DNA of 64,000 bases, taken from Nonomuraea angiospora (lineage in GTDB: Bacteria > Actinomycetota > Actinomycetes > Streptosporangiales > Streptosporangiaceae). The notes below the pieces were generated by a model. The model was not told the origin of the DNA. It did no database searches and was given only the letters and a program-made list of their open reading frames with translations. A program made the translations under genes and the position numbers. The stretch lies in NCBI RefSeq assembly GCF_014873145.1, contig NZ_JADBEK010000001.1, positions 1,364,001 through 1,428,000 of the forward strand, in the 5' to 3' direction. This document shows positions 1 through 64,000 of the stretch, piece by piece (position 1 is the first letter of the stretch; each line of letters begins with the position of its first letter).

Positions 1-1746
1 GAGCGCGACGCCAGGCCGTCCGACCTGCCGTCGTTCCTCGGCGGGCAGCACCTGACCAGCTTCAACTGGCAGCTCGCGCTCGGCGGCGAGCGCCTGAGCG
101 CGGCCGAGATGGACCGGCTCGCCGAGGCCCACCGCCCGGTGGTGCGGCTGCGCGACCAGTGGGTCCTCATCGACCCCGACCTGGCCCGCAAGGCCCGCCA
201 GCGCGACCTCAAGCCCCTGACCGGCATCGAGGCGCTGGGCGCGGCCCTGACCGGCTCGGTCGAGGTCGAGGGCGAGCAGGTCGCCGTGGAGCCCACCGCC
301 TGGCTGAGCGAGCTGCGCGAACGCCTGGCCGAACCCGCCGACGCCGGCCCTCCGGAAGGGCTGGCGGCGACCCTGCGCGACTACCAGCTGGCCGGGCTGC
401 GCTGGCTGGCCCGGATGACCTCGCTCGGGCTGGGCGGCTGCCTGGCCGACGACATGGGCCTGGGCAAGACGATCACGCTGATCGCCCTGCACCTGCACCG
501 CGCCGGCGACGCCGCCGGGCCCACGCTCGTGGTCTGCCCGGCCTCGCTGCTGGGCAACTGGGAGCGGGAGATCACCAAGTTCGCGCCGGGCGTGCCGGTG
601 CGCCGCTTCCACGGGGCGCAGCGCACGCTGCCCGATGAGGGGTTCGTGCTGACCACGTACGGCACCATGCGCCTGGACGTGGCCCGCCTGGGCGCGCACC
701 CGTGGGGGCTGGTGGTGGCCGACGAGGCCCAGCACGTCAAGAACCCCGCCTCCGGGACCGCCAAGGCCCTGCGCGAGATCCCGGCCGCGGCGCGCGTCGC
801 GCTGACCGGCACCCCCGTGGAGAACAACCTGTCGGAGCTGTGGGCCATCCTCGACTGGACCACGCCGGGGCTGCTGGGCCCGCTGGGCAGGTTCAGGGCG
901 CGGTGGGCCAAACCGGTCGAGTCCGGCGACAACGAGACGGCCGAACGCCTGTCGCGGCTGGTGGGCCCGTTCCTGCTGCGGCGCCGTAAGAGCGATCCCG
1001 GCATCGCGCCGGAGCTGCCGCCCAAGACCGAGACCGACCGACCGGTCGCGCTCACCACCGAGCAGGCCGGCCTGTACGAGGCCGTCGTCCGCGAGAGCAT
1101 GGCCCAGATCGCCGAGGCCGGCGGCATGGCCAGGCGCGGCCTGATCGTCAAGCTGCTGACGGGCCTCAAGCAGATCTGCAACCACCCCGCCCACTACCTG
1201 CACGAGGCCGCGCCGCGCCTGGCCGGCCGCTCGGGCAAGCTGGAGCTGCTGGACGAGCTGGTCGACACCATCGTGGCCGAGGACGGCGCGGTGCTGGTCT
1301 TCACCCAGTACGTCGCCATGGCCCGCCTGCTGGAGCGGCACCTGACCGCCAGGGGCGTGGCCAGCCAGCTGCTGCACGGCGGCACCCCGGTCGCCCGCCG
1401 CGAGGAGATGGTCGAGCGCTTCCAGGACGGCCGCGCGCCGGTGTTCCTGCTGTCGCTCAAGGCCGCCGGCACCGGCCTGAACCTCACCCGCGCCGACCAC
1501 GTCATCCACTACGACCGCTGGTGGAACCCCGCCGTCGAGGACCAGGCCACCGACCGTGCCTACCGCATCGGCCAGACCCGGCCCGTCCAGGTGCACCGGC
1601 TGATCGCCGAGGGCACGATCGAGGACCGCATCGCCGAGATGCTCGGCGCCAAACGCGCGCTGGCCGAGGCCGTGCTGACCTCCGGCGAAGCCGCCCTGAC
1701 CGAGCTGACCGACGCCGAACTCGCCGCACTCGTGGAGCTCAGATGA
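1..1746 (+). CDS. SNF2-family DEAD-like helicase, C-terminal part (5' truncated by window)
   Basis: The frame is open from base 1 to the stop at 1744-1746, so only the last ~581 codons are seen and the true start lies upstream. The protein has the two RecA-like lobes of a Swi2/Snf2 ATPase. Walker A is DDMGLGKT, the motif II variant is VVADEAQH, and the C-terminal helicase lobe has LLHGGT and DRAYRIGQ. The region before Walker A fits the SNF2-associated domain of bacterial members, which are usually 900-1100 residues. These proteins are ATP-driven DNA translocases; bacterial substrates are poorly known. The stop overlaps the ATG of the next gene (ATGA), indicating translational coupling with the SWIM protein, a common actinobacterial pairing. 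Family call is sure; cellular role unknown. Confidence 0.93.
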   Translation, partial: ERDARPSDLPSFLGGQHLTSFNWQLALGGERLSAAEMDRLAEAHRPVVRLRDQWVLIDPDLARKARQRDLKPLTGIEALGAALTGSVEVEGEQVAVEPTAWLSELRERLAEPADAGPPEGLAATLRDYQLAGLRWLARMTSLGLGGCLADDMGLGKTITLIALHLHRAGDAAGPTLVVCPASLLGNWEREITKFAPGVPVRRFHGAQRTLPDEGFVLTTYGTMRLDVARLGAHPWGLVVADEAQHVKNPASGTAKALREIPAAARVALTGTPVENNLSELWAILDWTTPGLLGPLGRFRARWAKPVESGDNETAERLSRLVGPFLLRRRKSDPGIAPELPPKTETDRPVALTTEQAGLYEAVVRESMAQIAEAGGMARRGLIVKLLTGLKQICNHPAHYLHEAAPRLAGRSGKLELLDELVDTIVAEDGAVLVFTQYVAMARLLERHLTARGVASQLLHGGTPVARREEMVERFQDGRAPVFLLSLKAAGTGLNLTRADHVIHYDRWWNPAVEDQATDRAYRIGQTRPVQVHRLIAEGTIEDRIAEMLGAKRALAEAVLTSGEAALTELTDAELAALVELR

Positions 1747-2870
1747 CCGCCGCCCGCGGCTTCGCCGCCTTCCCCCCGCAACGCGCCGGAGCCCGTTTCG
1801 CCACCTCCTGGTGGGGGCGGGCCTGGGTCAAGGCCATGGAGGACACCTCGCTGGACCAGGGGCTGCTGCGCAAGGGCCGCGCCTACGCCAAGACCGGCCA
1901 GGTCGGCCCCATCACCGTCAGCCCCGGCCGCATCGCCGCCGTGACCGAGAGCGAGTACGACACCGTCGTACGCGTCGAGCAGCTCACCGAGGCCGCCTGG
2001 GAACGTTTCCTCGACCAGGTGGCCGCCAAGAGCGGCCACATCGCGGCCCTGCTCGACCGCGACATGCCGCACGACCTGGTGGCGGCCGCCGAGGACGCCG
2101 CCGTGCCGCTGCTGCCGGCCGTCGGGGACCTGGAGCCGGAGTGCTCCTGCCCGGACTGGGGGCATCCGTGCAAGCACGCGGCCGCCCTGTGCTACCAGGC
2201 GTCGTGGCTGCTGGACGCGGACCCGTTCGTGCTGCTGCTGATGCGCGGGCGCGGCGAGCGGGAGCTGCTGGAGGCGCTGCAGGGGCGCGCGGCCCCGCCC
2301 GCGCCGGACCCGGCGCCGGCCGCGGCCATGGGGGTGCCGGCGGCGGAGGCGTTCGCGGCGGGCGTGCCCGCGCTGCCCGAGCCCCCGCCGGTCGAGGTCG
2401 CCTTCGCCCCGCCCGTGCTGGACCCGGCGCCGGGCGTGGACGTGGCCGCCCTGACGGTGCTCATCGCCTCGGCCGCCTGGCGGGCGCGCGAGGCGCTGCT
2501 CCACGGGCGGCTGCCGGAGCTGTCCGAACACCAGGACCGCGTCCGCCTGGCCGCCGAGCACGACCTGGACCTCGGGCTGGAGGCGGCAGTGCGGGCCTGG
2601 CGGTACGGCGGCGCGCACGGCCTGGAGGTGCTGGAGCACGCCTGGACGCCGCCCCGCCAGGACCTGGCCAGGTCGCAGGCCCTGCTGGAGGCCGGTTGGG
2701 AGGGCGAGCAGCCGCCGCCGCTGGAGTCCTGGCGCAACCGCTGGACCCTCGGCCCCCTGCAACTGCGCTACGGCCGCGACGGCCGCTGGTACCCCTTCAC
2801 CCGGGTCGAGGGGGAGTGGTGGCCCTCCGGCCCGCCGGAGCGCGACCCGGCGGCGCTGGTCAGCGGGTGA
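1743..2870 (+). CDS. SWIM zinc-finger domain protein coupled to SNF2 helicase
   Basis: A 375-residue protein starting at the ATG that overlaps the helicase stop. A SWIM zinc finger is visible at residues 134-145 with the CxC-x6-CxH pattern (C134, C136, C143, H145). SWIM fingers bind nucleic acid or protein partners. The N-terminal ~120 residues carry the conserved WWG-x-AW block usual in SWIM proteins next to SNF2 helicases. The middle (about 190-250) is Pro/Ala-rich and probably disordered. It likely works with the upstream SNF2 ATPase, judging by the four-base overlap; the biochemical job is not known. The start is chosen for the overlap. Confidence 0.88.
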   Translation: MTAARGFAAFPPQRAGARFATSWWGRAWVKAMEDTSLDQGLLRKGRAYAKTGQVGPITVSPGRIAAVTESEYDTVVRVEQLTEAAWERFLDQVAAKSGHIAALLDRDMPHDLVAAAEDAAVPLLPAVGDLEPECSCPDWGHPCKHAAALCYQASWLLDADPFVLLLMRGRGERELLEALQGRAAPPAPDPAPAAAMGVPAAEAFAAGVPALPEPPPVEVAFAPPVLDPAPGVDVAALTVLIASAAWRAREALLHGRLPELSEHQDRVRLAAEHDLDLGLEAAVRAWRYGGAHGLEVLEHAWTPPRQDLARSQALLEAGWEGEQPPPLESWRNRWTLGPLQLRYGRDGRWYPFTRVEGEWWPSGPPERDPAALVSG

Positions 2871-2901
2871 GCCGTCGGGCGCGGCGGCGGCAGGCGACGG
2901 C
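2871..2901. terminator. Possible hairpin terminator between convergent genes
   Basis: GCCGTCG (2871-2877) pairs with CGACGGC (2895-2901) across a 17-base loop in the 35-base gap between the convergent SWIM and glycosidase genes. There is no strong U-tract, so termination is inferred mainly from position. Confidence 0.35.
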
Positions 2902-2905
2902 CCCT

Positions 2906-5900
2906 TTACCAGCCGGGGTCGCTGCGGCCTTCGAGGCGGCCGATCGCCTGGCGGCCGGCGTTGCCGCGCAGGCCCACGGCGTAGTGCCAGCCGTCCAGCG
3001 CGCCGGGCCTGGTGAAGTCGATGCGGCCCTGGGTGGTGCCCGTCATGATCTGGGACCAGCCCCAGCCACCCCCGCGGTCGACCCAGGTGCTGATCGAGTT
3101 GCCGTCGAGGACGAACGCCCAGCGGTCGCCGGGCTCCAGCACCCCCGTGGCGCCGGAGGCGGTGGTGAGCCTGCCGTCGATCCTGATGTCGATGCCGTGC
3201 TGGCCCTTGATCCCGGTCCACGCCATGACGTAGTTGCGCTCGTCCTTGACCAGGCCGTTGAACAGGGCGTCCTGCCCCTTCCCGGTGCCGGCCCACCGGT
3301 CATGGTCGACGATCACGACAGCCCGGGAGCTCTTCGGCCCGGAGCCGTGGGAGACCAGGCCGTAGTAGGCGCCCGCTCCCTGCGCCTGCAGCGTTCCCGT
3401 GCCGAAGGTCAGCTGCGGCGACGCCTCGGTCGCCGACGGCTTGCGGACCGTGTAGGCGGCGCTGGAATCGGTGTCGAAGGTGTCGTCCACGCCGACCTCG
3501 GGGTAGGCCTCGGGGGCGAAGGTCACCGTCGTTCTGCTGATCGCCTGGATCGCGTGCCCGTCCCAGCTCGCGGTGGCGGTGAAGTCCGCGGTCTGGCCGG
3601 TCAGCACGGTCGATTCCGCCCGTACGGTGAACGCGACGTGACGGGCCTCGCCGGGCTTCAGTGAGCTGATCACGTCCGGCTCGGCGGCGGTCGCGGTCCA
3701 GCCCTTAGGGGCCGACAGCCGTACGCGGACGTTCCGCGCCGTCTTGGCGGTGTCGTTGACGACCGAGACGATCGCCGTTCCGGCGCCGGTCGCGGTGGAG
3801 ATCGCGGCCGGCGCCTGGTACACCGAGAGCCGGGAGTCGACCGCCCGGAAGCGGGGACGCTCCTCGGGCACGGAGACCCGGCCGCTGACCAGCGTGGGCG
3901 GTGCGCCGTGGCGGCCCGAGCGGACGCCGAAGACGGACAGCCCGCCGCCGTCGGAGGCGAAGCGCAGCGTGACGGTGTCCTCGTCGCCGAGTTGGCGTGC
4001 GGTGATCGGGACGGCGATTCGGTAGCCGTAGCGGTTGCCGAAGTCGGCCACGAGGGAGCCCCGTGATCGACCGGCCAGCGCCGTCGGACCGTGGGGATCG
4101 TCGGGCAGCTCGATCGCCGGCAGCGCGGTGCCGTTGACCGACACGGTGAGGCGGGTGGGGTAGCGGCGCGCGGTGGTCACGTTGTTGGGGTCGTACCAGC
4201 CGCGGGGCTGGGCGGCCGCGAGCTCCGCGATCAGGGTGGCTCCGCGCGCCCGGCCCGTGCGGACCTCCTCGGGCAACTGGACCTCGTACTCGAAGTGGCC
4301 GCGGCCGTAACCGGTGACCCAGTCGGACCCGCCGGTGGTCCTGGCCTGGGCTCCGCCGGTCCATTCCTGCGCGGTCACCGCGCCGGGGGAGAAACCGCCG
4401 TCGGGGGCGGGGGTGTCGAAGCTCAGGTAGTTCTCGGCGACGGTCCGGCCGCCGGTGTCGAGCCAGATCCACACGTAACCGTTGCGCAGCTTGGCCGGCG
4501 CGGTGACCGACACGGTGCCGGCGTCGGTCACGGTGTAGCGTTCCGGGGCGAACGGCCGCGAACCGCCGCCGCCCGCGTCGGCGACCCACCGGCCTTCGTC
4601 GTCGTAGCCGCCGATCCTCCACCGGAGCGTGGCCCGGGACAGGTCGGTGTCACCGAAGTGGCTGACCTTGACCGGCACCTCGATCGCGCCGCCGCGTTCG
4701 ACGGTCCGCGCCGCCGTACCCATCAGCGAGATCGCGTCGTCCCCCTGGAACAGGTCTATGCCGCGCGGCCTGCCGTGATGGTCCATGAACTCCGGCAGGT
4801 TCGGCTGCCGGTCGAACGTGACCGGGCTCTGCACCTCCTGCTCGGTCTCGGCGAGCTGGACGCCGACGTACCCGTTGAGCTTGGGATAGGCACGGAACAG
4901 GCCGAACGTGTGCGGCACCTGCCCGGACCTGATGGCGAACTCGGAGTTCAGCCACGGCTGCCCGCTCTGGGCGCCGTCGTTGAAGTTCCAGGTGGAACCC
5001 GGCTTGACCTGGGCGTCGAACCCGTCCAGCAGTTTCTTCCACTCGTCGTAGCCGGCCAGGTAGTAGTGGAAGTCGTTGAGGTCGGTGTCGAGGTGGCCGT
5101 TCTGGCAGCAGGCGGAGTTGTCCACGATCAGCCGCGACGGGTCGGCGTCGCGGGCGACCCCGACCATCCTGCGGACGTACGGGAACGCCTCCGCCGGGAT
5201 CGGCTGCTGCCACGGCTCCTTGCCGAGCCCCCACGCCTCGTTGAAGATCGTCCAGATCACGATCGACGGATGGTTGTGGTCCCGCTTGAGCGTGGCGCGC
5301 AGCAGCCCCTCGAACAGCCGCTCCGCCTCCGCGCCCAGGGAGTGCCAGCCCGCGTTGGGCATGTCGTACCAGATCATCAAGCCGAGCCGGTCCGCCCAGT
5401 GGTAGTAGGCGGGCTCGTTGACCTTGAGGTGGTTCCTGATCACGTTGAAGCCGAGCTTCTTGGCGTTCTTCAGGTCGAGCAGGATCGAGCCGCGGCCCGG
5501 CTCGTTCTCGGTCCCGGTGCGCAGGTCGGGCCCGGCGGTGACCCCGGTGTAGGTGTACAGGCCCCACGGGTTGTAGCCCTGGTCGAGCACGCCCCTCAGG
5601 TAGACCGGCCGGTTGTTGAGGTACACGTACTGGTACTCGTTCTGGTGGCCGGGCGCCCATTTCCGCTCGATCGTCCGCAGACCGAACGTCGTCCGGACGC
5701 CGTCGTCATGGCCGAGACGGAAGTCGGCGGTGTACAGGGCCGGATCGTCCGGCTCCCACAGGCGCGGCCGCGCGATCGGGATCCGCGCCGTCCCGCGCCC
5801 GTCCTCGAGCGGTACGTCCGCGCTGCCGACCACCTTGCCATCGGGGCTCCTGACCTGCACGGTGGCGCGCTGCCCGCCGTCGGCCGCGACGTCGATCCGC

Positions 5901-6925
5901 GCGGCCGCCACGGATGGCGTGCGCGCGTCCCCTTCGAAGGTCAGCTCGGGTGTCACCCGCGTGTCGGTGAGCCGCGCGCCCGCGTAGGGCTCGATCCACA
6001 CCGGCTGCCAGATCCCGCCGACGTCGCTGAACCAGCCGGTGTCCGCCCCGTTGGGCTCGCCCGTCTGCTTGCCCATCGGGTACGGCGACTCGGGCGTCGT
6101 CGGCGGCGCGACCACCCGGATCGTCACCGTGTGCGTCGAACCGGGAGCCAGCGCGCCCAGCCCGGCGCTGATCTCGGTGAACCCGTCCCCGGTGTACGGC
6201 AGCACCGGCTCACCATCGAGCCAGACCGCCGCGCCCCAGTCGGCGGCCCCGACGCGCAGCCGTACCTGCTGCTCGGGGAAGTCCCTGGGCACGGTGAACG
6301 ACCGCTGGTACCAGACCGTCCCCCGGTAACCGGCGAAGGCGCTGCGGAAGATCTCCTTGGTCGCCAGCTCCTCCTCACCCCACGCGGCCAGCGACTGGTA
6401 CGCGAACGGCACCCGGATCGCCTTGCCGAACACGTGCCCAGGGGCGTACCAGCGTTCGCGCTCCCCGGCGTTCCCGGGATCGAAGTCGAACGACCAGGTC
6501 CCGTTCAGCGACAGCCACGTGTCGCCGGTGAACGGGCGCCGGTCGGCGTCCGGGCGCGGGTACTCCTGCCGCGCCGGGTCGGTGTCCCTGGCCAGTTCGA
6601 GGGTGACCGAACCGGCCGCGGTCGTGGACGCGAACGCGTACCCCTCCTTGCCGGCCACCACGAGCGCGCTGCTCTCCGGCACGCCGGACAGCACGAACGT
6701 GCCGTTCTCGGCGGTCGTGGCGAACACGTCGCTCCGCGAGGCGTGCACACTGGCCCCCTCGATCGGCGCGCCGCTGCGGGCGTCCACCACCCGGCCGCTG
6801 ACCTCGATCGTGCGCCCCTCCGCGGGGGTCGCGGGCGGCGGCGGCACCGCGAGGGCGGGCGCCGTCGCCGCCAGCAGCGTCCCCGCGGTGAGCACCGCGA
6901 CGGCGAAGGTGCGTCGTAACGTCAT
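2906..6925 (-). CDS. Secreted multidomain glycoside hydrolase family 2 protein
   Basis: 1339 residues. The N-terminus (RRTFAVAVLTAGTLLAATAPALA) is a clear Sec signal peptide. Next come a carboxypeptidase-regulatory-like beta domain (about 40-110), a GH2 sugar-binding jelly roll, an Ig-like domain and the GH2 TIM barrel. The acid/base Glu is in IWTIFNEAWG and the likely nucleophile in NSEFAI. Further C-terminal are a second galactose-binding-like region, a NEW3-type beta domain (about 1020-1110) and a final concanavalin-like module. GH2 enzymes remove terminal beta-galactosyl, mannosyl, glucuronyl or related sugars; the substrate cannot be told from sequence. The start overlaps the stop of the second GH2 gene (ATGA), so both are in one operon with the ABC permeases. 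The extracellular location suggests it trims a polymer before import. Confidence 0.9.
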   Translation of the reverse strand: MTLRRTFAVAVLTAGTLLAATAPALAVPPPPATPAEGRTIEVSGRVVDARSGAPIEGASVHASRSDVFATTAENGTFVLSGVPESSALVVAGKEGYAFASTTAAGSVTLELARDTDPARQEYPRPDADRRPFTGDTWLSLNGTWSFDFDPGNAGERERWYAPGHVFGKAIRVPFAYQSLAAWGEEELATKEIFRSAFAGYRGTVWYQRSFTVPRDFPEQQVRLRVGAADWGAAVWLDGEPVLPYTGDGFTEISAGLGALAPGSTHTVTIRVVAPPTTPESPYPMGKQTGEPNGADTGWFSDVGGIWQPVWIEPYAGARLTDTRVTPELTFEGDARTPSVAAARIDVAADGGQRATVQVRSPDGKVVGSADVPLEDGRGTARIPIARPRLWEPDDPALYTADFRLGHDDGVRTTFGLRTIERKWAPGHQNEYQYVYLNNRPVYLRGVLDQGYNPWGLYTYTGVTAGPDLRTGTENEPGRGSILLDLKNAKKLGFNVIRNHLKVNEPAYYHWADRLGLMIWYDMPNAGWHSLGAEAERLFEGLLRATLKRDHNHPSIVIWTIFNEAWGLGKEPWQQPIPAEAFPYVRRMVGVARDADPSRLIVDNSACCQNGHLDTDLNDFHYYLAGYDEWKKLLDGFDAQVKPGSTWNFNDGAQSGQPWLNSEFAIRSGQVPHTFGLFRAYPKLNGYVGVQLAETEQEVQSPVTFDRQPNLPEFMDHHGRPRGIDLFQGDDAISLMGTAARTVERGGAIEVPVKVSHFGDTDLSRATLRWRIGGYDDEGRWVADAGGGGSRPFAPERYTVTDAGTVSVTAPAKLRNGYVWIWLDTGGRTVAENYLSFDTPAPDGGFSPGAVTAQEWTGGAQARTTGGSDWVTGYGRGHFEYEVQLPEEVRTGRARGATLIAELAAAQPRGWYDPNNVTTARRYPTRLTVSVNGTALPAIELPDDPHGPTALAGRSRGSLVADFGNRYGYRIAVPITARQLGDEDTVTLRFASDGGGLSVFGVRSGRHGAPPTLVSGRVSVPEERPRFRAVDSRLSVYQAPAAISTATGAGTAIVSVVNDTAKTARNVRVRLSAPKGWTATAAEPDVISSLKPGEARHVAFTVRAESTVLTGQTADFTATASWDGHAIQAISRTTVTFAPEAYPEVGVDDTFDTDSSAAYTVRKPSATEASPQLTFGTGTLQAQGAGAYYGLVSHGSGPKSSRAVVIVDHDRWAGTGKGQDALFNGLVKDERNYVMAWTGIKGQHGIDIRIDGRLTTASGATGVLEPGDRWAFVLDGNSISTWVDRGGGWGWSQIMTGTTQGRIDFTRPGALDGWHYAVGLRGNAGRQAIGRLEGRSDPGW

Positions 6926-8742
6926 CGCCCGTTCTCCGATCCGGCCCGCTCGATCGCCGCCGGGCGCAGTTGCGCCGCGCGGATCCGCGCGACGTCCAGC
7001 TTGCTCGACCGGTCGAAACGGTAGATCCCGTTCTGCTCCTGATAGACGTCGGTGAGCTGCGTGTAGCAGTAGCCGAACATGCGGGGATCGTCGAGCAGCA
7101 CGCCGACCAGCCCGGCGAAGCGCCGCTGGAGCTCCTCCTCACTGGCGGGCCGCTCGCCGTAACCCCAGGACTGCTCCTCGGGAGGCGCGTCCGGGTTCCA
7201 CCAGATGCCGCCGAACTCGCTGCAGAAGTACGGCTGCCCCTGGTACGGCACCGACCACGCGGTCCCGTCGGGGCCGGCGTTGACGTACGGCGTCCCGTCG
7301 GCCAGGCCCGACATCAGCTTGCCGAACACCTCGGGATCCTGCTCGTAGCAGTGCGAGTCGTACACGTCGGCGCCCGGCACCCGGTGGGCGTACCCGGACG
7401 CGTCGATCAGCGGCCGGGTCGGGTCGGCCGCCTTCGTGGCCAGGTACATGCCCCACGTGACGTCGTCGAGCACGGTGATCCGGTCGTGCAGCTTCTGGAA
7501 GGTCTCGTTGAGCGGGCACCAGCCGACGATGGACGGGTGGGAGTAGTCGCGTTCGACCGCCTCCAGCCACTGCGTCACGAAGGAGGCGGTCGGCCGCTGG
7601 TTGTCCCACGACGGGCCGCCGCCGGTGTTGGCGCCCCAGTCCCCGAACTCGCCCCACACCAGGAATCCCATCCGGTCCGCGTGGTACAGGTACCGCTCCT
7701 CGAACACCTTCTGGTGCAGCCGGGCGCCGTTGAAACCGGCGGCCACGGCCAGCTCGATGTCGTGGCGCAGGGCCTCGTCCGAGGGCGCGGTCATCAGGCC
7801 GCCGGGGTAGTAGCCCTGGTCGAGCACGAGCCGCTGGAAGCGCACCTCGCCGTTGAGCAGCACGGCATGGCCGTCGATGGAGACCGAGCGCAGCCCGGCG
7901 TAGCTGGCGGCGGTGTCGATCACGGTGCCGTCGACGTCGAGCAGGTCGATGCGGACGTCGTACAGGTGGGGGTCCTCGGGGGACCAGAGCCGGACGCGGT
8001 CCTGCGGCAGCGGCAGCCACACCTCGGGGGCGAGGTCGAGGTCGGCGCGCGCCCGCGCCCGCGCGACCTCGCCGTCCTGGTCCGACACGGTCACCTGCAC
8101 CTGGTGCCCGGCGCGGGCGGCCGAGACCGGCACGGTGATCCGGAACGCGGACGCGGCGACGTTGGGCGTGATCCGCGGCCGGCCGAGGTGCTGGGAGGGC
8201 ACGGGCTCGCACCACACCGTCTGCCAGATGCCGGTGGTGCGCCCGTAGCGCGCGCCGTGCCCCTCGTACGTGGTCGCCTGCTTGCCCCGCGCCTGCGGAC
8301 CACTCCGCGGGTCGCGGGCCCGCACGACCACCGTGTACGTGTGCCCCGGATCGGCCGAACCGGCCAGGTCGCAACTGAACGGCGTGAACCCGCCCCGGTG
8401 CCGCCCGGCCTCCACGCCGTCCACCCACACGGTGGCGTCGTGGTCCACCGCCTGGAAGTGCAGCAGCACCCGCCGCCCGGCCCAGCCCCGCGGCACCCGC
8501 ACGGTACGGCGGTACCAGACGGCCTCGTGGAAGTCCGGGTCGCCGATGCCGGACAGCGGCGCCTCCGGGCAGAACGGCACGACGATCTCGCCGCTCAGCT
8601 CCCGGTCGAGCAGCCCGCGCTCCAGCCCGGAGTCGCCGGCGTCCCGCTCGAACTGCCACGTCCCGTTCAGGCACTGCCATTCGTCGCGGACGAACTGCGG
8701 CCGCGGATACTCGGGACGGGGGATCATGGAGTTGTCAGGCAC
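6922..8742 (-). CDS. Cytoplasmic glycoside hydrolase family 2 enzyme
   Basis: About 606 residues with no signal peptide. It has the normal GH2 order: sugar-binding domain, Ig-like domain, TIM barrel. The acid/base Glu is in WCPLNETF and the nucleophile Glu in FCSEFGG. The GTG at 8742 is preferred because GAAAG lies upstream; GTG 8751 and ATG 8727 are alternatives in the same frame. It lies 19 bases after the permease gene and its stop overlaps the start of the secreted GH2 gene. It probably hydrolyses the imported oligosaccharide inside the cell. The exact glycosidase type (galactosidase, glucuronidase, mannosidase) is undetermined. Confidence 0.88.
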   Translation of the reverse strand: MPDNSMIPRPEYPRPQFVRDEWQCLNGTWQFERDAGDSGLERGLLDRELSGEIVVPFCPEAPLSGIGDPDFHEAVWYRRTVRVPRGWAGRRVLLHFQAVDHDATVWVDGVEAGRHRGGFTPFSCDLAGSADPGHTYTVVVRARDPRSGPQARGKQATTYEGHGARYGRTTGIWQTVWCEPVPSQHLGRPRITPNVAASAFRITVPVSAARAGHQVQVTVSDQDGEVARARARADLDLAPEVWLPLPQDRVRLWSPEDPHLYDVRIDLLDVDGTVIDTAASYAGLRSVSIDGHAVLLNGEVRFQRLVLDQGYYPGGLMTAPSDEALRHDIELAVAAGFNGARLHQKVFEERYLYHADRMGFLVWGEFGDWGANTGGGPSWDNQRPTASFVTQWLEAVERDYSHPSIVGWCPLNETFQKLHDRITVLDDVTWGMYLATKAADPTRPLIDASGYAHRVPGADVYDSHCYEQDPEVFGKLMSGLADGTPYVNAGPDGTAWSVPYQGQPYFCSEFGGIWWNPDAPPEEQSWGYGERPASEEELQRRFAGLVGVLLDDPRMFGYCYTQLTDVYQEQNGIYRFDRSSKLDVARIRAAQLRPAAIERAGSENGR

Positions 8743-8761
8743 GATGCTCACTTTCGATGGG

Positions 8762-9604
8762 TCAGGATTTGACTGCACCGGCGATGCCCTCGATGAAGTA
8801 CCGCTGCAGCACGACGAACAGCACGACGACCGGCAGCAGCGAGATCGTCGCCGCGGCGGCCATGCCCGACCAGTCGGTGGCGTTCTCACCGACGAACGCC
8901 AGCATGCCGACGCTGACAGTGCGCAGGTCGGGCCGCGAGAACGTGAAGACCAGCGGCAGGAAGAACGCGTTCCAGGTGGACAGGAAGGTCAGCACGGTGA
9001 CCGTGGCGGTCACCGGCTTGGCCAGTGGGAGCATGACGCGGAAGAAGATGGTGGCGAAGCCGGCGCCGTCGATGAGCGCGGCCTCGGTCAGCTCCTTGGG
9101 GATGCCGCGGAAGTAGCCGAAATAGAGCAGGATGGCCGCCACGTTCGCGGCGCCCGACATCGCCAGGATGATGCCGGTCAGCGAGTTGAGCAGGCCGAGC
9201 TTCTGGGACAGGTCGACCAGCGGGATGATGGTGTAGCCGGCCGGGACGAACAGCGTGGCCACCAGGACGCCCATGATGAGCTTGCGGCCGCGGAACTCGT
9301 GGCGCGCGAGGACGTACCCGGTCATGGCGCACCTGACCACCACGACCACCACCGTGCACACGGTGATGATCACGGTGTTGAGCAGGTATTTGCCGAACTC
9401 CGCCTCGACCCACGCGCGCTCGTAGTTGGCCCACTCCGGTGCGTCGGGCAGCAGGTCGAGCCCCTTGGTGAACACCTCGGCCGACGTCTTGAACGACGCC
9501 GAGACCATCCACAGGAACGGGTAGATCCAGATCAGGCAGCCGATGGCGAGTGCGGCGGCGGCCAGCCACCAGGGCAGCCGGCGCAGGACCGTGGCCGCGT
9601 TCAC
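8762..9604 (-). CDS. Carbohydrate ABC transporter permease (MalG type)
   Basis: 280 residues with six predicted membrane helices and the cytoplasmic EAA loop typical of MalFG-type permeases (KELTEAALIDGAGF), which docks the ATPase. The GTG start overlaps the stop of the upstream permease (GTGA). Together the two permeases form the channel for the solute-binding protein at 11676-13136. No dedicated ATPase gene is present here; actinomycetes commonly use a shared MsiK-type ATPase encoded elsewhere. Confidence 0.92.
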   Translation of the reverse strand: MNAATVLRRLPWWLAAAALAIGCLIWIYPFLWMVSASFKTSAEVFTKGLDLLPDAPEWANYERAWVEAEFGKYLLNTVIITVCTVVVVVVRCAMTGYVLARHEFRGRKLIMGVLVATLFVPAGYTIIPLVDLSQKLGLLNSLTGIILAMSGAANVAAILLYFGYFRGIPKELTEAALIDGAGFATIFFRVMLPLAKPVTATVTVLTFLSTWNAFFLPLVFTFSRPDLRTVSVGMLAFVGENATDWSGMAAAATISLLPVVVLFVVLQRYFIEGIAGAVKS

Positions 9605-10530
9605 GCCATCCCCCTGGTCCGGCGGGTGGCGCGCATCGCGAGCAGTTGCACCATGCCGACGAGGCACACGAACAGGCCGAACAGCACGGCGGCCGCGGAC
9701 GCGTACCCGAGCCGGGGGACCGTCGCGGCGAAGGCCCACCGGTAGATGTACACCTCGATCACCTCGGTCGAGTAGAACGGGCCGCCGTTGGTCATGGTCA
9801 GGACGAGGTCGAAGACCTGCAGCGACGCCTCGACCGAGAGCAGGGTGATGATCACCAGGAAGGGCTTGAGCAGCGGCATGGTGATGTGGCGGAGCGTGGC
9901 CAGGGCGCCGGCGCCGTCGAGCCGGGCCGCCTCGTACACCTCGTTCGGCACGGTCTGCAGCGCGGCCAGCCAGTAGACCAGCGTGATGCCGAACCACTTC
10001 CAGACGTACACGCCGATCGTCGTGCCGAGCGCCGTCGAGGACTGCCCGAGGAAGTCGACGCCGTCCGGCGCCAGCCCGGCCTCGCGCAACGCCAGGTTGA
10101 CCGGGCCGCTGGCCGGGTCGAACACGAACTGCATCACCACGCCGACGATCGCCGTCGTGGTGACCACCGGCAGGAACAGGGCGGTCCTGAACAACTTGCG
10201 CAGCGGCATGCGCGGCGAGTTGAGCACGATCGCGATCAGCAGCGTGGCCAGCACCTGGATCGGCACCGCGACGAGCATGAACGTCAGCGTCAGCCGGAAC
10301 GAGCTCCAGAACATCGGGTCGGCCAGGACCTCCTGGTAGTTGGCCAGGCCGATGAACGAAGGGCTCGCGTCGAACCCGTTCCAGTCGGTGAGCGAGTACA
10401 CGTAGCTGCCGACGATGGGGTAGACCGTGAACGCGCCGTACAGGAGCACGGTCGGGGTCAGGAACAGCCAGACGTACAGGGTGGTGCGGTCGCGGCGCCG
10501 GCGCGCCGCAGGGGGGAGTGCGACCGTCAT
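9601..10530 (-). CDS. Carbohydrate ABC transporter permease (MalF/UgpA type)
   Basis: 309 residues, six membrane helices, and the EAA-loop motif NEVYEAARLDGAGALAT. The N-terminus is a short Arg-rich cytoplasmic stretch followed by the first helix. The ATG at 10530 overlaps the stop of the LacI gene, and its own stop overlaps the next permease start, so the regulator and both permeases form one tightly coupled operon. It forms half of the membrane channel of a sugar importer. Confidence 0.92.
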   Translation of the reverse strand: MTVALPPAARRRRDRTTLYVWLFLTPTVLLYGAFTVYPIVGSYVYSLTDWNGFDASPSFIGLANYQEVLADPMFWSSFRLTLTFMLVAVPIQVLATLLIAIVLNSPRMPLRKLFRTALFLPVVTTTAIVGVVMQFVFDPASGPVNLALREAGLAPDGVDFLGQSSTALGTTIGVYVWKWFGITLVYWLAALQTVPNEVYEAARLDGAGALATLRHITMPLLKPFLVIITLLSVEASLQVFDLVLTMTNGGPFYSTEVIEVYIYRWAFAATVPRLGYASAAAVLFGLFVCLVGMVQLLAMRATRRTRGMA

Positions 10531-11534
10531 CCGCGCACGCCCGTGGTGCTCTCGTCGACCATCAGCCGCCACGGCGCCTCGAGCTGCACCGGGGGGCTGT
10601 CGTCGCCCTCGACGCGCTCCAGCAGGCGCCGCACGGCCAGTTCGGCGATCTTCTCCTTGTCGGGCACGATGGTGGTCAGCGGCGGGGTGGCGAACCGGCC
10701 CTCCTCGATGCCGTCGAACCCGGCCACGGCGATGTCCTGCGGCACCCGCAGGCCTCGCGCCAGGATCGCCCGCATCGCGCCGAGCGCCAGCAGGTCGTTG
10801 TAGCAGAACACCGCGTCCGGCGGTTCCGGCAGGTCGAGCAGCCGCTCCATCGCGAGCCGGCCGTCCTGCCGCTGGTAGCGCAGCACCGGCACGGTGAGCT
10901 CGGCACGCAGGGGCAGCCCCGCCTCCTCCAGCGCCTGCCGGTATCCGGCCGACCGGTGCGCCGCGGTGTTGCCCACCGGCCGGTCCACCAGGCCGATGGC
11001 GGCGATCCGCGTCCGGCCCAGGGAGGTCAGGTGGGCGGTGGCGCTTCTGGCGGCGGCGGTGTCGTCGATGGCGACGTGGTCCACGCCCTCCACCTGCACC
11101 TCGCCCAGCGTCACCGCCGGGCACTCGCCCGCCCAGTCACGCAGCTCGTCGGGGGTCAGGCCGAGCGGGCTGAAGATGAACCCGTCGAAGAGAGCCGAGC
11201 GGTCCCGCCGCATGACGATCTGCCGCTCCCGTTCGGCCACCCCCTCGGTGCGGTCGATCAGCACCGTGTAGCCGCGCTCCTCCGCCTGGTCCACCACGTG
11301 GGCGGCCAGCTCGGTGAAGTACGGCACGTCCAGCGGCAGCACGAGGGCCAGCAGGTCGGAGCGTCCCCGGTTGAGGCTGCGCGCCGCGACGTTCGGCCGG
11401 TAGCCGAGCTCGTCCAGGGCCCGCTGGACCTGGGCGCGGGTCTCCTCGGACACGTACGCGAAGTTGTTGACGACGTTGGACACGGTCCGCACGGAGACTC
11501 CCGCCAGCCGCGCCACGTCGCGCTGGGTGACCAC
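10527..11534 (-). CDS. LacI-family transcriptional regulator
   Basis: 335 residues. The helix-turn-helix is at residues 4-23 (QRDVARLAGVSVRTVSNVV), followed by the hinge helix region and a periplasmic-binding-protein-like effector domain. The start is GTG at 11534. It is the first gene of the leftward glycan operon and faces the solute-binding-protein gene, so it probably represses both directions from the palindromes at 11579-11627 and is released by an imported sugar. The ligand is not predictable. Confidence 0.92.
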   Translation of the reverse strand: MVTQRDVARLAGVSVRTVSNVVNNFAYVSEETRAQVQRALDELGYRPNVAARSLNRGRSDLLALVLPLDVPYFTELAAHVVDQAEERGYTVLIDRTEGVAERERQIVMRRDRSALFDGFIFSPLGLTPDELRDWAGECPAVTLGEVQVEGVDHVAIDDTAAARSATAHLTSLGRTRIAAIGLVDRPVGNTAAHRSAGYRQALEEAGLPLRAELTVPVLRYQRQDGRLAMERLLDLPEPPDAVFCYNDLLALGAMRAILARGLRVPQDIAVAGFDGIEEGRFATPPLTTIVPDKEKIAELAVRRLLERVEGDDSPPVQLEAPWRLMVDESTTGVRG

Positions 11535-11578
11535 AGCCGCTCACATCCTCCAGTCGGCAGCATTGTTCAAGGAGAAGT

Positions 11579-11627
11579 CTTGCCGCGCGGCATGCCGCGT
11601 GGCAAGAATGAATTTGCCACGCGGCAA
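11579..11627. promoter_or_regulatory. Palindromic LacI-type operator cluster
   Basis: Bases 11579-11606 form a 28-base near-perfect palindrome centred on GCATGC, with arms CTTGCCGCGCGG and CCGCGTGGCAAG and one mismatched pair. Bases 11614-11627 (TTGCCACGCGGCAA) form a second 14-base palindrome of the same half-site TTGCC. The sites lie between the divergent LacI and solute-binding-protein genes, so LacI-family operators are the natural reading. Confidence 0.7.
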
Positions 11628-11675
11628 CATTTCTTTACGACACGTTCACGCGCCGCGCGGTGAAAGGCAGGACCG

Positions 11676-13136
11676 ATGACCGCGATGACTCGGCGAGGGT
11701 TCCTCGCCGCGGCGGGTGCCCTGACGGCCGTGGCCGCGACCAGTGCGTGCGGCGGGAGTGGCGGGGCTGGGAGTGGCGGCGGTGGCAACTCGCTGACCTG
11801 GTGGGATCACCAGAACCAGCTTCAGCAGGCGAAGAAGGAGATCTTCGCCCAGTTCGCCAAGAGCCCCGGCGGCGCCCCCGTCCAGTACACGTACTACAAC
11901 CCCGCGAAGCTGGGCCAGGCGCTCCAACTGGCCAAACAGAGCAATCAGCTCCCCGACCTGCGCAGCAACGCCGGGCTCACGCTGCCCGCCGCGGCGCTCG
12001 TCGCCGCCGGATGGTCGCAGCCGCTGGAGCTCAGCGCCGAGGCGAAGGCCCGGGTCCAGGACTCGCTCATCGAGGGCCTGCACACGTTCGACGGCAAGAT
12101 CTACGCCTTCCCCATCTTCAGCCACCAGACCTACTCGGCGGTGACGTGGTTCAACAAGGAGCTGGTCGCGCGTGCCGGGCTGGATCCGGAGGCGCCACCG
12201 AAGACGTACGACGAGTTCCGGGCCGCGGCGCGCGCGGTGCAGGGCAAGGGCGGCGGCCAGACCTACGGCTGGGTGTGGAACATCGGCATGCCGATACGGC
12301 TGGCCGAGCAGGTCAACGACCTGGCGCAGGCGGCCGGGTTCGCCGGGGCCGCCGGCGTCCGCTACGGCAACGGCGAGTTCGCCTTCCACTCCGACGAGTA
12401 CCTCAACGTGATCGAGTTCCTGGTCTCGCTGAGCCGGGACAAGGTGCTGGTGCCCGGGGCGAACTCCTGGCTGGACGACGTGGCCCGGGCCCGGTGGACC
12501 GCCGGGATCGCCGCGTACTACTTCGACGGCCCGTGGTGCCCCGGCGTGGCGCTGAAGGCGACGCCCGGCTTCGCGGACAAGCTCGGCGTGGGACCGATCC
12601 TGACGCCGGAGGCCGGCGCCGAAGTGGCCACCTACCATGTGCCGCAGCCCGGGGACTACTGGTTGTCCTCGACGAGCAAGAACGCCGCGCTGGCGAGCAA
12701 GCTGCTGAGCGAGCACTTCACCACGGAGGAGTACTCACGCCGGGTCGCCGACACCATGTCGCAGCCGCCGCGCGACATCTCCGTCGTCGACCAGTCCCAG
12801 GCGCACCCCGCCTACAAGAAGCTGATCGGCTGGTTCAAGGAGAGCGTCTTCCTGGCCCCTGAGCCGATCGCCGGCAACAAGGACCTCCAGCAGGTGCAGA
12901 TCGCCACCAAACCGGTCACCCCCACCCTCGGGGACATCGTCCAGGGCGCGCTCACCGGCGACGTCACCGACGTGCGCGCGGCGCTGACCAAGCTGTCCAG
13001 CGACAGCGCCGCCATGCGCGACGCGGCGATCGCCGCGGCCAAGGCCAAGGGCGCGCAGGTCAGCCTGGACGACTACGCCTTCCCCAACTGGAAGCCGCGG
13101 ACGGACTACACCAAACCGATGTACGCCGAGCGCTGA
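11676..13136 (+). CDS. Sugar ABC transporter solute-binding lipoprotein
   Basis: 486 residues. The N-terminus has a twin-Arg-like signal (MTRRGFLAAAGALTAVAA) and a lipobox ending at Cys in TSACGG, then a Gly/Ser linker, so it is a membrane-anchored lipoprotein, perhaps Tat-exported. The rest matches family 1 extracellular solute-binding proteins (LTWWDHQNQ at the mature start). It is divergent from the LacI-permease operon and provides its substrate-binding component. The next gene, a sulfatase, starts 9 bases after its stop. Confidence 0.9.
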   Translation: MTAMTRRGFLAAAGALTAVAATSACGGSGGAGSGGGGNSLTWWDHQNQLQQAKKEIFAQFAKSPGGAPVQYTYYNPAKLGQALQLAKQSNQLPDLRSNAGLTLPAAALVAAGWSQPLELSAEAKARVQDSLIEGLHTFDGKIYAFPIFSHQTYSAVTWFNKELVARAGLDPEAPPKTYDEFRAAARAVQGKGGGQTYGWVWNIGMPIRLAEQVNDLAQAAGFAGAAGVRYGNGEFAFHSDEYLNVIEFLVSLSRDKVLVPGANSWLDDVARARWTAGIAAYYFDGPWCPGVALKATPGFADKLGVGPILTPEAGAEVATYHVPQPGDYWLSSTSKNAALASKLLSEHFTTEEYSRRVADTMSQPPRDISVVDQSQAHPAYKKLIGWFKESVFLAPEPIAGNKDLQQVQIATKPVTPTLGDIVQGALTGDVTDVRAALTKLSSDSAAMRDAAIAAAKAKGAQVSLDDYAFPNWKPRTDYTKPMYAER

Positions 13137-13145
13137 CGGAGCACC

Positions 13146-14621
13146 GTGAACCGACCCAACATCGTGCTGATCATGACCGATCAGCAGCGGGCCGACTGGA
13201 CGGCCGAGAGCGGCTTCCCCCTGGACACCATGCCCTTCCTCGACGGGCTGATGGGCGGAGGGACGCGGTTCCGGCGGGCGTACACCACCTCGCCGCTGTG
13301 CGTGCCCGCCCGGATCAGCCTGCTCACCGGGCGCTACCCGTCCGCGCACCGCGTCCGCCAGAACAGCGCCGCCCGGCACGTGCTGCGCGGGGCCGACCTG
13401 GTGGACGTGCTCCGCGACGCCGGCTACGCGCTGCACCTGGCGGGCAAGACGCACTTTTACCGCGAGCAGGCCGACTTCGACACGTTCGCGGCGCCGTACT
13501 GGCATGATCGCGGCCCGGACGGCGCGGCGACGCCCGAGCAGGCCCGTTTCGAGCGGTGGCTGGCCGAGCTGGACCACTCGGTCGGGCACGAGCCCACGCC
13601 GTTCCCGGTGGAGTGCCAGTTCCCCTACCGGATCGTGGACGGCGCGATCGACGCCATCGAACGCACCCCCGCTGACCGGCCGTTCTTCACCTGGTTGTCG
13701 TTTCCCGAACCGCACAACCCGTACCAGGTGCCGGAGCCGTACTTCAGCCTGTTCGACCCCGGTGAGATGCCGGAACGGCTCACGGGCCCCGAAGGCGCCG
13801 CGCGCAAGGGCGGCACGTACGCCTGGCTGCGCGAGCTGATCGAGGAGAAACGGCCCGGCTACGACGCCGAGTGGCGGCGCTACCGCGCCAACTACTGCGG
13901 CATGCTGCGGCTCATCGACGACCAGCTCCGCCGGTTCTTCACCCACCTGCGTGAGACCGGGCGCGACACGGACACGCTGGTGTTCTTCGTCGCCGACCAC
14001 GGCGACTACGCCGGCGACTACGGCCTGCAGCGCAAGGGCGCCGGCATGGCGGAGTGCCTGATGCGCATCCCGTTCGCCGTGGCCGGGCCGGGGGTGCGGC
14101 CGCTGGCCAACGACACCGACTTCGTCTCGCTCGCCGATCTGCTACCGACGATCTGCGACGCCCTCGACACGGAGATCCCGCCCGGCGTCCAGGGCCGCAG
14201 CCTGTGGCCCCTGCTCACCGGCGCTCAGTACCCGGCCGAGGAGTTCGCCACCGGGTACGGCGAGCGCGGGTTCGGAGGGCTGTCCTACGGCGTCGACGAG
14301 CGCCCTCCGCTGCACTTCCCGTACGAGGGCCGCACCTTCGACGAGCTCAACACCGTCACCCAGGCCGGCACGACGGTGATGCTCCGGCGCGCCCAATGGA
14401 AGCTGCTCCTGGACGAGCGCGGCACCGGCGAGCTCTACGACCTGGAGGCAGACCCGGCGGAGCTGGACAACCGGTATGACGATCCGGCGCTCGCCGAGAT
14501 CCGTGCCGCCCTCACGACCGACCTCGCCCGCTGGATGATCCGCGTCCGGGACGACCTGCCGGAGGCGGCATACACCCTTAAACGCGCACCACACAACTGG
14601 CACGCCCCGGGAGGGAGGTAG
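13146..14621 (+). CDS. Type I sulfatase (formylglycine-dependent)
   Basis: 491 residues, alkaline-phosphatase superfamily. The N-terminal metal site NIVLIMTDQQRAD and the sulfatase signature C-x-P-x-R at residues 52-56 (LCVPAR) are intact. C52 is the residue that formylglycine-generating enzyme oxidises. The later FVADHGDYAGD block is the second metal-binding segment. The start is GTG at 13146. No signal peptide is seen, so it should act in the cytoplasm on imported sulfated sugars. The neighbours (two GH2 enzymes, an ABC importer) suggest the locus degrades a sulfated glycan. No formylglycine-generating enzyme gene is recognised in this window. Confidence 0.92.
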   Translation: MNRPNIVLIMTDQQRADWTAESGFPLDTMPFLDGLMGGGTRFRRAYTTSPLCVPARISLLTGRYPSAHRVRQNSAARHVLRGADLVDVLRDAGYALHLAGKTHFYREQADFDTFAAPYWHDRGPDGAATPEQARFERWLAELDHSVGHEPTPFPVECQFPYRIVDGAIDAIERTPADRPFFTWLSFPEPHNPYQVPEPYFSLFDPGEMPERLTGPEGAARKGGTYAWLRELIEEKRPGYDAEWRRYRANYCGMLRLIDDQLRRFFTHLRETGRDTDTLVFFVADHGDYAGDYGLQRKGAGMAECLMRIPFAVAGPGVRPLANDTDFVSLADLLPTICDALDTEIPPGVQGRSLWPLLTGAQYPAEEFATGYGERGFGGLSYGVDERPPLHFPYEGRTFDELNTVTQAGTTVMLRRAQWKLLLDERGTGELYDLEADPAELDNRYDDPALAEIRAALTTDLARWMIRVRDDLPEAAYTLKRAPHNWHAPGGR

Positions 14622-14652
14622 CCCCGGGACGCGCAGGCTCTTCCGGGTTACC
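14617..14652. terminator. Hairpin shared by convergent sulfatase and ALDH-like genes
   Basis: GGTAGCCCCGG at 14617-14627 pairs imperfectly with CCGGGTTACC at 14643-14652. It covers the stops of both convergent genes and could act as a two-way terminator. No U-tract is obvious. Confidence 0.4.
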
Positions 14653-15529
14653 GGCCGATGGGGTGCCAGACTGTCTTGATCTCCAGGAAGGGCCTGATCC
14701 GGGAAAGCCCGGGATCGGGGTCGTCCCAGTCGTCTCCGGCGGGCCGCAGGACCCTCTTGAGGGTGGTCGCCGCCAGCGCCTCAAGCTCGCCCGCGAGAGT
14801 CCCCGAGCCGGCCAGGTCCAGGGCGTTCACGTCGGCGTGGCCGGCCAGCGGCGGGGCGAGCTCGGCCAGGCGGCCGGTCAGGATGTTCGCGACGCCGGCC
14901 GGCAGGTCCGAGGTGGCCAGCGCTTCGGCCAGCGTGACGGCGGGCAGCGGGGCGCGTTCGCTCGCCACCAGCACCGCCGTGTTGCCGGAGGTGATCACGG
15001 GCGCGAGCACGGAGACCAGCCCGAGCAGCGAGGAACCGGCGGGTGCGAGGACGCCCACGACGCCCGTCGGGTCCGGCTCTGAGAGGTTGAAGTACGGGCC
15101 GGACACCGGGTTGGCTCCGCCCAGCACCTGGCCGATCTTGTCGGCCCATCCGGCGTAGTAGACCCAGCGGTCGACGGCCGCAGAGACCAGCGCCCGCGCC
15201 CTGTCCTCGCTGACCCCTTCCGCCGCGGCCACCTCCTCGGCGAACTGGGCCCGCCGTCCTTCCATCATCTCGGCGATCCGGTAGAGGATCTGGCCGCGGT
15301 TGTAGGCGGTGCGGCCCGACCAGCCGGGGAACGCCTTGCGAGCCGCCACCACGGCGTCGCGCACGTCTTTACGCGAGGCCAGGGCGGCGTTGGCGAGCTG
15401 GTCTCCGGCCGGGGACGTCACGGGATAGGACCTGCCTGATTCCGAGCGCGGGAACGCGCCGCCGATGTAGAGCTTGTACGTCCTGCGCACGGCCACCCGT
15501 GACGGAACGCGCGAGGGGATGTCAGCCAA
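14648..15529 (-). CDS. Short aldehyde-dehydrogenase-like protein lacking the catalytic domain
   Basis: About 293 residues against about 480 for a full ALDH. It keeps the NAD-binding-domain fold of the family (YYAGWADKIGQ, then GVVGVLAPAGSSLLG) but has no ELGGK, no general-base Glu and no catalytic Cys region, ending with FLEIKTVWHPIGR. The TTG start at 15529 is chosen because GGAGG lies 6 bases upstream; it overlaps the end of the full ALDH gene by 8 bases. From memory, deoC-ALDH-short ALDH is a recurring actinobacterial gene order, so this is probably a conserved accessory subunit rather than a broken gene. Catalysis by it alone is unlikely. Confidence 0.75.
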   Translation of the reverse strand: MADIPSRVPSRVAVRRTYKLYIGGAFPRSESGRSYPVTSPAGDQLANAALASRKDVRDAVVAARKAFPGWSGRTAYNRGQILYRIAEMMEGRRAQFAEEVAAAEGVSEDRARALVSAAVDRWVYYAGWADKIGQVLGGANPVSGPYFNLSEPDPTGVVGVLAPAGSSLLGLVSVLAPVITSGNTAVLVASERAPLPAVTLAEALATSDLPAGVANILTGRLAELAPPLAGHADVNALDLAGSGTLAGELEALAATTLKRVLRPAGDDWDDPDPGLSRIRPFLEIKTVWHPIGR

Positions 15530-16952
15530 GGTATGCCTCCAGCCCGTGCCGACCGCCCTCGCGGCCGTAACCGGACTCCTTGTTGCCGCCGAAGGGGCTG
15601 GCGGGATCGAACACGTTGAAGGTGTTGGACCACACCACACCGGCGCGCAGCCGGCTCGCGGTCCAGAGCATCAGGGAGCCCTTCTCCGTCCACACCCCGG
15701 CGGACAGCCCGTACGGCGTGTTGTTGGCCTTGCTCACGGCCTCCTCCGGGGTGCGGAAGGTGAGAACCGACAGCACGGGGCCGAAGATCTCCTCGCGGGC
15801 GATCCGGTGCGCCTGCGTGACCCCGGTGAACACGGTGGGCGGGAACCAGTATCCGCGTTCCGGCAGCGGGCACGACGGCGACCAGCCCGTGGCGCCCTCC
15901 GACTCGCCGGCGGCGGCGAGTTCGCGGATCCTGGCGAGCTGCGCGGCGGAGTTGACGGCTCCGATGTCGGTGTTCTTGTCCAGCGGGTCGCCGAGGCGCA
16001 GCCGTTCGATGCGGGCCCGCAGCCTGGCCAGCAGCTCGTCCGCGATCGATTCCTGGACCAGCAGCCGCGAGCCCGCGCAGCACACGTGCCCCTGGTTGAA
16101 GAAGATCCCCGTGACGATCCCCTCGACGGCCTGGTCGATCGCCGCGTCGTCGTAGACGATGTTGGCGCCCTTGCCGCCCAGCTCCAGGGTGAGCCGCTTG
16201 CGCGTGCCGGCGACGGCGCGGGCGATCTGCCTGCCCACCTCGGTGGAGCCGGTGAAGGCCACCTTGTCGGCGTCCGGGTGCGCGACCACGGCCTGGCCGG
16301 TGGCGCCGGCTCCGGTCACGATGTTCACCACGCCCGGCGGCAGCCCCGCCTCCTGGCAGATCTCGGCGAAGGCCAGGGCGGTCAGCGGGGTGGTCTCGGC
16401 GGGCTTGAGCACGACCGTGTTCCCGGTGGCCAGCGCGGGCGCGACCTTCCACGCGAGCATCAGCAGGGGGAAGTTCCACGGGATGACCTGCGCGGCCACG
16501 CCCAGCGGCCTGGCGCTGCCGTGCCCGGCGTGCGCCAGCTTGTCGGCCCAGCCGGCGTAGTAGAAGAAGTGGGCCGCGACCAGCGGCAGGTCGACGTCCC
16601 TGGTCTCCTTGATCGGTTTGCCGTTGTCGAGTGACTCGAGCACGGCGAGCTCGCGGGCGCGTTCCTGGATGATGCGCGCGATTCTGAACAGGTATTTGCC
16701 GCGTTCGGCGCCCGGCAGGGGTGACCACACCCGCTCGAAGGCCCGCCGCGCGGCGGCGAAGGCGCGCGCCACGTCGGCGTCGCCGGCGGCGGCGACCTCG
16801 GCCAGCGGCTCCTCGTCCGCCGGGTTGACCGTGACGATGCGCTCGTCGCTCTCGGCCTCGACGAACTCGCCGTCGATGAACAGGTCGTACGACGGCCGGA
16901 TGGACACGAGGGATCGTGCCTCCGGCGCGGGCGCGTACTCGAAGATCTCCAC
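15522..16952 (-). CDS. NAD(P)-dependent aldehyde dehydrogenase
   Basis: 476 residues, full ALDH length. The oxyanion/cofactor block IPWNFPLLM, the general base in LELGGKGAN and the catalytic Cys in NQGHVCCAGSR are present, as is EEIFGPVLS near the end. The start is GTG at 16952 with GGGAGAGG just upstream. It follows deoC by 8 bases, so its natural substrate could be the acetaldehyde released by DeoC, oxidised to acetate. This is inference from context. Confidence 0.9.
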   Translation of the reverse strand: MEIFEYAPAPEARSLVSIRPSYDLFIDGEFVEAESDERIVTVNPADEEPLAEVAAAGDADVARAFAAARRAFERVWSPLPGAERGKYLFRIARIIQERARELAVLESLDNGKPIKETRDVDLPLVAAHFFYYAGWADKLAHAGHGSARPLGVAAQVIPWNFPLLMLAWKVAPALATGNTVVLKPAETTPLTALAFAEICQEAGLPPGVVNIVTGAGATGQAVVAHPDADKVAFTGSTEVGRQIARAVAGTRKRLTLELGGKGANIVYDDAAIDQAVEGIVTGIFFNQGHVCCAGSRLLVQESIADELLARLRARIERLRLGDPLDKNTDIGAVNSAAQLARIRELAAAGESEGATGWSPSCPLPERGYWFPPTVFTGVTQAHRIAREEIFGPVLSVLTFRTPEEAVSKANNTPYGLSAGVWTEKGSLMLWTASRLRAGVVWSNTFNVFDPASPFGGNKESGYGREGGRHGLEAYLG

Positions 16953-16960
16953 GCCTCTCC

Positions 16961-17890
16961 CTAGTCGATGGTGTAGTAGTCGGGCCCGCCGTAGTGGCCG
17001 GTGGCGAGCTTGGTGCGCTGCATGAGCAGGTCGTTCAGCAGCGTCGAGGCGCCCAGCCGGAACCACGCCGGATCCAGCCAGTCGTCCCCGGCGATCTCCT
17101 TGACCAGCACCAGATAGCGGATCGCGTCCTTGGTGGTGCGGATGCCGCCGGCCGGTTTCACCCCCGCCTGGCGTCCGGTGGCGGCCCGGTAGTCCCGGAC
17201 GGCCTCCAGCATGACCAGGGTGACCGGCAAGGTGGCGGCCGGCGCGACCTTGCCGGTGGAGGTCTTGATGAAGTCGGCCCCGGCGTGCAGCGCGAGCCAG
17301 GACGCCCGGCGCACGTTGTCGTAGGTGACCAGCTCGCCGGTCTCCAGGATGACCTTCAGATGAGCCGGGCCGCACCGCTCCTTGACGGCCGTGATCTCGT
17401 CGAACACCTTGCGGTAGTCGCCTGCCAGGAACGCTCCACGGTCGATGACCATGTCGATCTCGGTCGCGCCCGCGGCCACCGCCGCGGCCGTGTCGGCCAG
17501 CTTCACCTCCAGCGACGTGCGCCCGGAGGGGAAGCCGGTGGCGACCGAGGCGAGCCCGACGCGGCTGCCCGCCAGGGCCTGGGCGGCCACGGCGACCAGG
17601 TCGGGGTACACGCAGACCGCGGCGACCGGGGGAGCGGTGGGGTCGGCAGGGTCGGGCCGCATGGCCTTGGCCGCCAGCGCGCGTACCTTGCCCGGCGTGT
17701 CCGCCCCCTCGAGGGTGGTCAGGTCGACCATGCCGATGGCCAGGTCGATCGCGTGCCGCTTGGCCGTGGTCTTGACGGATCGGGTGGACAGGTCGGCCGC
17801 GCGCCGGCCGACGCCGACCTCGTCGACGCCGGGCAGTCCGTGGAGATAGGCCCGCAACGAGCCGGGGATGGTGTCAGGCACGAGCGCCAC
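16961..17890 (-). CDS. deoC: Deoxyribose-phosphate aldolase-type class I aldolase
   Basis: About 309 residues. It has the DeoC TIM-barrel landmarks: the Schiff-base Lys in FIKTSTGK and the phosphate-binding KPAGGIRT. DeoC cleaves 2-deoxy-D-ribose 5-phosphate to glyceraldehyde 3-phosphate and acetaldehyde. GTG 17890 gives the longest form; GTG 17881 has better Shine-Dalgarno spacing. Either way the start overlaps the end of the upstream permease gene, so deoC is part of the sugar-import operon. It is longer than E. coli DeoC (259 residues) because of an N-terminal extension seen in actinobacterial forms. Confidence 0.9.
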   Translation of the reverse strand: MALVPDTIPGSLRAYLHGLPGVDEVGVGRRAADLSTRSVKTTAKRHAIDLAIGMVDLTTLEGADTPGKVRALAAKAMRPDPADPTAPPVAAVCVYPDLVAVAAQALAGSRVGLASVATGFPSGRTSLEVKLADTAAAVAAGATEIDMVIDRGAFLAGDYRKVFDEITAVKERCGPAHLKVILETGELVTYDNVRRASWLALHAGADFIKTSTGKVAPAATLPVTLVMLEAVRDYRAATGRQAGVKPAGGIRTTKDAIRYLVLVKEIAGDDWLDPAWFRLGASTLLNDLLMQRTKLATGHYGGPDYYTID

Positions 17891-18881
17891 GCCTCTCGAT
17901 CAGCATGTTGAGGATGAGGGCGACCAGCAGGATGAGGCCAGTCACCACCATCTGGAAGAAGGAGCCCAGGCCGAGCAGGTTGCACAGGTTGCGCAGCACC
18001 GACAGCAGCAGCACCGCCACGAATGTGCCGAACACGCCGCCCCGGCCGCCGAACAGGTTGGTGCCGCCGAGCACCACTGCTGCGATCGCGTCCAGTTCCA
18101 GCCCGTTGAAGGCGGTGGGCTGGCCCACGGTCAGGCGGGAGGTGAGCAGCACCCCGGCCAGCGCCGCCAGCGCGCCGGACACGGCGAACACGGTGGTGAT
18201 CACGCCGCGGACGGGCAGGCCGGACAGGCGCGCGGCCTCCTTGTTGCTGCCGACCGCGTAGACGTACTCGCCGAACGTGGTGCCGCGCAGCACCACGGCG
18301 GCGAGAATCGTGATCACCACGAAGATGATCCCGGCGATCGGCACGTAGCCGATGAACCCGCCGCCGAGCAGCTGGAACGCCTCCGAGCCGCCGGCTTCCG
18401 CGGGCTTGCCGTCGGTCAGCAGGTAGGTGAGCCCGCGGATGGCGGTGAGCCCGGCCAGCGTGGTCATGAACGCCGGCAGCGACAGGTAGGCCGACAGACC
18501 GCCCATGACGGCGCCGAACGCCGCGCCGGCCGTCACGGTGAGCAGGATCGCCGGCAGGACCGGCACGCCCGCGGCCATGAGCAGGGCGACGGTCATCCCG
18601 CCGAAGGCCGCCACGCTGCCGACCGACAGGTCGATGCCCGCCGTCAGCACCACCATGGTCATGCCGATGGCGACGATTCCGGTCAGTGACGACTGCTGCA
18701 GCAGGTTGGCGATGTTGCGGCCGGTCAGGAACTGCGGGGCCAGCAGCGACGCCACCACGCACAAGGCGAGGAAGACCAGCAGCAGGTTGGACTTGACGAT
18801 CAGGTCGGCGCCGCGGCGCGAGCGGGCGCCACCTTCCTGGCCGGCGGTCAGGCCCGCCGTGGATCCGATGGATGCGGTCAT
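17874..18881 (-). CDS. Ribose-type ABC transporter permease (RbsC family)
   Basis: 335 residues with about ten hydrophobic segments and the family signatures TAGIDLSVGSVAAFGG and AIAAVVLGGTNLFGGRGGV. The ATG start overlaps the stop of the ATPase gene (ATGA). It forms the homodimeric channel of a pentose/deoxysugar/AI-2-type importer. The operon includes its ATPase and binding protein. Confidence 0.93.
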   Translation of the reverse strand: MTASIGSTAGLTAGQEGGARSRRGADLIVKSNLLLVFLALCVVASLLAPQFLTGRNIANLLQQSSLTGIVAIGMTMVVLTAGIDLSVGSVAAFGGMTVALLMAAGVPVLPAILLTVTAGAAFGAVMGGLSAYLSLPAFMTTLAGLTAIRGLTYLLTDGKPAEAGGSEAFQLLGGGFIGYVPIAGIIFVVITILAAVVLRGTTFGEYVYAVGSNKEAARLSGLPVRGVITTVFAVSGALAALAGVLLTSRLTVGQPTAFNGLELDAIAAVVLGGTNLFGGRGGVFGTFVAVLLLSVLRNLCNLLGLGSFFQMVVTGLILLVALILNMLIERRGARA

Positions 18882-20365
18882 GGTGCGGCTCCTGTGATGA
18901 CGGTGTGCGCGATGACGCTCTCCGGACTGACCCGGGGGTCGAAACACGCGACGTTGCGGCCCTCGTACAGGACCTGGATGCGGTCGGCGTTGGCGGTCAG
19001 CTCGTTGAGCTCGCTGCTGGCGAGCAGCACGGCCACGCCCTGGTCGGCGAGGTGGCGCACCTGCCGGTAGAGGTCGGCCTTGGCGCCGACGTCCAGGCCG
19101 CGCGTGGGCTCGTCCAGCAGCAGGACCTTGATCCCGCCGCGGGTGATCCACTTGGCCAGCACCACCTTCTGCTGGTTGCCGCCGGACAGTTGCCCCACGA
19201 GCTGGCCGGCTCCGGCGGCCTTGACGCCCAGGCCGGCGAGCGCGGGCCGGGAGAGACGCCGCCCGAGCCGGCCGGGCAGCAACCACGGCGGCCGGCCGAG
19301 CGCGCCGATCGCGGCGTTGCGGCTCACGGACAGCCCGAGCATCAGGCCCTGCTCCTTCCTGCTCTCCGGTACCAGCGCCAGGCCCGCGCGCACGGCGGCG
19401 GCCGGGCTGCCGGCCTTGAGCGGGCGGCCGTCCAGCCGGGCCGTGACCTGCGCGTTGAGGTCGCCGAACAGGGCGCGCAGCAGCGTGGTGCGTCCCGCGC
19501 CGCCCAGCCCGGCGAGCCCGACGACCTCGCCGGGCCGCACCTCGATGCCGCGTACGTCGAGCAGCCCGGGCACGTGCACCCGCTCGACGCCGAGCAGCGG
19601 CTCGCCCTCGGGCGCGGCCCGGTCGGTGGTCCCCACGAGCTCGCCGGCCTCGCCGATCATCGCGGCCACGATCTCGTCAGGGCCGGTCGAGGCCAGGTCG
19701 TAGACGCCGGCCGTGCGGCCGTCGCGCAACACGGTGGCGCGGTCGCCGATCTCCATCACCTCGTCCATGCGGTGCGAGATGAAGATCACCGAGCGTCCTT
19801 CCGCGGTGAGGGACCGGATGACCTCGAACACCGCGAGCAGCTCGCTCTCGCCGAGCGTGGCCGACGGCTCGTCCATGACGATGACGCGCGCGTCGGCCGT
19901 CAGCGCCTTGGCGATGGCGGTGAGCTGCTGGGCGGCGATCGGCAGGTCCCTGACCCGGGTGGTGACCGGGAAGGAGGCGCCGACCCGGTCCAGCGCCTCG
20001 CGGGCGAGCTTCGCGCGCCGTGCCCGGCGCACGAACGGTCCCAGCCGGGGTGCCCGGCCCAGCAGCAGGTTCTGCGCGACGGTGAGGTCGGGCAGCAGGT
20101 CCAGCTCCTGGTAGATGACGGCGATGCCGGCCGTCAGGCCCGCGTGCGGGGTGGCGGGCCTGAAAGGCTGCCCGTCCAGCAGGATCGTGCCCTCGTCGGG
20201 CTGGTAGGACCCGGCCAGGATCTTCATGAGGGTGCTCTTGCCGGCTCCGTTCTCGCCCAGCAGGCAGTGCACCTCGCCGGGGCGCACGCTCAGCTCCACG
20301 CCGTCCAGGGCGACGGTGCCGGGAAAGCGCTTGACGATGCCGGTCATGCGCAGGCGTTCGGTCAT
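18878..20365 (-). CDS. Ribose-type ABC transporter ATP-binding protein (RbsA family)
   Basis: 495 residues with two fused ABC domains. The first has Walker A GENGAGKST; the second has the degenerate P-loop typical of the RbsA family (GLGGAGRTT) plus the signature LSGGNQQKVVLAKW and Walker B VLLLDEPTRGLD. GGAG precedes the ATG at 20365, which overlaps the SorC stop. It powers import through the neighbouring permease. Confidence 0.94.
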   Translation of the reverse strand: MTERLRMTGIVKRFPGTVALDGVELSVRPGEVHCLLGENGAGKSTLMKILAGSYQPDEGTILLDGQPFRPATPHAGLTAGIAVIYQELDLLPDLTVAQNLLLGRAPRLGPFVRRARRAKLAREALDRVGASFPVTTRVRDLPIAAQQLTAIAKALTADARVIVMDEPSATLGESELLAVFEVIRSLTAEGRSVIFISHRMDEVMEIGDRATVLRDGRTAGVYDLASTGPDEIVAAMIGEAGELVGTTDRAAPEGEPLLGVERVHVPGLLDVRGIEVRPGEVVGLAGLGGAGRTTLLRALFGDLNAQVTARLDGRPLKAGSPAAAVRAGLALVPESRKEQGLMLGLSVSRNAAIGALGRPPWLLPGRLGRRLSRPALAGLGVKAAGAGQLVGQLSGGNQQKVVLAKWITRGGIKVLLLDEPTRGLDVGAKADLYRQVRHLADQGVAVLLASSELNELTANADRIQVLYEGRNVACFDPRVSPESVIAHTVITGAAP

Positions 20366-21303
20366 GGCTCCTCCAGCAGGTGGATGGCGTTCTGGTCGTC
20401 GGTGATCAGCACGTCGCAGAGCCCGTTCGTCACGACGGCACGGCACACCGCCCGCTTGGCCTCGCCGCTGACCAGCGCGACCGAGGTGGTGGCCGAGCGC
20501 AGGGCGTCCAGGGAGAGGCCGAGCGTGCGGCCGTCGAGGTCCGGGTCGACGATCCGGCCCCGCGCGTCGATGAAGCGGCCCAGCACGTCGCCGACCGCGC
20601 CGGCCCGGGAGAGCCTGTCGAGGTCGTCGGCGTCGATCTGGCCGGAATCGACCAGCACCGAGTCGCTGCCCATGCCGCCGGGGCTGAACAGGAACAGGTC
20701 CGCCCTGGCGGCCAGCGCGAGCACGTCGGAGACGGCCCGGTCGCTCTCCAGCACCGCCCGGGTGCTCTGCTGCTCCACGATCGCGGGCGCGGTCAGCAAC
20801 GTCGCGGTGCCGCCGCCGTGGTGGGCGATCATGCTCGCCATGCTGTGCGCACTGGTCGGCTGCCGCGACCGGCTGAGCGCGCCGTTGATCTGCACCACGT
20901 TGACGCCGGTGGCCCAGCCGGGGGCGAGCCCTCCGGCCAGCCGGTCGAGCGTCCGCCCCCAGGAGACCCCGATCAGCCGGGGCACGGGCCGGATCTCCGT
21001 CAGGTGGTCGGCTCCGGCCGCGGCCACCCGGTCGCGCACCTGCTCGGCGTCGCGGTCGCCGCCGCTCGCCACCACGATGGCGTCCCGCAGCCCGAACCGC
21101 TCCTTCAGCGAGCGCTCCAGGGTGCGCACCCGGGAACGCGGATGCAGCACCTCGATCCGGACGATGCCGACCTCGCGCGCCTCGGCCAGCATCCGCCCCA
21201 CCTTCCAGCGGGTCAGGTGCAGCGCGTGCGCGATCTGCTCCTGCGTCTCACCGCTTTCGTAGTAGCGCACGGCCACCTGGTACAACTGGTCGTCGTCGGT
21301 CAT
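20362..21303 (-). CDS. SorC-family (DeoR-like) sugar-responsive regulator
   Basis: 313 residues. An N-terminal HTH region (ETQEQIAHALHLTRWKVGRMLAEA) precedes the SorC sugar-binding domain, with GVSWGRTLDRL and a terminal block around CDVLITDDQNA. SorC proteins (DeoR of Bacillus, LsrR, SorC) bind phosphorylated sugars and usually repress catabolic operons. The ATG at 21303 overlaps the kinase stop. The palindrome at 24987-25000 upstream of the operon is its probable operator; the effector is probably the phosphosugar made by the adjacent FGGY kinase. Confidence 0.9.
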   Translation of the reverse strand: MTDDDQLYQVAVRYYESGETQEQIAHALHLTRWKVGRMLAEAREVGIVRIEVLHPRSRVRTLERSLKERFGLRDAIVVASGGDRDAEQVRDRVAAAGADHLTEIRPVPRLIGVSWGRTLDRLAGGLAPGWATGVNVVQINGALSRSRQPTSAHSMASMIAHHGGGTATLLTAPAIVEQQSTRAVLESDRAVSDVLALAARADLFLFSPGGMGSDSVLVDSGQIDADDLDRLSRAGAVGDVLGRFIDARGRIVDPDLDGRTLGLSLDALRSATTSVALVSGEAKRAVCRAVVTNGLCDVLITDDQNAIHLLEEP

Positions 21304-22820
21304 GCGCCGCGGCTCCGTCCTGGCTGGCTCAGCCGGTGGGAGATCTCTGTGGTGGCCCGCGTGGCCGCGCGGTAGTCGGCGTAACCGGCCTGGTACGCCG
21401 CCACGTGCTCGGCGACCGGCTCGACTGTGCGCACCCGGGGCGCGTACTGCGCCGCGGCCTCCGCCAGCGAGGCGTGCCATCCGGAGCCGGCCGCGGCGAG
21501 CACCGAGCAGGCGCGCAGCGTGAGATTGTCACCGGCCACCAGGTGGACCGGCCGCCCGAGCACGTCCGCGGTCGTCTGGAGCCACAGCTCGTTGTGCCGG
21601 ATGCCGCCGGACAGGAAGACCTCGTCCACGGCGATCCCGCCGTCGGTGAAGGAGTCGATGACCTGGCGGGTGCCGTACGCGACGCCCTCCACGGCGGCCC
21701 GGTAGACCTGCTCGGGAGAGCTGGCCAGGGTCAGCCCGAGCACCGCGCCCCGCAGGCGCGGATCGCGTAGCGGCGTGCGATTGCCCATGAAGTAGTCCAG
21801 GACGATCAGCCCGTGCTCGACCGGCGGCAGCGCCGCCGCGGCCTTGATGAGGCCGCCGAGCTCGCTCCGCGGCCGCCCGATGAGCCGTTCGCCCGCCCAG
21901 GCCAGCACGGACCCCGCGCTCACCTGGCCGCCCTCCACGAGCCAGCGCCCCGTGTGCAGCGCGTCCGGGTACGGCCCCCAGACTGTCGGGGGGAAGACCG
22001 GTTCGTCGATCTCCGTGACGAACGCGTTGGACGTGCCGCAGACGATCGACACCCGCCCTTCCGGGGCGCCGCCGATGGCCAGCAGCGACAGGTGCGCGTC
22101 GATGCCGCCCGAGACGACGACGGCGGGACCGGTGACGCCGAGCTCCTCGCGGGCCCGCGCGTCCAGCGGCCCGACCGGGTCGCCGACGGGCACGACCTCG
22201 TCCGGCAGCTTGCCGGCCAGGTCGCCGATGCCGAGCGAGGCGTACAGGTCGTGCGGGGAGCCCGCGCCGCGCGGGTCGTAGTTGCTCTTGCAGACCGCGT
22301 TCATCCGCGAGGCCGCCCATCGCCCGGTGAGCCGCCACACCATGTAGTCCACCGCCTCGGCGATGCGCGCGGCGGCCCGGTAGGTCTCGGGCTCGTGGCG
22401 GGCCAGCCACATGGCCTTGGGCACCAGCCACTCGACCGCGTCGCTGCCGCCGGCGTAGCGCAGGACCGGGTGGCCGGTCGCGGCGGTCAGGGCCGACTCC
22501 TCGCTCGCGCGGCCGTCCATCCACAGCAGGGCCGGCCGCAGCGGACGGCCCTGCCCGTCCAGGACGGCCACCGTCGAGGCCGTGGTCGCCACCGCGACCC
22601 CGGCGACGGACGGGTGGCCCGCCTCGGCGAGCGCCTCGCGGGCGGCGTGGACGCTCGCCCGCCACCAGTCGTCCGGATCCTGCTCGGCCCACCCGGGACG
22701 GGGGAAACTCGTCGGGTACGCGGCGTGGCCCGCCCCCATCGGCGCACCCTCGACGCTGTAGACCGCGGCCCGTGCGCCTTCGGTTCCCAGATCGAGAGCG
22801 AGGAAAGCCGTCACTGTCAC
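21300..22820 (-). CDS. FGGY-family carbohydrate kinase
   Basis: 506 residues. The N-terminal ATP-binding motif FLALDLGTEGARAAVYS and the C-terminal FGGY-type segment (GIAVDEVFLSGGIRHNELW) mark it as a xylulokinase/ribulokinase/LsrK-like sugar kinase. The GTG start overlaps the dehydrogenase stop. It phosphorylates an imported sugar or the ketose made by the upstream dehydrogenase. Exact substrate unknown; context with DeoC favours a route to a deoxypentose or ketose phosphate. Confidence 0.9.
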   Translation of the reverse strand: MTVTAFLALDLGTEGARAAVYSVEGAPMGAGHAAYPTSFPRPGWAEQDPDDWWRASVHAAREALAEAGHPSVAGVAVATTASTVAVLDGQGRPLRPALLWMDGRASEESALTAATGHPVLRYAGGSDAVEWLVPKAMWLARHEPETYRAAARIAEAVDYMVWRLTGRWAASRMNAVCKSNYDPRGAGSPHDLYASLGIGDLAGKLPDEVVPVGDPVGPLDARAREELGVTGPAVVVSGGIDAHLSLLAIGGAPEGRVSIVCGTSNAFVTEIDEPVFPPTVWGPYPDALHTGRWLVEGGQVSAGSVLAWAGERLIGRPRSELGGLIKAAAALPPVEHGLIVLDYFMGNRTPLRDPRLRGAVLGLTLASSPEQVYRAAVEGVAYGTRQVIDSFTDGGIAVDEVFLSGGIRHNELWLQTTADVLGRPVHLVAGDNLTLRACSVLAAAGSGWHASLAEAAAQYAPRVRTVEPVAEHVAAYQAGYADYRAATRATTEISHRLSQPGRSRGA

Positions 22821-23869
22821 TCCTCGTTCGGCAGGAAGAGGACCTTGGAGCTGAAGATCGAGCGGTCGCCGAGGCCGGCCATGGTCTCGGGCAGCGCGTC
22901 CAGCCCCAGCTCATGCGTGATCATGAACTTCCACGCGAGGCCGCCCGAGGCCAGCGCCTTGGCGGCCACCCGCCACTCCTCCCCGGGGAAGGGCGCGGAG
23001 AAGGAGTTCCAGGCGCCATGCAGGGTGACCTCGCGGCGAAGGAAGGAGCTGAAGGTGGCCTTCGGCAGCACCACGGGGTCGTGCGGGATGCCGATGAACA
23101 CCGCCTCGCCGTGCCGGGCCGCCAGGGCCACGGCCTGGTCGACCGTGGCGGGCACCCCCGCGGACTCGATGACCACGTCGTAGCCGTCGCCGGCCAGCTC
23201 GGCCGCCGCCTGCGCGCTGGTCGCGGTGTGCGTGGCGCCGGCTTCGGTGGCCATGGCGGCCTTCTGCTCATTGAGCTCGATGACCAGCACTTCGGACGCT
23301 CCGGCGATCCTGGCCCACTGCACGGCGAACAGCCCGATCGGGCCGGCGCCCACCACGGCCACCCGCCGGCCGCCGCGCATCCGGGTGCGCCACAGGGCGT
23401 GCAGCGCGATCGCGGCCGGGTCGAGCATGGCCGCGGCCCGCGGGTCGAGGTCGGGGGGCAGCACCATGAGGTTCTCGTCCGGCACGGTGACGTACTGCGC
23501 GTACGCGCCGTCCCTGCGGCTGCCGAAGTAGCCGTAGTCCTTGCACAGGCTGAAGTTGCCCTGGCTGCAGGGGGCGCAGGCGTGACAGGGGATGAGCGGG
23601 GGCACGGTGACCAGGTCGCCCTCGCGCACCCGGCCGGTGGCGGCCAGGCGGTCGCCGAGGCGCACCACGTGCCCCGAGAACTCATGGCCGCAGATGATCG
23701 GGAAATGGTAGGCCCCCGCGCGCAGCATGCGTGGAATGTCAGAGCCGCACACCCCACAGGCCGCGACACGGACGAGCGCCTCGCCGGGGCCTGGTTCGGG
23801 CACGGGCACCTGCTCGACCCTGATGTCGCCGGGGGCGTGGAGTACCGCGGCCCGCATGGTTTCCGACAT
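22817..23869 (-). CDS. Zinc-dependent medium-chain alcohol/polyol dehydrogenase
   Basis: 350 residues. Catalytic zinc ligands are in CGVCGSD and GHEFSGHV; the Rossmann motif is VVGAGPIGLFAVQ. The structural-zinc region is modified (CHACAPCSQGNFSLC keeps four Cys). It resembles sorbitol, threonine and galactitol-phosphate dehydrogenases. Start at ATG 23869 with GAAAG 2 bases upstream; an upstream in-frame ATG is less likely. In this operon it probably oxidises a sugar alcohol to a ketose for the kinase. Confidence 0.88.
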   Translation of the reverse strand: MSETMRAAVLHAPGDIRVEQVPVPEPGPGEALVRVAACGVCGSDIPRMLRAGAYHFPIICGHEFSGHVVRLGDRLAATGRVREGDLVTVPPLIPCHACAPCSQGNFSLCKDYGYFGSRRDGAYAQYVTVPDENLMVLPPDLDPRAAAMLDPAAIALHALWRTRMRGGRRVAVVGAGPIGLFAVQWARIAGASEVLVIELNEQKAAMATEAGATHTATSAQAAAELAGDGYDVVIESAGVPATVDQAVALAARHGEAVFIGIPHDPVVLPKATFSSFLRREVTLHGAWNSFSAPFPGEEWRVAAKALASGGLAWKFMITHELGLDALPETMAGLGDRSIFSSKVLFLPNEE

Positions 23870-23923
23870 TCTTTCGCCTTTCTCCTTACGTGCTGACTGG
23901 CGCGTGCTCACTGGGCGGCTGCC

Positions 23924-24910
23924 TCACTGGGCGGCTGCGGCGAATTCGCCGGCCCCGGCGTACTGGGCCGCGTTGTCCGTGTCGATCAGCGCGGTGCCGG
24001 CGTCGATGGACGGCTCGACCTTCTCGCCCTTGCGAACCTTGAGCACTGTCTCCACGGCCTTCGCGCCGAGTGAGATGGGATCGTTGAGCGCGGTGGCCAC
24101 GTACTGGCCGGACGGGATCTGCTTGACCGCCTCCATGAGCCCGTCGACTCCGGCGACCAGGACCTTGTTCTTGCCGTTCTCCTTGAGCACCTGCAACGCG
24201 CCGAGCGCCATGTCGTCGTTGTGCGCGTAGACGGCGGCCACGTCGGGGTGGACCTGGAGCAGGTCCTGCATCGCGGTGACGGCCTTGGAGCGCACGTAGT
24301 CCGAGTACGGGCCCTCGATGATCTTGATCTTGGGGTTGGCCGCCACGGCCGCGTGGAAACCCGCGCTGCGGTCGCGGGCCACGGCGCCGCCGGCGTCGCC
24401 GCGGATCTCGATGACCTTGCCGCCCTTGGCGCCGAGCTGTTCGCTGAGCCGCTTGCCGACGAGCGCGCCCATCGCCTTGTTGTCACGCCCGACGTGGGCG
24501 ACCGCGCCCTCGGGCACCGGCCGGTCCACGGTCACGACCGAGACGCCCGCCGCCTTGGCCGCGGCGATGCCCGGCTGGACGCCCTGCGGATCCACGGGGT
24601 TGATGAGCAGGACGTCGACCTGGCGGGTGATGAGGTCCTGGATGTCGTTGTTCTGCTTGGTGACGTCGCCGCCGGCGTCGGCGAAGTACAGCTTGGCGCC
24701 GGCCTCCTTGGCGGCCGCCTCCGCTCCTTCGCGGAGCTGGACGTAGAAGGGGGACTGCTGGGTCGCCTGGCTGAAGCCGATGGCGACGGCGCCGTCCGCC
24801 GGCTTGCCCGTGCCCTCGCCGGATCCGCCGGGGGTGCTGGACACCGAGCATGCGGACAAGGCGGTGACCAGGAGGAGGGCGGGGATAGAGAGCGACCGGA
24901 ATGCACTCAT
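23924..24910 (-). CDS. Ribose-type sugar-binding lipoprotein (RbsB-like)
   Basis: 328 residues. The signal peptide ends in a lipobox (TALSAC), then a Ser/Gly linker, then a type I periplasmic binding fold (IGFSQATQQSPFYVQLREG, DVLLINPVDPQGV). GGAGG lies just before the ATG. First gene of the leftward SorC operon, and so closest to the palindrome at 24987-25000. It supplies substrate to the RbsA/RbsC-type importer in the same operon. Confidence 0.93.
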   Translation of the reverse strand: MSAFRSLSIPALLLVTALSACSVSSTPGGSGEGTGKPADGAVAIGFSQATQQSPFYVQLREGAEAAAKEAGAKLYFADAGGDVTKQNNDIQDLITRQVDVLLINPVDPQGVQPGIAAAKAAGVSVVTVDRPVPEGAVAHVGRDNKAMGALVGKRLSEQLGAKGGKVIEIRGDAGGAVARDRSAGFHAAVAANPKIKIIEGPYSDYVRSKAVTAMQDLLQVHPDVAAVYAHNDDMALGALQVLKENGKNKVLVAGVDGLMEAVKQIPSGQYVATALNDPISLGAKAVETVLKVRKGEKVEPSIDAGTALIDTDNAAQYAGAGEFAAAAQ

Positions 24911-24986
24911 TTGGGCCTCCGTATGTGACGTAGATAACGCACCGTAAGTCGCCTATTAACCTCGCTGCAACACTTGAGCCAGATTT

Positions 24987-25000
24987 TGCTCATATGAGCA
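24987..25000. promoter_or_regulatory. Perfect 14-base palindrome, probable SorC operator
   Basis: TGCTCATATGAGCA is fully self-complementary and sits 77 bases upstream of the first gene of the SorC operon, in a locally AT-rich stretch. A related half site (GGCTCAA, read on the minus strand) follows about 10 bases closer to the gene. Position and symmetry suit repression by the SorC protein encoded in the operon. Confidence 0.6.
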
Positions 25001-25543
25001 GAATGCGAGTGTGAGAGCCACACCTGTGGGGCGACGGCGGACTGTTTGCCCTGGCCAGCGCGCCGGCCCCGCCGGAGGGCGTCCGTAGCCCGCCCGAGCC
25101 AGTGGAGGTGTCAGGCGACGGCCGGAGCTGCGGCGATGGTGACCGCCAACCCGCCACCAGCCGGACGGTGCATCCCGGCACGGTTGAGCGAGTTCGCCTG
25201 CGTGCGATCGACGGGGTGCAGCCAAGGTGCCACAGCCACAGCCGGGCTCGCGGCCGGTCCCGAGGCTGTTGGCGAACAGGCCGCGCTCACCGCAGGTGGC
25301 TTGGCCTTGCTCGGGAACGTGATGCCATTCCTAGCGGGTCCAGTCCGTACGGCTTCCTCGTCGTCCTGGATTCCGAGCCCAGGATGGATCAGTGGTCTGG
25401 TGGGTCAGAGATTCCGATGACGTGCAGCGGCCCGCCGGACAACGCGCAGGGTCTTCAACGGGCGGGGCGAAGACGGCGGCGGTAGGCGGCGGCCGGCGGG
25501 GCGAAGACGGCCAGAAACCGCACGCCGGAGGCCGGCGTCCGAG
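25001..25543. other. Intergenic stretch without a recognisable gene
   Basis: Short open frames on both strands lack a ribosome binding site, normal codon pattern or recognisable motif. A 17-base direct repeat (GGCGGGGCGAAGACGGC) occurs twice near 25460 and 25497. It could hold a degraded gene or a leader region, but nothing is clear enough to name. Confidence 0.4.
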
Positions 25544-26428
25544 TCAGCCGGACAGGACGGCGGCCAGGTCGGCCGCCGGGCCCGGCGGCAGGGCGCCGTG
25601 CAGCAGCTCGACGCGGTGGACCAGCCGGGGCGCGGCCAGCGGCACCCCTGCCGGCACGGCCCCCCACAGGGAAGAGACGGAGAGGGCTGAGGCCGGCAGG
25701 AGGGTCAGGCCGTGGTCGGCGGCGACCAGGTTGAGGACGGTGTGCACGTTGTCCCCCTGATAGTCCAGCCCCACCGGGAACCCGTCGCCCACCAGGTCGC
25801 GCAGCCGGGCCAGCGGGCACAGCGGGGTCTGCAGCCAGCGCGCGTCCACCAGGTCGGCCAGCCCCAGCGCCGCCCGCCCGGCCAGGGGGTGACCGGCGGG
25901 CAGGGCCACGACCAGTTCCTCCTCGCTCACCCTGACGGCCGTCATCGGCCCGGCGTCCAGCAGGCGCAGCGGGTCGGACGGGGCGGCCAGCCCGTCGGCC
26001 AGGCCCAGGTCGGCCCGCCCTTCGGCGACCATCGCGACGGCCTGGTCGCGCCCGCAGGTGTGCAGGCTCACCTCCAGGCGCGGATTGCCGGCACGCGCCC
26101 GCGCCAGCCGGGCGGCCACGATGGGGTTGACGGCCAGCGGGGTGGCGGCCAGCCGCAGCCGGTGCCCGGGCCGGGCGGCGGCGCGCAGCACGTCGGCGCG
26201 GGCCGCGCGCAGGCGCAGCAGCAGCGGCCCGGCGTGCTCCAGCAGCCGCCGGCCGGCCTCGGTGGGCTCGACCGGGCGGCGCAGCAGCAGCGGCAGGCCG
26301 AGGTCGGCCTCCAGCGCGGCGATCTGCTGGGAGACGGCCGACTGGGTGTAGCCGAGCTCGGCGGCGGCCGCGGAGAACGAGCCGTGCCGGGCGACGGTCA
26401 CGAACGTGGTCAGCAAATGAGGATCCAT
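25544..26428 (-). CDS. LysR-family transcriptional regulator
   Basis: 294 residues. The N-terminal winged HTH is classic (MDPHLLTTFVTVARHGSFSAAAAELGYTQ split over residues 1-29), with the linker helix and a periplasmic-binding-like effector domain. It is divergent from the amidotransferase-like gene at 26499 with 70 bases between them, so it may regulate that gene. The effector is unknown. Confidence 0.92.
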   Translation of the reverse strand: MDPHLLTTFVTVARHGSFSAAAAELGYTQSAVSQQIAALEADLGLPLLLRRPVEPTEAGRRLLEHAGPLLLRLRAARADVLRAAARPGHRLRLAATPLAVNPIVAARLARARAGNPRLEVSLHTCGRDQAVAMVAEGRADLGLADGLAAPSDPLRLLDAGPMTAVRVSEEELVVALPAGHPLAGRAALGLADLVDARWLQTPLCPLARLRDLVGDGFPVGLDYQGDNVHTVLNLVAADHGLTLLPASALSVSSLWGAVPAGVPLAAPRLVHRVELLHGALPPGPAADLAAVLSG

Positions 26429-26498
26429 CAGTGTTGCTTATAGCAGGTCCACAAATCATCGTTGGCGCTTAACCAGGGGCGGCGGTCAGGATGAGGGC

Positions 26499-27185
26499 AT
26501 GAAAATCGCCCTCGTGGGGGATCGGTCCCCCAGTGTTCGTTCGCATGCCCGGATCCCGGTGGTCGTCGAGGCGCTGCGGGAGCGGGACGGCATCGCGCTC
26601 GACCCGTACTGGATCGCCACCACCGACGTGTCCGGCCTGGAGGGCTTCGACGGCATCTGGATCGTGCCTGGCAGCCCGTACCGGGACGAGGAGGGCGCCG
26701 TGGAGGCGGCGCGTGTCGCCCGGGAGCATCGGATCCCGCTCCTGGGCACGTGCGCGGGGTTCCAGCACATGCTGCTGGAGTTCGCGCGGCACGTGTGCGG
26801 GCTGGACGTGGCGCACGCCGAGAACGAGCCGGACGCGCGCGAGTTCCTGCTGACACCGCTGGCGTGCTCGCTGGCCGGGCACGAGGGGCGGGTGCGGATC
26901 TCGCCCGGGACGCTGATGGAGCAGATCATGGGCGAGCCCGTGACGGTGGAGTCCTACGTCTGCTCCTACGGGCTCAACGAGAGCTACACCCGGACACTGG
27001 CCGGGCACGGGCTGGTGTTCTCCGGGTACGCCGACGACGGGGCCGTGCGGGCGGCCGAGCTGCCCGGTCACCCGTTCTTCGTGGGCACGCTGTTCCAGCC
27101 GGAGCTGTCGGGGGACGGGCGGCGCGCGCACCCGGTGATCGCCGCCTTCGCCGCCGCGGTGGCCCGCCAGGCGGTTCGCACCTGA
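26499..27185 (+). CDS. CTP-synthase C-terminal-like class I glutamine amidotransferase homolog
   Basis: 228 residues. It begins MKIALVGDRSPSV and has the nucleophile elbow GTCAGFQHML, like the amidotransferase domain of CTP synthase. The usual catalytic His-Pro-Glu is FQPE here, so His is replaced by Gln while Glu stays. From memory, this substitution is typical of a stand-alone family annotated as CTP synthase C-terminal-related protein, some members of which have selenocysteine in place of Cys. It therefore probably does not release ammonia from glutamine normally. No synthase domain is nearby; function unknown. Confidence 0.82.
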   Translation: MKIALVGDRSPSVRSHARIPVVVEALRERDGIALDPYWIATTDVSGLEGFDGIWIVPGSPYRDEEGAVEAARVAREHRIPLLGTCAGFQHMLLEFARHVCGLDVAHAENEPDAREFLLTPLACSLAGHEGRVRISPGTLMEQIMGEPVTVESYVCSYGLNESYTRTLAGHGLVFSGYADDGAVRAAELPGHPFFVGTLFQPELSGDGRRAHPVIAAFAAAVARQAVRT

Positions 27186-27209
27186 CCTGCGCGGGTCCGG
27201 CCGCTTCGC

Positions 27210-27638
27210 TCAGGTTTCCGGGACCAGCAGGCCGGACAGCTTGCGCAGCGAGTGGCGCAGGAGGGCGAGGCTGACAGGGCGGACGAGCGGCCACAGCGCC
27301 CGGCCCAGCGGCCCGAACGGCAGTCGCAGCCGCTCGGCCCAGATCACGCGGCTGCCGCCGTCCTGGGGCCGGATCCGGATGGCGCCGTGGCCGCGGACGA
27401 ACCGGCCGGTGTGGGTGACCAGCACCAGGGTCGGGGGCTGCCAGGTCGTGATCGTCATGGTGTCCAGGAATCCGAACGGCCGCACTCCGGTGTAGGCCTC
27501 GACCGCGTGCTCGCCGACCCGGCGGGCCTCGGTCATGAACATCCACTCCCGGTGCCGCGGCCAGTCGGTGATCAGCGCGAACACCTGCTCCGGCGGCGCC
27601 GGCACGTGCACGGCGGCGCCCGCGTAGACGTACGTCAT
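27210..27638 (-). CDS. SRPBCC/START-like polyketide cyclase-type protein
   Basis: 142 residues with the START-like fold pattern: AAVHVPAPPEQVFALITDWPRH at the N-terminus, alternating beta strands, and a C-terminal helix (LALLRHSLRKL). Such proteins bind hydrophobic ligands or act as cyclases. The ATG overlaps the stop of the small DNA-binding-domain gene. No specific substrate can be inferred. Confidence 0.8.
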   Translation of the reverse strand: MTYVYAGAAVHVPAPPEQVFALITDWPRHREWMFMTEARRVGEHAVEAYTGVRPFGFLDTMTITTWQPPTLVLVTHTGRFVRGHGAIRIRPQDGGSRVIWAERLRLPFGPLGRALWPLVRPVSLALLRHSLRKLSGLLVPET

Positions 27639-27949
27639 CCCGGACCTCCGGCGGCCGGCTCCACGGCACAGGCGCGGTCGAGGGCGCGGCGGCGGGCGAA
27701 GGCCTGCCCGCCGAGGTCGCTCGCCAGCGCGGCGGCCTCCGGCAGCGTACGGCGCAGGCGGGAGACCAGCGACTGCCGCGCGTCGCCGGGGTCGGCGGGC
27801 GGCTCCTCGGGCCACAGGTCGGCGGCCAGCGCCTCGACGGTGACGGCCCGCCCGGCCGCCAGCGCCAGGCGCACCAGCAGCCGGCGCAGCCGGGCGCCCC
27901 CGACCGCGGCGGACTCGACCTCCAGCGGCCCCAGGATCGCCACACGCAC
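27635..27949 (-). CDS. Truncated SARP/AfsR-type DNA-binding domain protein
   Basis: 104 residues from a GTG start. It matches only the winged-helix DNA-binding domain of SARP/AfsR regulators (MRVAILGPLEVES, RLRRLLVRLALAAGRAVTVEALAADLW, LVSRLRRTLP). The usual continuation (a GGYRL-type strand and the ~150-residue BTAD) is missing; the tail is low-complexity Ala/Arg. It is either a decayed remnant or a minimal regulator. It is translationally coupled to the SRPBCC gene. Confidence 0.6.
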   Translation of the reverse strand: MRVAILGPLEVESAAVGGARLRRLLVRLALAAGRAVTVEALAADLWPEEPPADPGDARQSLVSRLRRTLPEAAALASDLGGQAFARRRALDRACAVEPAAGGPG

Positions 27950-28005
27950 ACGACCATGCTGCCACCTCCGGGGCGGCGTGCCCGTCTGTCAGGCGTGCCC
28001 GTGTG

Positions 28006-29337
28006 TCAAGCGTGCCAGTCGCCGGCCCCGCCGGGCACCGGCGCCTGCGGATCGTACGGGGTGCGGGTGAAGATGAACGTGTTGAGGTCGAGGTGGTCGG
28101 CGGCCACCCGCAGCGTCTCCCCGGCGTAGTAGCCGTCCAGCCCCAGCCACGTCCCGTCGGCCTGCGGCAGGAACCGCGAGGCCCGCCCGCCGCCTCCGAC
28201 CGGCTCCAGCGACAGGGCGCGCTCGGGCAGCAGCCGCAGCGTGTACGGCTTGGGCCCCCAGTGCCACAGCCCCGTCAGGGCCAGCAGGCCGGGATCGGCG
28301 GCGACCGGCTGCCATTCGTCCGGCAGGCGCGGCTCGTGCTCCTCCAGGATGCCCAGCAGGTCGGTCAGCAGCGAGCCGCGCACCCCCGCGGTCGTGTTGG
28401 CCATGAACAGCACCCCCACCCCGTCGGAGGGGTCGGCCCACACCGTGGCCAGGAACCCGGGCATCGACCCGCTGTGCCCCGCCAGCCGCCGCCCGCCGGG
28501 CCGGAACAGCTGCAGGCCCAGCCCGAACCCGACGGTCCAGGAGTCCCCGTCGTCCACCCCGACCGGCTCGCGCATCTCGGCCAGCGTGTCGCCGCACAGC
28601 ACGCCCGCGGTGTCGCCGCCCAGGAACGCGGCCCATCGCGCCAGGTCGTGCGGCGTGGACCACAACTGCCCGGCCGGCCCCATCGCCTCGGCGTCGTGCT
28701 CCGGCTCGGCCAGCACCGCGTCGGCGTAGGGGTGGACGGCGTATCCGGTGGCGTGCGGGGCGCGCGGCCGGGGAGTGGTGTCGTCCATGCCGAGCGGGTC
28801 GAGCACCTCCGACTGCAGCGCCTTGAGCCAGGTGGTGCCGCGCAGCCTGCCCACCAGCTCGCCCAGCAGGGCGAAGCCGACGTTGGAGTAGTGGAAGCGG
28901 CGTCCGGGGCGGTGCTTGAGGTCGCCGGGCCCGAGCCGCTCCAGCAGCTCGGCGACGGGGACGCCGGGGGTGCGCTCCCACCAGGCGGTAGGCGGCTCGG
29001 CGGTCAGGCCGGCGGTGTGCGACAGCAGCTGGGCGATGGTCAGGTGGCCCAGCTCGGTGCCCGGCAGGTGCGCCTCCAGCGGGTCGGACAGCCGCAGCGC
29101 GCCCTCGTCGCGCAGCCGCATGACCACGACGGCGACCATGCTCTTGGTGATCGACCCGATCCGGTACTGGGTGGCCTGGGTCGGCGGCGCGCCGTCCACC
29201 CGGCCGCGCCCGCCGAACCACGCCGGCCTCCCGTCCCGCACGATCGCCGCCGCCAGCGACGGCACCCTGCATTCGGCCTGTTCGACGGCCAGTCTGCGCA
29301 GCAGAGCGCGCGCCGTCGCGTGTTCCACCTGGCTCAT
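28006..29337 (-). CDS. Class C beta-lactamase-like serine hydrolase
   Basis: About 443 residues from ATG 29337 (TTG 29346 also possible). The SxxK nucleophile is in RIGSITKSMVA and the Y-x-N motif is YSN in RRFHYSNVGFALL; HTAGL and a late HSGSMPGF complete the usual pattern of the beta-lactamase/penicillin-binding/esterase superfamily. The C-terminal ~100 residues form an extra beta domain as in many actinomycete members. No signal peptide is seen, so an intracellular esterase or peptidase role is as likely as lactam hydrolysis. Confidence 0.87.
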   Translation of the reverse strand: MSQVEHATARALLRRLAVEQAECRVPSLAAAIVRDGRPAWFGGRGRVDGAPPTQATQYRIGSITKSMVAVVVMRLRDEGALRLSDPLEAHLPGTELGHLTIAQLLSHTAGLTAEPPTAWWERTPGVPVAELLERLGPGDLKHRPGRRFHYSNVGFALLGELVGRLRGTTWLKALQSEVLDPLGMDDTTPRPRAPHATGYAVHPYADAVLAEPEHDAEAMGPAGQLWSTPHDLARWAAFLGGDTAGVLCGDTLAEMREPVGVDDGDSWTVGFGLGLQLFRPGGRRLAGHSGSMPGFLATVWADPSDGVGVLFMANTTAGVRGSLLTDLLGILEEHEPRLPDEWQPVAADPGLLALTGLWHWGPKPYTLRLLPERALSLEPVGGGGRASRFLPQADGTWLGLDGYYAGETLRVAADHLDLNTFIFTRTPYDPQAPVPGGAGDWHA

Positions 29338-29355
29338 GAGCGACAAGATTAGCCG

Positions 29356-30909
29356 CTAGATGAGCACCAGCCGCGGGCCGATCAGCTCACCCTGGTGCGG
29401 CTGCGGGTGGGCCTGGTCGTGGTAGTAGTGCCCGGCGTACCAGATCACGACGTTGGTGCCGTCCAGGCTCTCGCCGTTGAGGAAGCGGTTGAGGGCCGCG
29501 CGGTCGCGCGGGCCGGGGTTGCCGTCGTCGAGCTCGCGGGGGTGGTGGCGCAGGAACCACAGGTCGGACACGCCGTAGGCGTCGGCGGTGCCGTCGAACT
29601 CGCCGGGGTGGATCTGGTAGCCGCGGCCCGAGGACTTGTCGCGCACCTGCCAGTACAGGGCAGGGTGGAGGCGTTTGCGGGAGGTCTCGCGGATGATCGG
29701 CACGGGTTCGGGGATGATCGAGCCGGTGTCGTCGATCTGCTCGACCACGTCGTTGCCGGCGCCCTCGATGTCGAAGTCGAGCCGCCAGTAGGCGTGGTGG
29801 CGGTGCACCATGCACGTCATCGGGTTGGCGGTGGCGGCGAACCCGAAGCGGGGGCTGATGTCGCCGTTGTCGGCCAGGCGCCAGTCGCTGGCGTAGCGGT
29901 ACCAGCCGGCGGCCAGCTCGCTGACGATCCGCAGCTGCTCGCCGTCGTGGTGGAAGGCCACGCCCTGGAAGTTGCCGGCGTCGGTCGAGGGGCGTTCGAG
30001 GATGGTACGGGGCGGGCTGTCGCACAGCCGCCACCCCCAGCCGACCGGGTCGGTGCCGGTGGCGTTGAAGCGGGTCTCGAAACCGGCGTCGTCGCGGAAG
30101 GTCGTGCCCTCCTCGTACTCGACGTTCAGGACGGGCACGTGGGCCTGCCGGAGCACGAGCCGGCCCCGGTAGCGCACGTCGCGCAGCTCGACGCCGCCGC
30201 CGACGCCGGGGTTCTGCGGGGCCGAGGCGCGCGGGCGCACCACCAGCAGGTTCCACAGCTCGGTGGAGCCGCGCTGGACGCGCACCCGTACCTGGTTGGG
30301 GCCGCCGTGGTCGGTCAGCGCGTCGATGCCCTCGGGGACGCTGTGCTCGCAGTCGTGGTGCATGCGCACGTTGATCCCGGACGGGGTCCAGTCGACGGCG
30401 CGGTTGACCAGGTCGACGGCGACGATGCGGTGGCGCAGCCCGGTGGGCTCGCCGGGGGTGTAGAGGCCGAGGGTGGGGCGGCGCACGGTGGTGCCGTCGG
30501 GGTTCTCCAGGTCGGCCAGCGGCGGCATGGGCCGGTAGACGACCACGTCCTGGCCGGCCGGGAAGCGCGGGTCGGCGCGCAGGATCTGTGCGGCGGCCGC
30601 CAGCTCCTCGCGGCTGGGCTGCGGCCGGTGGGCGCTGGGGCGCAGCTCGGCGCGTTCGGGCCGGTCGAGGGTGCCGCGCAGCTCGACGGCGCGGTTGCCG
30701 ACCGGGTCGAACACGGTGGCCTGGAACGGCGCGTTCTCCCCGGGGTCGTGGCCCAGGCCGGGCGCGAAGGCCACGGCGAGCCGGCCGGGGTCGGCGACCT
30801 CGAGCGCGGCCAGCGCGTCCGGGTGCTCGGCGACCGCCTGGCGCAGCTGCTGCGCGGTCAGGCCCGCGCGGGGGACCGCTTCGATCGTGACGCGTACTTC
30901 GTCGCTCAT
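29356..30909 (-). CDS. Copper amine oxidase-like protein with altered TPQ site
   Basis: 517 residues from ATG 30909, chosen because GGAGA lies upstream. The C-terminal two thirds follow the copper amine oxidase catalytic domain: the RYRGR-VLR-HVPVLNVEYEEGTTFRDD block, the putative TPQ strand (GWYRYASDW, Y337), the H-x-H copper ligands H369/H371, and a late HYYHDQAH stretch for the third His. The TPQ consensus is N-Y-D/E-Y, but here it is W-Y-R-Y, so cofactor formation is doubtful. It is also shorter than usual (640-680). No signal peptide. It may be an inactive or differently acting homolog. Confidence 0.75.
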   Translation of the reverse strand: MSDEVRVTIEAVPRAGLTAQQLRQAVAEHPDALAALEVADPGRLAVAFAPGLGHDPGENAPFQATVFDPVGNRAVELRGTLDRPERAELRPSAHRPQPSREELAAAAQILRADPRFPAGQDVVVYRPMPPLADLENPDGTTVRRPTLGLYTPGEPTGLRHRIVAVDLVNRAVDWTPSGINVRMHHDCEHSVPEGIDALTDHGGPNQVRVRVQRGSTELWNLLVVRPRASAPQNPGVGGGVELRDVRYRGRLVLRQAHVPVLNVEYEEGTTFRDDAGFETRFNATGTDPVGWGWRLCDSPPRTILERPSTDAGNFQGVAFHHDGEQLRIVSELAAGWYRYASDWRLADNGDISPRFGFAATANPMTCMVHRHHAYWRLDFDIEGAGNDVVEQIDDTGSIIPEPVPIIRETSRKRLHPALYWQVRDKSSGRGYQIHPGEFDGTADAYGVSDLWFLRHHPRELDDGNPGPRDRAALNRFLNGESLDGTNVVIWYAGHYYHDQAHPQPHQGELIGPRLVLI

Positions 30910-31107
30910 GAGCTGTCTCCTTGGCACGGCTGGTCGGTAAGGGCCGCTGGTGCGTTATCGGGCCGGGACGCCGTGGCGTTAGCCCGCCCGCGGCGATCCG
31001 CAAGCCGTCGAATTAAAGTGGATATCGACGCGTATAGTCGAGAATACAAACAGCCCGATCTGTGAATATTTCCGGAAAGGGCCGAGGATTTCCCGGCTGA
31101 ATTATTC

Positions 31108-31136
31108 TTGACATCGCCAGTCACACGAATGACCAT
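31108..31136 (+). promoter_or_regulatory. Possible promoter of the nucleoside-type operon
   Basis: TTGACA at 31108-31113 matches the sigma-70 -35 consensus. A 17-base spacer leads to GACCAT (weak -10). A start site 7-9 bases later would fall at the GTG start codon at 31145, so the message may be leaderless. Confidence 0.4.
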
Positions 31137-31144
31137 GCTGTTCT

Positions 31145-31855
31145 GTGACCCCTCCGAAGAATGGCACGACCGGGCCGCCCGCGATCGAAGGCCGCAGCAA
31201 ACGGATCTGGCCGCGCGACGACGGCACCTGCGTGGTCGAGCTGATCCCCAGCCTGCGCAGCTACACCTTCGACCGCGACGAGCTGGTGCCGGCGACCGCG
31301 CGCCTGCGCCTCGACTTCTACGAGCGTGCGGCCCGCGCGCTGCACGCCGCCGGCATGCGCACGGTGTTCAGGGAGCGGCTCGGCGAGACCACCTATCTCG
31401 CCGACTACGTGCCGGCCCCGCCTTTCGAGGTCATCGTCAAGAACCGGGCCGTCGGATCGACCGTCCGCAAATATCCCGGCCTCTTCCCAGAAGGTCATGT
31501 CTTCCATCCCCCGGTGGTGAAGTTCGACTTCCGGATCGACCCCGAGGACCAGCCCATCGGCGAAGACTATCTGTGGGCCTATGGAGTGGATGTCGAGGAG
31601 TTCCGCCGCATTGCCCGGCAATGCAATGACTGCCTCCGCAAGTGGCTGGAGCCGCTCGATCTCTGGGATTTCTGCCTGATCATCGGCCCGGGACCCGAAG
31701 GCGATCCCATCATCAATTCCGAAATATCGCCCGACTGCATGCGGCTGCGCGATCGCCAGGGCAACTCGCTGGACAAGGACCTGTTCCGGCAGGGGGCCGG
31801 CCACGAGCACATCGTCTCCGTCTGGTCCGCGCTGGTCGGCAGGCTCCCGGCATGA
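31145..31855 (+). CDS. SAICAR synthetase (PurC)-like ligase, probable nucleoside-biosynthetic
   Basis: 236 residues from GTG. PurC landmarks are present: EGRSKRIW (15-22) in the ATP-binding lobe, VKNRAVGSTVRKYPG (98-112) and the metal/substrate segment NSEISPDCMRLRD (191-203) followed by SLDKDLFRQ. Housekeeping PurC joins aspartate to CAIR in purine synthesis. Here the gene leads an operon with an SDR and nucleotide-processing enzymes and no other purine genes. Pentostatin PenC and coformycin CofC are PurC-like enzymes working beside an SDR, so the same role is proposed. Codon use is less GC-biased than its neighbours, hinting at transfer. ATGA overlap with the SDR gene. Confidence 0.85.
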   Translation: MTPPKNGTTGPPAIEGRSKRIWPRDDGTCVVELIPSLRSYTFDRDELVPATARLRLDFYERAARALHAAGMRTVFRERLGETTYLADYVPAPPFEVIVKNRAVGSTVRKYPGLFPEGHVFHPPVVKFDFRIDPEDQPIGEDYLWAYGVDVEEFRRIARQCNDCLRKWLEPLDLWDFCLIIGPGPEGDPIINSEISPDCMRLRDRQGNSLDKDLFRQGAGHEHIVSVWSALVGRLPA

Positions 31856-32553
31856 CCGGGGCGCATCGCCCGGTCGCCCTCGTGACCGGGGCCAACCGGG
31901 GCACCGGCCTGGCCATCGCCGCGGAGCTCCACGCGGGCGGCTGGGAGGCATGGGGGCTCAACCGCACCCCGGCGGGAAAGCCGTGGCTCCCCGAAGCCCC
32001 GTGCGACCTGGAGTCGGCCGACGCGGTGACGGCCGCCGTCGAGACGGTCGCGCGCCGGCGGGGGCGCATCGACGCGCTCGTCGTCAACGCGGTGGCGCGG
32101 TCACTGGGCAGGATCGGCACGCTCGGCCTGGCCGACTGGCGGGCCGCGTTCGACGTCAACATCGTCTCCGTGCTGCCGCTGCTCCAGGCGGCCCTGCCGC
32201 ACCTGCGCCCGCGCAAGGGCAGCATCGTCCTGATGGGCAGCCACGCCGGGAGCCGCTACTTCGAGGGCGGCGCGGCCTACTGCGCCAGCAAAGCGGCCCT
32301 CAAGGCGCTGGCCGAGGTGCTCCTGCTGGAGGAGCGCCCCAACGGGGTCCGCACCACGCTGATCAATCCCGGCGCGATCGCCAACGAGATCGGTGACGAC
32401 TCACCGTTCAAGCTGTCGACGTCCTCCGTCGCCCGAGCCGTGCGGTGGGTGGTCGAGGCGCCCGCCGACACCGCGATCGGCGAGATCGAACTGCGCCCGG
32501 CGCACCTGCCCGACATGGCGGTGACCGGCCTGAACCGGCTCCAAGCGGTCTGA
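31852..32553 (+). CDS. Short-chain dehydrogenase/reductase, PenB-like candidate
   Basis: 233 residues. The cofactor motif TGANRGTG is at 12-19, the catalytic Ser at S130 and YxxxK at Y143/K147 (AAYCASKAAL). The start overlaps the PurC-like stop. In pentostatin and coformycin clusters an SDR reduces the 8-keto diazepine base to the alcohol that makes the product a transition-state inhibitor of adenosine deaminase. A similar role here is inferred from gene neighbourhood only; SDR sequence alone does not fix the substrate. Confidence 0.88.
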   Translation: MTGAHRPVALVTGANRGTGLAIAAELHAGGWEAWGLNRTPAGKPWLPEAPCDLESADAVTAAVETVARRRGRIDALVVNAVARSLGRIGTLGLADWRAAFDVNIVSVLPLLQAALPHLRPRKGSIVLMGSHAGSRYFEGGAAYCASKAALKALAEVLLLEERPNGVRTTLINPGAIANEIGDDSPFKLSTSSVARAVRWVVEAPADTAIGEIELRPAHLPDMAVTGLNRLQAV

Positions 32554-32610
32554 AGCCGCCCGCCCGGCGCCGAGCCGCAATCTCTCCATCTCCGCGAGGG
32601 GGACCCTGCC

Positions 32611-33765
32611 ATGACATCCATTCTCGAGCGCGAACCCGTGCCCGCACGCGCCGGACACGCCTCGCGCGCCTGCGACCTGCCCGTGCTGCGCGGCGCCCAG
32701 GCCGACTGGCCGATGCCGCCCGCCCGCACGATCCTGATCGCGCACCTGCTCGACACCGCGGTGCCCTACGTGCGGCTGCTGAGCCGCTCCACCGACCTCG
32801 CCCAGATCGTGCCGGTGCCCTACAGCGCCCAGCCGGAGGCGCTGGCGCTGCTGGGCGACCTTCCGGTGAGCATTCCGGCCTCGATCGAGGAGGTCGGGCC
32901 CATGGCGGTCGCCGCCGCCCAGCGGGCCGCGCGGCAGGGCGATTCGCCGGTGATGATCCAGGAGGTCGGCGGCTACTGCGCCGGGGCGGTGCGAGACCTG
33001 GCCGGGGTGCCGGGCTTTCGCGGCATCGTGGAGGACACCAAGCAAGGGCAGTGGCAGTACGAGCGCGCCGCGCCGCTTCCCCTGCCGGTCTTCACCATCG
33101 CCGACAGCCCGCTGAAGGCCCTGGAGGACGTCCAGGTCGGGCGGTCGGTGGCCTACAGCGTCGAGCGCCTGCTGCGGCTGCGCTTCTACCGGCTCCTCAG
33201 CGAACGCCGCGTCCTCGTGCTCGGCTACGGCGGGATCGGCACGGCCCTGGCCGAGCACCTGCGCCGCACCGGAGTCCAGGTCGCCGTCTACGATCCCGAC
33301 GACATCCGGATGTCCGCCGCCCTGGTGCACGGGTTCCGCGTGGGCCCGCGCCAGGACCTGCTCTCCTGGGCCGAGGTGATCATCGGCGTGTCCGGCCACC
33401 GCGCCCTCACCACGGCCGACCTGCCGCACCTGCGCGACGGCGTCGTGCTGGCCAGCGGAAGCTCCAAGCAGGTCGAGTTCGACGTCAAGGGCCTGCGCCG
33501 CGCGGCGTCGGCCTCGGCCGAGGTCGACGAGGTGCTCGAACTGCGGGTGGCCGATCGCACCGTCTATCTGCTCAACGACGGCAAGCCCGTGAACTTCATG
33601 GAGCACAGCATCCTCGGTTCGGTCCTTGACCTGGTCTACACCGAGCTGTATCTGTGCACGCGTGAGCTGGCTCGGCAGACCTGGGAGCCGGGGCTGCACC
33701 GCCTCGACCCGCGGCTGCAGCGGGAGCTGGCGCAGCGCTGGCGGGAGGAGTACGGACAACGGTGA
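32611..33765 (+). CDS. S-adenosylhomocysteine hydrolase-like NAD-binding protein
   Basis: 384 residues. The central Rossmann motif VLVLGYGGIGTALAEHL (201-217) and the block NDGKPVNFMEHSILG near the C-terminus match the SAH hydrolase fold, but the protein is shorter than SAH hydrolase (430-490) and diverged elsewhere. SAH hydrolase works by oxidising the ribose 3'-OH with tightly held NAD. A homolog in a nucleoside-type operon could do redox editing of the ribose, such as 3'-oxidation for epimerisation or deoxygenation. Its stop overlaps the HD gene start (GTGA). An ordinary housekeeping SAH hydrolase is unlikely given the divergence. Confidence 0.75.
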   Translation: MTSILEREPVPARAGHASRACDLPVLRGAQADWPMPPARTILIAHLLDTAVPYVRLLSRSTDLAQIVPVPYSAQPEALALLGDLPVSIPASIEEVGPMAVAAAQRAARQGDSPVMIQEVGGYCAGAVRDLAGVPGFRGIVEDTKQGQWQYERAAPLPLPVFTIADSPLKALEDVQVGRSVAYSVERLLRLRFYRLLSERRVLVLGYGGIGTALAEHLRRTGVQVAVYDPDDIRMSAALVHGFRVGPRQDLLSWAEVIIGVSGHRALTTADLPHLRDGVVLASGSSKQVEFDVKGLRRAASASAEVDEVLELRVADRTVYLLNDGKPVNFMEHSILGSVLDLVYTELYLCTRELARQTWEPGLHRLDPRLQRELAQRWREEYGQR

Positions 33766-34718
33766 ATGCGATTCTCGAGAAGGTGCGGGCCCGCGTGGCG
33801 GTCGACTTCGCGACCGCCGACCCGGCCCACGACCTCGGCCACGTCGACCGGGTCGCCGCCCTGGCGGGGGAGATCGCGGCCCGGACGGGCGCCGACCCCC
33901 GCATCGCGCAGGTGGCGGCGTACGTTCATGACTACCACCGGGTAGAGGAGGCCAGACGCGACCGGCGGCCCATCCGGCCCGAGGACGCCCGCGCGGCCGT
34001 GCTGGAGGTGCTGGAAGGGTGCGGAGTGCCGCAGGAGTGGCATCCGCCCATCCTGCGCGCGGTGGAGCTGACAGGCCGCTACCGCTTCGCCGAGGACGAC
34101 CTCGACGACGGGTGCCCGGTCGCCGCGGCGGTCCACGACGCCGACAACCTCGACGCCATGGGAGCCATCGGCATCGGCCGGGCCTTCGCCTACGGCGGGC
34201 TGCTCGGCGAGCCGCTGTGGGACCCGGGCACCGCTCTCCAGGAGGTCTACCAGGAGGGCGAGACCTCCTCGGTGCTGGCCCACCTCTACGAGAAGCTGGT
34301 CCGGCTGGAGCAGGACATGCTCACCGAGCCCGCACGCCGGATGGCGGCCGACCGGGCGCTGCTGCTGCACCGGTTCGCCGCCGGGTTCCGATCCGAGTGG
34401 GACCGGGCGCAGGCGGCCGGCTCGCGGGTCCGGTGGGACCCGCGCACCCGCTTCCTGTCGGTGGAGGAGCCCCGCGGCGAGGCCGATGAGCCGGTCGTCC
34501 GGGTCGGCTTCCGCGGGCAGGTCTCGCTGACCTTCGACGAGCAGGGACACCCGGCCGAGGTCCACCTGCTGGACGTGCCGGACCTGCTGGCCACCGGCGT
34601 GCGGATCGTCCTGTCCCAGGGCCGGCCGCACCACCGCATCGAGGGGATCGGGGACATCGAGCTGCAACTGCGCGAGAACCGGCCGGTGGCGCTCCAGCTG
34701 CACCTGCGGAGCCGGTGA
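33762..34718 (+). CDS. HD-domain metal-dependent phosphohydrolase
   Basis: 318 residues. The HD metal site is visible: H23 in AHDLGH, H56-D57 in VHDYHR, and D127 in VHDADNLDAMG. The C-terminal ~80 residues form a separate small beta domain. HD enzymes remove phosphates from nucleotides. In the fungal cordycepin/pentostatin cluster an HD phosphohydrolase (Cns2) dephosphorylates the nucleotide intermediate, a useful parallel. GTG start overlapping the preceding stop; its own stop overlaps the MFS start. Confidence 0.85.
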   Translation: MNAILEKVRARVAVDFATADPAHDLGHVDRVAALAGEIAARTGADPRIAQVAAYVHDYHRVEEARRDRRPIRPEDARAAVLEVLEGCGVPQEWHPPILRAVELTGRYRFAEDDLDDGCPVAAAVHDADNLDAMGAIGIGRAFAYGGLLGEPLWDPGTALQEVYQEGETSSVLAHLYEKLVRLEQDMLTEPARRMAADRALLLHRFAAGFRSEWDRAQAAGSRVRWDPRTRFLSVEEPRGEADEPVVRVGFRGQVSLTFDEQGHPAEVHLLDVPDLLATGVRIVLSQGRPHHRIEGIGDIELQLRENRPVALQLHLRSR

Positions 34719-35920
34719 TGGGTTATCTCAGCCTGCTCCGGGCTCCGTACGTGACGCGGCTGCTGCTCGGGACGCTGGTCGGGAGGCTGCCCAGCGCGAT
34801 GGCGGCGCTGGCGATCCCGCTGGTCCTGCGGCAGGCGGGCGCCGGCTACGACTTCGTCGGCCTGGCCGCCGGAGCCTTCGCCATCGCCGCCGCCGGCGGC
34901 GGGCCGGTGCTCGGCCGGCTGGTGGATCGGGTCGGCCAGGTCCGGGTCCTGGTGCCGGCCGCGGTCGTGGCCGGCGCTGGCCTGATCGCGATCGCGGTGG
35001 CCCCCTCCGAGCCCGCGGCCGTCGTCGCGGGCGCCCTCCTGGCGGGGGCGGCGACCCCGCCGCTGGAGCCCTGCCTCAGGGTGCTGTGGCCCGATCTGGT
35101 GCCGCCCGCCCGGCTGGAGTCGGCCTACGCCATGGACTCGGCCTCCCAGGAGCTCGTCTTCGTCGGCGGCCCGCTGGTCGTGGCCGGCTGCGTGGCGGCC
35201 GGGTCCACGGCGGGCGCCCTGTGGGTGGGGGCGCTGCTGGGCCTGCTGGGCGTGTTCGTGGTGGCCACCGCGGCGCCCACCCGCGCCTGGAAGGCGCCGC
35301 TGCGCTCGCCCGACTGGCTCGGGCCGCTGCGCAGCCGCGGTCTGACCGTGCTGCTGGTGAGCCTGACCGGGGTCGGCGCCGCCATCGGCGGCCTCAACGT
35401 CCTGGTGGTCTTCTACACCGAGCACCGCCACGTGCCGGGCGGGGCGGCCACGCTGCTGGCGCTCAACGCCTTCGGCGCCCTGGTCGGCGGTCTCGGCTAC
35501 GGCGCCGTGCGCTGGTCGTCCTCGCCGCCGCGGCGGACGCTGCTGCTGACCGTCGCCCTCGCCGCCGCGTACGCGCTGCTGTGCCTGGTGCCGTCGCCGC
35601 CGTACATGGCCGCCCTCATGATCCTCACCGGGCTCTTCCTCGCGCCCGTGCTGACGGCCGCGTTCGTCCTGGTCGGAAAGCTCGCCCCGGCCGGTACGGT
35701 CACCGAGGCCTTCGCCTGGCTGGTCACGCTGATGACCACGGGCATCGCCCTGGGATCGACCGCGGCGGGCCTCGTCCTTGCACACGCCACGGAGTCCTGG
35801 GCCGCCTGCGTCGGGGTGCTGGGCGTGGCCGTGGGCGTCGTCGTCCTGGCGGCCGGGCAGCGGTGCCTCGCGGCCGGGAGCTCCGACACCGCCGACGACC
35901 CCGCGGGCGCCGCCGTATGA
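34718..35920 (+). CDS. MFS transporter, probable exporter of the operon product
   Basis: About 400 residues with 12 predicted membrane helices. The loop between helices 2 and 3 (GRLVDRVGQVRVLV) matches the MFS motif A pattern. The ATG at 34718 overlaps the HD stop (TGATG); GTG 34715 is an alternative. Its placement inside the six-gene operon suggests efflux of the product for self-protection. Confidence 0.88.
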   Translation: MGYLSLLRAPYVTRLLLGTLVGRLPSAMAALAIPLVLRQAGAGYDFVGLAAGAFAIAAAGGGPVLGRLVDRVGQVRVLVPAAVVAGAGLIAIAVAPSEPAAVVAGALLAGAATPPLEPCLRVLWPDLVPPARLESAYAMDSASQELVFVGGPLVVAGCVAAGSTAGALWVGALLGLLGVFVVATAAPTRAWKAPLRSPDWLGPLRSRGLTVLLVSLTGVGAAIGGLNVLVVFYTEHRHVPGGAATLLALNAFGALVGGLGYGAVRWSSSPPRRTLLLTVALAAAYALLCLVPSPPYMAALMILTGLFLAPVLTAAFVLVGKLAPAGTVTEAFAWLVTLMTTGIALGSTAAGLVLAHATESWAACVGVLGVAVGVVVLAAGQRCLAAGSSDTADDPAGAAV

Positions 35921-36726
35921 CACGGATCCAGCTGGTCTGCACGGACCTGGACGGGGTGCTGCTCACCAGCGCCGGCGGCCTCAGCCACGACACCCGCAGG
36001 GCGCTGGCCGAGGCCCGCGCCGCCGGCCTCCAGGTCATGGTCGCCACCGGGCGGCCCACCCGGGACGCTCTGGACTGGGCGCTGGAGGCCGGCCTGCGGG
36101 GCCTGCTCGCCTGCAGCAACGGCGCGGTGATCTGGGACACCTGCGCCGAACGGGTGCTGTTCGACCACTGCTTCACCGCCGGCCAGCTCAAGCAGGTCCT
36201 CGTCTGGGCCGAACGGTCGGTGCCGGGCGGCGTCCTGGGGCTCGACACCGAGCACGAGCTGACACTGCAACCCGGCTTCGCCGACCTGGTGCCCGACTGC
36301 TGGCCCCACGCCGTCTCGGCCGATCTCATCGGCCGCGCCACTGCCGGCAACCGCGCGGTCAAGGTGCTCCTGGCCCATCCCGAGCTGTCGCCGGCCCAGC
36401 TCGGCGGCGCGTTCGCCGGCGCGCTCGCCGGCGGGGCGGTCACCGGGCTGCGGGCCACCTTCTCCACCGCGCACTTCCTGGAGATCTCTCCGGAGCACGC
36501 CAACAAGGGCCAGGCCCTGCGATGGGCGGCCGCGCACCGGCGCGTCCCCCTCGCCGCCACGGCCGCCGTGGGCGACATGCCCAACGACCTTCCCATGCTC
36601 CGCCAGGCCGGACTGCCCGCGGCCGTCGCCAACGCCCACCCCGAGGTCAAGGCGGCCGCCCGGATCCTGCTGCCCAGCAACGACGACGACGGCGTGGCCT
36701 CGCTGATCCGCACCGTCCTGCGCTGA
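35917..36726 (+). CDS. HAD-superfamily phosphatase (Cof type)
   Basis: 269 residues. HAD motif I is CTDLDGVLL (nucleophile D10), motif II is in ATGRP, and motif IV is VGDMPNDLPML. Members with this cap dephosphorylate sugar phosphates and nucleotides. The ATGA overlap with the MFS gene makes it the last gene of the nucleoside-type operon. It may remove the 5'-phosphate from the final nucleotide. Confidence 0.88.
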   Translation: MTRIQLVCTDLDGVLLTSAGGLSHDTRRALAEARAAGLQVMVATGRPTRDALDWALEAGLRGLLACSNGAVIWDTCAERVLFDHCFTAGQLKQVLVWAERSVPGGVLGLDTEHELTLQPGFADLVPDCWPHAVSADLIGRATAGNRAVKVLLAHPELSPAQLGGAFAGALAGGAVTGLRATFSTAHFLEISPEHANKGQALRWAAAHRRVPLAATAAVGDMPNDLPMLRQAGLPAAVANAHPEVKAAARILLPSNDDDGVASLIRTVLR

Positions 36727-36863
36727 CCGCTCGAAGGTGGTGCACGCCTACGTGGCCCTCGCCAAGCGCGCCCCGGCAAAGGACCAGGGGCTGCCCTGTC
36801 GCGGCTCGGCGGCGTCCGGCCCTTCGTGCCCGCCCAGGCCACGCCGAGTCCGCTCCAGAGCCG

Positions 36864-37502
36864 GGAAGCCCGTACGGCGCCGCCGTCGCAGTAGCCGATC
36901 ACGTCCGCGGCGAGCAGTTCCTCCAGCGCGGTCATGTCGCCGGAGCGGGCGGCGGCGACGAAGGCGGTGAGCAGCCTGCATTGTTCGGCTCGGGTCACGG
37001 GGGTGCGGCGGGCGACGAGGACGCGTTTGCGGGCCCTGCTGACGAGCTGGCGTACGGCCGGTTCGTTGAGGTCGATGATGCCGGCGATCTGCCGGTAGGG
37101 GTAGTCGAACGCCTCCCGCAGCACGTAGGCGGCGCGTTCGGTGGGGGAGAGCCGTTCCAGGAGCAGCAGCACGGCGAACTCCAGGGCCTCGGCGCGTTCG
37201 GCGCCGAGGCAGGGGTCGGCGCCGGTGTCGACGGGTTCGGGCAGCCACGGGCCGAGATGGGTCTCGCGGCGGACGCGGGCGGACCGGGTGGCGTTGATCG
37301 CCAGCCGGGTGGTCGTGGTGGCCAGGAACGCGGCGGGGTCCTCGACCGTGGCGCGGTCGTAGGCCTGCCAGCGCAGCCAGACGTCCTGCACCAGGTCCTC
37401 GGCCTCGCTGACGCTGGCCAGCATCCGGTAGGCGATCCCGAACAGGCGCGGTCGCACACCGGCGAACACCGCTACCGCCTGCTCCAGATCGGCCACCGCC
37501 AT
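36864..37502 (-). pseudogene. Truncated ECF41 (SigJ-like) sigma factor, C-terminal SnoaL domain lost
   Basis: Residues 1-160 hold intact sigma regions 2 and 4 (RPRLFGIAYRMLASVSEAEDLVQDVWLRW; AYVLREAFDYPYRQIAGI). The SnoaL-like extension starts (RLLTAFVAAARSGDMTALEELL) but homology ends at about residue 213, just after DGG. Downstream the frame stays open antisense to the HAD gene as far as 35724, without SnoaL character. Compare the intact paralog at 39803-40729. In ECF41 factors this extension acts like a fused anti-sigma factor, so the truncated gene may be inactive or misregulated. It is divergent from its likely target, the epimerase at 37753. Confidence 0.7.
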
Positions 37503-37670
37503 CGCCCCCTGCTCGTCACAAGTGCGATTTCTCGACTGTTACCCCCCGAACTGCGGGGTCAGGCCGGCGCAAAGGTACAGGCCAGGAAGATTTCTTCCTC
37601 TCACAGATCACGACGCCGGCCGCCTTGACGAGCTCTTCATCCAGAAAAGAGGAAAAGATTTCGCGACGGC

Positions 37671-37697
37671 TGTCACAAGCCTCAGGGCTGCCCTGTC
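37671..37697 (+). promoter_or_regulatory. ECF41-type promoter
   Basis: TGTCACA (37671-37677), 16 bases, then TGTC (37694-37697). The published ECF41 consensus is TGTCACA-N16-CGTC upstream of the linked oxidoreductase/epimerase gene. It precedes the epimerase gene by about 55 bases and recurs with the same spacing at 40717-40743. Confidence 0.75.
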
Positions 37698-37752
37698 TTA
37701 GCTGGCGACCGGTCGGCACACGGGTGCCCCGGCGGAGAAACAAGGGGACGCC

Positions 37753-38508
37753 ATGAAGGTCGTCGTGGTCGGCGGGACCGGGCTGATCGGCTCGAAGCTG
37801 GTGGCCATATTGGGAGAGCACGGTCACGACGCGGTGGCGGCGGCGCCGAGCACCGGTGTCAACACCCTGACCGGTGAGGGGCTGGCGGAGGTGCTGGCGG
37901 GCGCGCAGGTGGTGGTCGACGTGTCCAACTCGCCGTCGTTCGAGCCGGCGGCGGTGATGGAGTTCTTCGAGACCTCCACCCGCAACCTGCTGGCCGCCGA
38001 GGCGGCGGCCGGGGTCGGTCATCATGTCGCGCTGTCGGTGGTGGGCACGGATCGGATGCCGGACAACGGCTACTTCGCGGCGAAGATCGCCCAGGAGCAG
38101 CTGATCGAGAAGTCGGGCATCCCGTTCTCGCTCGTACACGCGACGCAGTTCTTCGAGTTCGTACGCGCCATCGCCGATGAGGCCACGGACGGCGACACGG
38201 TGCGGATCGCGCCGGTGCGCTTCCAGCCCATCGCGGGTGAGGAGGTCGCCCAGGCGGTCGGCCGGGTCGCGATGGGAGAGCCGCTGAACGGCCGGGTCGA
38301 GATCGGCGGCCCCGACGACGTCCGGATGGACGAGTTCTTCCGCGACGCCCTGGCCGCCTGGGGCGACCCGCGCACGGTGGTCGCCGACCCGCGGGCGCGC
38401 TACTACGGCAGCGTGCCGGGCGAGCGGACGCTGGTGCCGGGCGAGGGCGCGATCCTCGGCACCATCCATTACCGCGACTGGGCCGGCCGGAACGCCGCCG
38501 CCAAGTAG
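37753..38508 (+). CDS. NmrA-like NAD(P)-binding epimerase/reductase (ECF41 target)
   Basis: 251 residues. Atypical SDR with the cofactor motif VVVGGTGLIGSKL at the N-terminus and the active-site-like FAAKIAQEQ. ECF41 genes are known to sit next to COE genes (carboxymuconolactone decarboxylase, oxidoreductase or epimerase), and this protein is such a partner. It is preceded by an ECF41 promoter and divergent from the truncated sigma gene. Substrate unknown. Confidence 0.88.
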   Translation: MKVVVVGGTGLIGSKLVAILGEHGHDAVAAAPSTGVNTLTGEGLAEVLAGAQVVVDVSNSPSFEPAAVMEFFETSTRNLLAAEAAAGVGHHVALSVVGTDRMPDNGYFAAKIAQEQLIEKSGIPFSLVHATQFFEFVRAIADEATDGDTVRIAPVRFQPIAGEEVAQAVGRVAMGEPLNGRVEIGGPDDVRMDEFFRDALAAWGDPRTVVADPRARYYGSVPGERTLVPGEGAILGTIHYRDWAGRNAAAK

Positions 38509-38672
38509 TGGGCCCCCGGCAGGAAAGGTTGTTCCAGGTGCGGCGGCGACGCGGCGACCACCGGGCGGGGCCGTCATGGCCCGCGTCCGGCCTGCGCGCC
38601 GATGACTGCCAGGGCGACGACCGGGCGACCGGCGGCCGTCGCGCGCGCCCGCGACGGGACAGGGGTCACGCG

Positions 38673-39464
38673 GTGACCGCATCGGCGATGGTCGCGGAGT
38701 TCGACGATGTCGCCGGCTGGACCGCCGACGCCGTCGAGCAGCTGGGGGAGCGGCACGCCATCCCGGCCGCCTGCCGCGGGAGCGCGAGTCCGGCGGCACT
38801 GGGGTGGCTGGCCGAGGCGTGCGAGCTGTCGCCCGGCGTCACGCTGCTGGACGTGGGCGCGGGCGCCGGCGGGCCGGCGGCCTGGGCCGCGGAGCGGTTC
38901 GGGGTCCGGCCGATCCTGCTGGAGCCGATGCCGGCCGCGGGCCGGGCCGCCGCCCGGCTGTTCGGGCTGCCGGTCATCGCGGGGGACGGGCGACGGATTC
39001 CGCTCCGTACGGGGTCGGCCGACGCCGCCTGGTGTCTGGGGGTGCTGTGCACCGTGCGGGACAAGGCGGCGGTGCTCGCCGAGATCCACCGGGTGCTCAA
39101 GCCTGGCGCCTCACTCGGGCTGCTGGTGGTCGTCGCCCGGGGCCCGCAGCTCCTTCCGGTGCCGGACGGCAACCACTTCCCCACCCAGGGGGAGCTTGCC
39201 GGGCTGCTCGCCTGCGCCGGGTTCGACATCGTCGAGCAGATCGACCAGCCCGGCGGGGCGCCGCGGTCGTGGTCGCGCCGTGCCGAGCAGGTCGCCGCGG
39301 TGATCGCGACCCGCCACCGGGCCGAGCCCGCGTACGCGCTGGCGGCTCACCAGGGTGAGCGCTTCACCCGCCTGTTCGCCTCCGGCCAGATCGCTGTACG
39401 GCTGATCCACGCGGTCAGCCGGTCTGCCGGACATCCACTCAAGCCACGCATGGAGGAAAGATGA
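38673..39464 (+). CDS. Class I SAM-dependent methyltransferase
   Basis: About 263 residues from GTG 38673; the frame is open further upstream but lacks coding character there. SAM-binding motif I is LLDVGAGAGGPAAW, with a later LAEIHRVLKPGASLGLLVVV strand as in small-molecule methyltransferases. It ends with an ATGA overlap to a small acidic protein gene. Substrate unknown; not necessarily linked to the sigma genes around it. Confidence 0.82.
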   Translation: MTASAMVAEFDDVAGWTADAVEQLGERHAIPAACRGSASPAALGWLAEACELSPGVTLLDVGAGAGGPAAWAAERFGVRPILLEPMPAAGRAAARLFGLPVIAGDGRRIPLRTGSADAAWCLGVLCTVRDKAAVLAEIHRVLKPGASLGLLVVVARGPQLLPVPDGNHFPTQGELAGLLACAGFDIVEQIDQPGGAPRSWSRRAEQVAAVIATRHRAEPAYALAAHQGERFTRLFASGQIAVRLIHAVSRSAGHPLKPRMEER

Positions 39465-39691
39465 GCGCTCCCAGCGGCGAGGACGACTTCCTGTACGAGC
39501 TCCAGGTCGCGGTCGAGGCCGAGGTGACCCTGGTCGAGGCGAGCCGTCCGGAGGAGGTCGCCGAGCTGCCGGTCACCGAGTGGCTGTTCGACCCGGTGGA
39601 CGCCGAGCGCGAGGAGATCGGCCTCAGGGGCCTGCTCGACGCGGTCGAGGCACTGGAGGACGGCTCCCGGCCCGGCGATCACGTCGCGTGA
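39461..39691 (+). CDS. Small acidic protein of unknown function
   Basis: 76 residues, strongly acidic, with no Cys or membrane segment. The ATG overlaps the methyltransferase stop, so it is translationally coupled and probably works with it. No family recognised. Confidence 0.55.
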   Translation: MSAPSGEDDFLYELQVAVEAEVTLVEASRPEEVAELPVTEWLFDPVDAEREEIGLRGLLDAVEALEDGSRPGDHVA

Positions 39692-39802
39692 AATTCGGGC
39701 AACAAGTCGTCGTGCGACGGCACCCACCGGGAGGAACCCCGGCCTGACACCGTCGGCCACGTACGGGGCTGAACGGGCACGCCCAGCCGGGGGACAGAAT
39801 CG

Positions 39803-40729
39803 ATGTGGACAGCGAAGGCGTGGGGAAACATGCAGGTGGAATCACTGAAGCAGGCAAACGCGCTCGAACAGGCCGCGTCCGCCTTCGTCGAGCTGCGCCC
39901 CCGGCTGTTCGGCATCGCCTATCGGATGCTCGGCAGCGCGGTGGAAGCCGAGGACATCCTTCAGGAAGTCTGGCTGCGCTGGCAGAACACCGACCGCTCG
40001 ACCGTCCAGAACCCTGCGGCCTTCCTGGCGTTGATCACCACCCGCCTGGCCATCAACGTCGCCCAGTCCGCCCGTTCGCGGCGCGAGTCCTACATCGGGC
40101 CCTGGCTCCCCGAACCGGTGGACACCAGCATGGATCCCACGCTGGGCGCCGAACGGGGTGAAGCGCTCGAACTCGCCTTCCTGCTGCTGCTCGAACGGCT
40201 CACCCCCACCGAGCGGGCCGCGTACGTGCTGCGTGAGGCCTTCGTCTACCCCTACCCGCAGATCGCGGAGATCCTGCAGGTCAGCACCGTCAACGCGCGC
40301 CAGCTCGTGAGCCGCGCCCGCAAACGGCTGACCGCCGCGCGGCGCGAGCCCATCGACAAGACAGAGCACCGGCGCCTCCTGGCGGTCTTCCTCGACGCCG
40401 CCCAGACGGGCAACATCGCCGCCCTCGAAGACCTCTTCGCCGCCGACGTCGTCAGCTCCTCCGACGGCAACGGCATCCGAGGGGCGGCGCGCTTCCCCCT
40501 GCTGGGCAGCGCCCGCGTGGCGAAGTTCCTGGCCGCGTACGCGCCGCGATTCTGGCCGGGCGCCGACATCACCTGGGTCGAGGTGAACGGCCGCGCCGCC
40601 GTGCTCGTCCCCCGCAACCGCACCGAGATCACCCTGCTCACCATCGAGGCCTCGCCGCAGGGCATCCACCACCTCATGTGGATCGTCAACCCGGCCAAAC
40701 TCGGCGCATTCGGGGGTGTCACAACCTGA
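39803..40729 (+). CDS. ECF41-family sigma factor with C-terminal SnoaL-like domain
   Basis: 308 residues. Sigma region 2 (RPRLFGIAYRMLGSAVEAEDILQEVW) and region 4 (AYVLREAFVYPYPQIAEILQVS) are followed by a SnoaL-like extension from about residue 180. The conserved ECF41 motifs are altered: SDGNG for DGGGK and NPAKL for NPDKL. ATG 39803 has GGGGGAC upstream; ATG 39830 is an alternative. ECF41 factors lack a separate anti-sigma factor; the extension controls activity. Its own stop overlaps an ECF41-type promoter that would drive the next two genes. Confidence 0.9.
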   Translation: MWTAKAWGNMQVESLKQANALEQAASAFVELRPRLFGIAYRMLGSAVEAEDILQEVWLRWQNTDRSTVQNPAAFLALITTRLAINVAQSARSRRESYIGPWLPEPVDTSMDPTLGAERGEALELAFLLLLERLTPTERAAYVLREAFVYPYPQIAEILQVSTVNARQLVSRARKRLTAARREPIDKTEHRRLLAVFLDAAQTGNIAALEDLFAADVVSSSDGNGIRGAARFPLLGSARVAKFLAAYAPRFWPGADITWVEVNGRAAVLVPRNRTEITLLTIEASPQGIHHLMWIVNPAKLGAFGGVTT

Positions 40730-40743
40730 GCGGCTGTCCTGTC
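40717..40743 (+). promoter_or_regulatory. ECF41-type promoter overlapping the end of the sigma gene
   Basis: TGTCACA (40717-40723), 16 bases, TGTC (40740-40743): same motif and spacing as at 37671. The flanking bases are also alike (GCTG-CCTGTCT-A-CTG in both). It would drive the sigma-like and Ohr genes downstream. Confidence 0.72.
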
Positions 40744-40868
40744 TCAACTGCCGACTCCGGAAGAACAGAGGACATCGTGCGGACCACCACCCCGTCGCCC
40801 GGCGGCCACGCCGGCACCTCCACAGCAGGCGAACAGCCCTGCTGCCCTGGCTGTGAAGGTGGCCGGAC

Positions 40869-41555
40869 ATGACCGAAGTGAGCGCCGGGACGCTGGCGGA
40901 GATGCTCGACGAGCGGCAGCACCTGCTCGAGATCGCCTTGTGGATGTTCGGCTCGGAGAGCACGGCCGACCGGATCGTCCAGGAGACCTATCGCCGCTGG
41001 TACGCCCTCGACGACGACGAACGCGCGGACATCGCGGTGCCGCGCGCCTGGCTGACGCGGGTCGCCGGGGGCATCTGCCTGGAACTGCTCGCCTCCGGCC
41101 CGACCGCCCTGCCGGAATCCGCCGCCCTGCCGCCCCGCCGCCGGCCCGCCATGCTCCCGGCGTACCAGCAGGCCACGTCGGACCGGGCGATGCTCGTCCG
41201 GCACGACCACGTCGCCCGCCGCTTCGCCGCGGCCTGCGACCTGGGGGACACGGCGGCGCTGCGGGCGGTCCTGGCCGCGGACGCGATAGTCGTCAGCGAC
41301 GGTGGCGGCAAGCTGCGCGCCCCGGTACGCCCCACCTACGGCGCCGACGCGGTCGCCCGGTTCGTCACGTCCTTGCTGGCCGGCCGGCCCGGCACCGAGG
41401 TGGCCGTCGAGTCCGTGAACGGCCGGACGGGCCTGGTACTGCGCCAGGCGGGCCGGGCCGTGGCGGTGGCCGGCGTGAGCGTCGCCGGAGCCGAGATCAC
41501 CGCGGTGTGGATCGTCCTGAACCCCGACAAGTTGCAGCGCTGGCACCGCCCATGA
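40869..41555 (+). CDS. Sigma-like protein: region 2 plus SnoaL domain, no region 4
   Basis: 228 residues. The N-terminal ~75 residues look like sigma region 2 (IALWMFGSESTADRIVQETYRRW). Region 4, needed for -35 recognition, is absent. The rest is an ECF41-type SnoaL domain with the classic motifs VSDGGGK and LNPDKL intact. It cannot be a normal sigma factor; it might titrate core polymerase or bind the ligand sensed by the family. AAGGTGG precedes the ATG. Its stop overlaps the ATG of the Ohr gene. Confidence 0.78.
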   Translation: MTEVSAGTLAEMLDERQHLLEIALWMFGSESTADRIVQETYRRWYALDDDERADIAVPRAWLTRVAGGICLELLASGPTALPESAALPPRRRPAMLPAYQQATSDRAMLVRHDHVARRFAAACDLGDTAALRAVLAADAIVVSDGGGKLRAPVRPTYGADAVARFVTSLLAGRPGTEVAVESVNGRTGLVLRQAGRAVAVAGVSVAGAEITAVWIVLNPDKLQRWHRP

Positions 41556-42091
41556 CCGGCGTGCCCTCACCCCAGGCGCCCCGTGCGCCGCTGAAAGGCG
41601 TAGCGGTGAACGACCCGATGCTGTCCACGGAGCACGACTACAGCGGCTCCACGTTCAAACCCCTCTATGCGACGCGCGTCACCGTCAGCGGCGGCAGCTC
41701 CGCCCACGGCCGGGCCACCGGCCGGGCCCGCTCCGCCGACGGCGCCCTCGACCTGCAGCTGCGGATGCCCGAGGAGCTCGGCGGCGACCACCCCGGCCCG
41801 AACCCCGAGCAGCTCTTCGCCGCCGGATACGCCGCCTGCTTCCACGGCGCCCTCAGCCTGCTCGCCCGCCGGCACCTCCTCGACCCCGCCTCGATCACCG
41901 TGGAGGCGAGCGTGGCTTTCGGCCGCGACCCGGCCGACGGCGGCTACCGGCTGAGCGCCGACCTCGTCGTGACCTGGCCCGGAGCCGACCGCGACCGGGT
42001 CACGCCGCTGCTCGCGCAGGCCGCCGCGCTGTGCCCGTACGCCAAGATGACCCGCCAGGGCATCCCCGCCACCATCAGCCTCGCCCCCTGA
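41552..42091 (+). CDS. OsmC/Ohr-family organic hydroperoxide resistance protein
   Basis: 179 residues from the overlapping ATG; GTG 41606 (161 residues) also has a ribosome site and is closer to the usual ~140. The two catalytic Cys are in YAACFHGAL and ALCPYAKMTR, the Ohr pattern. Ohr reduces organic hydroperoxides with lipoyl-protein thiols. Control by an ECF41 promoter would link the module to oxidative or lipid peroxide stress. Confidence 0.88.
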   Translation: MTGVPSPQAPRAPLKGVAVNDPMLSTEHDYSGSTFKPLYATRVTVSGGSSAHGRATGRARSADGALDLQLRMPEELGGDHPGPNPEQLFAAGYAACFHGALSLLARRHLLDPASITVEASVAFGRDPADGGYRLSADLVVTWPGADRDRVTPLLAQAAALCPYAKMTRQGIPATISLAP

Positions 42092-42092
42092 G

Positions 42093-42132
42093 CCGCAAAG
42101 ATCGCGTGGGCCGGCCCGCGCGATCTTTGCGG
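42093..42132. terminator. Long perfect hairpin, transcription terminator after ohr
   Basis: A 14-base stem (42093-42106 with 42119-42132, CCGCAAAGATCGCG and its complement) begins directly after the Ohr stop. The loop is itself GGGCCGGCCC, so the whole 40 bases are nearly palindromic. No U-tract follows on either strand, as is common for actinomycete terminators. Confidence 0.7.
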
Positions 42133-42155
42133 GCCCCCGCTCATGCTGCTATCTT
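42127..42155 (+). promoter_or_regulatory. Probable promoter of the leader-rsgA unit
   Basis: TTGCGG (42127-42132), 17 bases, TATCTT (42150-42155). The start site would lie near 42162, giving a 5' UTR of about 50 bases before the leader peptide. The -35 lies inside the right arm of the ohr terminator. Confidence 0.5.
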
Positions 42156-42211
42156 GTCCAGCGCAACACACGTTCGTGACAACAGGAACTCTTCGAGGGA
42201 GGTGAGGTTAA

Positions 42212-42280
42212 ATGACCGTCGTGGTGATGGCTGCCATCTGCGGCACTCGGTCCATCCTCACGTCCCCGGGCCTTGGCTGA
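42212..42280 (+). CDS. 22-residue leader peptide upstream of rsgA
   Basis: ATG at 42212 preceded 6 bases upstream by GGAGGTGA (42198-42205), a full match to the anti-Shine-Dalgarno of 16S rRNA. It encodes MTVVVMAAICGTRSILTSPG then Leu-Gly and stops at 42278-42280. The strong initiation site on a tiny frame, followed by a hairpin covering the main gene's ribosome site, suggests a regulatory leader rather than a protein product. Stalling of a ribosome on it would open downstream RNA structure. Confidence 0.65.
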   Translation: MTVVVMAAICGTRSILTSPGLG

Positions 42281-42335
42281 CCTTTTCGAGGCGCCTTCCC
42301 TGGCGCGGATGCGGCATGCCCCATCCGCCAAGGCC

Positions 42336-42352
42336 CCCTTTTCTGCAAAGGG
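42336..42352 (+). promoter_or_regulatory. Hairpin sequestering the rsgA ribosome binding site
   Basis: CCCTTT (42336-42341) pairs with AAAGGG (42347-42352) over a 5-base loop. AAAGGG is the best Shine-Dalgarno for the TTG start at 42363, 10 bases on. With the leader peptide this has the layout of a translational attenuator. A second possible hairpin (GGATG...CATCC, about 42307-42326) lies between. Confidence 0.5.
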
Positions 42353-42362
42353 TTCCATTCCG

Positions 42363-43445
42363 TTGTCATTCGAGCATTCCCTTGACGATGGCCTGTCCGC
42401 GTACGGTTGGGACGCAGGGCTCGAACAGTCCTTCACCTCCCACCGCTCCGCGGGGCTCATCCCGGCCCGCGTCGTCGGCGTCGACCGCGGCGCCTGCGAC
42501 GTCATCACCGAAACCGGCCCGCTCCGGGCCCGCCTCTCGCTCCCGGCGCCGGCGGATCCGGTCGAGTCCCCCTGCACGGGCGACTGGGCGGCGCTGCGCC
42601 CCGGCCCCACCCCCGAACTGGTCGCGCTGCTGCCGCGGCGCGGCGTGATCGTCCGCTCGACGGCGTCGCGTACCTCCCACGGCCAGGCCCTGGCCGCCAA
42701 CGTCGACACGGCGGTCGTGGCCGTCTCGCTCGCCAGCCCGCCGAATCCGAGCCGGATCGAGCGGCTGCTCGCGCTGGCATGGGAGAGCGGCGCCCAGCCC
42801 GTGATCGTCCTGACCAAGGCCGACCAGGCGGCCGATCCCGGCCAGGCGGTGACCGCCATCGCCGAGCTCGCCCCGGGCGTGGAGACCATCGCCACCAGCG
42901 CCGCCACCGGCCAGGGCATGGACACCCTCGCCGCCGCGCTCACCGGCACCGTGGTCCTGCTCGGCCCGTCCGGAGCGGGCAAGTCCACGCTGGGCAACGC
43001 GCTGCTGGGCACCGAGCTCCTGGAGACCGGCGCCGTACGCGCGCAGGACGGCAAGGGCCGCCACACCACGGTCCGCCGCCGGCTGGTCCCGCTGCCCGGC
43101 GGCGGCGTGCTGATCGACACCCCCGGTCTGCGCGGCGTCGGCCTCCTGGACGCCGACGAGGGTCTGCAGCAGGTCTTCGCCGACATCGAGGAGTTCGCCG
43201 AGCAGTGCCGCTTCGGCGACTGCGGCCACGACTCCGAACCCGGCTGCGCCGTCCAGGCGGCCCTCGCCTCAGGTGATCTGAGCGAGCGCCGCCTCGACAG
43301 CTACCGCAAGCTCCAGCGCGAGAACGCCTGGGCCAGCTCCCGCAGCGACGCGCGCCTGCGCGCCCAGCACGATGATCGCAAGAAGGCGATCACCCGCTCG
43401 CTGCGTGAGACCTACGCCTTCCGGGACCGGCAGCGCCGTTCGTGA
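42363..43445 (+). CDS. rsgA: Ribosome small subunit-dependent GTPase A
   Basis: About 360 residues from TTG 42363. The frame is open from TTG 42273, but homology to RsgA starts at the YGWDAG block shortly after 42363. An OB fold precedes a circularly permuted GTPase domain: G4 LTKAD comes before G1 GPSGAGKST and G3 DTPGLRG. The C-terminal zinc site is CRFGDCGHDSEPGC. RsgA acts in late 30S maturation and is stimulated by ribosomes. Regulation by a leader peptide would connect it to ribosome function or antibiotics. Confidence 0.9.
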   Translation: MSFEHSLDDGLSAYGWDAGLEQSFTSHRSAGLIPARVVGVDRGACDVITETGPLRARLSLPAPADPVESPCTGDWAALRPGPTPELVALLPRRGVIVRSTASRTSHGQALAANVDTAVVAVSLASPPNPSRIERLLALAWESGAQPVIVLTKADQAADPGQAVTAIAELAPGVETIATSAATGQGMDTLAAALTGTVVLLGPSGAGKSTLGNALLGTELLETGAVRAQDGKGRHTTVRRRLVPLPGGGVLIDTPGLRGVGLLDADEGLQQVFADIEEFAEQCRFGDCGHDSEPGCAVQAALASGDLSERRLDSYRKLQRENAWASSRSDARLRAQHDDRKKAITRSLRETYAFRDRQRRS

Positions 43446-43551
43446 CCCGGCCGCGGGCCGCGGCGCGAGCACGCGGCCCGCTGCCCCTCTCTTCTACCTC
43501 CGCACCGCCGCCACCACCAGCCTCATGACCACGACGAAAGACGAGCACCCC

Positions 43552-44061
43552 ATGACGCACACCTGGATCACCCGCCCCGAGACCCCGCAGGACATCCCCG
43601 CGATCCGCGCCGTCGCCCTCGGCGCCTTCCCCACCCCGCTGGAGGCCGACCTCATCGAGGCGCTGCGCGTCGATCCGGCCTGGTCGCCCGAGCTGTCCAT
43701 CGTCGCCCAGGCCCCCGACGGCACCGTGGCCGGGTACGCGCTGCTCACCCGCTGCCACGTCGGCACCGCGCCGGCGCTGGCCCTGGGCCCGTGCGCGGTC
43801 CTGCCGCAGCACCAAAGGAGCGGCGCCGGCTCGGCCGCCATCCGCGCCGGCCTGCAAGCCGCCCGCGGCAAGGGAGAGAACCTCGTCCTCGTGCTCGGCC
43901 ACCCCGAGTACTACCCGCGCTTCGGCTTCACCCCCGCCTCGGCGTACGGGATCCGCCCCTCCTTCGAGGTGCCCGACGAGGCCATGATGGCGCTCGTCTT
44001 CGACGACACCATCCCGGTGCCCGGCGGCACCATCGTCTACCCGAAGCCCTTCGGCGTCTGA
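43552..44061 (+). CDS. GNAT-family N-acetyltransferase (YhbS-like)
   Basis: 169 residues from ATG 43552 (ATG 43525 possible). The acetyl-CoA pyrophosphate loop region LPQHQRSGAGSAAIRAGL and the HPEYYPRFGFTPAS block match YhbS-type acetyltransferases. Substrate unknown. Confidence 0.85.
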   Translation: MTHTWITRPETPQDIPAIRAVALGAFPTPLEADLIEALRVDPAWSPELSIVAQAPDGTVAGYALLTRCHVGTAPALALGPCAVLPQHQRSGAGSAAIRAGLQAARGKGENLVLVLGHPEYYPRFGFTPASAYGIRPSFEVPDEAMMALVFDDTIPVPGGTIVYPKPFGV

Positions 44062-44184
44062 CGCTCACCGGCCTGCCCGTGACGCCACTCGTCCCGGGCA
44101 GGCCCGGCTCTGCTCTCGGCGAACCGGGTCCGCTGTCAGTGAACCCGGCCGGGCGCTCGGCGTTCGCGGTGATTGGGTGTCGGA

Positions 44185-45171
44185 ATGGACATCTTGATTC
44201 TGGGCGGAACGGCGTGGCTGGGCCGGGAGCTGTCGCGGCAGGCGATCGAGCGCGGCCATCGGGTGACGTGCCTGGCGCGCGGCGAGAGCGGCCAGGTCGC
44301 GGACGGAGCCAGGCTGGTGGCCGCCGACCGGCGTGATCCTTCGGCGTACGCACCGCTGCTCGACCGCGAATGGGACGCCGTCATCGAGGTGTCATGGCAG
44401 CCGGGGTTCGTCCGTGAGGCCCTGCGCGCGCTGGGCGGCCGGTCCCGGCACTGGAGCTACGTCTCCTCCGTCAGCGCCTACGCCTCCCATGCCGCGCTGG
44501 ACGCGGACGAGTCCACGGCCCTGCTGCCCGCGACCGATCGAGACGAGGTCGATTCCGACCTGTACGGCGAGGCGAAGGCCGCCTGCGAGCTGGCGTCCAC
44601 GGCGGCCGTGGGCGAGCGCCTCCTGATCGCCCGCGCCGGCCTCATCGGCGGCCCGGGCGATCACAGCGGACGCACCGGCTACTGGGCGGCCCGTGCCGCC
44701 CGCGACCGGCAGGGGCCGATGCTGGTGCCCGACGCGCCGCACCTGCCGACCCAGGCGATCGACGTACGAGACCTGGCCGCCTGGCTGCTGGACGCCGGGG
44801 AGAAGGGCATCGTCGGCACCTACGACGCCGTCGGGCCGGTCGTGCCGTTCAAGGAGTGGATCGAGCTGTCCCGCGCGGCCGGCGGCCACACCGGCCCCGT
44901 GACCACCGCCGAGCCGGCCTGGCTGCTCGCCAACGGCGTGGCCGAGTGGATGGGGCCCGAGTCGCTGCCGATGTGGGTGGCCGAGCCGGGCTTTGAGGGG
45001 TTCTCGGCCCGCAGCGGGTCCGCGGCGCGCGCCGCGGGGCTGCGCCATCGGCCCAGGGCGCAGATGCTGGCCGACACGCTGGATTGGGAGCGCGAGCAGG
45101 GGCTGGACCGCACCCGGCGCGCCGGCCTCAGCGCCCAGCGCGAGCGCGAGCTGCTCGACGCCCTCGGCTGA
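44185..45171 (+). CDS. NAD-dependent epimerase/reductase-like protein
   Basis: 328 residues from ATG 44185. Extended-SDR Rossmann motif [15 protein letters not shown] at the N-terminus; the active-site region [10 protein letters not shown] and [10 protein letters not shown] (YxxxK variant). The C-terminal part includes a substrate-domain pattern. Substrate unknown; no operon partner visible. Confidence 0.82.
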
Positions 45172-45292
45172 GGGGCCCCGCGCGGGCCGGGGTTCCACCG
45201 CGGGTTGAAGCTCGCCCGCCACCCGGCCCAGCACCGCCGCCCGGCAGGCGGCGCGAACTCTCCGGCGTCGGTTCAACGACAGCCTTGAAGCC

Positions 45293-46741
45293 ATGAGTGC
45301 TGAGGAACACGAATCGATATCCGTGGCAGGTCTGCCTGGTCCGATGATCGTGCCGGCCGGCGGGGTGCTGGTCGGCGCGGTCAACATCTACCTCGCGGCC
45401 AGCCTGCTGCCGACCGCGGTGGCCGACCTCGGCGGCGCGGGCTTCTACGCCTGGAACATGACGATCTACCTCGTCGCCATGGTGGTCGCGACGATGCTCT
45501 CCGGCCGGTTCCTGTCGCGGTGGGGGAGCGTCGGCGCGTACCTGCTGGGCTTCGCCGTCTTCGCGGCGGGTTCGCTGGCCTGCGCGCTGAGCCCGGCGAT
45601 GGCGGTGCTGCTGGCCTCGCGCGGCGTCCAGGGGCTCGGGGCGGGGCTGCTGTCGGGGCTGGGGTTCGCCGTCATCCGGTCGGCGCTGCCGCCCCGGCTC
45701 TGGACGCGCGGCACCGCGCTGATGTCGGCGATGTACGGGGCCGGCAACTTCGCCGGTCCGGCGCTCGGCGGCCTGTTCGCCCAGCTGGGCTCGTGGCGGC
45801 TGGCGTTCGCGGTGATGGCGGCGTTCGCGGCGGTGTGCGGCGCGTTCGTGCCCCGCGTGCTGCAGTTCGACGGCACGCGCGGCGAGCATGGCGGCCTGCG
45901 CCCGCCGGTCCCGGTCGTGTCCCTGCTGCTGGTCATGGCGGCCGCCGGGGCCGTGAGCGTGGCGGGGGTGCTGGCCGGCCTGCTCGCGAAGGCGGCCCTC
46001 ATCGGGACTGCGCTGCTGCTGGTGGCCGGGTTCGTCCTCCATGAGCGGCGCAGTGAGCTGCGCGTCTTCCCCCGCGCGACCTACCGGAGGGGTTCGTCGC
46101 TCAAGTGGGTCTACCTGACGCTCGGGCTGCTGGCCTGCGGGGTCGCGGCGGAGTCGTTCCTGCCGCTGTTCGGTCAGCGGCTGGCCGGGCTGGCGCCGCT
46201 CGTGGCGGGGTTCTTCGCCGCGGCCATCTCGTTGGGCTGGTCGCTCACCCAGATCGCCGGCTCGTCGGTGACGGGCGGGCGCGCGGTGCGCCGGCTGCGC
46301 GTGCTCGGCCCGGTGCTGCTGGCCGCCGGGCTGCTGGTGCAGGGGTTGCTGCAGCGCCAGGAGACGCCGCTGTGGCTGGTGGCGGTGTGGGTGCCGGTGC
46401 TGTTCGTGGCCGGAGCGGGCATCGGGCTGGCCTATCCGCACCTGTCGGTGGCCGCGATGTCCAGAACGCGCGATCCGGAGGAGGGCAGGCAGGCGGCCGC
46501 GGGGATCGCGACGGTAACGAGCCTGTCGATCGCCTTCGGCACGGCGGTGGCGGGGGCCCTGGTCAACCTGGGCGGCGGGTCGATGCTCGATTCGGCGCGG
46601 TACGTGTTGTTCGGGCTCGCGCTCCTGTGCGCGCTCGGCGCCCTGACCGCCCACGCGGCGAACCGGACGGATCCCGCGCCCGATCGCGAAGATGCGCCGG
46701 AGCCGCGACGAGGGGACGCCCGCTCGCCTACCGCACCGTGA
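45293..46741 (+). CDS. MFS transporter
   Basis: 482 residues with 12-14 hydrophobic segments and the loop LSGRFLSRWGSVGAYL after helix 2. The VQGLGAGLLSGLGFAVIRSALP block is typical of drug-efflux MFS proteins. It stands alone with a ~120-base upstream gap. Probably exports a small molecule; substrate unknown. Confidence 0.85.
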   Translation: MSAEEHESISVAGLPGPMIVPAGGVLVGAVNIYLAASLLPTAVADLGGAGFYAWNMTIYLVAMVVATMLSGRFLSRWGSVGAYLLGFAVFAAGSLACALSPAMAVLLASRGVQGLGAGLLSGLGFAVIRSALPPRLWTRGTALMSAMYGAGNFAGPALGGLFAQLGSWRLAFAVMAAFAAVCGAFVPRVLQFDGTRGEHGGLRPPVPVVSLLLVMAAAGAVSVAGVLAGLLAKAALIGTALLLVAGFVLHERRSELRVFPRATYRRGSSLKWVYLTLGLLACGVAAESFLPLFGQRLAGLAPLVAGFFAAAISLGWSLTQIAGSSVTGGRAVRRLRVLGPVLLAAGLLVQGLLQRQETPLWLVAVWVPVLFVAGAGIGLAYPHLSVAAMSRTRDPEEGRQAAAGIATVTSLSIAFGTAVAGALVNLGGGSMLDSARYVLFGLALLCALGALTAHAANRTDPAPDREDAPEPRRGDARSPTAP

Positions 46742-46787
46742 AGGTCCAATGGAGCTCCCGACGCGGCCCATGGTAGCTACTCTCGGC

Positions 46788-47336
46788 ATGGAATTCTTCT
46801 GCTACCACCGTGACCGCTCAGGCTCCGCCGCGCTGCGCGCCGAGCTGGGGGAAGCGCACTGGTCCTACATGGACCGGTACGCGGCGGAGATGATCGCCCG
46901 TGGCCCGACCTTCGGCCGCGGCAGCGAGACGGCCACCGGCAGCGTGCACATCCTCGACCTGCCGGATCCGGCCGCCGCGCGGGCGTTCGCCTTCGAAGAG
47001 CCCAACTATCAGGCCGGCGTGTACCGGGACGTGATGGTGCGGCGGTGGCGCAACGTGCTGGGCCGCACCATGTGGGATTTCCCCGGCGGCAGGGAGGGCG
47101 GCGACCGGTATCTGGTGCTGGGTTTGGGCTCCGGCCAACCGGCCGACCAAGTGCCGCCGACCGGCCGGGACGAGCTGATCGCGTACGGGCCGCTGCTGTC
47201 CGACGACGGCGGCACCTGGCTCGGTACGGCGCTGCTGGTGCGGGCGCCGGACCCGGCCGCGGCCCGCGCCGTCCTGACCCAGGACCGGTACGCCGACATC
47301 GAGGTGCACGACTGGGCGTTCGGCGGGCGGCGGTGA
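46788..47336 (+). CDS. YciI-like tandem domain protein
   Basis: About 182 residues from ATG 46788; in-frame ATGs at 46770 and 46749 are alternatives. Two copies of a ferredoxin-like YCII-related fold are visible. The first ends with the DLPDPAAARAFAFEEP block, echoed in the second by RAPDPAAARAVLTQDR. YciI-like proteins are small enzymes of unclear reaction. Confidence 0.72.
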   Translation: MEFFCYHRDRSGSAALRAELGEAHWSYMDRYAAEMIARGPTFGRGSETATGSVHILDLPDPAAARAFAFEEPNYQAGVYRDVMVRRWRNVLGRTMWDFPGGREGGDRYLVLGLGSGQPADQVPPTGRDELIAYGPLLSDDGGTWLGTALLVRAPDPAAARAVLTQDRYADIEVHDWAFGGRR

Positions 47337-47372
47337 CGAGCGGGCCCTGGCAGCGGCCTTTAGGGTGACCTC

Positions 47373-48122
47373 ATGCTCGTGCTGGGGATCGAGGTGCCGG
47401 ACGGCCTCCTCCACCGGTGGCTCGGATGGTTCACGCCACCGGTGCAACCCTTCGTGATCCCGCCCGATCTCGCCGCCTCCCTCGAGCTCGCCGATGACCG
47501 GGACCGGCTCACGCCCGAGGTCAGGGACACCTTCTGCCTCTACGGCCTGGGTTCGTCGGCGCTGGTGTGGCTGACGGAGGCCGGCGCGCGCCGGCTGCCG
47601 GCCGCGGTCAGGCGAAGCCAGCCCACGCCGCACCGCTGGCCCGGCCAGATCGCCGGGCGCGAGGCCGAGGCGGTCGTCACGTACGTCGAGAAGGGGCGCC
47701 GCCCGAGCCGGCACCGCGAGGTCGCCCCCGCCACGTGGGACGCCATCGCCTCGGCGCTGCCGGGAGCGCGTCACCTGGCCGGGACCTTCCCCACCCGCAG
47801 CGGCCCGAACTGCTTCGGCACGGTGATGGCGGCCTGCGGTGTCGAGGGCGCGCAGGACAGGTGGATGCTCCGCGAGCCGTTCGAGGACTGGCTCGCCGAG
47901 CACACCGCCAGGGGAGGCCACGACGGCGCGCCGGGGACCGTCCTGGTCTGGCGGGCCGCCGATGGAGGCGCGCAGCACGCCGCGGTCACCCTCGGGGACG
48001 GCTGGGCGCTGCACAAGCCTTCGCAGGGCTGGATGAGCCCGACGAAGGTCCTCGCGGTGCGAGACCTGAAGTACAGCGCCCGAGCCGCAGGACAGCGCCT
48101 TCACCGGCACCACCTTCAGTGA
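47373..48122 (+). CDS. Protein of unknown function with NlpC/P60-like Cys/His pattern
   Basis: 249 residues, no signal peptide. SGPNCFGTVMAACG (C147) and QHAAVTLGDGWALHKPS (H202) resemble the Cys and His motifs of NlpC/P60-type papain-fold hydrolases (Cys on a helix, His before a GDG turn). The N-terminal 130 residues are not recognised. It converges on the cupin gene. The hydrolase reading is a weak inference. Confidence 0.65.
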   Translation: MLVLGIEVPDGLLHRWLGWFTPPVQPFVIPPDLAASLELADDRDRLTPEVRDTFCLYGLGSSALVWLTEAGARRLPAAVRRSQPTPHRWPGQIAGREAEAVVTYVEKGRRPSRHREVAPATWDAIASALPGARHLAGTFPTRSGPNCFGTVMAACGVEGAQDRWMLREPFEDWLAEHTARGGHDGAPGTVLVWRAADGGAQHAAVTLGDGWALHKPSQGWMSPTKVLAVRDLKYSARAAGQRLHRHHLQ

Positions 48123-48135
48123 CCTCGCGCCTGGC

Positions 48136-48525
48136 CTAGGCTTCGGTGCGCTTTTCCAGGCGGCTGCCCCGCGGCAGGGTGACGGCCATGATGTTGCTGG
48201 GGATGTCCAGCTCGATGCGGTGCCAGCGCCCGCGCGGGACGATGGCGGCGGTCCCGGCCGTCAGCCTGATCTCCTCCTCCTGTTGTCCCGGCCGCTCCGG
48301 ACGCAGGTAGAGGCGGATCTTCCCGACGAGGCAGGACACGACCTCCTCGGCCTCGGGATGGACCTCCCAGTGGTCGGCGTGGACGTCGGCGCCGGTCTTG
48401 GCGTGGAAGGCCGTCAGCCGCCAGCCGTCCTGGTCGGCCTCCGCCGCCGCCTTTTCGGCGTGGATCTGGCCGCCTTGGCGCAGGTGGACGGAGGAGGCGA
48501 AGAGATCGATCGGGTTCACAGGCAT
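48136..48525 (-). CDS. Small cupin-domain protein
   Basis: 129 residues from ATG 48525. A double-stranded beta helix pattern: HADHWEVHPEAEEVVSCLVGK then TAGTAAIVPRGRWHRIEL. The motif His residues are partly kept (H in HWEVHPEAEE, H in RWHR), enough for a metal site. It probably stabilises or senses a small molecule. It lies next to an MFS gene in the same direction (37-base gap). Confidence 0.8.
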   Translation of the reverse strand: MPVNPIDLFASSVHLRQGGQIHAEKAAAEADQDGWRLTAFHAKTGADVHADHWEVHPEAEEVVSCLVGKIRLYLRPERPGQQEEEIRLTAGTAAIVPRGRWHRIELDIPSNIMAVTLPRGSRLEKRTEA

Positions 48526-48562
48526 GCCGGGACGCCCCTTTCTGCGGTGGGTGGATCGCCGG

Positions 48563-50017
48563 TCAATCCCGGGCGGAGAGCGAAACAACACGGTCGTCGG
48601 CCCGTGCGGGCGGGCCGGTCCTCGGCAGGACCGTGAGGGCGATGAGGACGGCGCCGAGCAGGAGGACGGCGCCGAGGCCCAGGCCGAGCGCGTAACCGTC
48701 GTTGAGGGTCTCGGGCGTGACGCTCTGGCCGGTGCGGTCCTGCGCGAGGGTGCCCAGGACGGCCAGCCCGAGCGAGGCGCCGATCTGGCGTGAGCTGTTG
48801 AGCAGGCCCGAGGCGGTGCCGCTCTCGTGGGCCGCGACGCCGACGGTCGCGGTGGAGACGACCGGTCCGAGGCAGAGCCCGAAGCCGACGCTGGCGACGA
48901 TCGAGGGCCCCAGGACGTCGGTGACGAAGGCGCCGTCCGGGCTGATCAGGCCGAACCAGGCGAACCCGGCCGCCGTCAGCAGCCCGCCGATGACCAGCAG
49001 CGTACGCGGCGCGAGCCGGTAGCCGAGCTTGACCGCCAGCACGGAGCCGGCGACCACGCCGAGCGCGAACGGCAGGAACTCGACCCCGGTCAGGGCCGGC
49101 CCCGTCCCGAGCACGCGCTGCAGGTAGAGGGAGGCGAAGTAGAAGGCGGCGGCCATGGCCGCGCCGAGGAGGAGGTTGTAGGCGTTCGCGCCGGCGACCG
49201 AGCGGTTGGTGAACAGGCCGAGCCGGATCAGCGGTTCGCGGGCCGTGGTCCGCTCGACGACAATGAACGCGGCCAGCAGCACGGCGGCCACCGCCAAAGT
49301 CGCCACGGTGACCGGCGAGGTCCACGCGTACTGGTCGGTGCGCACGACGCCGAACACCAGCAGGGTCATGCCCGCCGTGGCCAGGACCGCGCCGAGCGCG
49401 TCCGGCCGGGCGCCGCGCACCGCGGGCGGCCCGGCGGCCACGGCCCGCCAGGCCAGCGCCAGCGCGCACGCGGCCATGGGCACGCTCACGAACATCACCC
49501 AGCGCCAGCCGGCGTACTCGGTGAGCAGGCCGCCGATCAGGACGCCGAGCGCGCCGCCGGCGGCGTTCGTCGCGCTCCAGATCCCGAAGGCCCGCACGCG
49601 GGCCTTGCCCGCGGGGAACGTCGTGGTCAGCAGCGCCAGCGCGGCCGGAGCCAGGGCGGCGGCCCCGATGCCCTGCGCGGCCCGGGCGGCGACCAGCTGA
49701 CCGGGCTCCTGGGCGAACCCGCCGGCGAGCGAGGCGAGGCCGAACAGGGCGAGCCCGAGCAGCAGGACCGGCTTGCGGCCGTAGCGGTCGGCGGCCTTGC
49801 CGCCCAGCAGGAGCAGCCCGCCGAACGTGAGCGCGTAGGCGTGGATCACCCAGGTGAGGCCCACCGCGCTGAATCCGAGGGCGGCGCCGATCTGCGGGAG
49901 CCCGACGTTCACCACCGACAGGTCCAGCGACACCATGAACTGCACGACGGCCACGGCGGCGAGGGTGAGCCCCGGCCGGACGCGTACGCTCGCGCCTGCT
50001 GACGATCTACTGGTCAA
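48563..50017 (-). CDS. DHA2-family MFS drug efflux transporter
   Basis: 484 residues with 14 predicted helices. The opening VQFMVSLDLSVVNVGLPQIGAAL and GGKAADRYGRKPVLLLG (motif A) are typical of DHA2 exporters. The start is TTG at 50017 with GAAGGA upstream. The substrate is unknown; these pumps often export antibiotics and dyes. Confidence 0.9.
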   Translation of the reverse strand: MTSRSSAGASVRVRPGLTLAAVAVVQFMVSLDLSVVNVGLPQIGAALGFSAVGLTWVIHAYALTFGGLLLLGGKAADRYGRKPVLLLGLALFGLASLAGGFAQEPGQLVAARAAQGIGAAALAPAALALLTTTFPAGKARVRAFGIWSATNAAGGALGVLIGGLLTEYAGWRWVMFVSVPMAACALALAWRAVAAGPPAVRGARPDALGAVLATAGMTLLVFGVVRTDQYAWTSPVTVATLAVAAVLLAAFIVVERTTAREPLIRLGLFTNRSVAGANAYNLLLGAAMAAAFYFASLYLQRVLGTGPALTGVEFLPFALGVVAGSVLAVKLGYRLAPRTLLVIGGLLTAAGFAWFGLISPDGAFVTDVLGPSIVASVGFGLCLGPVVSTATVGVAAHESGTASGLLNSSRQIGASLGLAVLGTLAQDRTGQSVTPETLNDGYALGLGLGAVLLLGAVLIALTVLPRTGPPARADDRVVSLSARD

Positions 50018-50481
50018 CGCAGCTCAGTCCTTCGAGCCGGAGGGGTCATCGCGGTCCGGCCCCGGCCGCGCGGGGGAGCAGAGATGCGGGTGGCCCCGGT
50101 GGATGGTGCCGGCTGGGGTTCTCATGACCGCCATCGTCGTCCAGCCGCTGCTCGCGGGCGTCCTGCCGGCGAAGTCATCTGCCGCTACCGCCCCGGGACC
50201 AACGACCGACCCGACTACGACGCCGGGAGTAGTCGCCGACACGGCCCCGCAGGACGCGCTCGCCGTCCGCGAGTAGTCGCCGATGCGGCACCGCAAGCCG
50301 CGCTCGCCGTCCGCTCCCCCGGCGGCCCGCCGGATCATCCCGGCCGCGATCCACCGATGTCGCACGCGCGTCCCAAGACTGCCCGCGAGATGCCCTCCGC
50401 GCACAGGTGATCCACCGGCCGCGCGGCCGCTCGCCCGTGCTGGTTTACTCTTGCGACAAAGCAGGCGGGAGAGGGGTTTGT
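50018..50481. other. Gene-poor stretch holding a secreted-peptide-like remnant
   Basis: One short frame ending at 50276 reads MTAIVVQPLLAGVLPAKSSA followed by a Pro/Thr-rich tail and looks like the signal peptide of a secreted protein, but it stops early after a tandem duplication. No full gene is visible. The promoter of the RecD2 gene must lie toward the right end. Confidence 0.4.
50227..50314. repeat. Tandem duplication of a 44-base unit
   Basis: 50227-50270 and 50271-50314 match at 39 of 44 positions, both starting GAGTAGTCGCCGA and ending CGCTCGCCGTCCGC. The unit is not a multiple of three, so the second copy shifts the frame of the secreted-peptide-like remnant. Confidence 0.75.
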
Positions 50482-52686
50482 GTGAAGCCTGGCGCGGATG
50501 GTCCACCCGTTTCATCCTTGGATGCCGTTCTCGAACGCATCACCTACGCCAACGAGGAGACCGGCTACACCATCGCCCGCGTCGCCACCGAACGCTCCGG
50601 CTCCGAACTGCTCACCGTCGTCGGCCCGCTGCTCGGCGCGCAGGTCGGTGAGTCGCTGCGGCTGCTCGGCCGCTGGAGCTCCCACCCCCGCTACGGCCGG
50701 CAGTTCGAGGTGCGCTCCTACACCACCGTCCTGCCCGCCACCATCCAGGGCATCCGCCGCTACCTCGGCTCCGGCCTGATCAAGGGCATCGGCCCCAAGA
50801 TGGCCGAGCGCATCGTCGACCATTTCGGCACCGACACCCTCGAGGTCATCGAGCAGCAGCCGCAGCGCCTGGTCGAAGTGCCGGGCCTGGGGCCCAAGCG
50901 GACCAAGATGATCGCCGCCGCCTGGGAGGAACAGAAGATCATCAAAGAGGTGATGATCTTCCTGCAGGGCGTCGGCGTGTCCACCTCGATCGCGGTGCGC
51001 ATCTTCAAGCAGTACGGCGAATCGTCCATCTCCGTCGTCAAGACCCGCCCGTACCAGCTGGCCGACGACGTGTGGGGGATCGGCTTCAAGACCGCCGACA
51101 CCATCGCCCAGGCCGTCGGCATCCCCCACGACAGCCCCGAACGCGTCAAGGCCGGCCTGCGCTACACGCTGTCCCAGGCCGCCGACGACGGCCACTGCTA
51201 CCTGCCCGCCCCCAACCTCGTCGCCGACGCCGTCAAGATCCTCGAAGTGCCCGCCGACCTCGTCACCACCTGCCTCGAAGACCTCATCGAAGCCGAAGGC
51301 GCCGTCCGCGAACCCATCCCGGCCGGCGACAACGTCGTACCCGCCGTCTACCTGCCGCCCTTCCACCGCGCCGAGAACTCCCTGGCCTCCGGCCTGCTCT
51401 CACTCCTGCGCTCCGGCCACGACCGGCTCAAAACCTTCGCCGACGTCGACTGGGAACGCGCCGAGACCTGGCTGCACGAGCAGACCGGCGCCGAACTCGC
51501 CCCCGAACAGCGCCAGGCCGTCCGCCTGGCCCTGACCGAGAAGGTCGCCGTCCTGACCGGCGGGCCCGGCTGCGGCAAGAGCTTCACCGTACGCTCCATC
51601 GTCCTGCTCGCCCGCGCCAAACGCGCCAAGGTCATCCTGGCCGCCCCCACCGGCCGCGCCGCCAAACGCCTGGCCGAGCTGACCGGCCACGAGGCCACCA
51701 CCGTCCACCGGCTGCTGCAGCTGCGCCCCGGCGGCGAGGCCACCTTCGACCGCGACAACCCCCTCGACGCCGACCTCGTCGTCGTCGACGAAGCCTCCAT
51801 GCTCGACCTGCTGCTGGCCAACAAACTCGTCAAGGCCGTCGCGCCGGGCGCCCACCTGCTGTTCGTCGGCGACGTCGACCAGCTGCCCTCGGTCGGGGCC
51901 GGCGAGGTCCTCAAAGACCTGCTCGCCGCCGACGACATCCCCCGCGTACGCCTGACGCAGATCTTCCGCCAGGCCCAGGAGTCCGGCGTCGTCGTCAACG
52001 CCCACCGCGTCAACACCGGCCACCACCCCATCCTCCAGGGCATGAACGACTTCTTCCTGTTCCCCTGCGAGGAGGCCGAGGAGATCGCCGCCCTGACCGT
52101 CGACGTCGTCGCCCGCCGCATCCCGCGCCGCTTCGGCCTCGACCCGCGCCGCGACATCCAGGTCCTGGCCCCCATGCACCGCGGCGCCGCCGGCGCCGGC
52201 GCCCTCAACACCGCCCTGCAGGAAGCCCTCACCCCCGCCCACGAGGGCATGCCCGAACGCCGCTACGGCGGCCGCGTCTTCCGCGTCGGCGACAAGATCA
52301 CCCAGCTGCGCAACAACTACGACAAGGGCGCCGCCGGGGTGTTCAACGGCACCGTCGGCATCGTCACCGACATCCGGCCCGACGAGCACAAGCTCACCGT
52401 CGTCACCGACGAGGACGAGGCCGTCGACTACGCCTTCGACGAACTCGACGAGCTCGCCCACGCCTACGCCGTCTCCATCCACCGCTCCCAGGGCAGCGAA
52501 TACCCGGCCGTCGTCGTCCCGCTGGCCACCAGCGCCTGGATGATGCTGCAGCGCAACCTCCTCTACACCGCCATCACCCGGGCCAAGAAACTCGTCGTCA
52601 TCGTCGGCTCCCGCCGCGCCCTGGCCCAGGCCGTGCGCACCAAGGGGGCCGGTCGGCGGCACACCGGCCTGACCCACCGCCTCTGA
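50482..52686 (+). CDS. recD2: RecD2-type ATP-dependent 5'-3' DNA helicase
   Basis: 734 residues from GTG 50482, placed 4-5 bases after GGGAGAGGGG. An N-terminal OB-like region and helix-hairpin-helix repeats (GIGPKMAERIVDHFG, PGLGPKRTKMIAAAW) precede the superfamily 1B helicase core: Walker A GGPGCGKSFT, Walker B VVVDEASMLD, GDVDQLPSVGAGEVL, and the UvrD_C_2-like end AVSIHRSQGSEYPAVV. RecD2 acts without RecBC in replication fork and DNA repair processes. Confidence 0.93.
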   Translation: MKPGADGPPVSSLDAVLERITYANEETGYTIARVATERSGSELLTVVGPLLGAQVGESLRLLGRWSSHPRYGRQFEVRSYTTVLPATIQGIRRYLGSGLIKGIGPKMAERIVDHFGTDTLEVIEQQPQRLVEVPGLGPKRTKMIAAAWEEQKIIKEVMIFLQGVGVSTSIAVRIFKQYGESSISVVKTRPYQLADDVWGIGFKTADTIAQAVGIPHDSPERVKAGLRYTLSQAADDGHCYLPAPNLVADAVKILEVPADLVTTCLEDLIEAEGAVREPIPAGDNVVPAVYLPPFHRAENSLASGLLSLLRSGHDRLKTFADVDWERAETWLHEQTGAELAPEQRQAVRLALTEKVAVLTGGPGCGKSFTVRSIVLLARAKRAKVILAAPTGRAAKRLAELTGHEATTVHRLLQLRPGGEATFDRDNPLDADLVVVDEASMLDLLLANKLVKAVAPGAHLLFVGDVDQLPSVGAGEVLKDLLAADDIPRVRLTQIFRQAQESGVVVNAHRVNTGHHPILQGMNDFFLFPCEEAEEIAALTVDVVARRIPRRFGLDPRRDIQVLAPMHRGAAGAGALNTALQEALTPAHEGMPERRYGGRVFRVGDKITQLRNNYDKGAAGVFNGTVGIVTDIRPDEHKLTVVTDEDEAVDYAFDELDELAHAYAVSIHRSQGSEYPAVVVPLATSAWMMLQRNLLYTAITRAKKLVVIVGSRRALAQAVRTKGAGRRHTGLTHRL

Positions 52687-52702
52687 ACGGGGCCCTTTCC
52701 CA

Positions 52703-52725
52703 GTCACAAGTAATTGAAATGTGAC
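52703..52725. promoter_or_regulatory. GTCACA-N11-TGTGAC inverted repeat upstream of the L,D-transpeptidase
   Basis: Six-base arms at 52703-52708 and 52720-52725 flank an AT-rich 11-base core. The region stands out for low GC and lies about 70 bases upstream of the gene, so it is a plausible regulator site. No specific regulator is identified. Confidence 0.4.
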
Positions 52726-52794
52726 CGAACTCTCCCAAATGAATCCTCGTCTTACATGCATCAGCATTAAGGTTTTTGAGGTGCGTTTGGTGTC

Positions 52795-54018
52795 ATGGGG
52801 GAAAGGACAGTGTTGAACGTTACGCCCGCTTGGAGGAAGCCCGCCACCGCAGTCGCGCTGCTCACCGCAGCCGCACTGACGGCCTCATGCTCATCGGGCA
52901 CCACCCCCGGCGGCGGCAGCGGGGGAGCGGGCGCGCCCGAGGCCACCACGACCGCCACCCCCCAGGCCCCCACCGTCAAGATCAGCCCGGCCGAAGGCAG
53001 CGGCAAGGTCAGCCCCGAAAAGAAGATCGTCGTCACCGCCGACGGCGGCGCCCTCGACAACGTCACCGTCGAGGCCTCGGGCGAACAGGTCGAGGGCAAG
53101 TACAACACCGACAAGACCAAGTGGGTCTCCAAGACCGCGCTCAAGCCCTCCACCGACTACACCGTCAACGCCACCGCCGGCGCCACCACCGCCACCAGCA
53201 CGTTCACCACCGCCAAACCCGAACGCGCCCTGCAGATCGCCGACGTGACCCCCCACGCCAAGGGCGAGACCATCGGCGTCGGCGCCCCCATCATCGTCAC
53301 CTTCAACCAGCCCGTCACCAGCAAGGCCACCATCGAACGCGCCCTGGAAGTCGAGGCCGAAAAGCCCGTCACCGGCGCCTGGCGCTGGATCAACGACACC
53401 GTCGCCATCTACCGCACCGCCAAATACTGGCCCGCCCACCAGAAGGTCACCCTCAACGCCCGCATCACCGGCATCAAGGGCGGCGACGGCCTGTACGGGG
53501 TCAAGGACTACACCGCCACCCTCAAGATCGGCGCCCGGCAGATCAGCAAGGTCGACACCAAAAAGCACATGATGTACGTCTACAAAGACGGCAAACGCGT
53601 CCAAACCATGCGCATCAGCGCCGGCATGGCCACCACCCGCGAATACACCACCACCTCCGGCGTCCACCTCACCATGGAACGCGGCAACCCCGTCCGCATG
53701 ATCTCCCCAGGCCGCAAAAAAGGCGACCCCGGCTACTACGACGTCATGATCGACCACGCCGTCCGCATCTCCAACTCCGGCGAATACGTCCACGCCAAGG
53801 ACAACGTCTGGGCCCAAGGCGTCCGCAACGTCAGCCACGGCTGCGTCAACGCCCGCCCCGACCAGGCCAAATGGTTCTACGACAACTTCCAGCGCGGCGA
53901 CGTCGTCGACATCACCGGCACCACCCGCCAACTCGAATGGAACAACGGCTGGGGCTTTTGGCAACTACCGTTCAAAGAGTGGAAAAAGGGCAGCGCCCTG
54001 AAGAACACCAAGGCCTGA
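52795..54018 (+). CDS. L,D-transpeptidase lipoprotein with Ig-like domains
   Basis: 407 residues from ATG 52795. GTG 52810 or TTG 52813 directly after GGAAAGGACA are good alternatives. The signal peptide ends in a lipobox (ALTASC, C32), then a Ser/Gly/Thr linker. Two Ig-like domains precede the YkuD catalytic domain, whose active-site motif is SHGCVNARP. This matches the LdtMt2 architecture. It makes 3-3 cross-links in peptidoglycan outside the membrane. The WGFWQLPF tail is typical of actinobacterial members. Confidence 0.93.
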   Translation: MGERTVLNVTPAWRKPATAVALLTAAALTASCSSGTTPGGGSGGAGAPEATTTATPQAPTVKISPAEGSGKVSPEKKIVVTADGGALDNVTVEASGEQVEGKYNTDKTKWVSKTALKPSTDYTVNATAGATTATSTFTTAKPERALQIADVTPHAKGETIGVGAPIIVTFNQPVTSKATIERALEVEAEKPVTGAWRWINDTVAIYRTAKYWPAHQKVTLNARITGIKGGDGLYGVKDYTATLKIGARQISKVDTKKHMMYVYKDGKRVQTMRISAGMATTREYTTTSGVHLTMERGNPVRMISPGRKKGDPGYYDVMIDHAVRISNSGEYVHAKDNVWAQGVRNVSHGCVNARPDQAKWFYDNFQRGDVVDITGTTRQLEWNNGWGFWQLPFKEWKKGSALKNTKA

Positions 54019-54019
54019 C

Positions 54020-54538
54020 ATGACCCACCCCAGCACGCTCCCGCGCATCCGCGAAGGCCGCCACGGCGACGTCCCCATCGTCCTTGGCATGTTCGACAGC
54101 GCCGTCACCTGGCTCACCGCCCAAGGCCGCACCGGCCAATGGGGCAGCGAACCCTTCACCGGCAACCCCCGCCGCACCCGCCAGATCACCGGCTGGCTCG
54201 AACTCGGCGGCATGCGCATCGCCGAAGTCGACGACCACCCCGCCGGCTGTCTCGTCGTCGGCGGCGCCCACGACTACGTCACCCCCGCCACCGAGCCCGA
54301 ACTCTACGTCCAGGCCCTGGTCACCGACCGCCGCTACCACGGCCACGGCATCGGCCGCGCCCTGCTCGACCGCGCCGCCGCCGAAGCCGCCGAACGCGGC
54401 GTCGGCCTGCTGCGCGTCGACTGCTACGCCGGCGACGACGGCCGCCTGGTCGCCTACTACGAAAGCTGCGGCTTCACCCGCGTCGCGCCGTTCACCGTGG
54501 GGGAGTGGCCCGGCATGCTCCTGCAGCGCCGCATCTGA
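54020..54538 (+). CDS. GNAT-family N-acetyltransferase
   Basis: 172 residues; starts 1 base after the transpeptidase stop, so co-transcribed. The acetyl-CoA loop is TDRRYHGHGIGRALLDRA and the C-terminal YYESCGFTRVA is typical. Substrate unknown. Perhaps a cell-wall or small-molecule acetyltransferase given the neighbour. Confidence 0.87.
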   Translation: MTHPSTLPRIREGRHGDVPIVLGMFDSAVTWLTAQGRTGQWGSEPFTGNPRRTRQITGWLELGGMRIAEVDDHPAGCLVVGGAHDYVTPATEPELYVQALVTDRRYHGHGIGRALLDRAAAEAAERGVGLLRVDCYAGDDGRLVAYYESCGFTRVAPFTVGEWPGMLLQRRI

Positions 54539-54668
54539 CCTCCGGCCCGGTCCAGGCGGGCCGACCTGCGGGCCCACGCGGCTTGGAGCAGATCTTGATC
54601 TGTGTCATGGTGAAGCCATACGCCCGATATCGGAAATCCTGCCGGACAGCGCCTCGGGTGGAGGTTGG

Positions 54669-57527
54669 ATGCCCGCCGACGACGATGGCCCCTTCCCCGA
54701 CTTCCGGATCCTGGGCCCGCTGGAGATCAGCCTGTCCCGCCGGGAGGTCCAGCTTCCCGGCCAGCACGTCCGCTGGCTCCTGGCCGTGCTGCTGTTGTCA
54801 CGGGGGGAGCCGGTCGCCGAAGGCCAGCTCCTGAGCCACGTCTGGGGCACCTCCGAGGCCAGCCTGCGGGCTCTGCGCACCAGCGTGTCGCGGCTGCGAT
54901 CGTGGTTGCGCGACCACACGGGGATGACCGAGGCGGTCAAGTACACCAGGTCCGGCGGCTACGTCCTCGACCTGGACGCGCGGCATGTGGACGCGGCCCG
55001 CTTCCTCGGCCGCTACCGCGCCGCCGCTCGCGAGCCGGACCCCGCGCTCGGGCTCGACCTGCTGTTGCGGGCGCTCGCGCAGTGGCGCGGGACCGTGCTG
55101 GAAGGAGCCCCCGAGGAGGTCCGCGCGCACGCGGGCATCCGCCGGCTGCAGAGCGCCCGGGCCGGCTGCGCGGCCAGGGCCGCCGACCTGGCGCTGCACA
55201 CCAGCCGCCCGGAGGCGGCCCTGCCGCACGTGCGGGAGGTCGCCGCGGACATGCCGTACGAGGAGCCGCTCCAGACCCGGCTGATCAGGCTGCTCGGCGC
55301 CACCGGCCGCAGAGCCGAGGCGTTGCGCTGCTTCGAGGAGATCCGGCGCAGGCTGGCCGACGAACTCGGCGTCGACCCCTCCGACGAGCTCCGCGCCACG
55401 CACGCGGAGCTGCTGCGCGAGCACCGGCCCGCCCCCGGGCCCGCGGCGCCGCGCCCACCCGAGCAGGCCCCACCCGAGCAGGCCCGGCCGGTGGCCGCCG
55501 AACTGCCGATGGACGTGGCGACGTTCACGGGGCGCAGGCGAGAGGTCGAGCATCTGTGCGGCTTGCTGGGAGCGGCACGCCAGGAGGGCCCGGTCGTCGT
55601 GTCGATCTCGGGCGGCGGCGGGGTCGGGAAGTCGGCGCTGGCGATCCACGTCGCCCACCGTCTGGCCGCCCGCTACCCCGACGGCCAGCTGTACCTCAAC
55701 CTGCACGGATCCACCCCCAACACCAGGCCCGTCGAGACGTCCGCGGCGCTGGCCCGGCTCCTGCGCTCCCTGGGGACGGACGACGAGGCGGTGCCGGCCG
55801 AGGTCGAGGAGGCCGCGGGCCAGCTACGGTCGCTGACCGCGGGCAAACGCCTGCTGATCGTCCTGGACAACGCGCTGGACGCCGCCCAGATCCGTCACCT
55901 GCTGCCCGGCCACGGCGCCGGCGCGGTACTGCTCACAAGCCGCAAGGTGCTCACCGAACTGGACGGCGCCACGCACCTACGCCTAGAGCTCCTGCCCGAA
56001 GAGGACTCCCTGGCGCTCTTCGCCCGCCTCGTCGGCCGTGACCGCGTCCGGGCCGAGACCGCGGCCGCCGAGGCGGTCGTCCGCCAGTGTGATCACCTAC
56101 CCCTGGCGGTCTGCATCGCCGCCGCCCGGCTCAACGCCCGTGCCACCTGGAGCGTTCGCGCCCTGGCCGACCGCCTGGCGACGGACCGGCACCGGCTGGC
56201 CGAACTCCACGTCGGCGACCGGGCGCTGCGCGCCAGCTTCGCCGTCGGCTACGACGAGCTCGACGCCGGTCACGCCCGCCTCTTCCGCCTGCTGGGCCTG
56301 CTCGCCAACGCCGACGTCGGCGTGGGGGTCGCCGCCGCCCTGGCCGGCATCCCCGAACGGCAGGCGGAGGACGTCCTGGACTATCTCGTCGACCTCCACA
56401 TGGTGGAGAACCACGCCCCCCGCCGCTACCGCATGCACGACCTGCTCCGCCAGTTCGCCTACGAGCGCGCGCACGAGGAGGACGACGCCGACCGGCGCGC
56501 CGCGGCCCTGCGGAACGTGCTGCACTGGTACCTCGCGACAGCCCGGGCCGTGTGCGTCCGGGTCAATCCGGACGCCGCATGGCGGACCGGCATCGGGCCG
56601 CAGGACCTGGCCGTGCCGGGGGCCCGCCTGGACAGCCACCAGCAGATCCAGGCCTGGATCAAGGCGGAGACCGCGAACTTCCCCGTGGTCCTGCGCCAGG
56701 CGATCGGCGAGCTCGACGACGGCCCGTCGCTGGCGGTCGGCCTGGCGGCGGCGCTCTACCTCCCCCTGGGATACGAACGGTTGTGGAAGGACCAGTACAC
56801 GCTGCAGGAGCTGGCGGCCGACGCCGCCGGGCGCGCCGGCGACCCGCTGCAGTTCGCGGTCGTCCAGGGAGACCTGGGCGACGTGCAGTCCCAGCTGGGC
56901 CAGTTGAGCGACGCCATCGCGAGGCTGCGGGACTCCCTGGACGCCTACCGCCGCCTTCGGCATCCGCGCGGGGAGTCCTCACAGCTGGACCGGCTCGCCG
57001 GCGCCTACGGCCTGCTCGGCCGCTATGACGAGTCCATCGACTGCTACCGGCAGGCGCTGGCGCTCGACCGCAAGCAGGGCGACCGGTTCAACGAGGGCAT
57101 CACGCTCAGCAACCTGGGCCTGACCTACCAGAAGGCCGGCCGCTTCGCCGAGGCCGTCCATGCCCACACCGAGTCCATCGCCATCCACCGCGAGACCGAC
57201 AGCCCCTTCGGCCTCGGCTGCCTGCTGGGCAACCTGGCCGAGGCCCGGCGGCTCGCCGGCCGGCCCGACCTGGCGGTCCCCCTGTTCCGGGAGGCGCTGC
57301 GGGCCGACGACGACGCCGGCCGGTCCGGCACGTACGACGAGGCCGAGCACTGGTGGGGGCTGGGCCGCTGCCACGACGACCTGGGCGAGTCGGGGCCCGC
57401 GCAGGAGTGCAGGCGCGCGGCGGGCGCCCTGCTCCACCGTCTGGGCCTGATCGGGGCGCAGGAGAGGCAGCTGATCGAGGCCGAGGCGCACCCGCCGACA
57501 CCGGAGATCATCCGCAGGAACACCTGA
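54669..57527 (+). CDS. AfsR/SARP-type regulator with NB-ARC ATPase and TPR repeats
   Basis: 952 residues from ATG 54669 with GGAGG 4 bases upstream. A winged-helix DNA-binding domain (10-100), a bacterial transcriptional activator domain (about 105-250), an NB-ARC/STAND ATPase with P-loop SGGGGVGKSAL near 314 and LLIVLDNALD, and TPR repeats from about 720. This is the AfsR architecture. Such proteins switch on secondary metabolism. It converges on the MNIO gene with 15 bases between, so it probably controls the RiPP-type cluster to its right, though this is inferred. Confidence 0.92.
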   Translation: MPADDDGPFPDFRILGPLEISLSRREVQLPGQHVRWLLAVLLLSRGEPVAEGQLLSHVWGTSEASLRALRTSVSRLRSWLRDHTGMTEAVKYTRSGGYVLDLDARHVDAARFLGRYRAAAREPDPALGLDLLLRALAQWRGTVLEGAPEEVRAHAGIRRLQSARAGCAARAADLALHTSRPEAALPHVREVAADMPYEEPLQTRLIRLLGATGRRAEALRCFEEIRRRLADELGVDPSDELRATHAELLREHRPAPGPAAPRPPEQAPPEQARPVAAELPMDVATFTGRRREVEHLCGLLGAARQEGPVVVSISGGGGVGKSALAIHVAHRLAARYPDGQLYLNLHGSTPNTRPVETSAALARLLRSLGTDDEAVPAEVEEAAGQLRSLTAGKRLLIVLDNALDAAQIRHLLPGHGAGAVLLTSRKVLTELDGATHLRLELLPEEDSLALFARLVGRDRVRAETAAAEAVVRQCDHLPLAVCIAAARLNARATWSVRALADRLATDRHRLAELHVGDRALRASFAVGYDELDAGHARLFRLLGLLANADVGVGVAAALAGIPERQAEDVLDYLVDLHMVENHAPRRYRMHDLLRQFAYERAHEEDDADRRAAALRNVLHWYLATARAVCVRVNPDAAWRTGIGPQDLAVPGARLDSHQQIQAWIKAETANFPVVLRQAIGELDDGPSLAVGLAAALYLPLGYERLWKDQYTLQELAADAAGRAGDPLQFAVVQGDLGDVQSQLGQLSDAIARLRDSLDAYRRLRHPRGESSQLDRLAGAYGLLGRYDESIDCYRQALALDRKQGDRFNEGITLSNLGLTYQKAGRFAEAVHAHTESIAIHRETDSPFGLGCLLGNLAEARRLAGRPDLAVPLFREALRADDDAGRSGTYDEAEHWWGLGRCHDDLGESGPAQECRRAAGALLHRLGLIGAQERQLIEAEAHPPTPEIIRRNT

Positions 57528-57542
57528 CCGCCCGCGTGCGCC

Positions 57543-59240
57543 TCACTGGCCCGTGCAGCAGGCCGCCGTCCCCGGCTCCACGAGGGTGTGGTAGTTGAGA
57601 TCGGCCAGATCGGCCTCCGCCCCACCGGCCGCCCCACCGGCCGCCCCACCGGCCGCCCCACCGGCCGCCCCACCGGCCGCCCCACCGGCCGCCCCGCCAG
57701 CGACCCCGCCGGCCGCGCACGCGGGCCCGGCGACGAAGGCGAACCGGCACTCGCCCAGGTGCCGCACCGTCACCGGGGCCGGCAGCAGCGCCCGCCGCGG
57801 GTCGAGGGATCCGCCGCGGAAGGCGTCGCTGAGATAGGTCAGGTCGACCCCGACGTCGAACGTGTCCGAGGCGGCCGTCCCGGCCGCGCACAGGTTCATC
57901 CAGCTCTCGACGCGGACGAGTTCGGGCCCGACGGCGTCGCCGGGGTCCTGCGCGACGAGGTCCTCGTAGGCCTCCCTGGCCTTCTCCCACAGCTCCCGCG
58001 ACCTGTCCTGGAGCAGCGGCGGGACCAGCAGGTCGTAGAACGCGCCCCGCTCCAGGCCCGTCCGGCGCATGAGCCAGCGGGTCGCGAGGGGGTAATAGCT
58101 GGTGGCGAAGCGGCCGTGCAGCTGGATCCGGGACAGGCGTTCGTACTCCCACCTGCGCTGCTCGGCGACCGCGAACACCTCCAGCACCTCCTCGCCGGCG
58201 GCCGGGAGCCGGACGGGGGAGCCGCCGTGCAGCAGGTCGTACATCCCCACGGTCGCCTTCTTGGTCCTCAGACGTGCCTGCTCGCGCGAGGGGCGCGGCG
58301 CCGGCGCCGGCCGCGTCCCGGCGAGCCAGGCGGCGACCGCCGGCCTGGCCCTGATCTCGGCGATCCTGGCCAGGGCGCGGGCCGGGATCTTCGCGCCGAA
58401 CACCTCCAGGGTGATCGCCCGCAGGTTGGGGGCGTTGCGGACGACCTCGTCGAGCATGTCCAGGCAGACCGAGATGATGGGCTGGTCGCCGTGCGTGTCG
58501 TCGTAGTGGTAACCGTCCTCGCGCAGGTCGATGCCGCCGCCCGCGACGTGGATCTCGGTGATGGACGGCCACGGCAGCCGGTGGAAGTCGCTCGTGGGCG
58601 CGGCGCCCCGGGCGATCTGGTAGCTCAGCACGTGCCCCACGTCGAAGCACATGCCGCAACCCGTCTCCCGGGTCAGCTCGGCGAAGAAGTCGAAGGCGTG
58701 CATGTCGCCGGCCACCAGCGTGGTCGGCGGGAACTCCGCGTTGAAGGCGACGCCGAGCCGCTCCTGCACCTCGCGGACGTTGCCGGCCGTGACCACGAGC
58801 GTCGCGTCGGTCAGCGGGAACGGCATGAAGTGCGGGTACACGTGCCGCTCGGACATGAGCCAGACCCCCAGATCCTCGGTGATCCACGGGGTACGGGTCA
58901 CCTCGACCAGCTCGGCAAGCTCGGCGAGGTCCCCGGACGTGGGCGGGTCGGGATAGACGGGATTGATGTTCGTGCTGTGCACCAGCACCCGTTTCTCGCC
59001 GGCCACCTCGGGGATCTTCATGGCGACGAATCCCTTGCTCCTGGCGTTGCGGCGATGCCTGATCTCCGCGTATCCGGTCGGCCCGCCCAGGTGACGGGCC
59101 GACGGGGCGGTGATCTCGAAGTAGTCGATCCGTCCCGGCGAGTCCGCCAGGTAGTCGGCGTGCAGGTCGGACGGGTTGACCCCGACCCCGACGCCGAAGA
59201 TGGGAAGAGCCTGGAAGTATTCGGGTCCGAACGTGGCCAT
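57543..59240 (-). CDS. DUF692/MNIO multinuclear iron enzyme with C-terminal Gly/Ala linker and Cys-Cys tail
   Basis: 565 residues from ATG 59240 (GGAGGG 4 bases upstream). Residues 1-290 match the MNIO barrel of MbnB and TglH, with likely ligands H88, E122, D200/H203 (FDVGH), H231 (EIHVAG), D248/H250 (DTHGD) and E279 (LEVFG). Known MNIO enzymes oxidise Cys (and other) residues in peptide precursors. Residues 330-505 form a second domain I do not recognise, perhaps the substrate-binding partner. Then comes a Gly-Gly-Ala-Ala repeat linker (511-540) and the tail EADLADLNYHTLVEPGTAAC-CTGQ, which looks like a leader/core end. The enzyme may carry its own substrate. The gene follows the ThiF-like gene by 14 bases. 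Confidence 0.85.
   Translation of the reverse strand: MATFGPEYFQALPIFGVGVGVNPSDLHADYLADSPGRIDYFEITAPSARHLGGPTGYAEIRHRRNARSKGFVAMKIPEVAGEKRVLVHSTNINPVYPDPPTSGDLAELAELVEVTRTPWITEDLGVWLMSERHVYPHFMPFPLTDATLVVTAGNVREVQERLGVAFNAEFPPTTLVAGDMHAFDFFAELTRETGCGMCFDVGHVLSYQIARGAAPTSDFHRLPWPSITEIHVAGGGIDLREDGYHYDDTHGDQPIISVCLDMLDEVVRNAPNLRAITLEVFGAKIPARALARIAEIRARPAVAAWLAGTRPAPAPRPSREQARLRTKKATVGMYDLLHGGSPVRLPAAGEEVLEVFAVAEQRRWEYERLSRIQLHGRFATSYYPLATRWLMRRTGLERGAFYDLLVPPLLQDRSRELWEKAREAYEDLVAQDPGDAVGPELVRVESWMNLCAAGTAASDTFDVGVDLTYLSDAFRGGSLDPRRALLPAPVTVRHLGECRFAFVAGPACAAGGVAGGAAGGAAGGAAGGAAGGAAGGAAGGAEADLADLNYHTLVEPGTAACCTGQ
57619..57702. repeat. 12-base tandem repeat inside the MNIO gene
   Basis: Six exact head-to-tail copies of GCCCCACCGGCC (57619-57690) and one degenerate copy. 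On the coding strand they encode the Gly-Gly-Ala-Ala linker. Being a multiple of three, copy-number changes would only alter linker length. Confidence 0.92.
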
Positions 59241-59254
59241 CTGCCCTCCATCGT

Positions 59255-59935
59255 TCACTGTGGGATGCGCCATTCCTCGAGTCGCAGCAGGCGCCGCAGG
59301 TCGCGGACCGGCCGTTGACGGCCGCAGCGGTCACAGCCGTGACAGGCCACCACCCGGTCGCGCGAAACAGACAGGCCGGGAACCGAGAGGGTGATCACCG
59401 CTCCCGCCGCGTCCCGGGCCGCGTCCCGGGCCGCCCTTCCCGGGCCGTCCCCGGCCGGGCGCAGCAGCAGGCGGGCCGCCGTCGCCGCCACATCCGCATG
59501 CCGCGGCCGGAACCCGGCCGGGCCGAGGGCCGGGTCGCTGTCATAGGCCGCGTACCTGGCCCGCGTCCGGTGCCAGCGCGGGTCGTGCTGGACGCGCCGG
59601 TCGGCGAAGCAGCGAAAGCACGGACCGCTGCCCGGCCGCACCAGTGGCCCGACGACGATCGAGGCGTCCTCCATGACGACCGGCAGCCAGGCCGTGCCGG
59701 TGGCGTGCGCCAGCTCATCGGCACGCTCGCACAGGCCCGGCGCGGGCCGCCACAGCGCCACCACGACAACCTGCGCCCCTGCGGCGAACACGGCGTCGAG
59801 ATCGCCGGCGGTGAACCGGGCGTCGAGACCGTCGGCGGTGAACCGGGCGCCGGGCGGCCGGTCCCGGAGACGGTCGGCGACCCGGGCGCCGAACGGCCCC
59901 TGCCCCACGGCGATCACGCGAACGGTTGCGGCCAC
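59255..59935 (-). CDS. ThiF/E1-like TOMM cyclodehydratase partner without RRE domain
   Basis: 226 residues from GTG 59935, overlapping the YcaO end by 22 bases. It starts directly with a Rossmann-like strand (VRVIAVGQGPFGARVADRL) and has GSGPCFRCFADRR and ACHGCDRCG, two CxxC pairs for a structural zinc as in TOMM C proteins. These partners hold the precursor and activate YcaO. The N-terminal peptide-binding RRE is missing here; one is present in the gene at 63639. Confidence 0.75.
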   Translation of the reverse strand: MAATVRVIAVGQGPFGARVADRLRDRPPGARFTADGLDARFTAGDLDAVFAAGAQVVVVALWRPAPGLCERADELAHATGTAWLPVVMEDASIVVGPLVRPGSGPCFRCFADRRVQHDPRWHRTRARYAAYDSDPALGPAGFRPRHADVAATAARLLLRPAGDGPGRAARDAARDAAGAVITLSVPGLSVSRDRVVACHGCDRCGRQRPVRDLRRLLRLEEWRIPQ

Positions 59936-61251
59936 GGATTCAACTCCTCCTGCGCCAGCACCCTGTAACCCATGCGGGCGGGCGCCTCGTACAGACGGGG
60001 ATGGCCCTTGAACTGGGCGCGCGGATGCAGGCTGAGCGGCTGGAGGTCGGGCACGATGACGTTGACCGCGGTCAGTCCCGCGCCGGCCAGTTCGTCGGGG
60101 GTGCGGTCGACCACGACGGCCCGCATCCCCGCCGCGGCCAGGCCGCTCACCAGCCGCCGCAACGCGAGGCCGGGCGCCGCCGGCAGCGCGTCCGGCGGCG
60201 CTTCCGCCAGCGCGGGCCGCCCGGCGCCCGTGCCCGCCTGATCCAGCAGGAACGCGAACGCCGGCGCCCGGTCGGCCGCGCCCATGTACCGTGCGCCGTC
60301 CTCCATCGCGCGGAAGTCCGCGGGGGAGTCCGGCACCGGGCCCTTCGCCCGGCGCAGCTCGGCCCGCATGCCGATGGCCTCGAACAGCGCCTTGTCGGCC
60401 GCCGCGGCAAGGGTGCGCCCGGTGCCCGCGCCCACGGCGTGGCAGGCTCGCCGGTCGCGGCGATCAGCCAGGACGCAGTAGGCGACCGGGACGCCGAGAT
60501 CGGTCGAGGCGTCGAACAGGTGGACCTCGACGGACCGCGCCGCGCACCAGTCGATCGCCGCCTGCGCCGCCTCGGAGCGGTCGCCGGCCGCGATCCGGGG
60601 CAGCGGCAGGCGTTGCAGCCAGGCGAGCGCCGCCGCGTCCCGTTCCACGACCTCGCAGACACCCTGAACGACCGCCTCCACGGGGTCGGTGTGCACCGCC
60701 ATGCCCGTCGACATGCGGAAGGTGAAGCCCTCCGCAGGCACCGCGTCCCGCAGCCCCGGGCACGCCATGACGGACGGCACCCAGGTCTCGCGCCCGGTGA
60801 CCAGGTCGAGTCCCCGCGACCACCGGATGCGGGCCGCCGGATCGAAGGGCCGCATCGGGCAGTCCGCGGCGCCGTACTCGGCAGGTGAGCAGCGCGGGTA
60901 CCGCGCCGGGTCCAGGCAATCACCGCCGAGCTCGTCGGCGGTGGCCCAGATCCGCTCCTCGCCGAGGATGTCGAACCCGGCATAGCGCTCGGCGCCCTCC
61001 GCGATGGCCACGAAGCGCGCCATGGCCGGGGAGTCCCAGGCCCGGCCGCCGCTGAACACGTGGTTCACCACCGCCAGGCCGCCCTTCTGGATCCGGCCGT
61101 AGCTGGAAGTGGCCCGCCCCGGCATGCCGCTGCCGATGCCGGCCACGGCGAACGACAGCCGCTCGGGGCTGTCCAGCTCGTGTGCCGTCTCCACCCGGGA
61201 GACGACCCCGTACGGGGACAGCAGCACGTTCAGAGAGTCCGGATCCGTCAT
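59914..61251 (-). CDS. YcaO-domain peptide cyclodehydratase
   Basis: 445 residues from ATG 61251, overlapping the LLM stop (TGATG). YcaO ATP-site features are visible: AIAEGAERYAG and VCEVVERDAAALAW with their paired Glu residues, and a late Q/R-rich substrate segment. It ends in the Pro-rich tail NPWPQPFA, as YcaO cyclodehydratases often do (PxPxP). YcaO enzymes use ATP to turn Cys/Ser/Thr in a precursor peptide into azolines, or make thioamides or amidines. The ThiF-like partner overlaps it. Confidence 0.92.
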   Translation of the reverse strand: MTDPDSLNVLLSPYGVVSRVETAHELDSPERLSFAVAGIGSGMPGRATSSYGRIQKGGLAVVNHVFSGGRAWDSPAMARFVAIAEGAERYAGFDILGEERIWATADELGGDCLDPARYPRCSPAEYGAADCPMRPFDPAARIRWSRGLDLVTGRETWVPSVMACPGLRDAVPAEGFTFRMSTGMAVHTDPVEAVVQGVCEVVERDAAALAWLQRLPLPRIAAGDRSEAAQAAIDWCAARSVEVHLFDASTDLGVPVAYCVLADRRDRRACHAVGAGTGRTLAAAADKALFEAIGMRAELRRAKGPVPDSPADFRAMEDGARYMGAADRAPAFAFLLDQAGTGAGRPALAEAPPDALPAAPGLALRRLVSGLAAAGMRAVVVDRTPDELAGAGLTAVNVIVPDLQPLSLHPRAQFKGHPRLYEAPARMGYRVLAQEELNPWPQPFA

Positions 61252-62153
61252 CAGCCCGCCCGCCCCAGCTCCCCGATCACCGGGCCCAGGCTCCGCATCT
61301 CGCAGTCGTGCACGGCGATGTAGCTGAAGCCGTAGCGCTCGCGGCACTGGAGGATCTGCTCGGCGATCTGCTTCCTGGTGCCGATCAGCAGGAACGGGCT
61401 GTCCAGGGCGTCGGCGACGCTGTAGTGGGGATAGTGCGCGGCGACCAGGTCCGCGGCGGCCGACCGCCTGTTCCGCGTGATGATCACTTCGTGGACGAGG
61501 AGGTTCAGCTCCAGCTCGCCCGCCCGCTCGCCCGCCTGGCCGGTCACGAACCGCACCCGTTCGTCGATCTCGCGCGCGGTCCCGAGCCGCGGCCGCCCCC
61601 CGGGGCAGGGGTAGGCGCCCGCCACGGCCACGATGTCGGCCCGCCGCGCCGCCAGCCGCAGGATCCGGTCGCCGGTGCCGGCGATCAGCAGGGGCGGGCG
61701 CGGCCGCTGGGCGCCGGCGTACCTGTCGTCCTGCTCCAGCAGCAGCCGTAGCCGCTCGACCGAGGACTCCAGCCGCGCCAGCCGGTCTGCGAACCTCGCC
61801 CACGCGATGCCGGCCTCCGCGGCCTCCGCGGGCAGATGCCCGGCTCCCAGCCCGATCTCGAGCCTGCCCCCGACGAGCCGGTCCGTGGTGGCCGCCTCCC
61901 TGGCCAGCAGGTACGGGTTCCAGTAGGCGATGTTGAGCACGAACGTACCCACCCGCATCCGCCCGCTGGTCTCGGCCGCCAGCGCCAGGGCGGGGAAGGG
62001 CGCCGTCGCCGACGGCTTGCCCGCCCCGCTGCCCAGATGGTCGGGCACGAGGACGACGTCGAAGCCGTAGGCGTCCGCCTCGCGGCATGTGGCGACGAAC
62101 TCCGTGCGCGTGCCGACGCTGAACACGTTGCACCCGAAGCGAAAATCCCGCAT
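61251..62153 (-). CDS. LLM-class F420-dependent oxidoreductase
   Basis: 300 residues from ATG 62153 (GTG 62162 possible). Luciferase-like TIM barrel: FRFGCNVFSVGTRTEF at the start, VGTFVLNIAYWNPYLLAREAAT and GGRLEIGLGAGHLPAE, typical of F420-binding members. First gene of the leftward RiPP operon. In TOMM clusters a flavin dehydrogenase oxidises azolines to azoles; this enzyme could play that part with F420 instead of FMN. Not proven by sequence. Confidence 0.88.
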   Translation of the reverse strand: MRDFRFGCNVFSVGTRTEFVATCREADAYGFDVVLVPDHLGSGAGKPSATAPFPALALAAETSGRMRVGTFVLNIAYWNPYLLAREAATTDRLVGGRLEIGLGAGHLPAEAAEAGIAWARFADRLARLESSVERLRLLLEQDDRYAGAQRPRPPLLIAGTGDRILRLAARRADIVAVAGAYPCPGGRPRLGTAREIDERVRFVTGQAGERAGELELNLLVHEVIITRNRRSAAADLVAAHYPHYSVADALDSPFLLIGTRKQIAEQILQCRERYGFSYIAVHDCEMRSLGPVIGELGRAG

Positions 62154-62281
62154 GCCGATCACGTTCCAGCAAAGCGCCGCCGAGATCCGCCCCCCGACGG
62201 CGGGGGAGCGGCCGCAACACCCCTCCGGGGAAGGGTTTCGGCCGCATCTGCCCGCGCGCACGGTTGAACCACACGCCAGCC

Positions 62282-63646
62282 ATGGATCGGATGCCGCCGA
62301 TGTCACCTCTGGTACGCAGCAGATACCTCCTCCTGTCGCCCCACGAATACCGGACCCAGGCCGGCGAACGGGTGTGCCTGGGCTACTCGACCATCACCGC
62401 CCGCGTCTTCTCCGTGTCGCCGCGGACCGCGCGCCTGCTGGAAACGGGGGACCTGGCCGAGCTGAGCCAGGACGTCCGCGACGACCTGGCCCGCCGCGAG
62501 ATCCTGGTGCCCCCTCAGGACGAGCTCGGCCCGGTGCTGGAGGGCATCAGGGACACCTCGGCCCGTCCCGGGCTGCGCGGATTCACCATCATGCCGACCG
62601 CGTACTGCAACATGGCGTGCAGCTACTGCGGCCAGGAGCATCGCAAGGGCTCGCTGCGGCAAGAGCGGATGGAACGGATGATCGCCCGCGTCCTGGCGGC
62701 CATCTCGGACCCCGGCACCGGCCACGTCGAGGTCACCTGGTTCGGCGGCGAACCGCTGCTGGGCTTTCGCACCATCGTCGAGATGAGCGGGCGGTTCCTG
62801 CCCGCCGCCGCCCGGCACGACACCCGCTACTCCGCGGCGATCATCACCAACGGCAGCCTCCTCGACGAGCGCCGGGTGGACGTCCTGTACGGGGAGTGCG
62901 GGGTGCGCGCCATCCAGGTGACGCTGGACGGCGCCGCCGACACCCATGACCGCAGAAGGAAGATGAAGAACGGCCGCCGGACCTTCGGCAAGATCGTCGC
63001 TCTGCTGTCATCGGTGCTGGCCGCCGGCAACCATCCGCAGCTGCGTTTCGACATCCGCGTGAACGTCGACGCCGAGAACCAGGACGACATCCCCGGCCTG
63101 CTGCAGACCCTGGCGGCGCACGGGCTCGGGCACCCGTCGGTCGACCTCGACCTCATGCCGGTGCATTCCTGGGGCAACGACGTCTCCGACGTGGAACTCA
63201 CCCCGGCGGGCTACGCCGAGCGGGAGGCCGAGTGGCTGGCGCTGGCCCGCTCGCTGGGGCTGCGCTTCCGGCTGCTGCCCACCCGGCGCCGGAGCACGAC
63301 GTGCCTGGCCACGACCAGGAACGGCGAGCTCCTCGACCCGTCCGGCGCCGTCTACTCCTGCTCGGAGCACCCCCTGGTGCCCCGCGACCGGGACAGCGGC
63401 GTGCTCGCCACGCTCGACGACCTCGCCACCACCGCCCTGCGGCCCGCCGGCATGTTCGACACCTGGTACGACGAGATCGAGCAGGACCGGTGGCCCTGTG
63501 CCCGCTGCCCGTTCCTGCCCGTGTGCGGCGGCAGCTGCCCGAAGCTGTGGCACGACGGCGCCCCGCCCTGCCCCAGCTACAAGTTCAACTGGCGGCAGCG
63601 GCTGGACCTGGCCGCGCAGTCGAAGGGGCTGGTCCGCTGTGACTGA
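62282..63646 (+). CDS. Radical SAM/SPASM peptide maturase
   Basis: About 454 residues from ATG 62282; ATG 62300 is possible. The radical SAM cluster site is C-x3-C-x2-C (C109, C113, C116 in AYCNMACSYC). The C-terminal SPASM region has many Cys (TTCLATT, YSCSEHP, CARCPFLPVCGGSCP) for two auxiliary clusters. The N-terminal ~80 residues are separate from the barrel and may recognise peptide. Such enzymes make thioether, C-C or other cross-links in RiPP precursors. It is divergent from the LLM-YcaO operon with a 128-base gap and overlaps the next gene by 8 bases. Confidence 0.9.
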   Translation: MDRMPPMSPLVRSRYLLLSPHEYRTQAGERVCLGYSTITARVFSVSPRTARLLETGDLAELSQDVRDDLARREILVPPQDELGPVLEGIRDTSARPGLRGFTIMPTAYCNMACSYCGQEHRKGSLRQERMERMIARVLAAISDPGTGHVEVTWFGGEPLLGFRTIVEMSGRFLPAAARHDTRYSAAIITNGSLLDERRVDVLYGECGVRAIQVTLDGAADTHDRRRKMKNGRRTFGKIVALLSSVLAAGNHPQLRFDIRVNVDAENQDDIPGLLQTLAAHGLGHPSVDLDLMPVHSWGNDVSDVELTPAGYAEREAEWLALARSLGLRFRLLPTRRRSTTCLATTRNGELLDPSGAVYSCSEHPLVPRDRDSGVLATLDDLATTALRPAGMFDTWYDEIEQDRWPCARCPFLPVCGGSCPKLWHDGAPPCPSYKFNWRQRLDLAAQSKGLVRCD

Positions 63647-64000
63647 ACCGCCGCCGATCGAGTACGAGCCGACGCCGCACGCGAGCTGGGCCGACCTCCA
63701 CGACCTGCCCGGCGGCGTCATCGTCTCGGCACACGGCTGGTACGCCATCCTGCGGGGGCGGACCGGCCGGCAGGTGCGCGAACTGCTGGCCGGCCGCCGG
63801 CGGGTCATCCGTTCCGGCCCGGACAGCGCCGCCCGGCTGAGCCGGCTCGCCGAGCGGGGTGTCCTGCGCGAGCGCGACCCCGGGGCCGGCGCGCCCGCCG
63901 GCCGGTCGATCACCGTGCAGGGCAGTGGGCAGAGCGCCGCCCTCATCGAGGACCTGCTGCGCGCCGAGCTGCGCGGGCAACCCCACGAGGTGTACGGCAA
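63639..64000 (+). CDS. RRE-ThiF-like RiPP protein, N-terminal part (cut by window end)
   Basis: GTG 63639 overlaps the radical SAM stop. The frame is open to the window end (120 codons). Residues about 20-85 have the winged-helix pattern of PqqD-like RiPP recognition elements (VIVSAHGWYAILRGRTGRQV, then RLSRLAERGVL). SITVQGSGQSAALIEDLLRA then begins a Rossmann-like strand as in ocin-ThiF-type proteins. It could supply the RRE missing from the 59255-59935 protein. The rest lies outside. Confidence 0.65.
   Translation, partial: MTEPPPIEYEPTPHASWADLHDLPGGVIVSAHGWYAILRGRTGRQVRELLAGRRRVIRSGPDSAARLSRLAERGVLRERDPGAGAPAGRSITVQGSGQSAALIEDLLRAELRGQPHEVYG

Follow-up and report, generated by a model that had tools for sequence, protein, structure and literature searches.

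An MNIO enzyme of Nonomuraea angiospora with a partner-like C-terminal domain and a conserved Cys-Cys tail

A gene on the minus strand of Nonomuraea angiospora (57543..59240) encodes a 565-aa protein in which an MNIO (DUF692) barrel is followed by a predicted partner-like domain, a variable linker and a conserved tail with two adjacent Cys residues. Positions are those of the window, which is the whole 64,000-nt stretch analysed (assembly GCF_014873145.1, NZ_JADBEK010000001.1, positions 1,364,001 to 1,428,000). Since the tail varies no more than the catalytic domain and does not change with the pathway, it is better explained as a functional element of the enzyme than as a peptide product. Our preferred, though tentative, reading is that the tail is a C-terminal dithiol arm which would serve the iron site with electrons or metal, by analogy with ribonucleotide or mercuric reductase.

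Domain organization of the fusion protein

A first-pass annotation of this DNA had described a DUF692/MNIO protein of about twice the usual length. This holds: the MNIO chains among the best PDB matches have 253-296 residues. The match to PF05114 (E-value 3.5e-26) scored 92.5 bits against a curated cutoff of 25, and the same family was matched in 40 of the 41 proteins that we found, query included (E up to 5). The gene was taken to start with the ATG at 59240, and the homologs in the 40-member alignment likewise begin near M-FGPxYF. Fold comparison of the predicted structure found the MNIO TIM barrel, which spans residues 1-308 (58317..59240, minus strand). H88, D123, E169, D200, H203, H231, D248, H250 and E279 are not substituted in any of the 40 rows, with a single gap each at 88 and 123; D123 aligns with the position of a usual MNIO His. 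These conserved His, Asp and Glu positions of the MNIO barrel are candidate iron ligands. The barrel and its candidate ligands look intact. C259 is Cys in all 40 rows and C451 in 38, the exceptions being P0040 and P0023, the latter with the tail present.

Residues 309-505 (57726..58316, minus strand) form a C-terminal domain with a helical part and a short beta part. Because TIM barrels filled the fold lists of the whole-protein model, this domain was modelled separately. The best fold similarity of residues 297-505 in the predicted structure was to TglI, the partner protein of the MNIO TglH, with moderate scores. The doubled length of the protein most likely reflects a partner-protein fold fused in cis. 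We also considered the extra length as a precursor and set this aside, since the closest fold of the extra domain is TglI, so that it is probably not a precursor. The resemblance to MNIO partner proteins (TglI/NGO1945, PME) did not show up with Pfam profiles: DUF2063 was absent among the nine families matched by any of the 41 members (E up to 5, with filters that drop most matches above about 0.1).

TglHI, MbnBC and HvfBC each consist of an MNIO and a separate partner protein, whereas here the barrel and the partner-like domain make up one natural chain. The HvfBC fusion in PMC13419390 is engineered, and the portions of the literature covered describe no CC tail for any of the three systems. 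As far as excerpts of PMC12636315 go, the ChrH/DybH enzymes resemble the present protein in having an extra C-terminal domain in cis and in the importance of a two-Cys/Gly motif at a C-terminus. In those enzymes a helical bundle of ~7.8 kDa makes up the extra domain, whereas the domain described here has ~200 aa, and their motif CPxCGxG is located on a separate substrate, not on the enzyme. The Vibrio MNIO MovX is similar in that a fused extra domain may replace the partner (excerpts of PMC12452194 and PMC13419390), but that domain is described there as an RRE/winged helix and the same excerpts describe no CC tail.

Conservation of the C-terminal tail

Residues 506-556 (57573..57725) form the linker and residues 557-565 (57546..57572, both minus strand) the tail GTAACCTGQ, in which C561 and C562 follow the GGAA linker as the first-pass annotation had pointed out. 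The same annotation had predicted that among homologs the linker would vary while the Cys-containing tail would be conserved, and the alignment bears this out. The protein search gave 46 relatives; the best 39 were aligned with the query (40 rows) and the weaker seven (P0042-P0048) were excluded. In 38 of the 40 rows (query included), the motif G-x3-CC-[TSA]-G stands 1-7 residues before the C-terminus. No other CC dipeptide occurs in these 38 rows, and the remaining two rows contain no CC at all. In one of the two, P0011, the C-terminal part looks as if the same stretch of the gene were read in another frame. The other, P0040, is 39% identical, originates from a 2.7-kb contig and lies on a long, poorly placed branch of the family tree (41 rows). 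A non-exhaustive profile search (E <= 1e-30), in which scoring was limited to the 7,999 candidates with the most shared words, yielded 40 proteins. One of these was new (P0053, a fragment) and has the tail, which is thus present in 39 of 41 proteins.

With P0011 and P0040 dropped (38 rows), the mean information per column was 3.2 bits for the barrel, 2.27 for the C-terminal domain, 1.3 for the linker and 3.23 for the tail, in which G557, C561, C562 and G564 are invariant. No linker column exceeded 2.2 bits in these rows, and no conserved cleavage motif was seen in the linker. The linker is 17-27 aa long in 36 of the 38 rows, 36 aa in P0003 and 56 aa in the query. It is 20 aa shorter in P0003 than in the query, to which P0003 is 92% identical, and the query owes its extra linker length to a 12-bp in-frame tandem repeat coding for GGAA (57617..57716, minus strand; 8.3 copies). 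A tail that is a chance or low-complexity artefact of this repeat was rejected, as relatives without the repeat keep the tail. Minisatellites are also found in other genes of the same cluster: in the N-terminal part of the ThiF-like gene (59781-59849), in the second YcaO gene (15 bp × 5.9) and at the start of the S8 protease gene (12 bp × 7.8), the last two at L005:14384-14472 and 16056-16149.

Further comparisons addressed the tail in other proteins and loci. Among 221 called proteins of the window and 12 loci (without L005), CC occurs within the last 16 residues in 10/10 MNIO proteins vs 2/211 others, one of the two being a 71-aa peptide of the N. angiospora cluster itself. In six frames of 14 stretches, we found neither the motif at the end of any ORF besides the MNIO nor a stand-alone tail-like peptide gene. 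The nine tail codons of the close pair L022 and L023 differ by three synonymous and no non-synonymous changes, which are small numbers. In the predicted structure, residues 507-558 have pLDDT values below 50 and the last five residues ~52. The family thus has a conserved Cys pair (CC in 38/40) on a C-terminal tail that is predicted to be flexible.

The gene cluster in N. angiospora

The MNIO gene shares its strand with genes for a ThiF/E1-like TOMM leader-binding protein (TIGR03882, 59255..59935, E-value 1.3e-13), a YcaO cyclodehydratase (TIGR03604, 59914..61251, 2.1e-82) and an LLM F420-dependent oxidoreductase (TIGR03621, 61251..62162, 4.3e-87; start from the gene caller, possibly up to 62306), all three matches being above cutoff. 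A divergent operon on the plus strand begins with a radical SAM/SPASM RiPP maturase-like gene (62300..63646, start possibly 62264; PF04055, E-value 1.8e-15), for which the nearest NCBIfam model is TIGR04463 (E-value 5.6e-56, below the cutoff of the model). A second ThiF-like gene (63639..64000, plus strand; TIGR03882, E-value 9.9e-14) is cut by the window end and lies whole at L005:12640-13455. The same strand carries a second YcaO gene, MFS-like and S8 protease genes, two radical SAM-like genes, a PqqF-like peptidase gene and SagB. Of the neighbours named in the first-pass annotation, YcaO, LLM and radical SAM are confirmed by Pfam/NCBIfam and the ThiF-like protein by NCBIfam TIGR03882 only. 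Genes were called with a codon-model caller, so that starts are approximate. A gene for a SARP/AfsR-like regulator with NB-ARC and TPR domains (54669-57527) is convergent with the MNIO gene, ends 15 bp from its stop and is a possible cluster regulator.

That no precursor gene is seen, as had been stated initially, is correct inside the window. However, the gene run extends beyond 64000 and includes two small Cys-containing peptide genes at the equivalents of window positions 71342-71527 and 74829-75044. One encodes a 61-aa peptide with the end DVEGHMDGGGFCW, which matches the NCBIfam aroma-sacti cluster domain NF045560 (E-value 8.4e-18); our literature search gave no matching paper for aroma-sacti. 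The other peptide (71 aa, end NSGCFCCA) has no family match, and a 96%-identical 71-aa protein represents three sequences on four contigs.

Comparison of ten MNIO loci

We compared the N. angiospora locus with nine others (L003, L009, L022, L023, L004, L021, L024, L015 and L014), the MNIO proteins of which are 46-58% identical to that of the window. Four of them (L003, L009 and the near-identical L022 and L023) share a SagB-YcaO fusion, an MBL-fold protein, an MFS protein and an ABC-F protein. Beside these genes are peptide genes (L003:7788-7892, L009:9710-9823, L022:12828-12947 and L023:12790-12909) for peptides of 34-39 aa, all four of which share the C-terminal heptapeptide PANSRCQ. These peptides are likely a RiPP family, and the string PANSRCQ was in none of the papers covered by the literature search. 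The neighbouring ABC-F gene hints at a ribosome-targeting product. Of 392 genomes in the genus of G023, a single one had the MBL protein, adjoining an MNIO gene.

The second group (L004, L021 and L024) has peptides with lasso-type leaders. The peptides of L004 and L021 scored 22.6 and 19.3 bits with NF033521 (cutoff 19), and that of L024, taken from the ORF list, shares 60-67% identity with both over a 30-aa stretch. None has a Cys after the leader motif, the only Cys of the L021 peptide being at position 2. Near the MNIO gene of L024 we also observed a 91-aa peptide (L024:7158-7433) with two tandem lasso-type leader motifs and two core-like segments without Cys. L014 encodes a radical SAM protein, methyltransferases and an ATP-grasp protein, and a 52-aa ORF without family match directly after the MNIO gene is a weak peptide candidate. 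L015 has a radical SAM gene (TIGR03975) and no convincing separate peptide. The radical SAM families of L014 and L015 differ from that of N. angiospora.

In total, a separate peptide is recognizable at 8/10 loci (three unrelated types), with a weak candidate at one and none at one. These small peptides are putative RiPP precursors and MNIO substrates. The identical tail motif accompanies the PANSRCQ peptides, the lasso-leader-like peptides and the N. angiospora cluster. A pathway-specific core should vary with the pathway, so a tail that is constant across loci with differing peptides argues against such a core; moreover, at the loci with lasso-leader-like peptides the tail does not echo a Cys core, since these peptides lack Cys after the leader.

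These data bear on the original proposal that the tail represents a core peptide fused to the enzyme, which, as in borosins, would be released as a natural product after its maturation. The predicted pattern of a variable linker and a conserved tail in a core-like C-terminal position is real, subtilisin-like protease and PqqF-like peptidase genes lie in the same gene run, and borosin methyltransferases also have a substrate-like segment at the enzyme C-terminus (PMC7878506, abstract). In the present family, however, this segment is conserved across unrelated clusters in which separate precursor candidates exist, and the motif does not vary, although diversity would be expected of cores. In the examined flanks, YcaO is present at 5/10 loci and was not found at the other five, the linker shows no conserved cleavage site, and the yield would be at most one product per protein. 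The premise of a missing precursor also fails beyond the window. The proposal had named as its refutation a separate Cys-containing precursor gene beside homologs with the tail absent or unconserved; separate precursor-like genes, some Cys-containing, do accompany homologs, yet these homologs have the tail in its conserved form. We regard a fused core as very improbable.

A docking tag, i.e. a recognition handle for another pathway protein without redox chemistry or modification, would agree with a motif that is short, conserved and placed behind a disordered linker. Yet the neighbours differ between clusters, so that a shared dock would need a housekeeping protein, and both Cys residues are conserved, which suggests thiol chemistry or metal binding. 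We consider this function improbable.

Two small observations concern the Streptomyces plasmid locus L009. LuxE-like acyl-protein synthetase and LuxC-like reductase genes (L009:13632-16210) come straight after the MNIO gene, and their products could convert a peptide carboxylate into an aldehyde. Downstream of them, a 53-aa ORF (L009:16291-16452) has four FPFR repeats, each after acidic residues or Asn-Asp, and looks like a multicore precursor.

Possible role of the tail

The domains, the conservation of the tail and the separate peptide genes are established at the sequence level; the partner-like domain comes from a predicted fold. On this basis we propose a self-contained MNIO in which an iron-dependent TIM-barrel oxidase would have its TglI-like partner domain fused in cis, and a flexible arm of 17-27 residues (56 in the query) ends in the vicinal dithiol. 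The arm would most likely swing back to the iron site of the same or a neighbouring chain, where the dithiol may act as a built-in reductant or hand over metal. It would restore the active mixed-valent iron state or give two electrons per turnover, and the oxidized dithiol would be re-reduced by a cellular thiol system. The substrates would be separate RiPP precursors, different ones in different clusters.

The tail is the same in settings with ThiF/YcaO/LLM/radical SAM genes, with SagB-YcaO/MBL/MFS/ABC-F genes (four loci), with lasso-leader-like peptides (three loci) and at L014 and L015, which argues for such an arm. Current work addresses how the active mixed-valent iron of MNIOs is attained and maintained (PMC13419390, in part). 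According to passages of the same paper, HvfBC requires a reductant, DTT being needed for product formation, and its mixed-valent iron signal is produced by DTT or ascorbate. In ribonucleotide reductases, a Cys pair on a flexible C-terminal tail supplies electrons (passages of PMC5704485), and in MerA such a pair delivers metal (passages of PMC4500099). The likeness to these enzymes, in which the pair serves the active site, is one of mechanism and not of membership, as folds and chemistry are unrelated. Several observations speak against the dithiol arm: the low model confidence at the tail, P0040 with its candidate ligands kept and the tail missing, and L015 as the one locus in ten without a convincing separate peptide. 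As to an active-site partner for the tail thiols, C259, which is Cys throughout the alignment, would be a candidate. In addition, the short beta part of the modelled partner-like domain, where leader binding is expected, may leave the leader-binding site incomplete, and this would fit a cis-tethered substrate.

This last point would also favour the strongest rival, a self-modified tail kept on the enzyme, in which the MNIO oxidizes its own C-terminal CC in cis or between subunits. The CC would become a protein-bound group (ligand, cofactor or switch) needed to mature other RiPP precursors. The seemingly intact barrel and candidate ligands are consistent with this, and the MNIO DybH of the ChrH group does accept C-terminal two-Cys motifs as substrates. 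According to excerpts of PMC12636315, DybH requires no more than the seven-residue C-terminal CPACGMG, which it modifies on GFP behind 4- or 10-residue linkers; its relatives modify the motif on a protein of 34 kDa, and one of them also works on an embedded motif. P0013 and P0014 likewise have 6-7 residues past the last Gly of the motif. On the other hand, the tail differs from CPxCGxG, and another recognizable candidate substrate exists at 8/10 loci and a weak one at a ninth. We judge self-modification to be unlikely, though it deserves serious consideration.

Our literature searches (titles, abstract starts and passages) found no MNIO with a C-terminal Cys tail and neither the dithiol-arm nor the self-modification reading. 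If the dithiol arm is real, a natural single-chain MNIO-partner protein that contains its own dithiol would lend itself readily to experiments, two Cys residues being available for mutation; a self-modified tail would represent a protein-derived group of a new kind. Under either reading, the 41 proteins are a compact enzyme family that occurs in several RiPP cluster types.

Distribution of the family

Genomes with a match at E <= 1e-40 were rare: 1/396 in a sample of the phylum (the N. angiospora genome itself), 2/250 in its family and 1/54 in its genus. The corresponding numbers were 2/392 for the genus of G023 (inferred to be Streptomyces) and 5/300 for the family of a Virgisporangium genome. 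A scan of genome contigs gave two loci. Among plasmid records, 89 match P0030, one of them (L009) across at least 80% of P0030. The N. angiospora genome also contains a second, distant MNIO-like stretch (L002, G000:C1:6496381-6497064), which is 29% identical and has one TGA inside the match.
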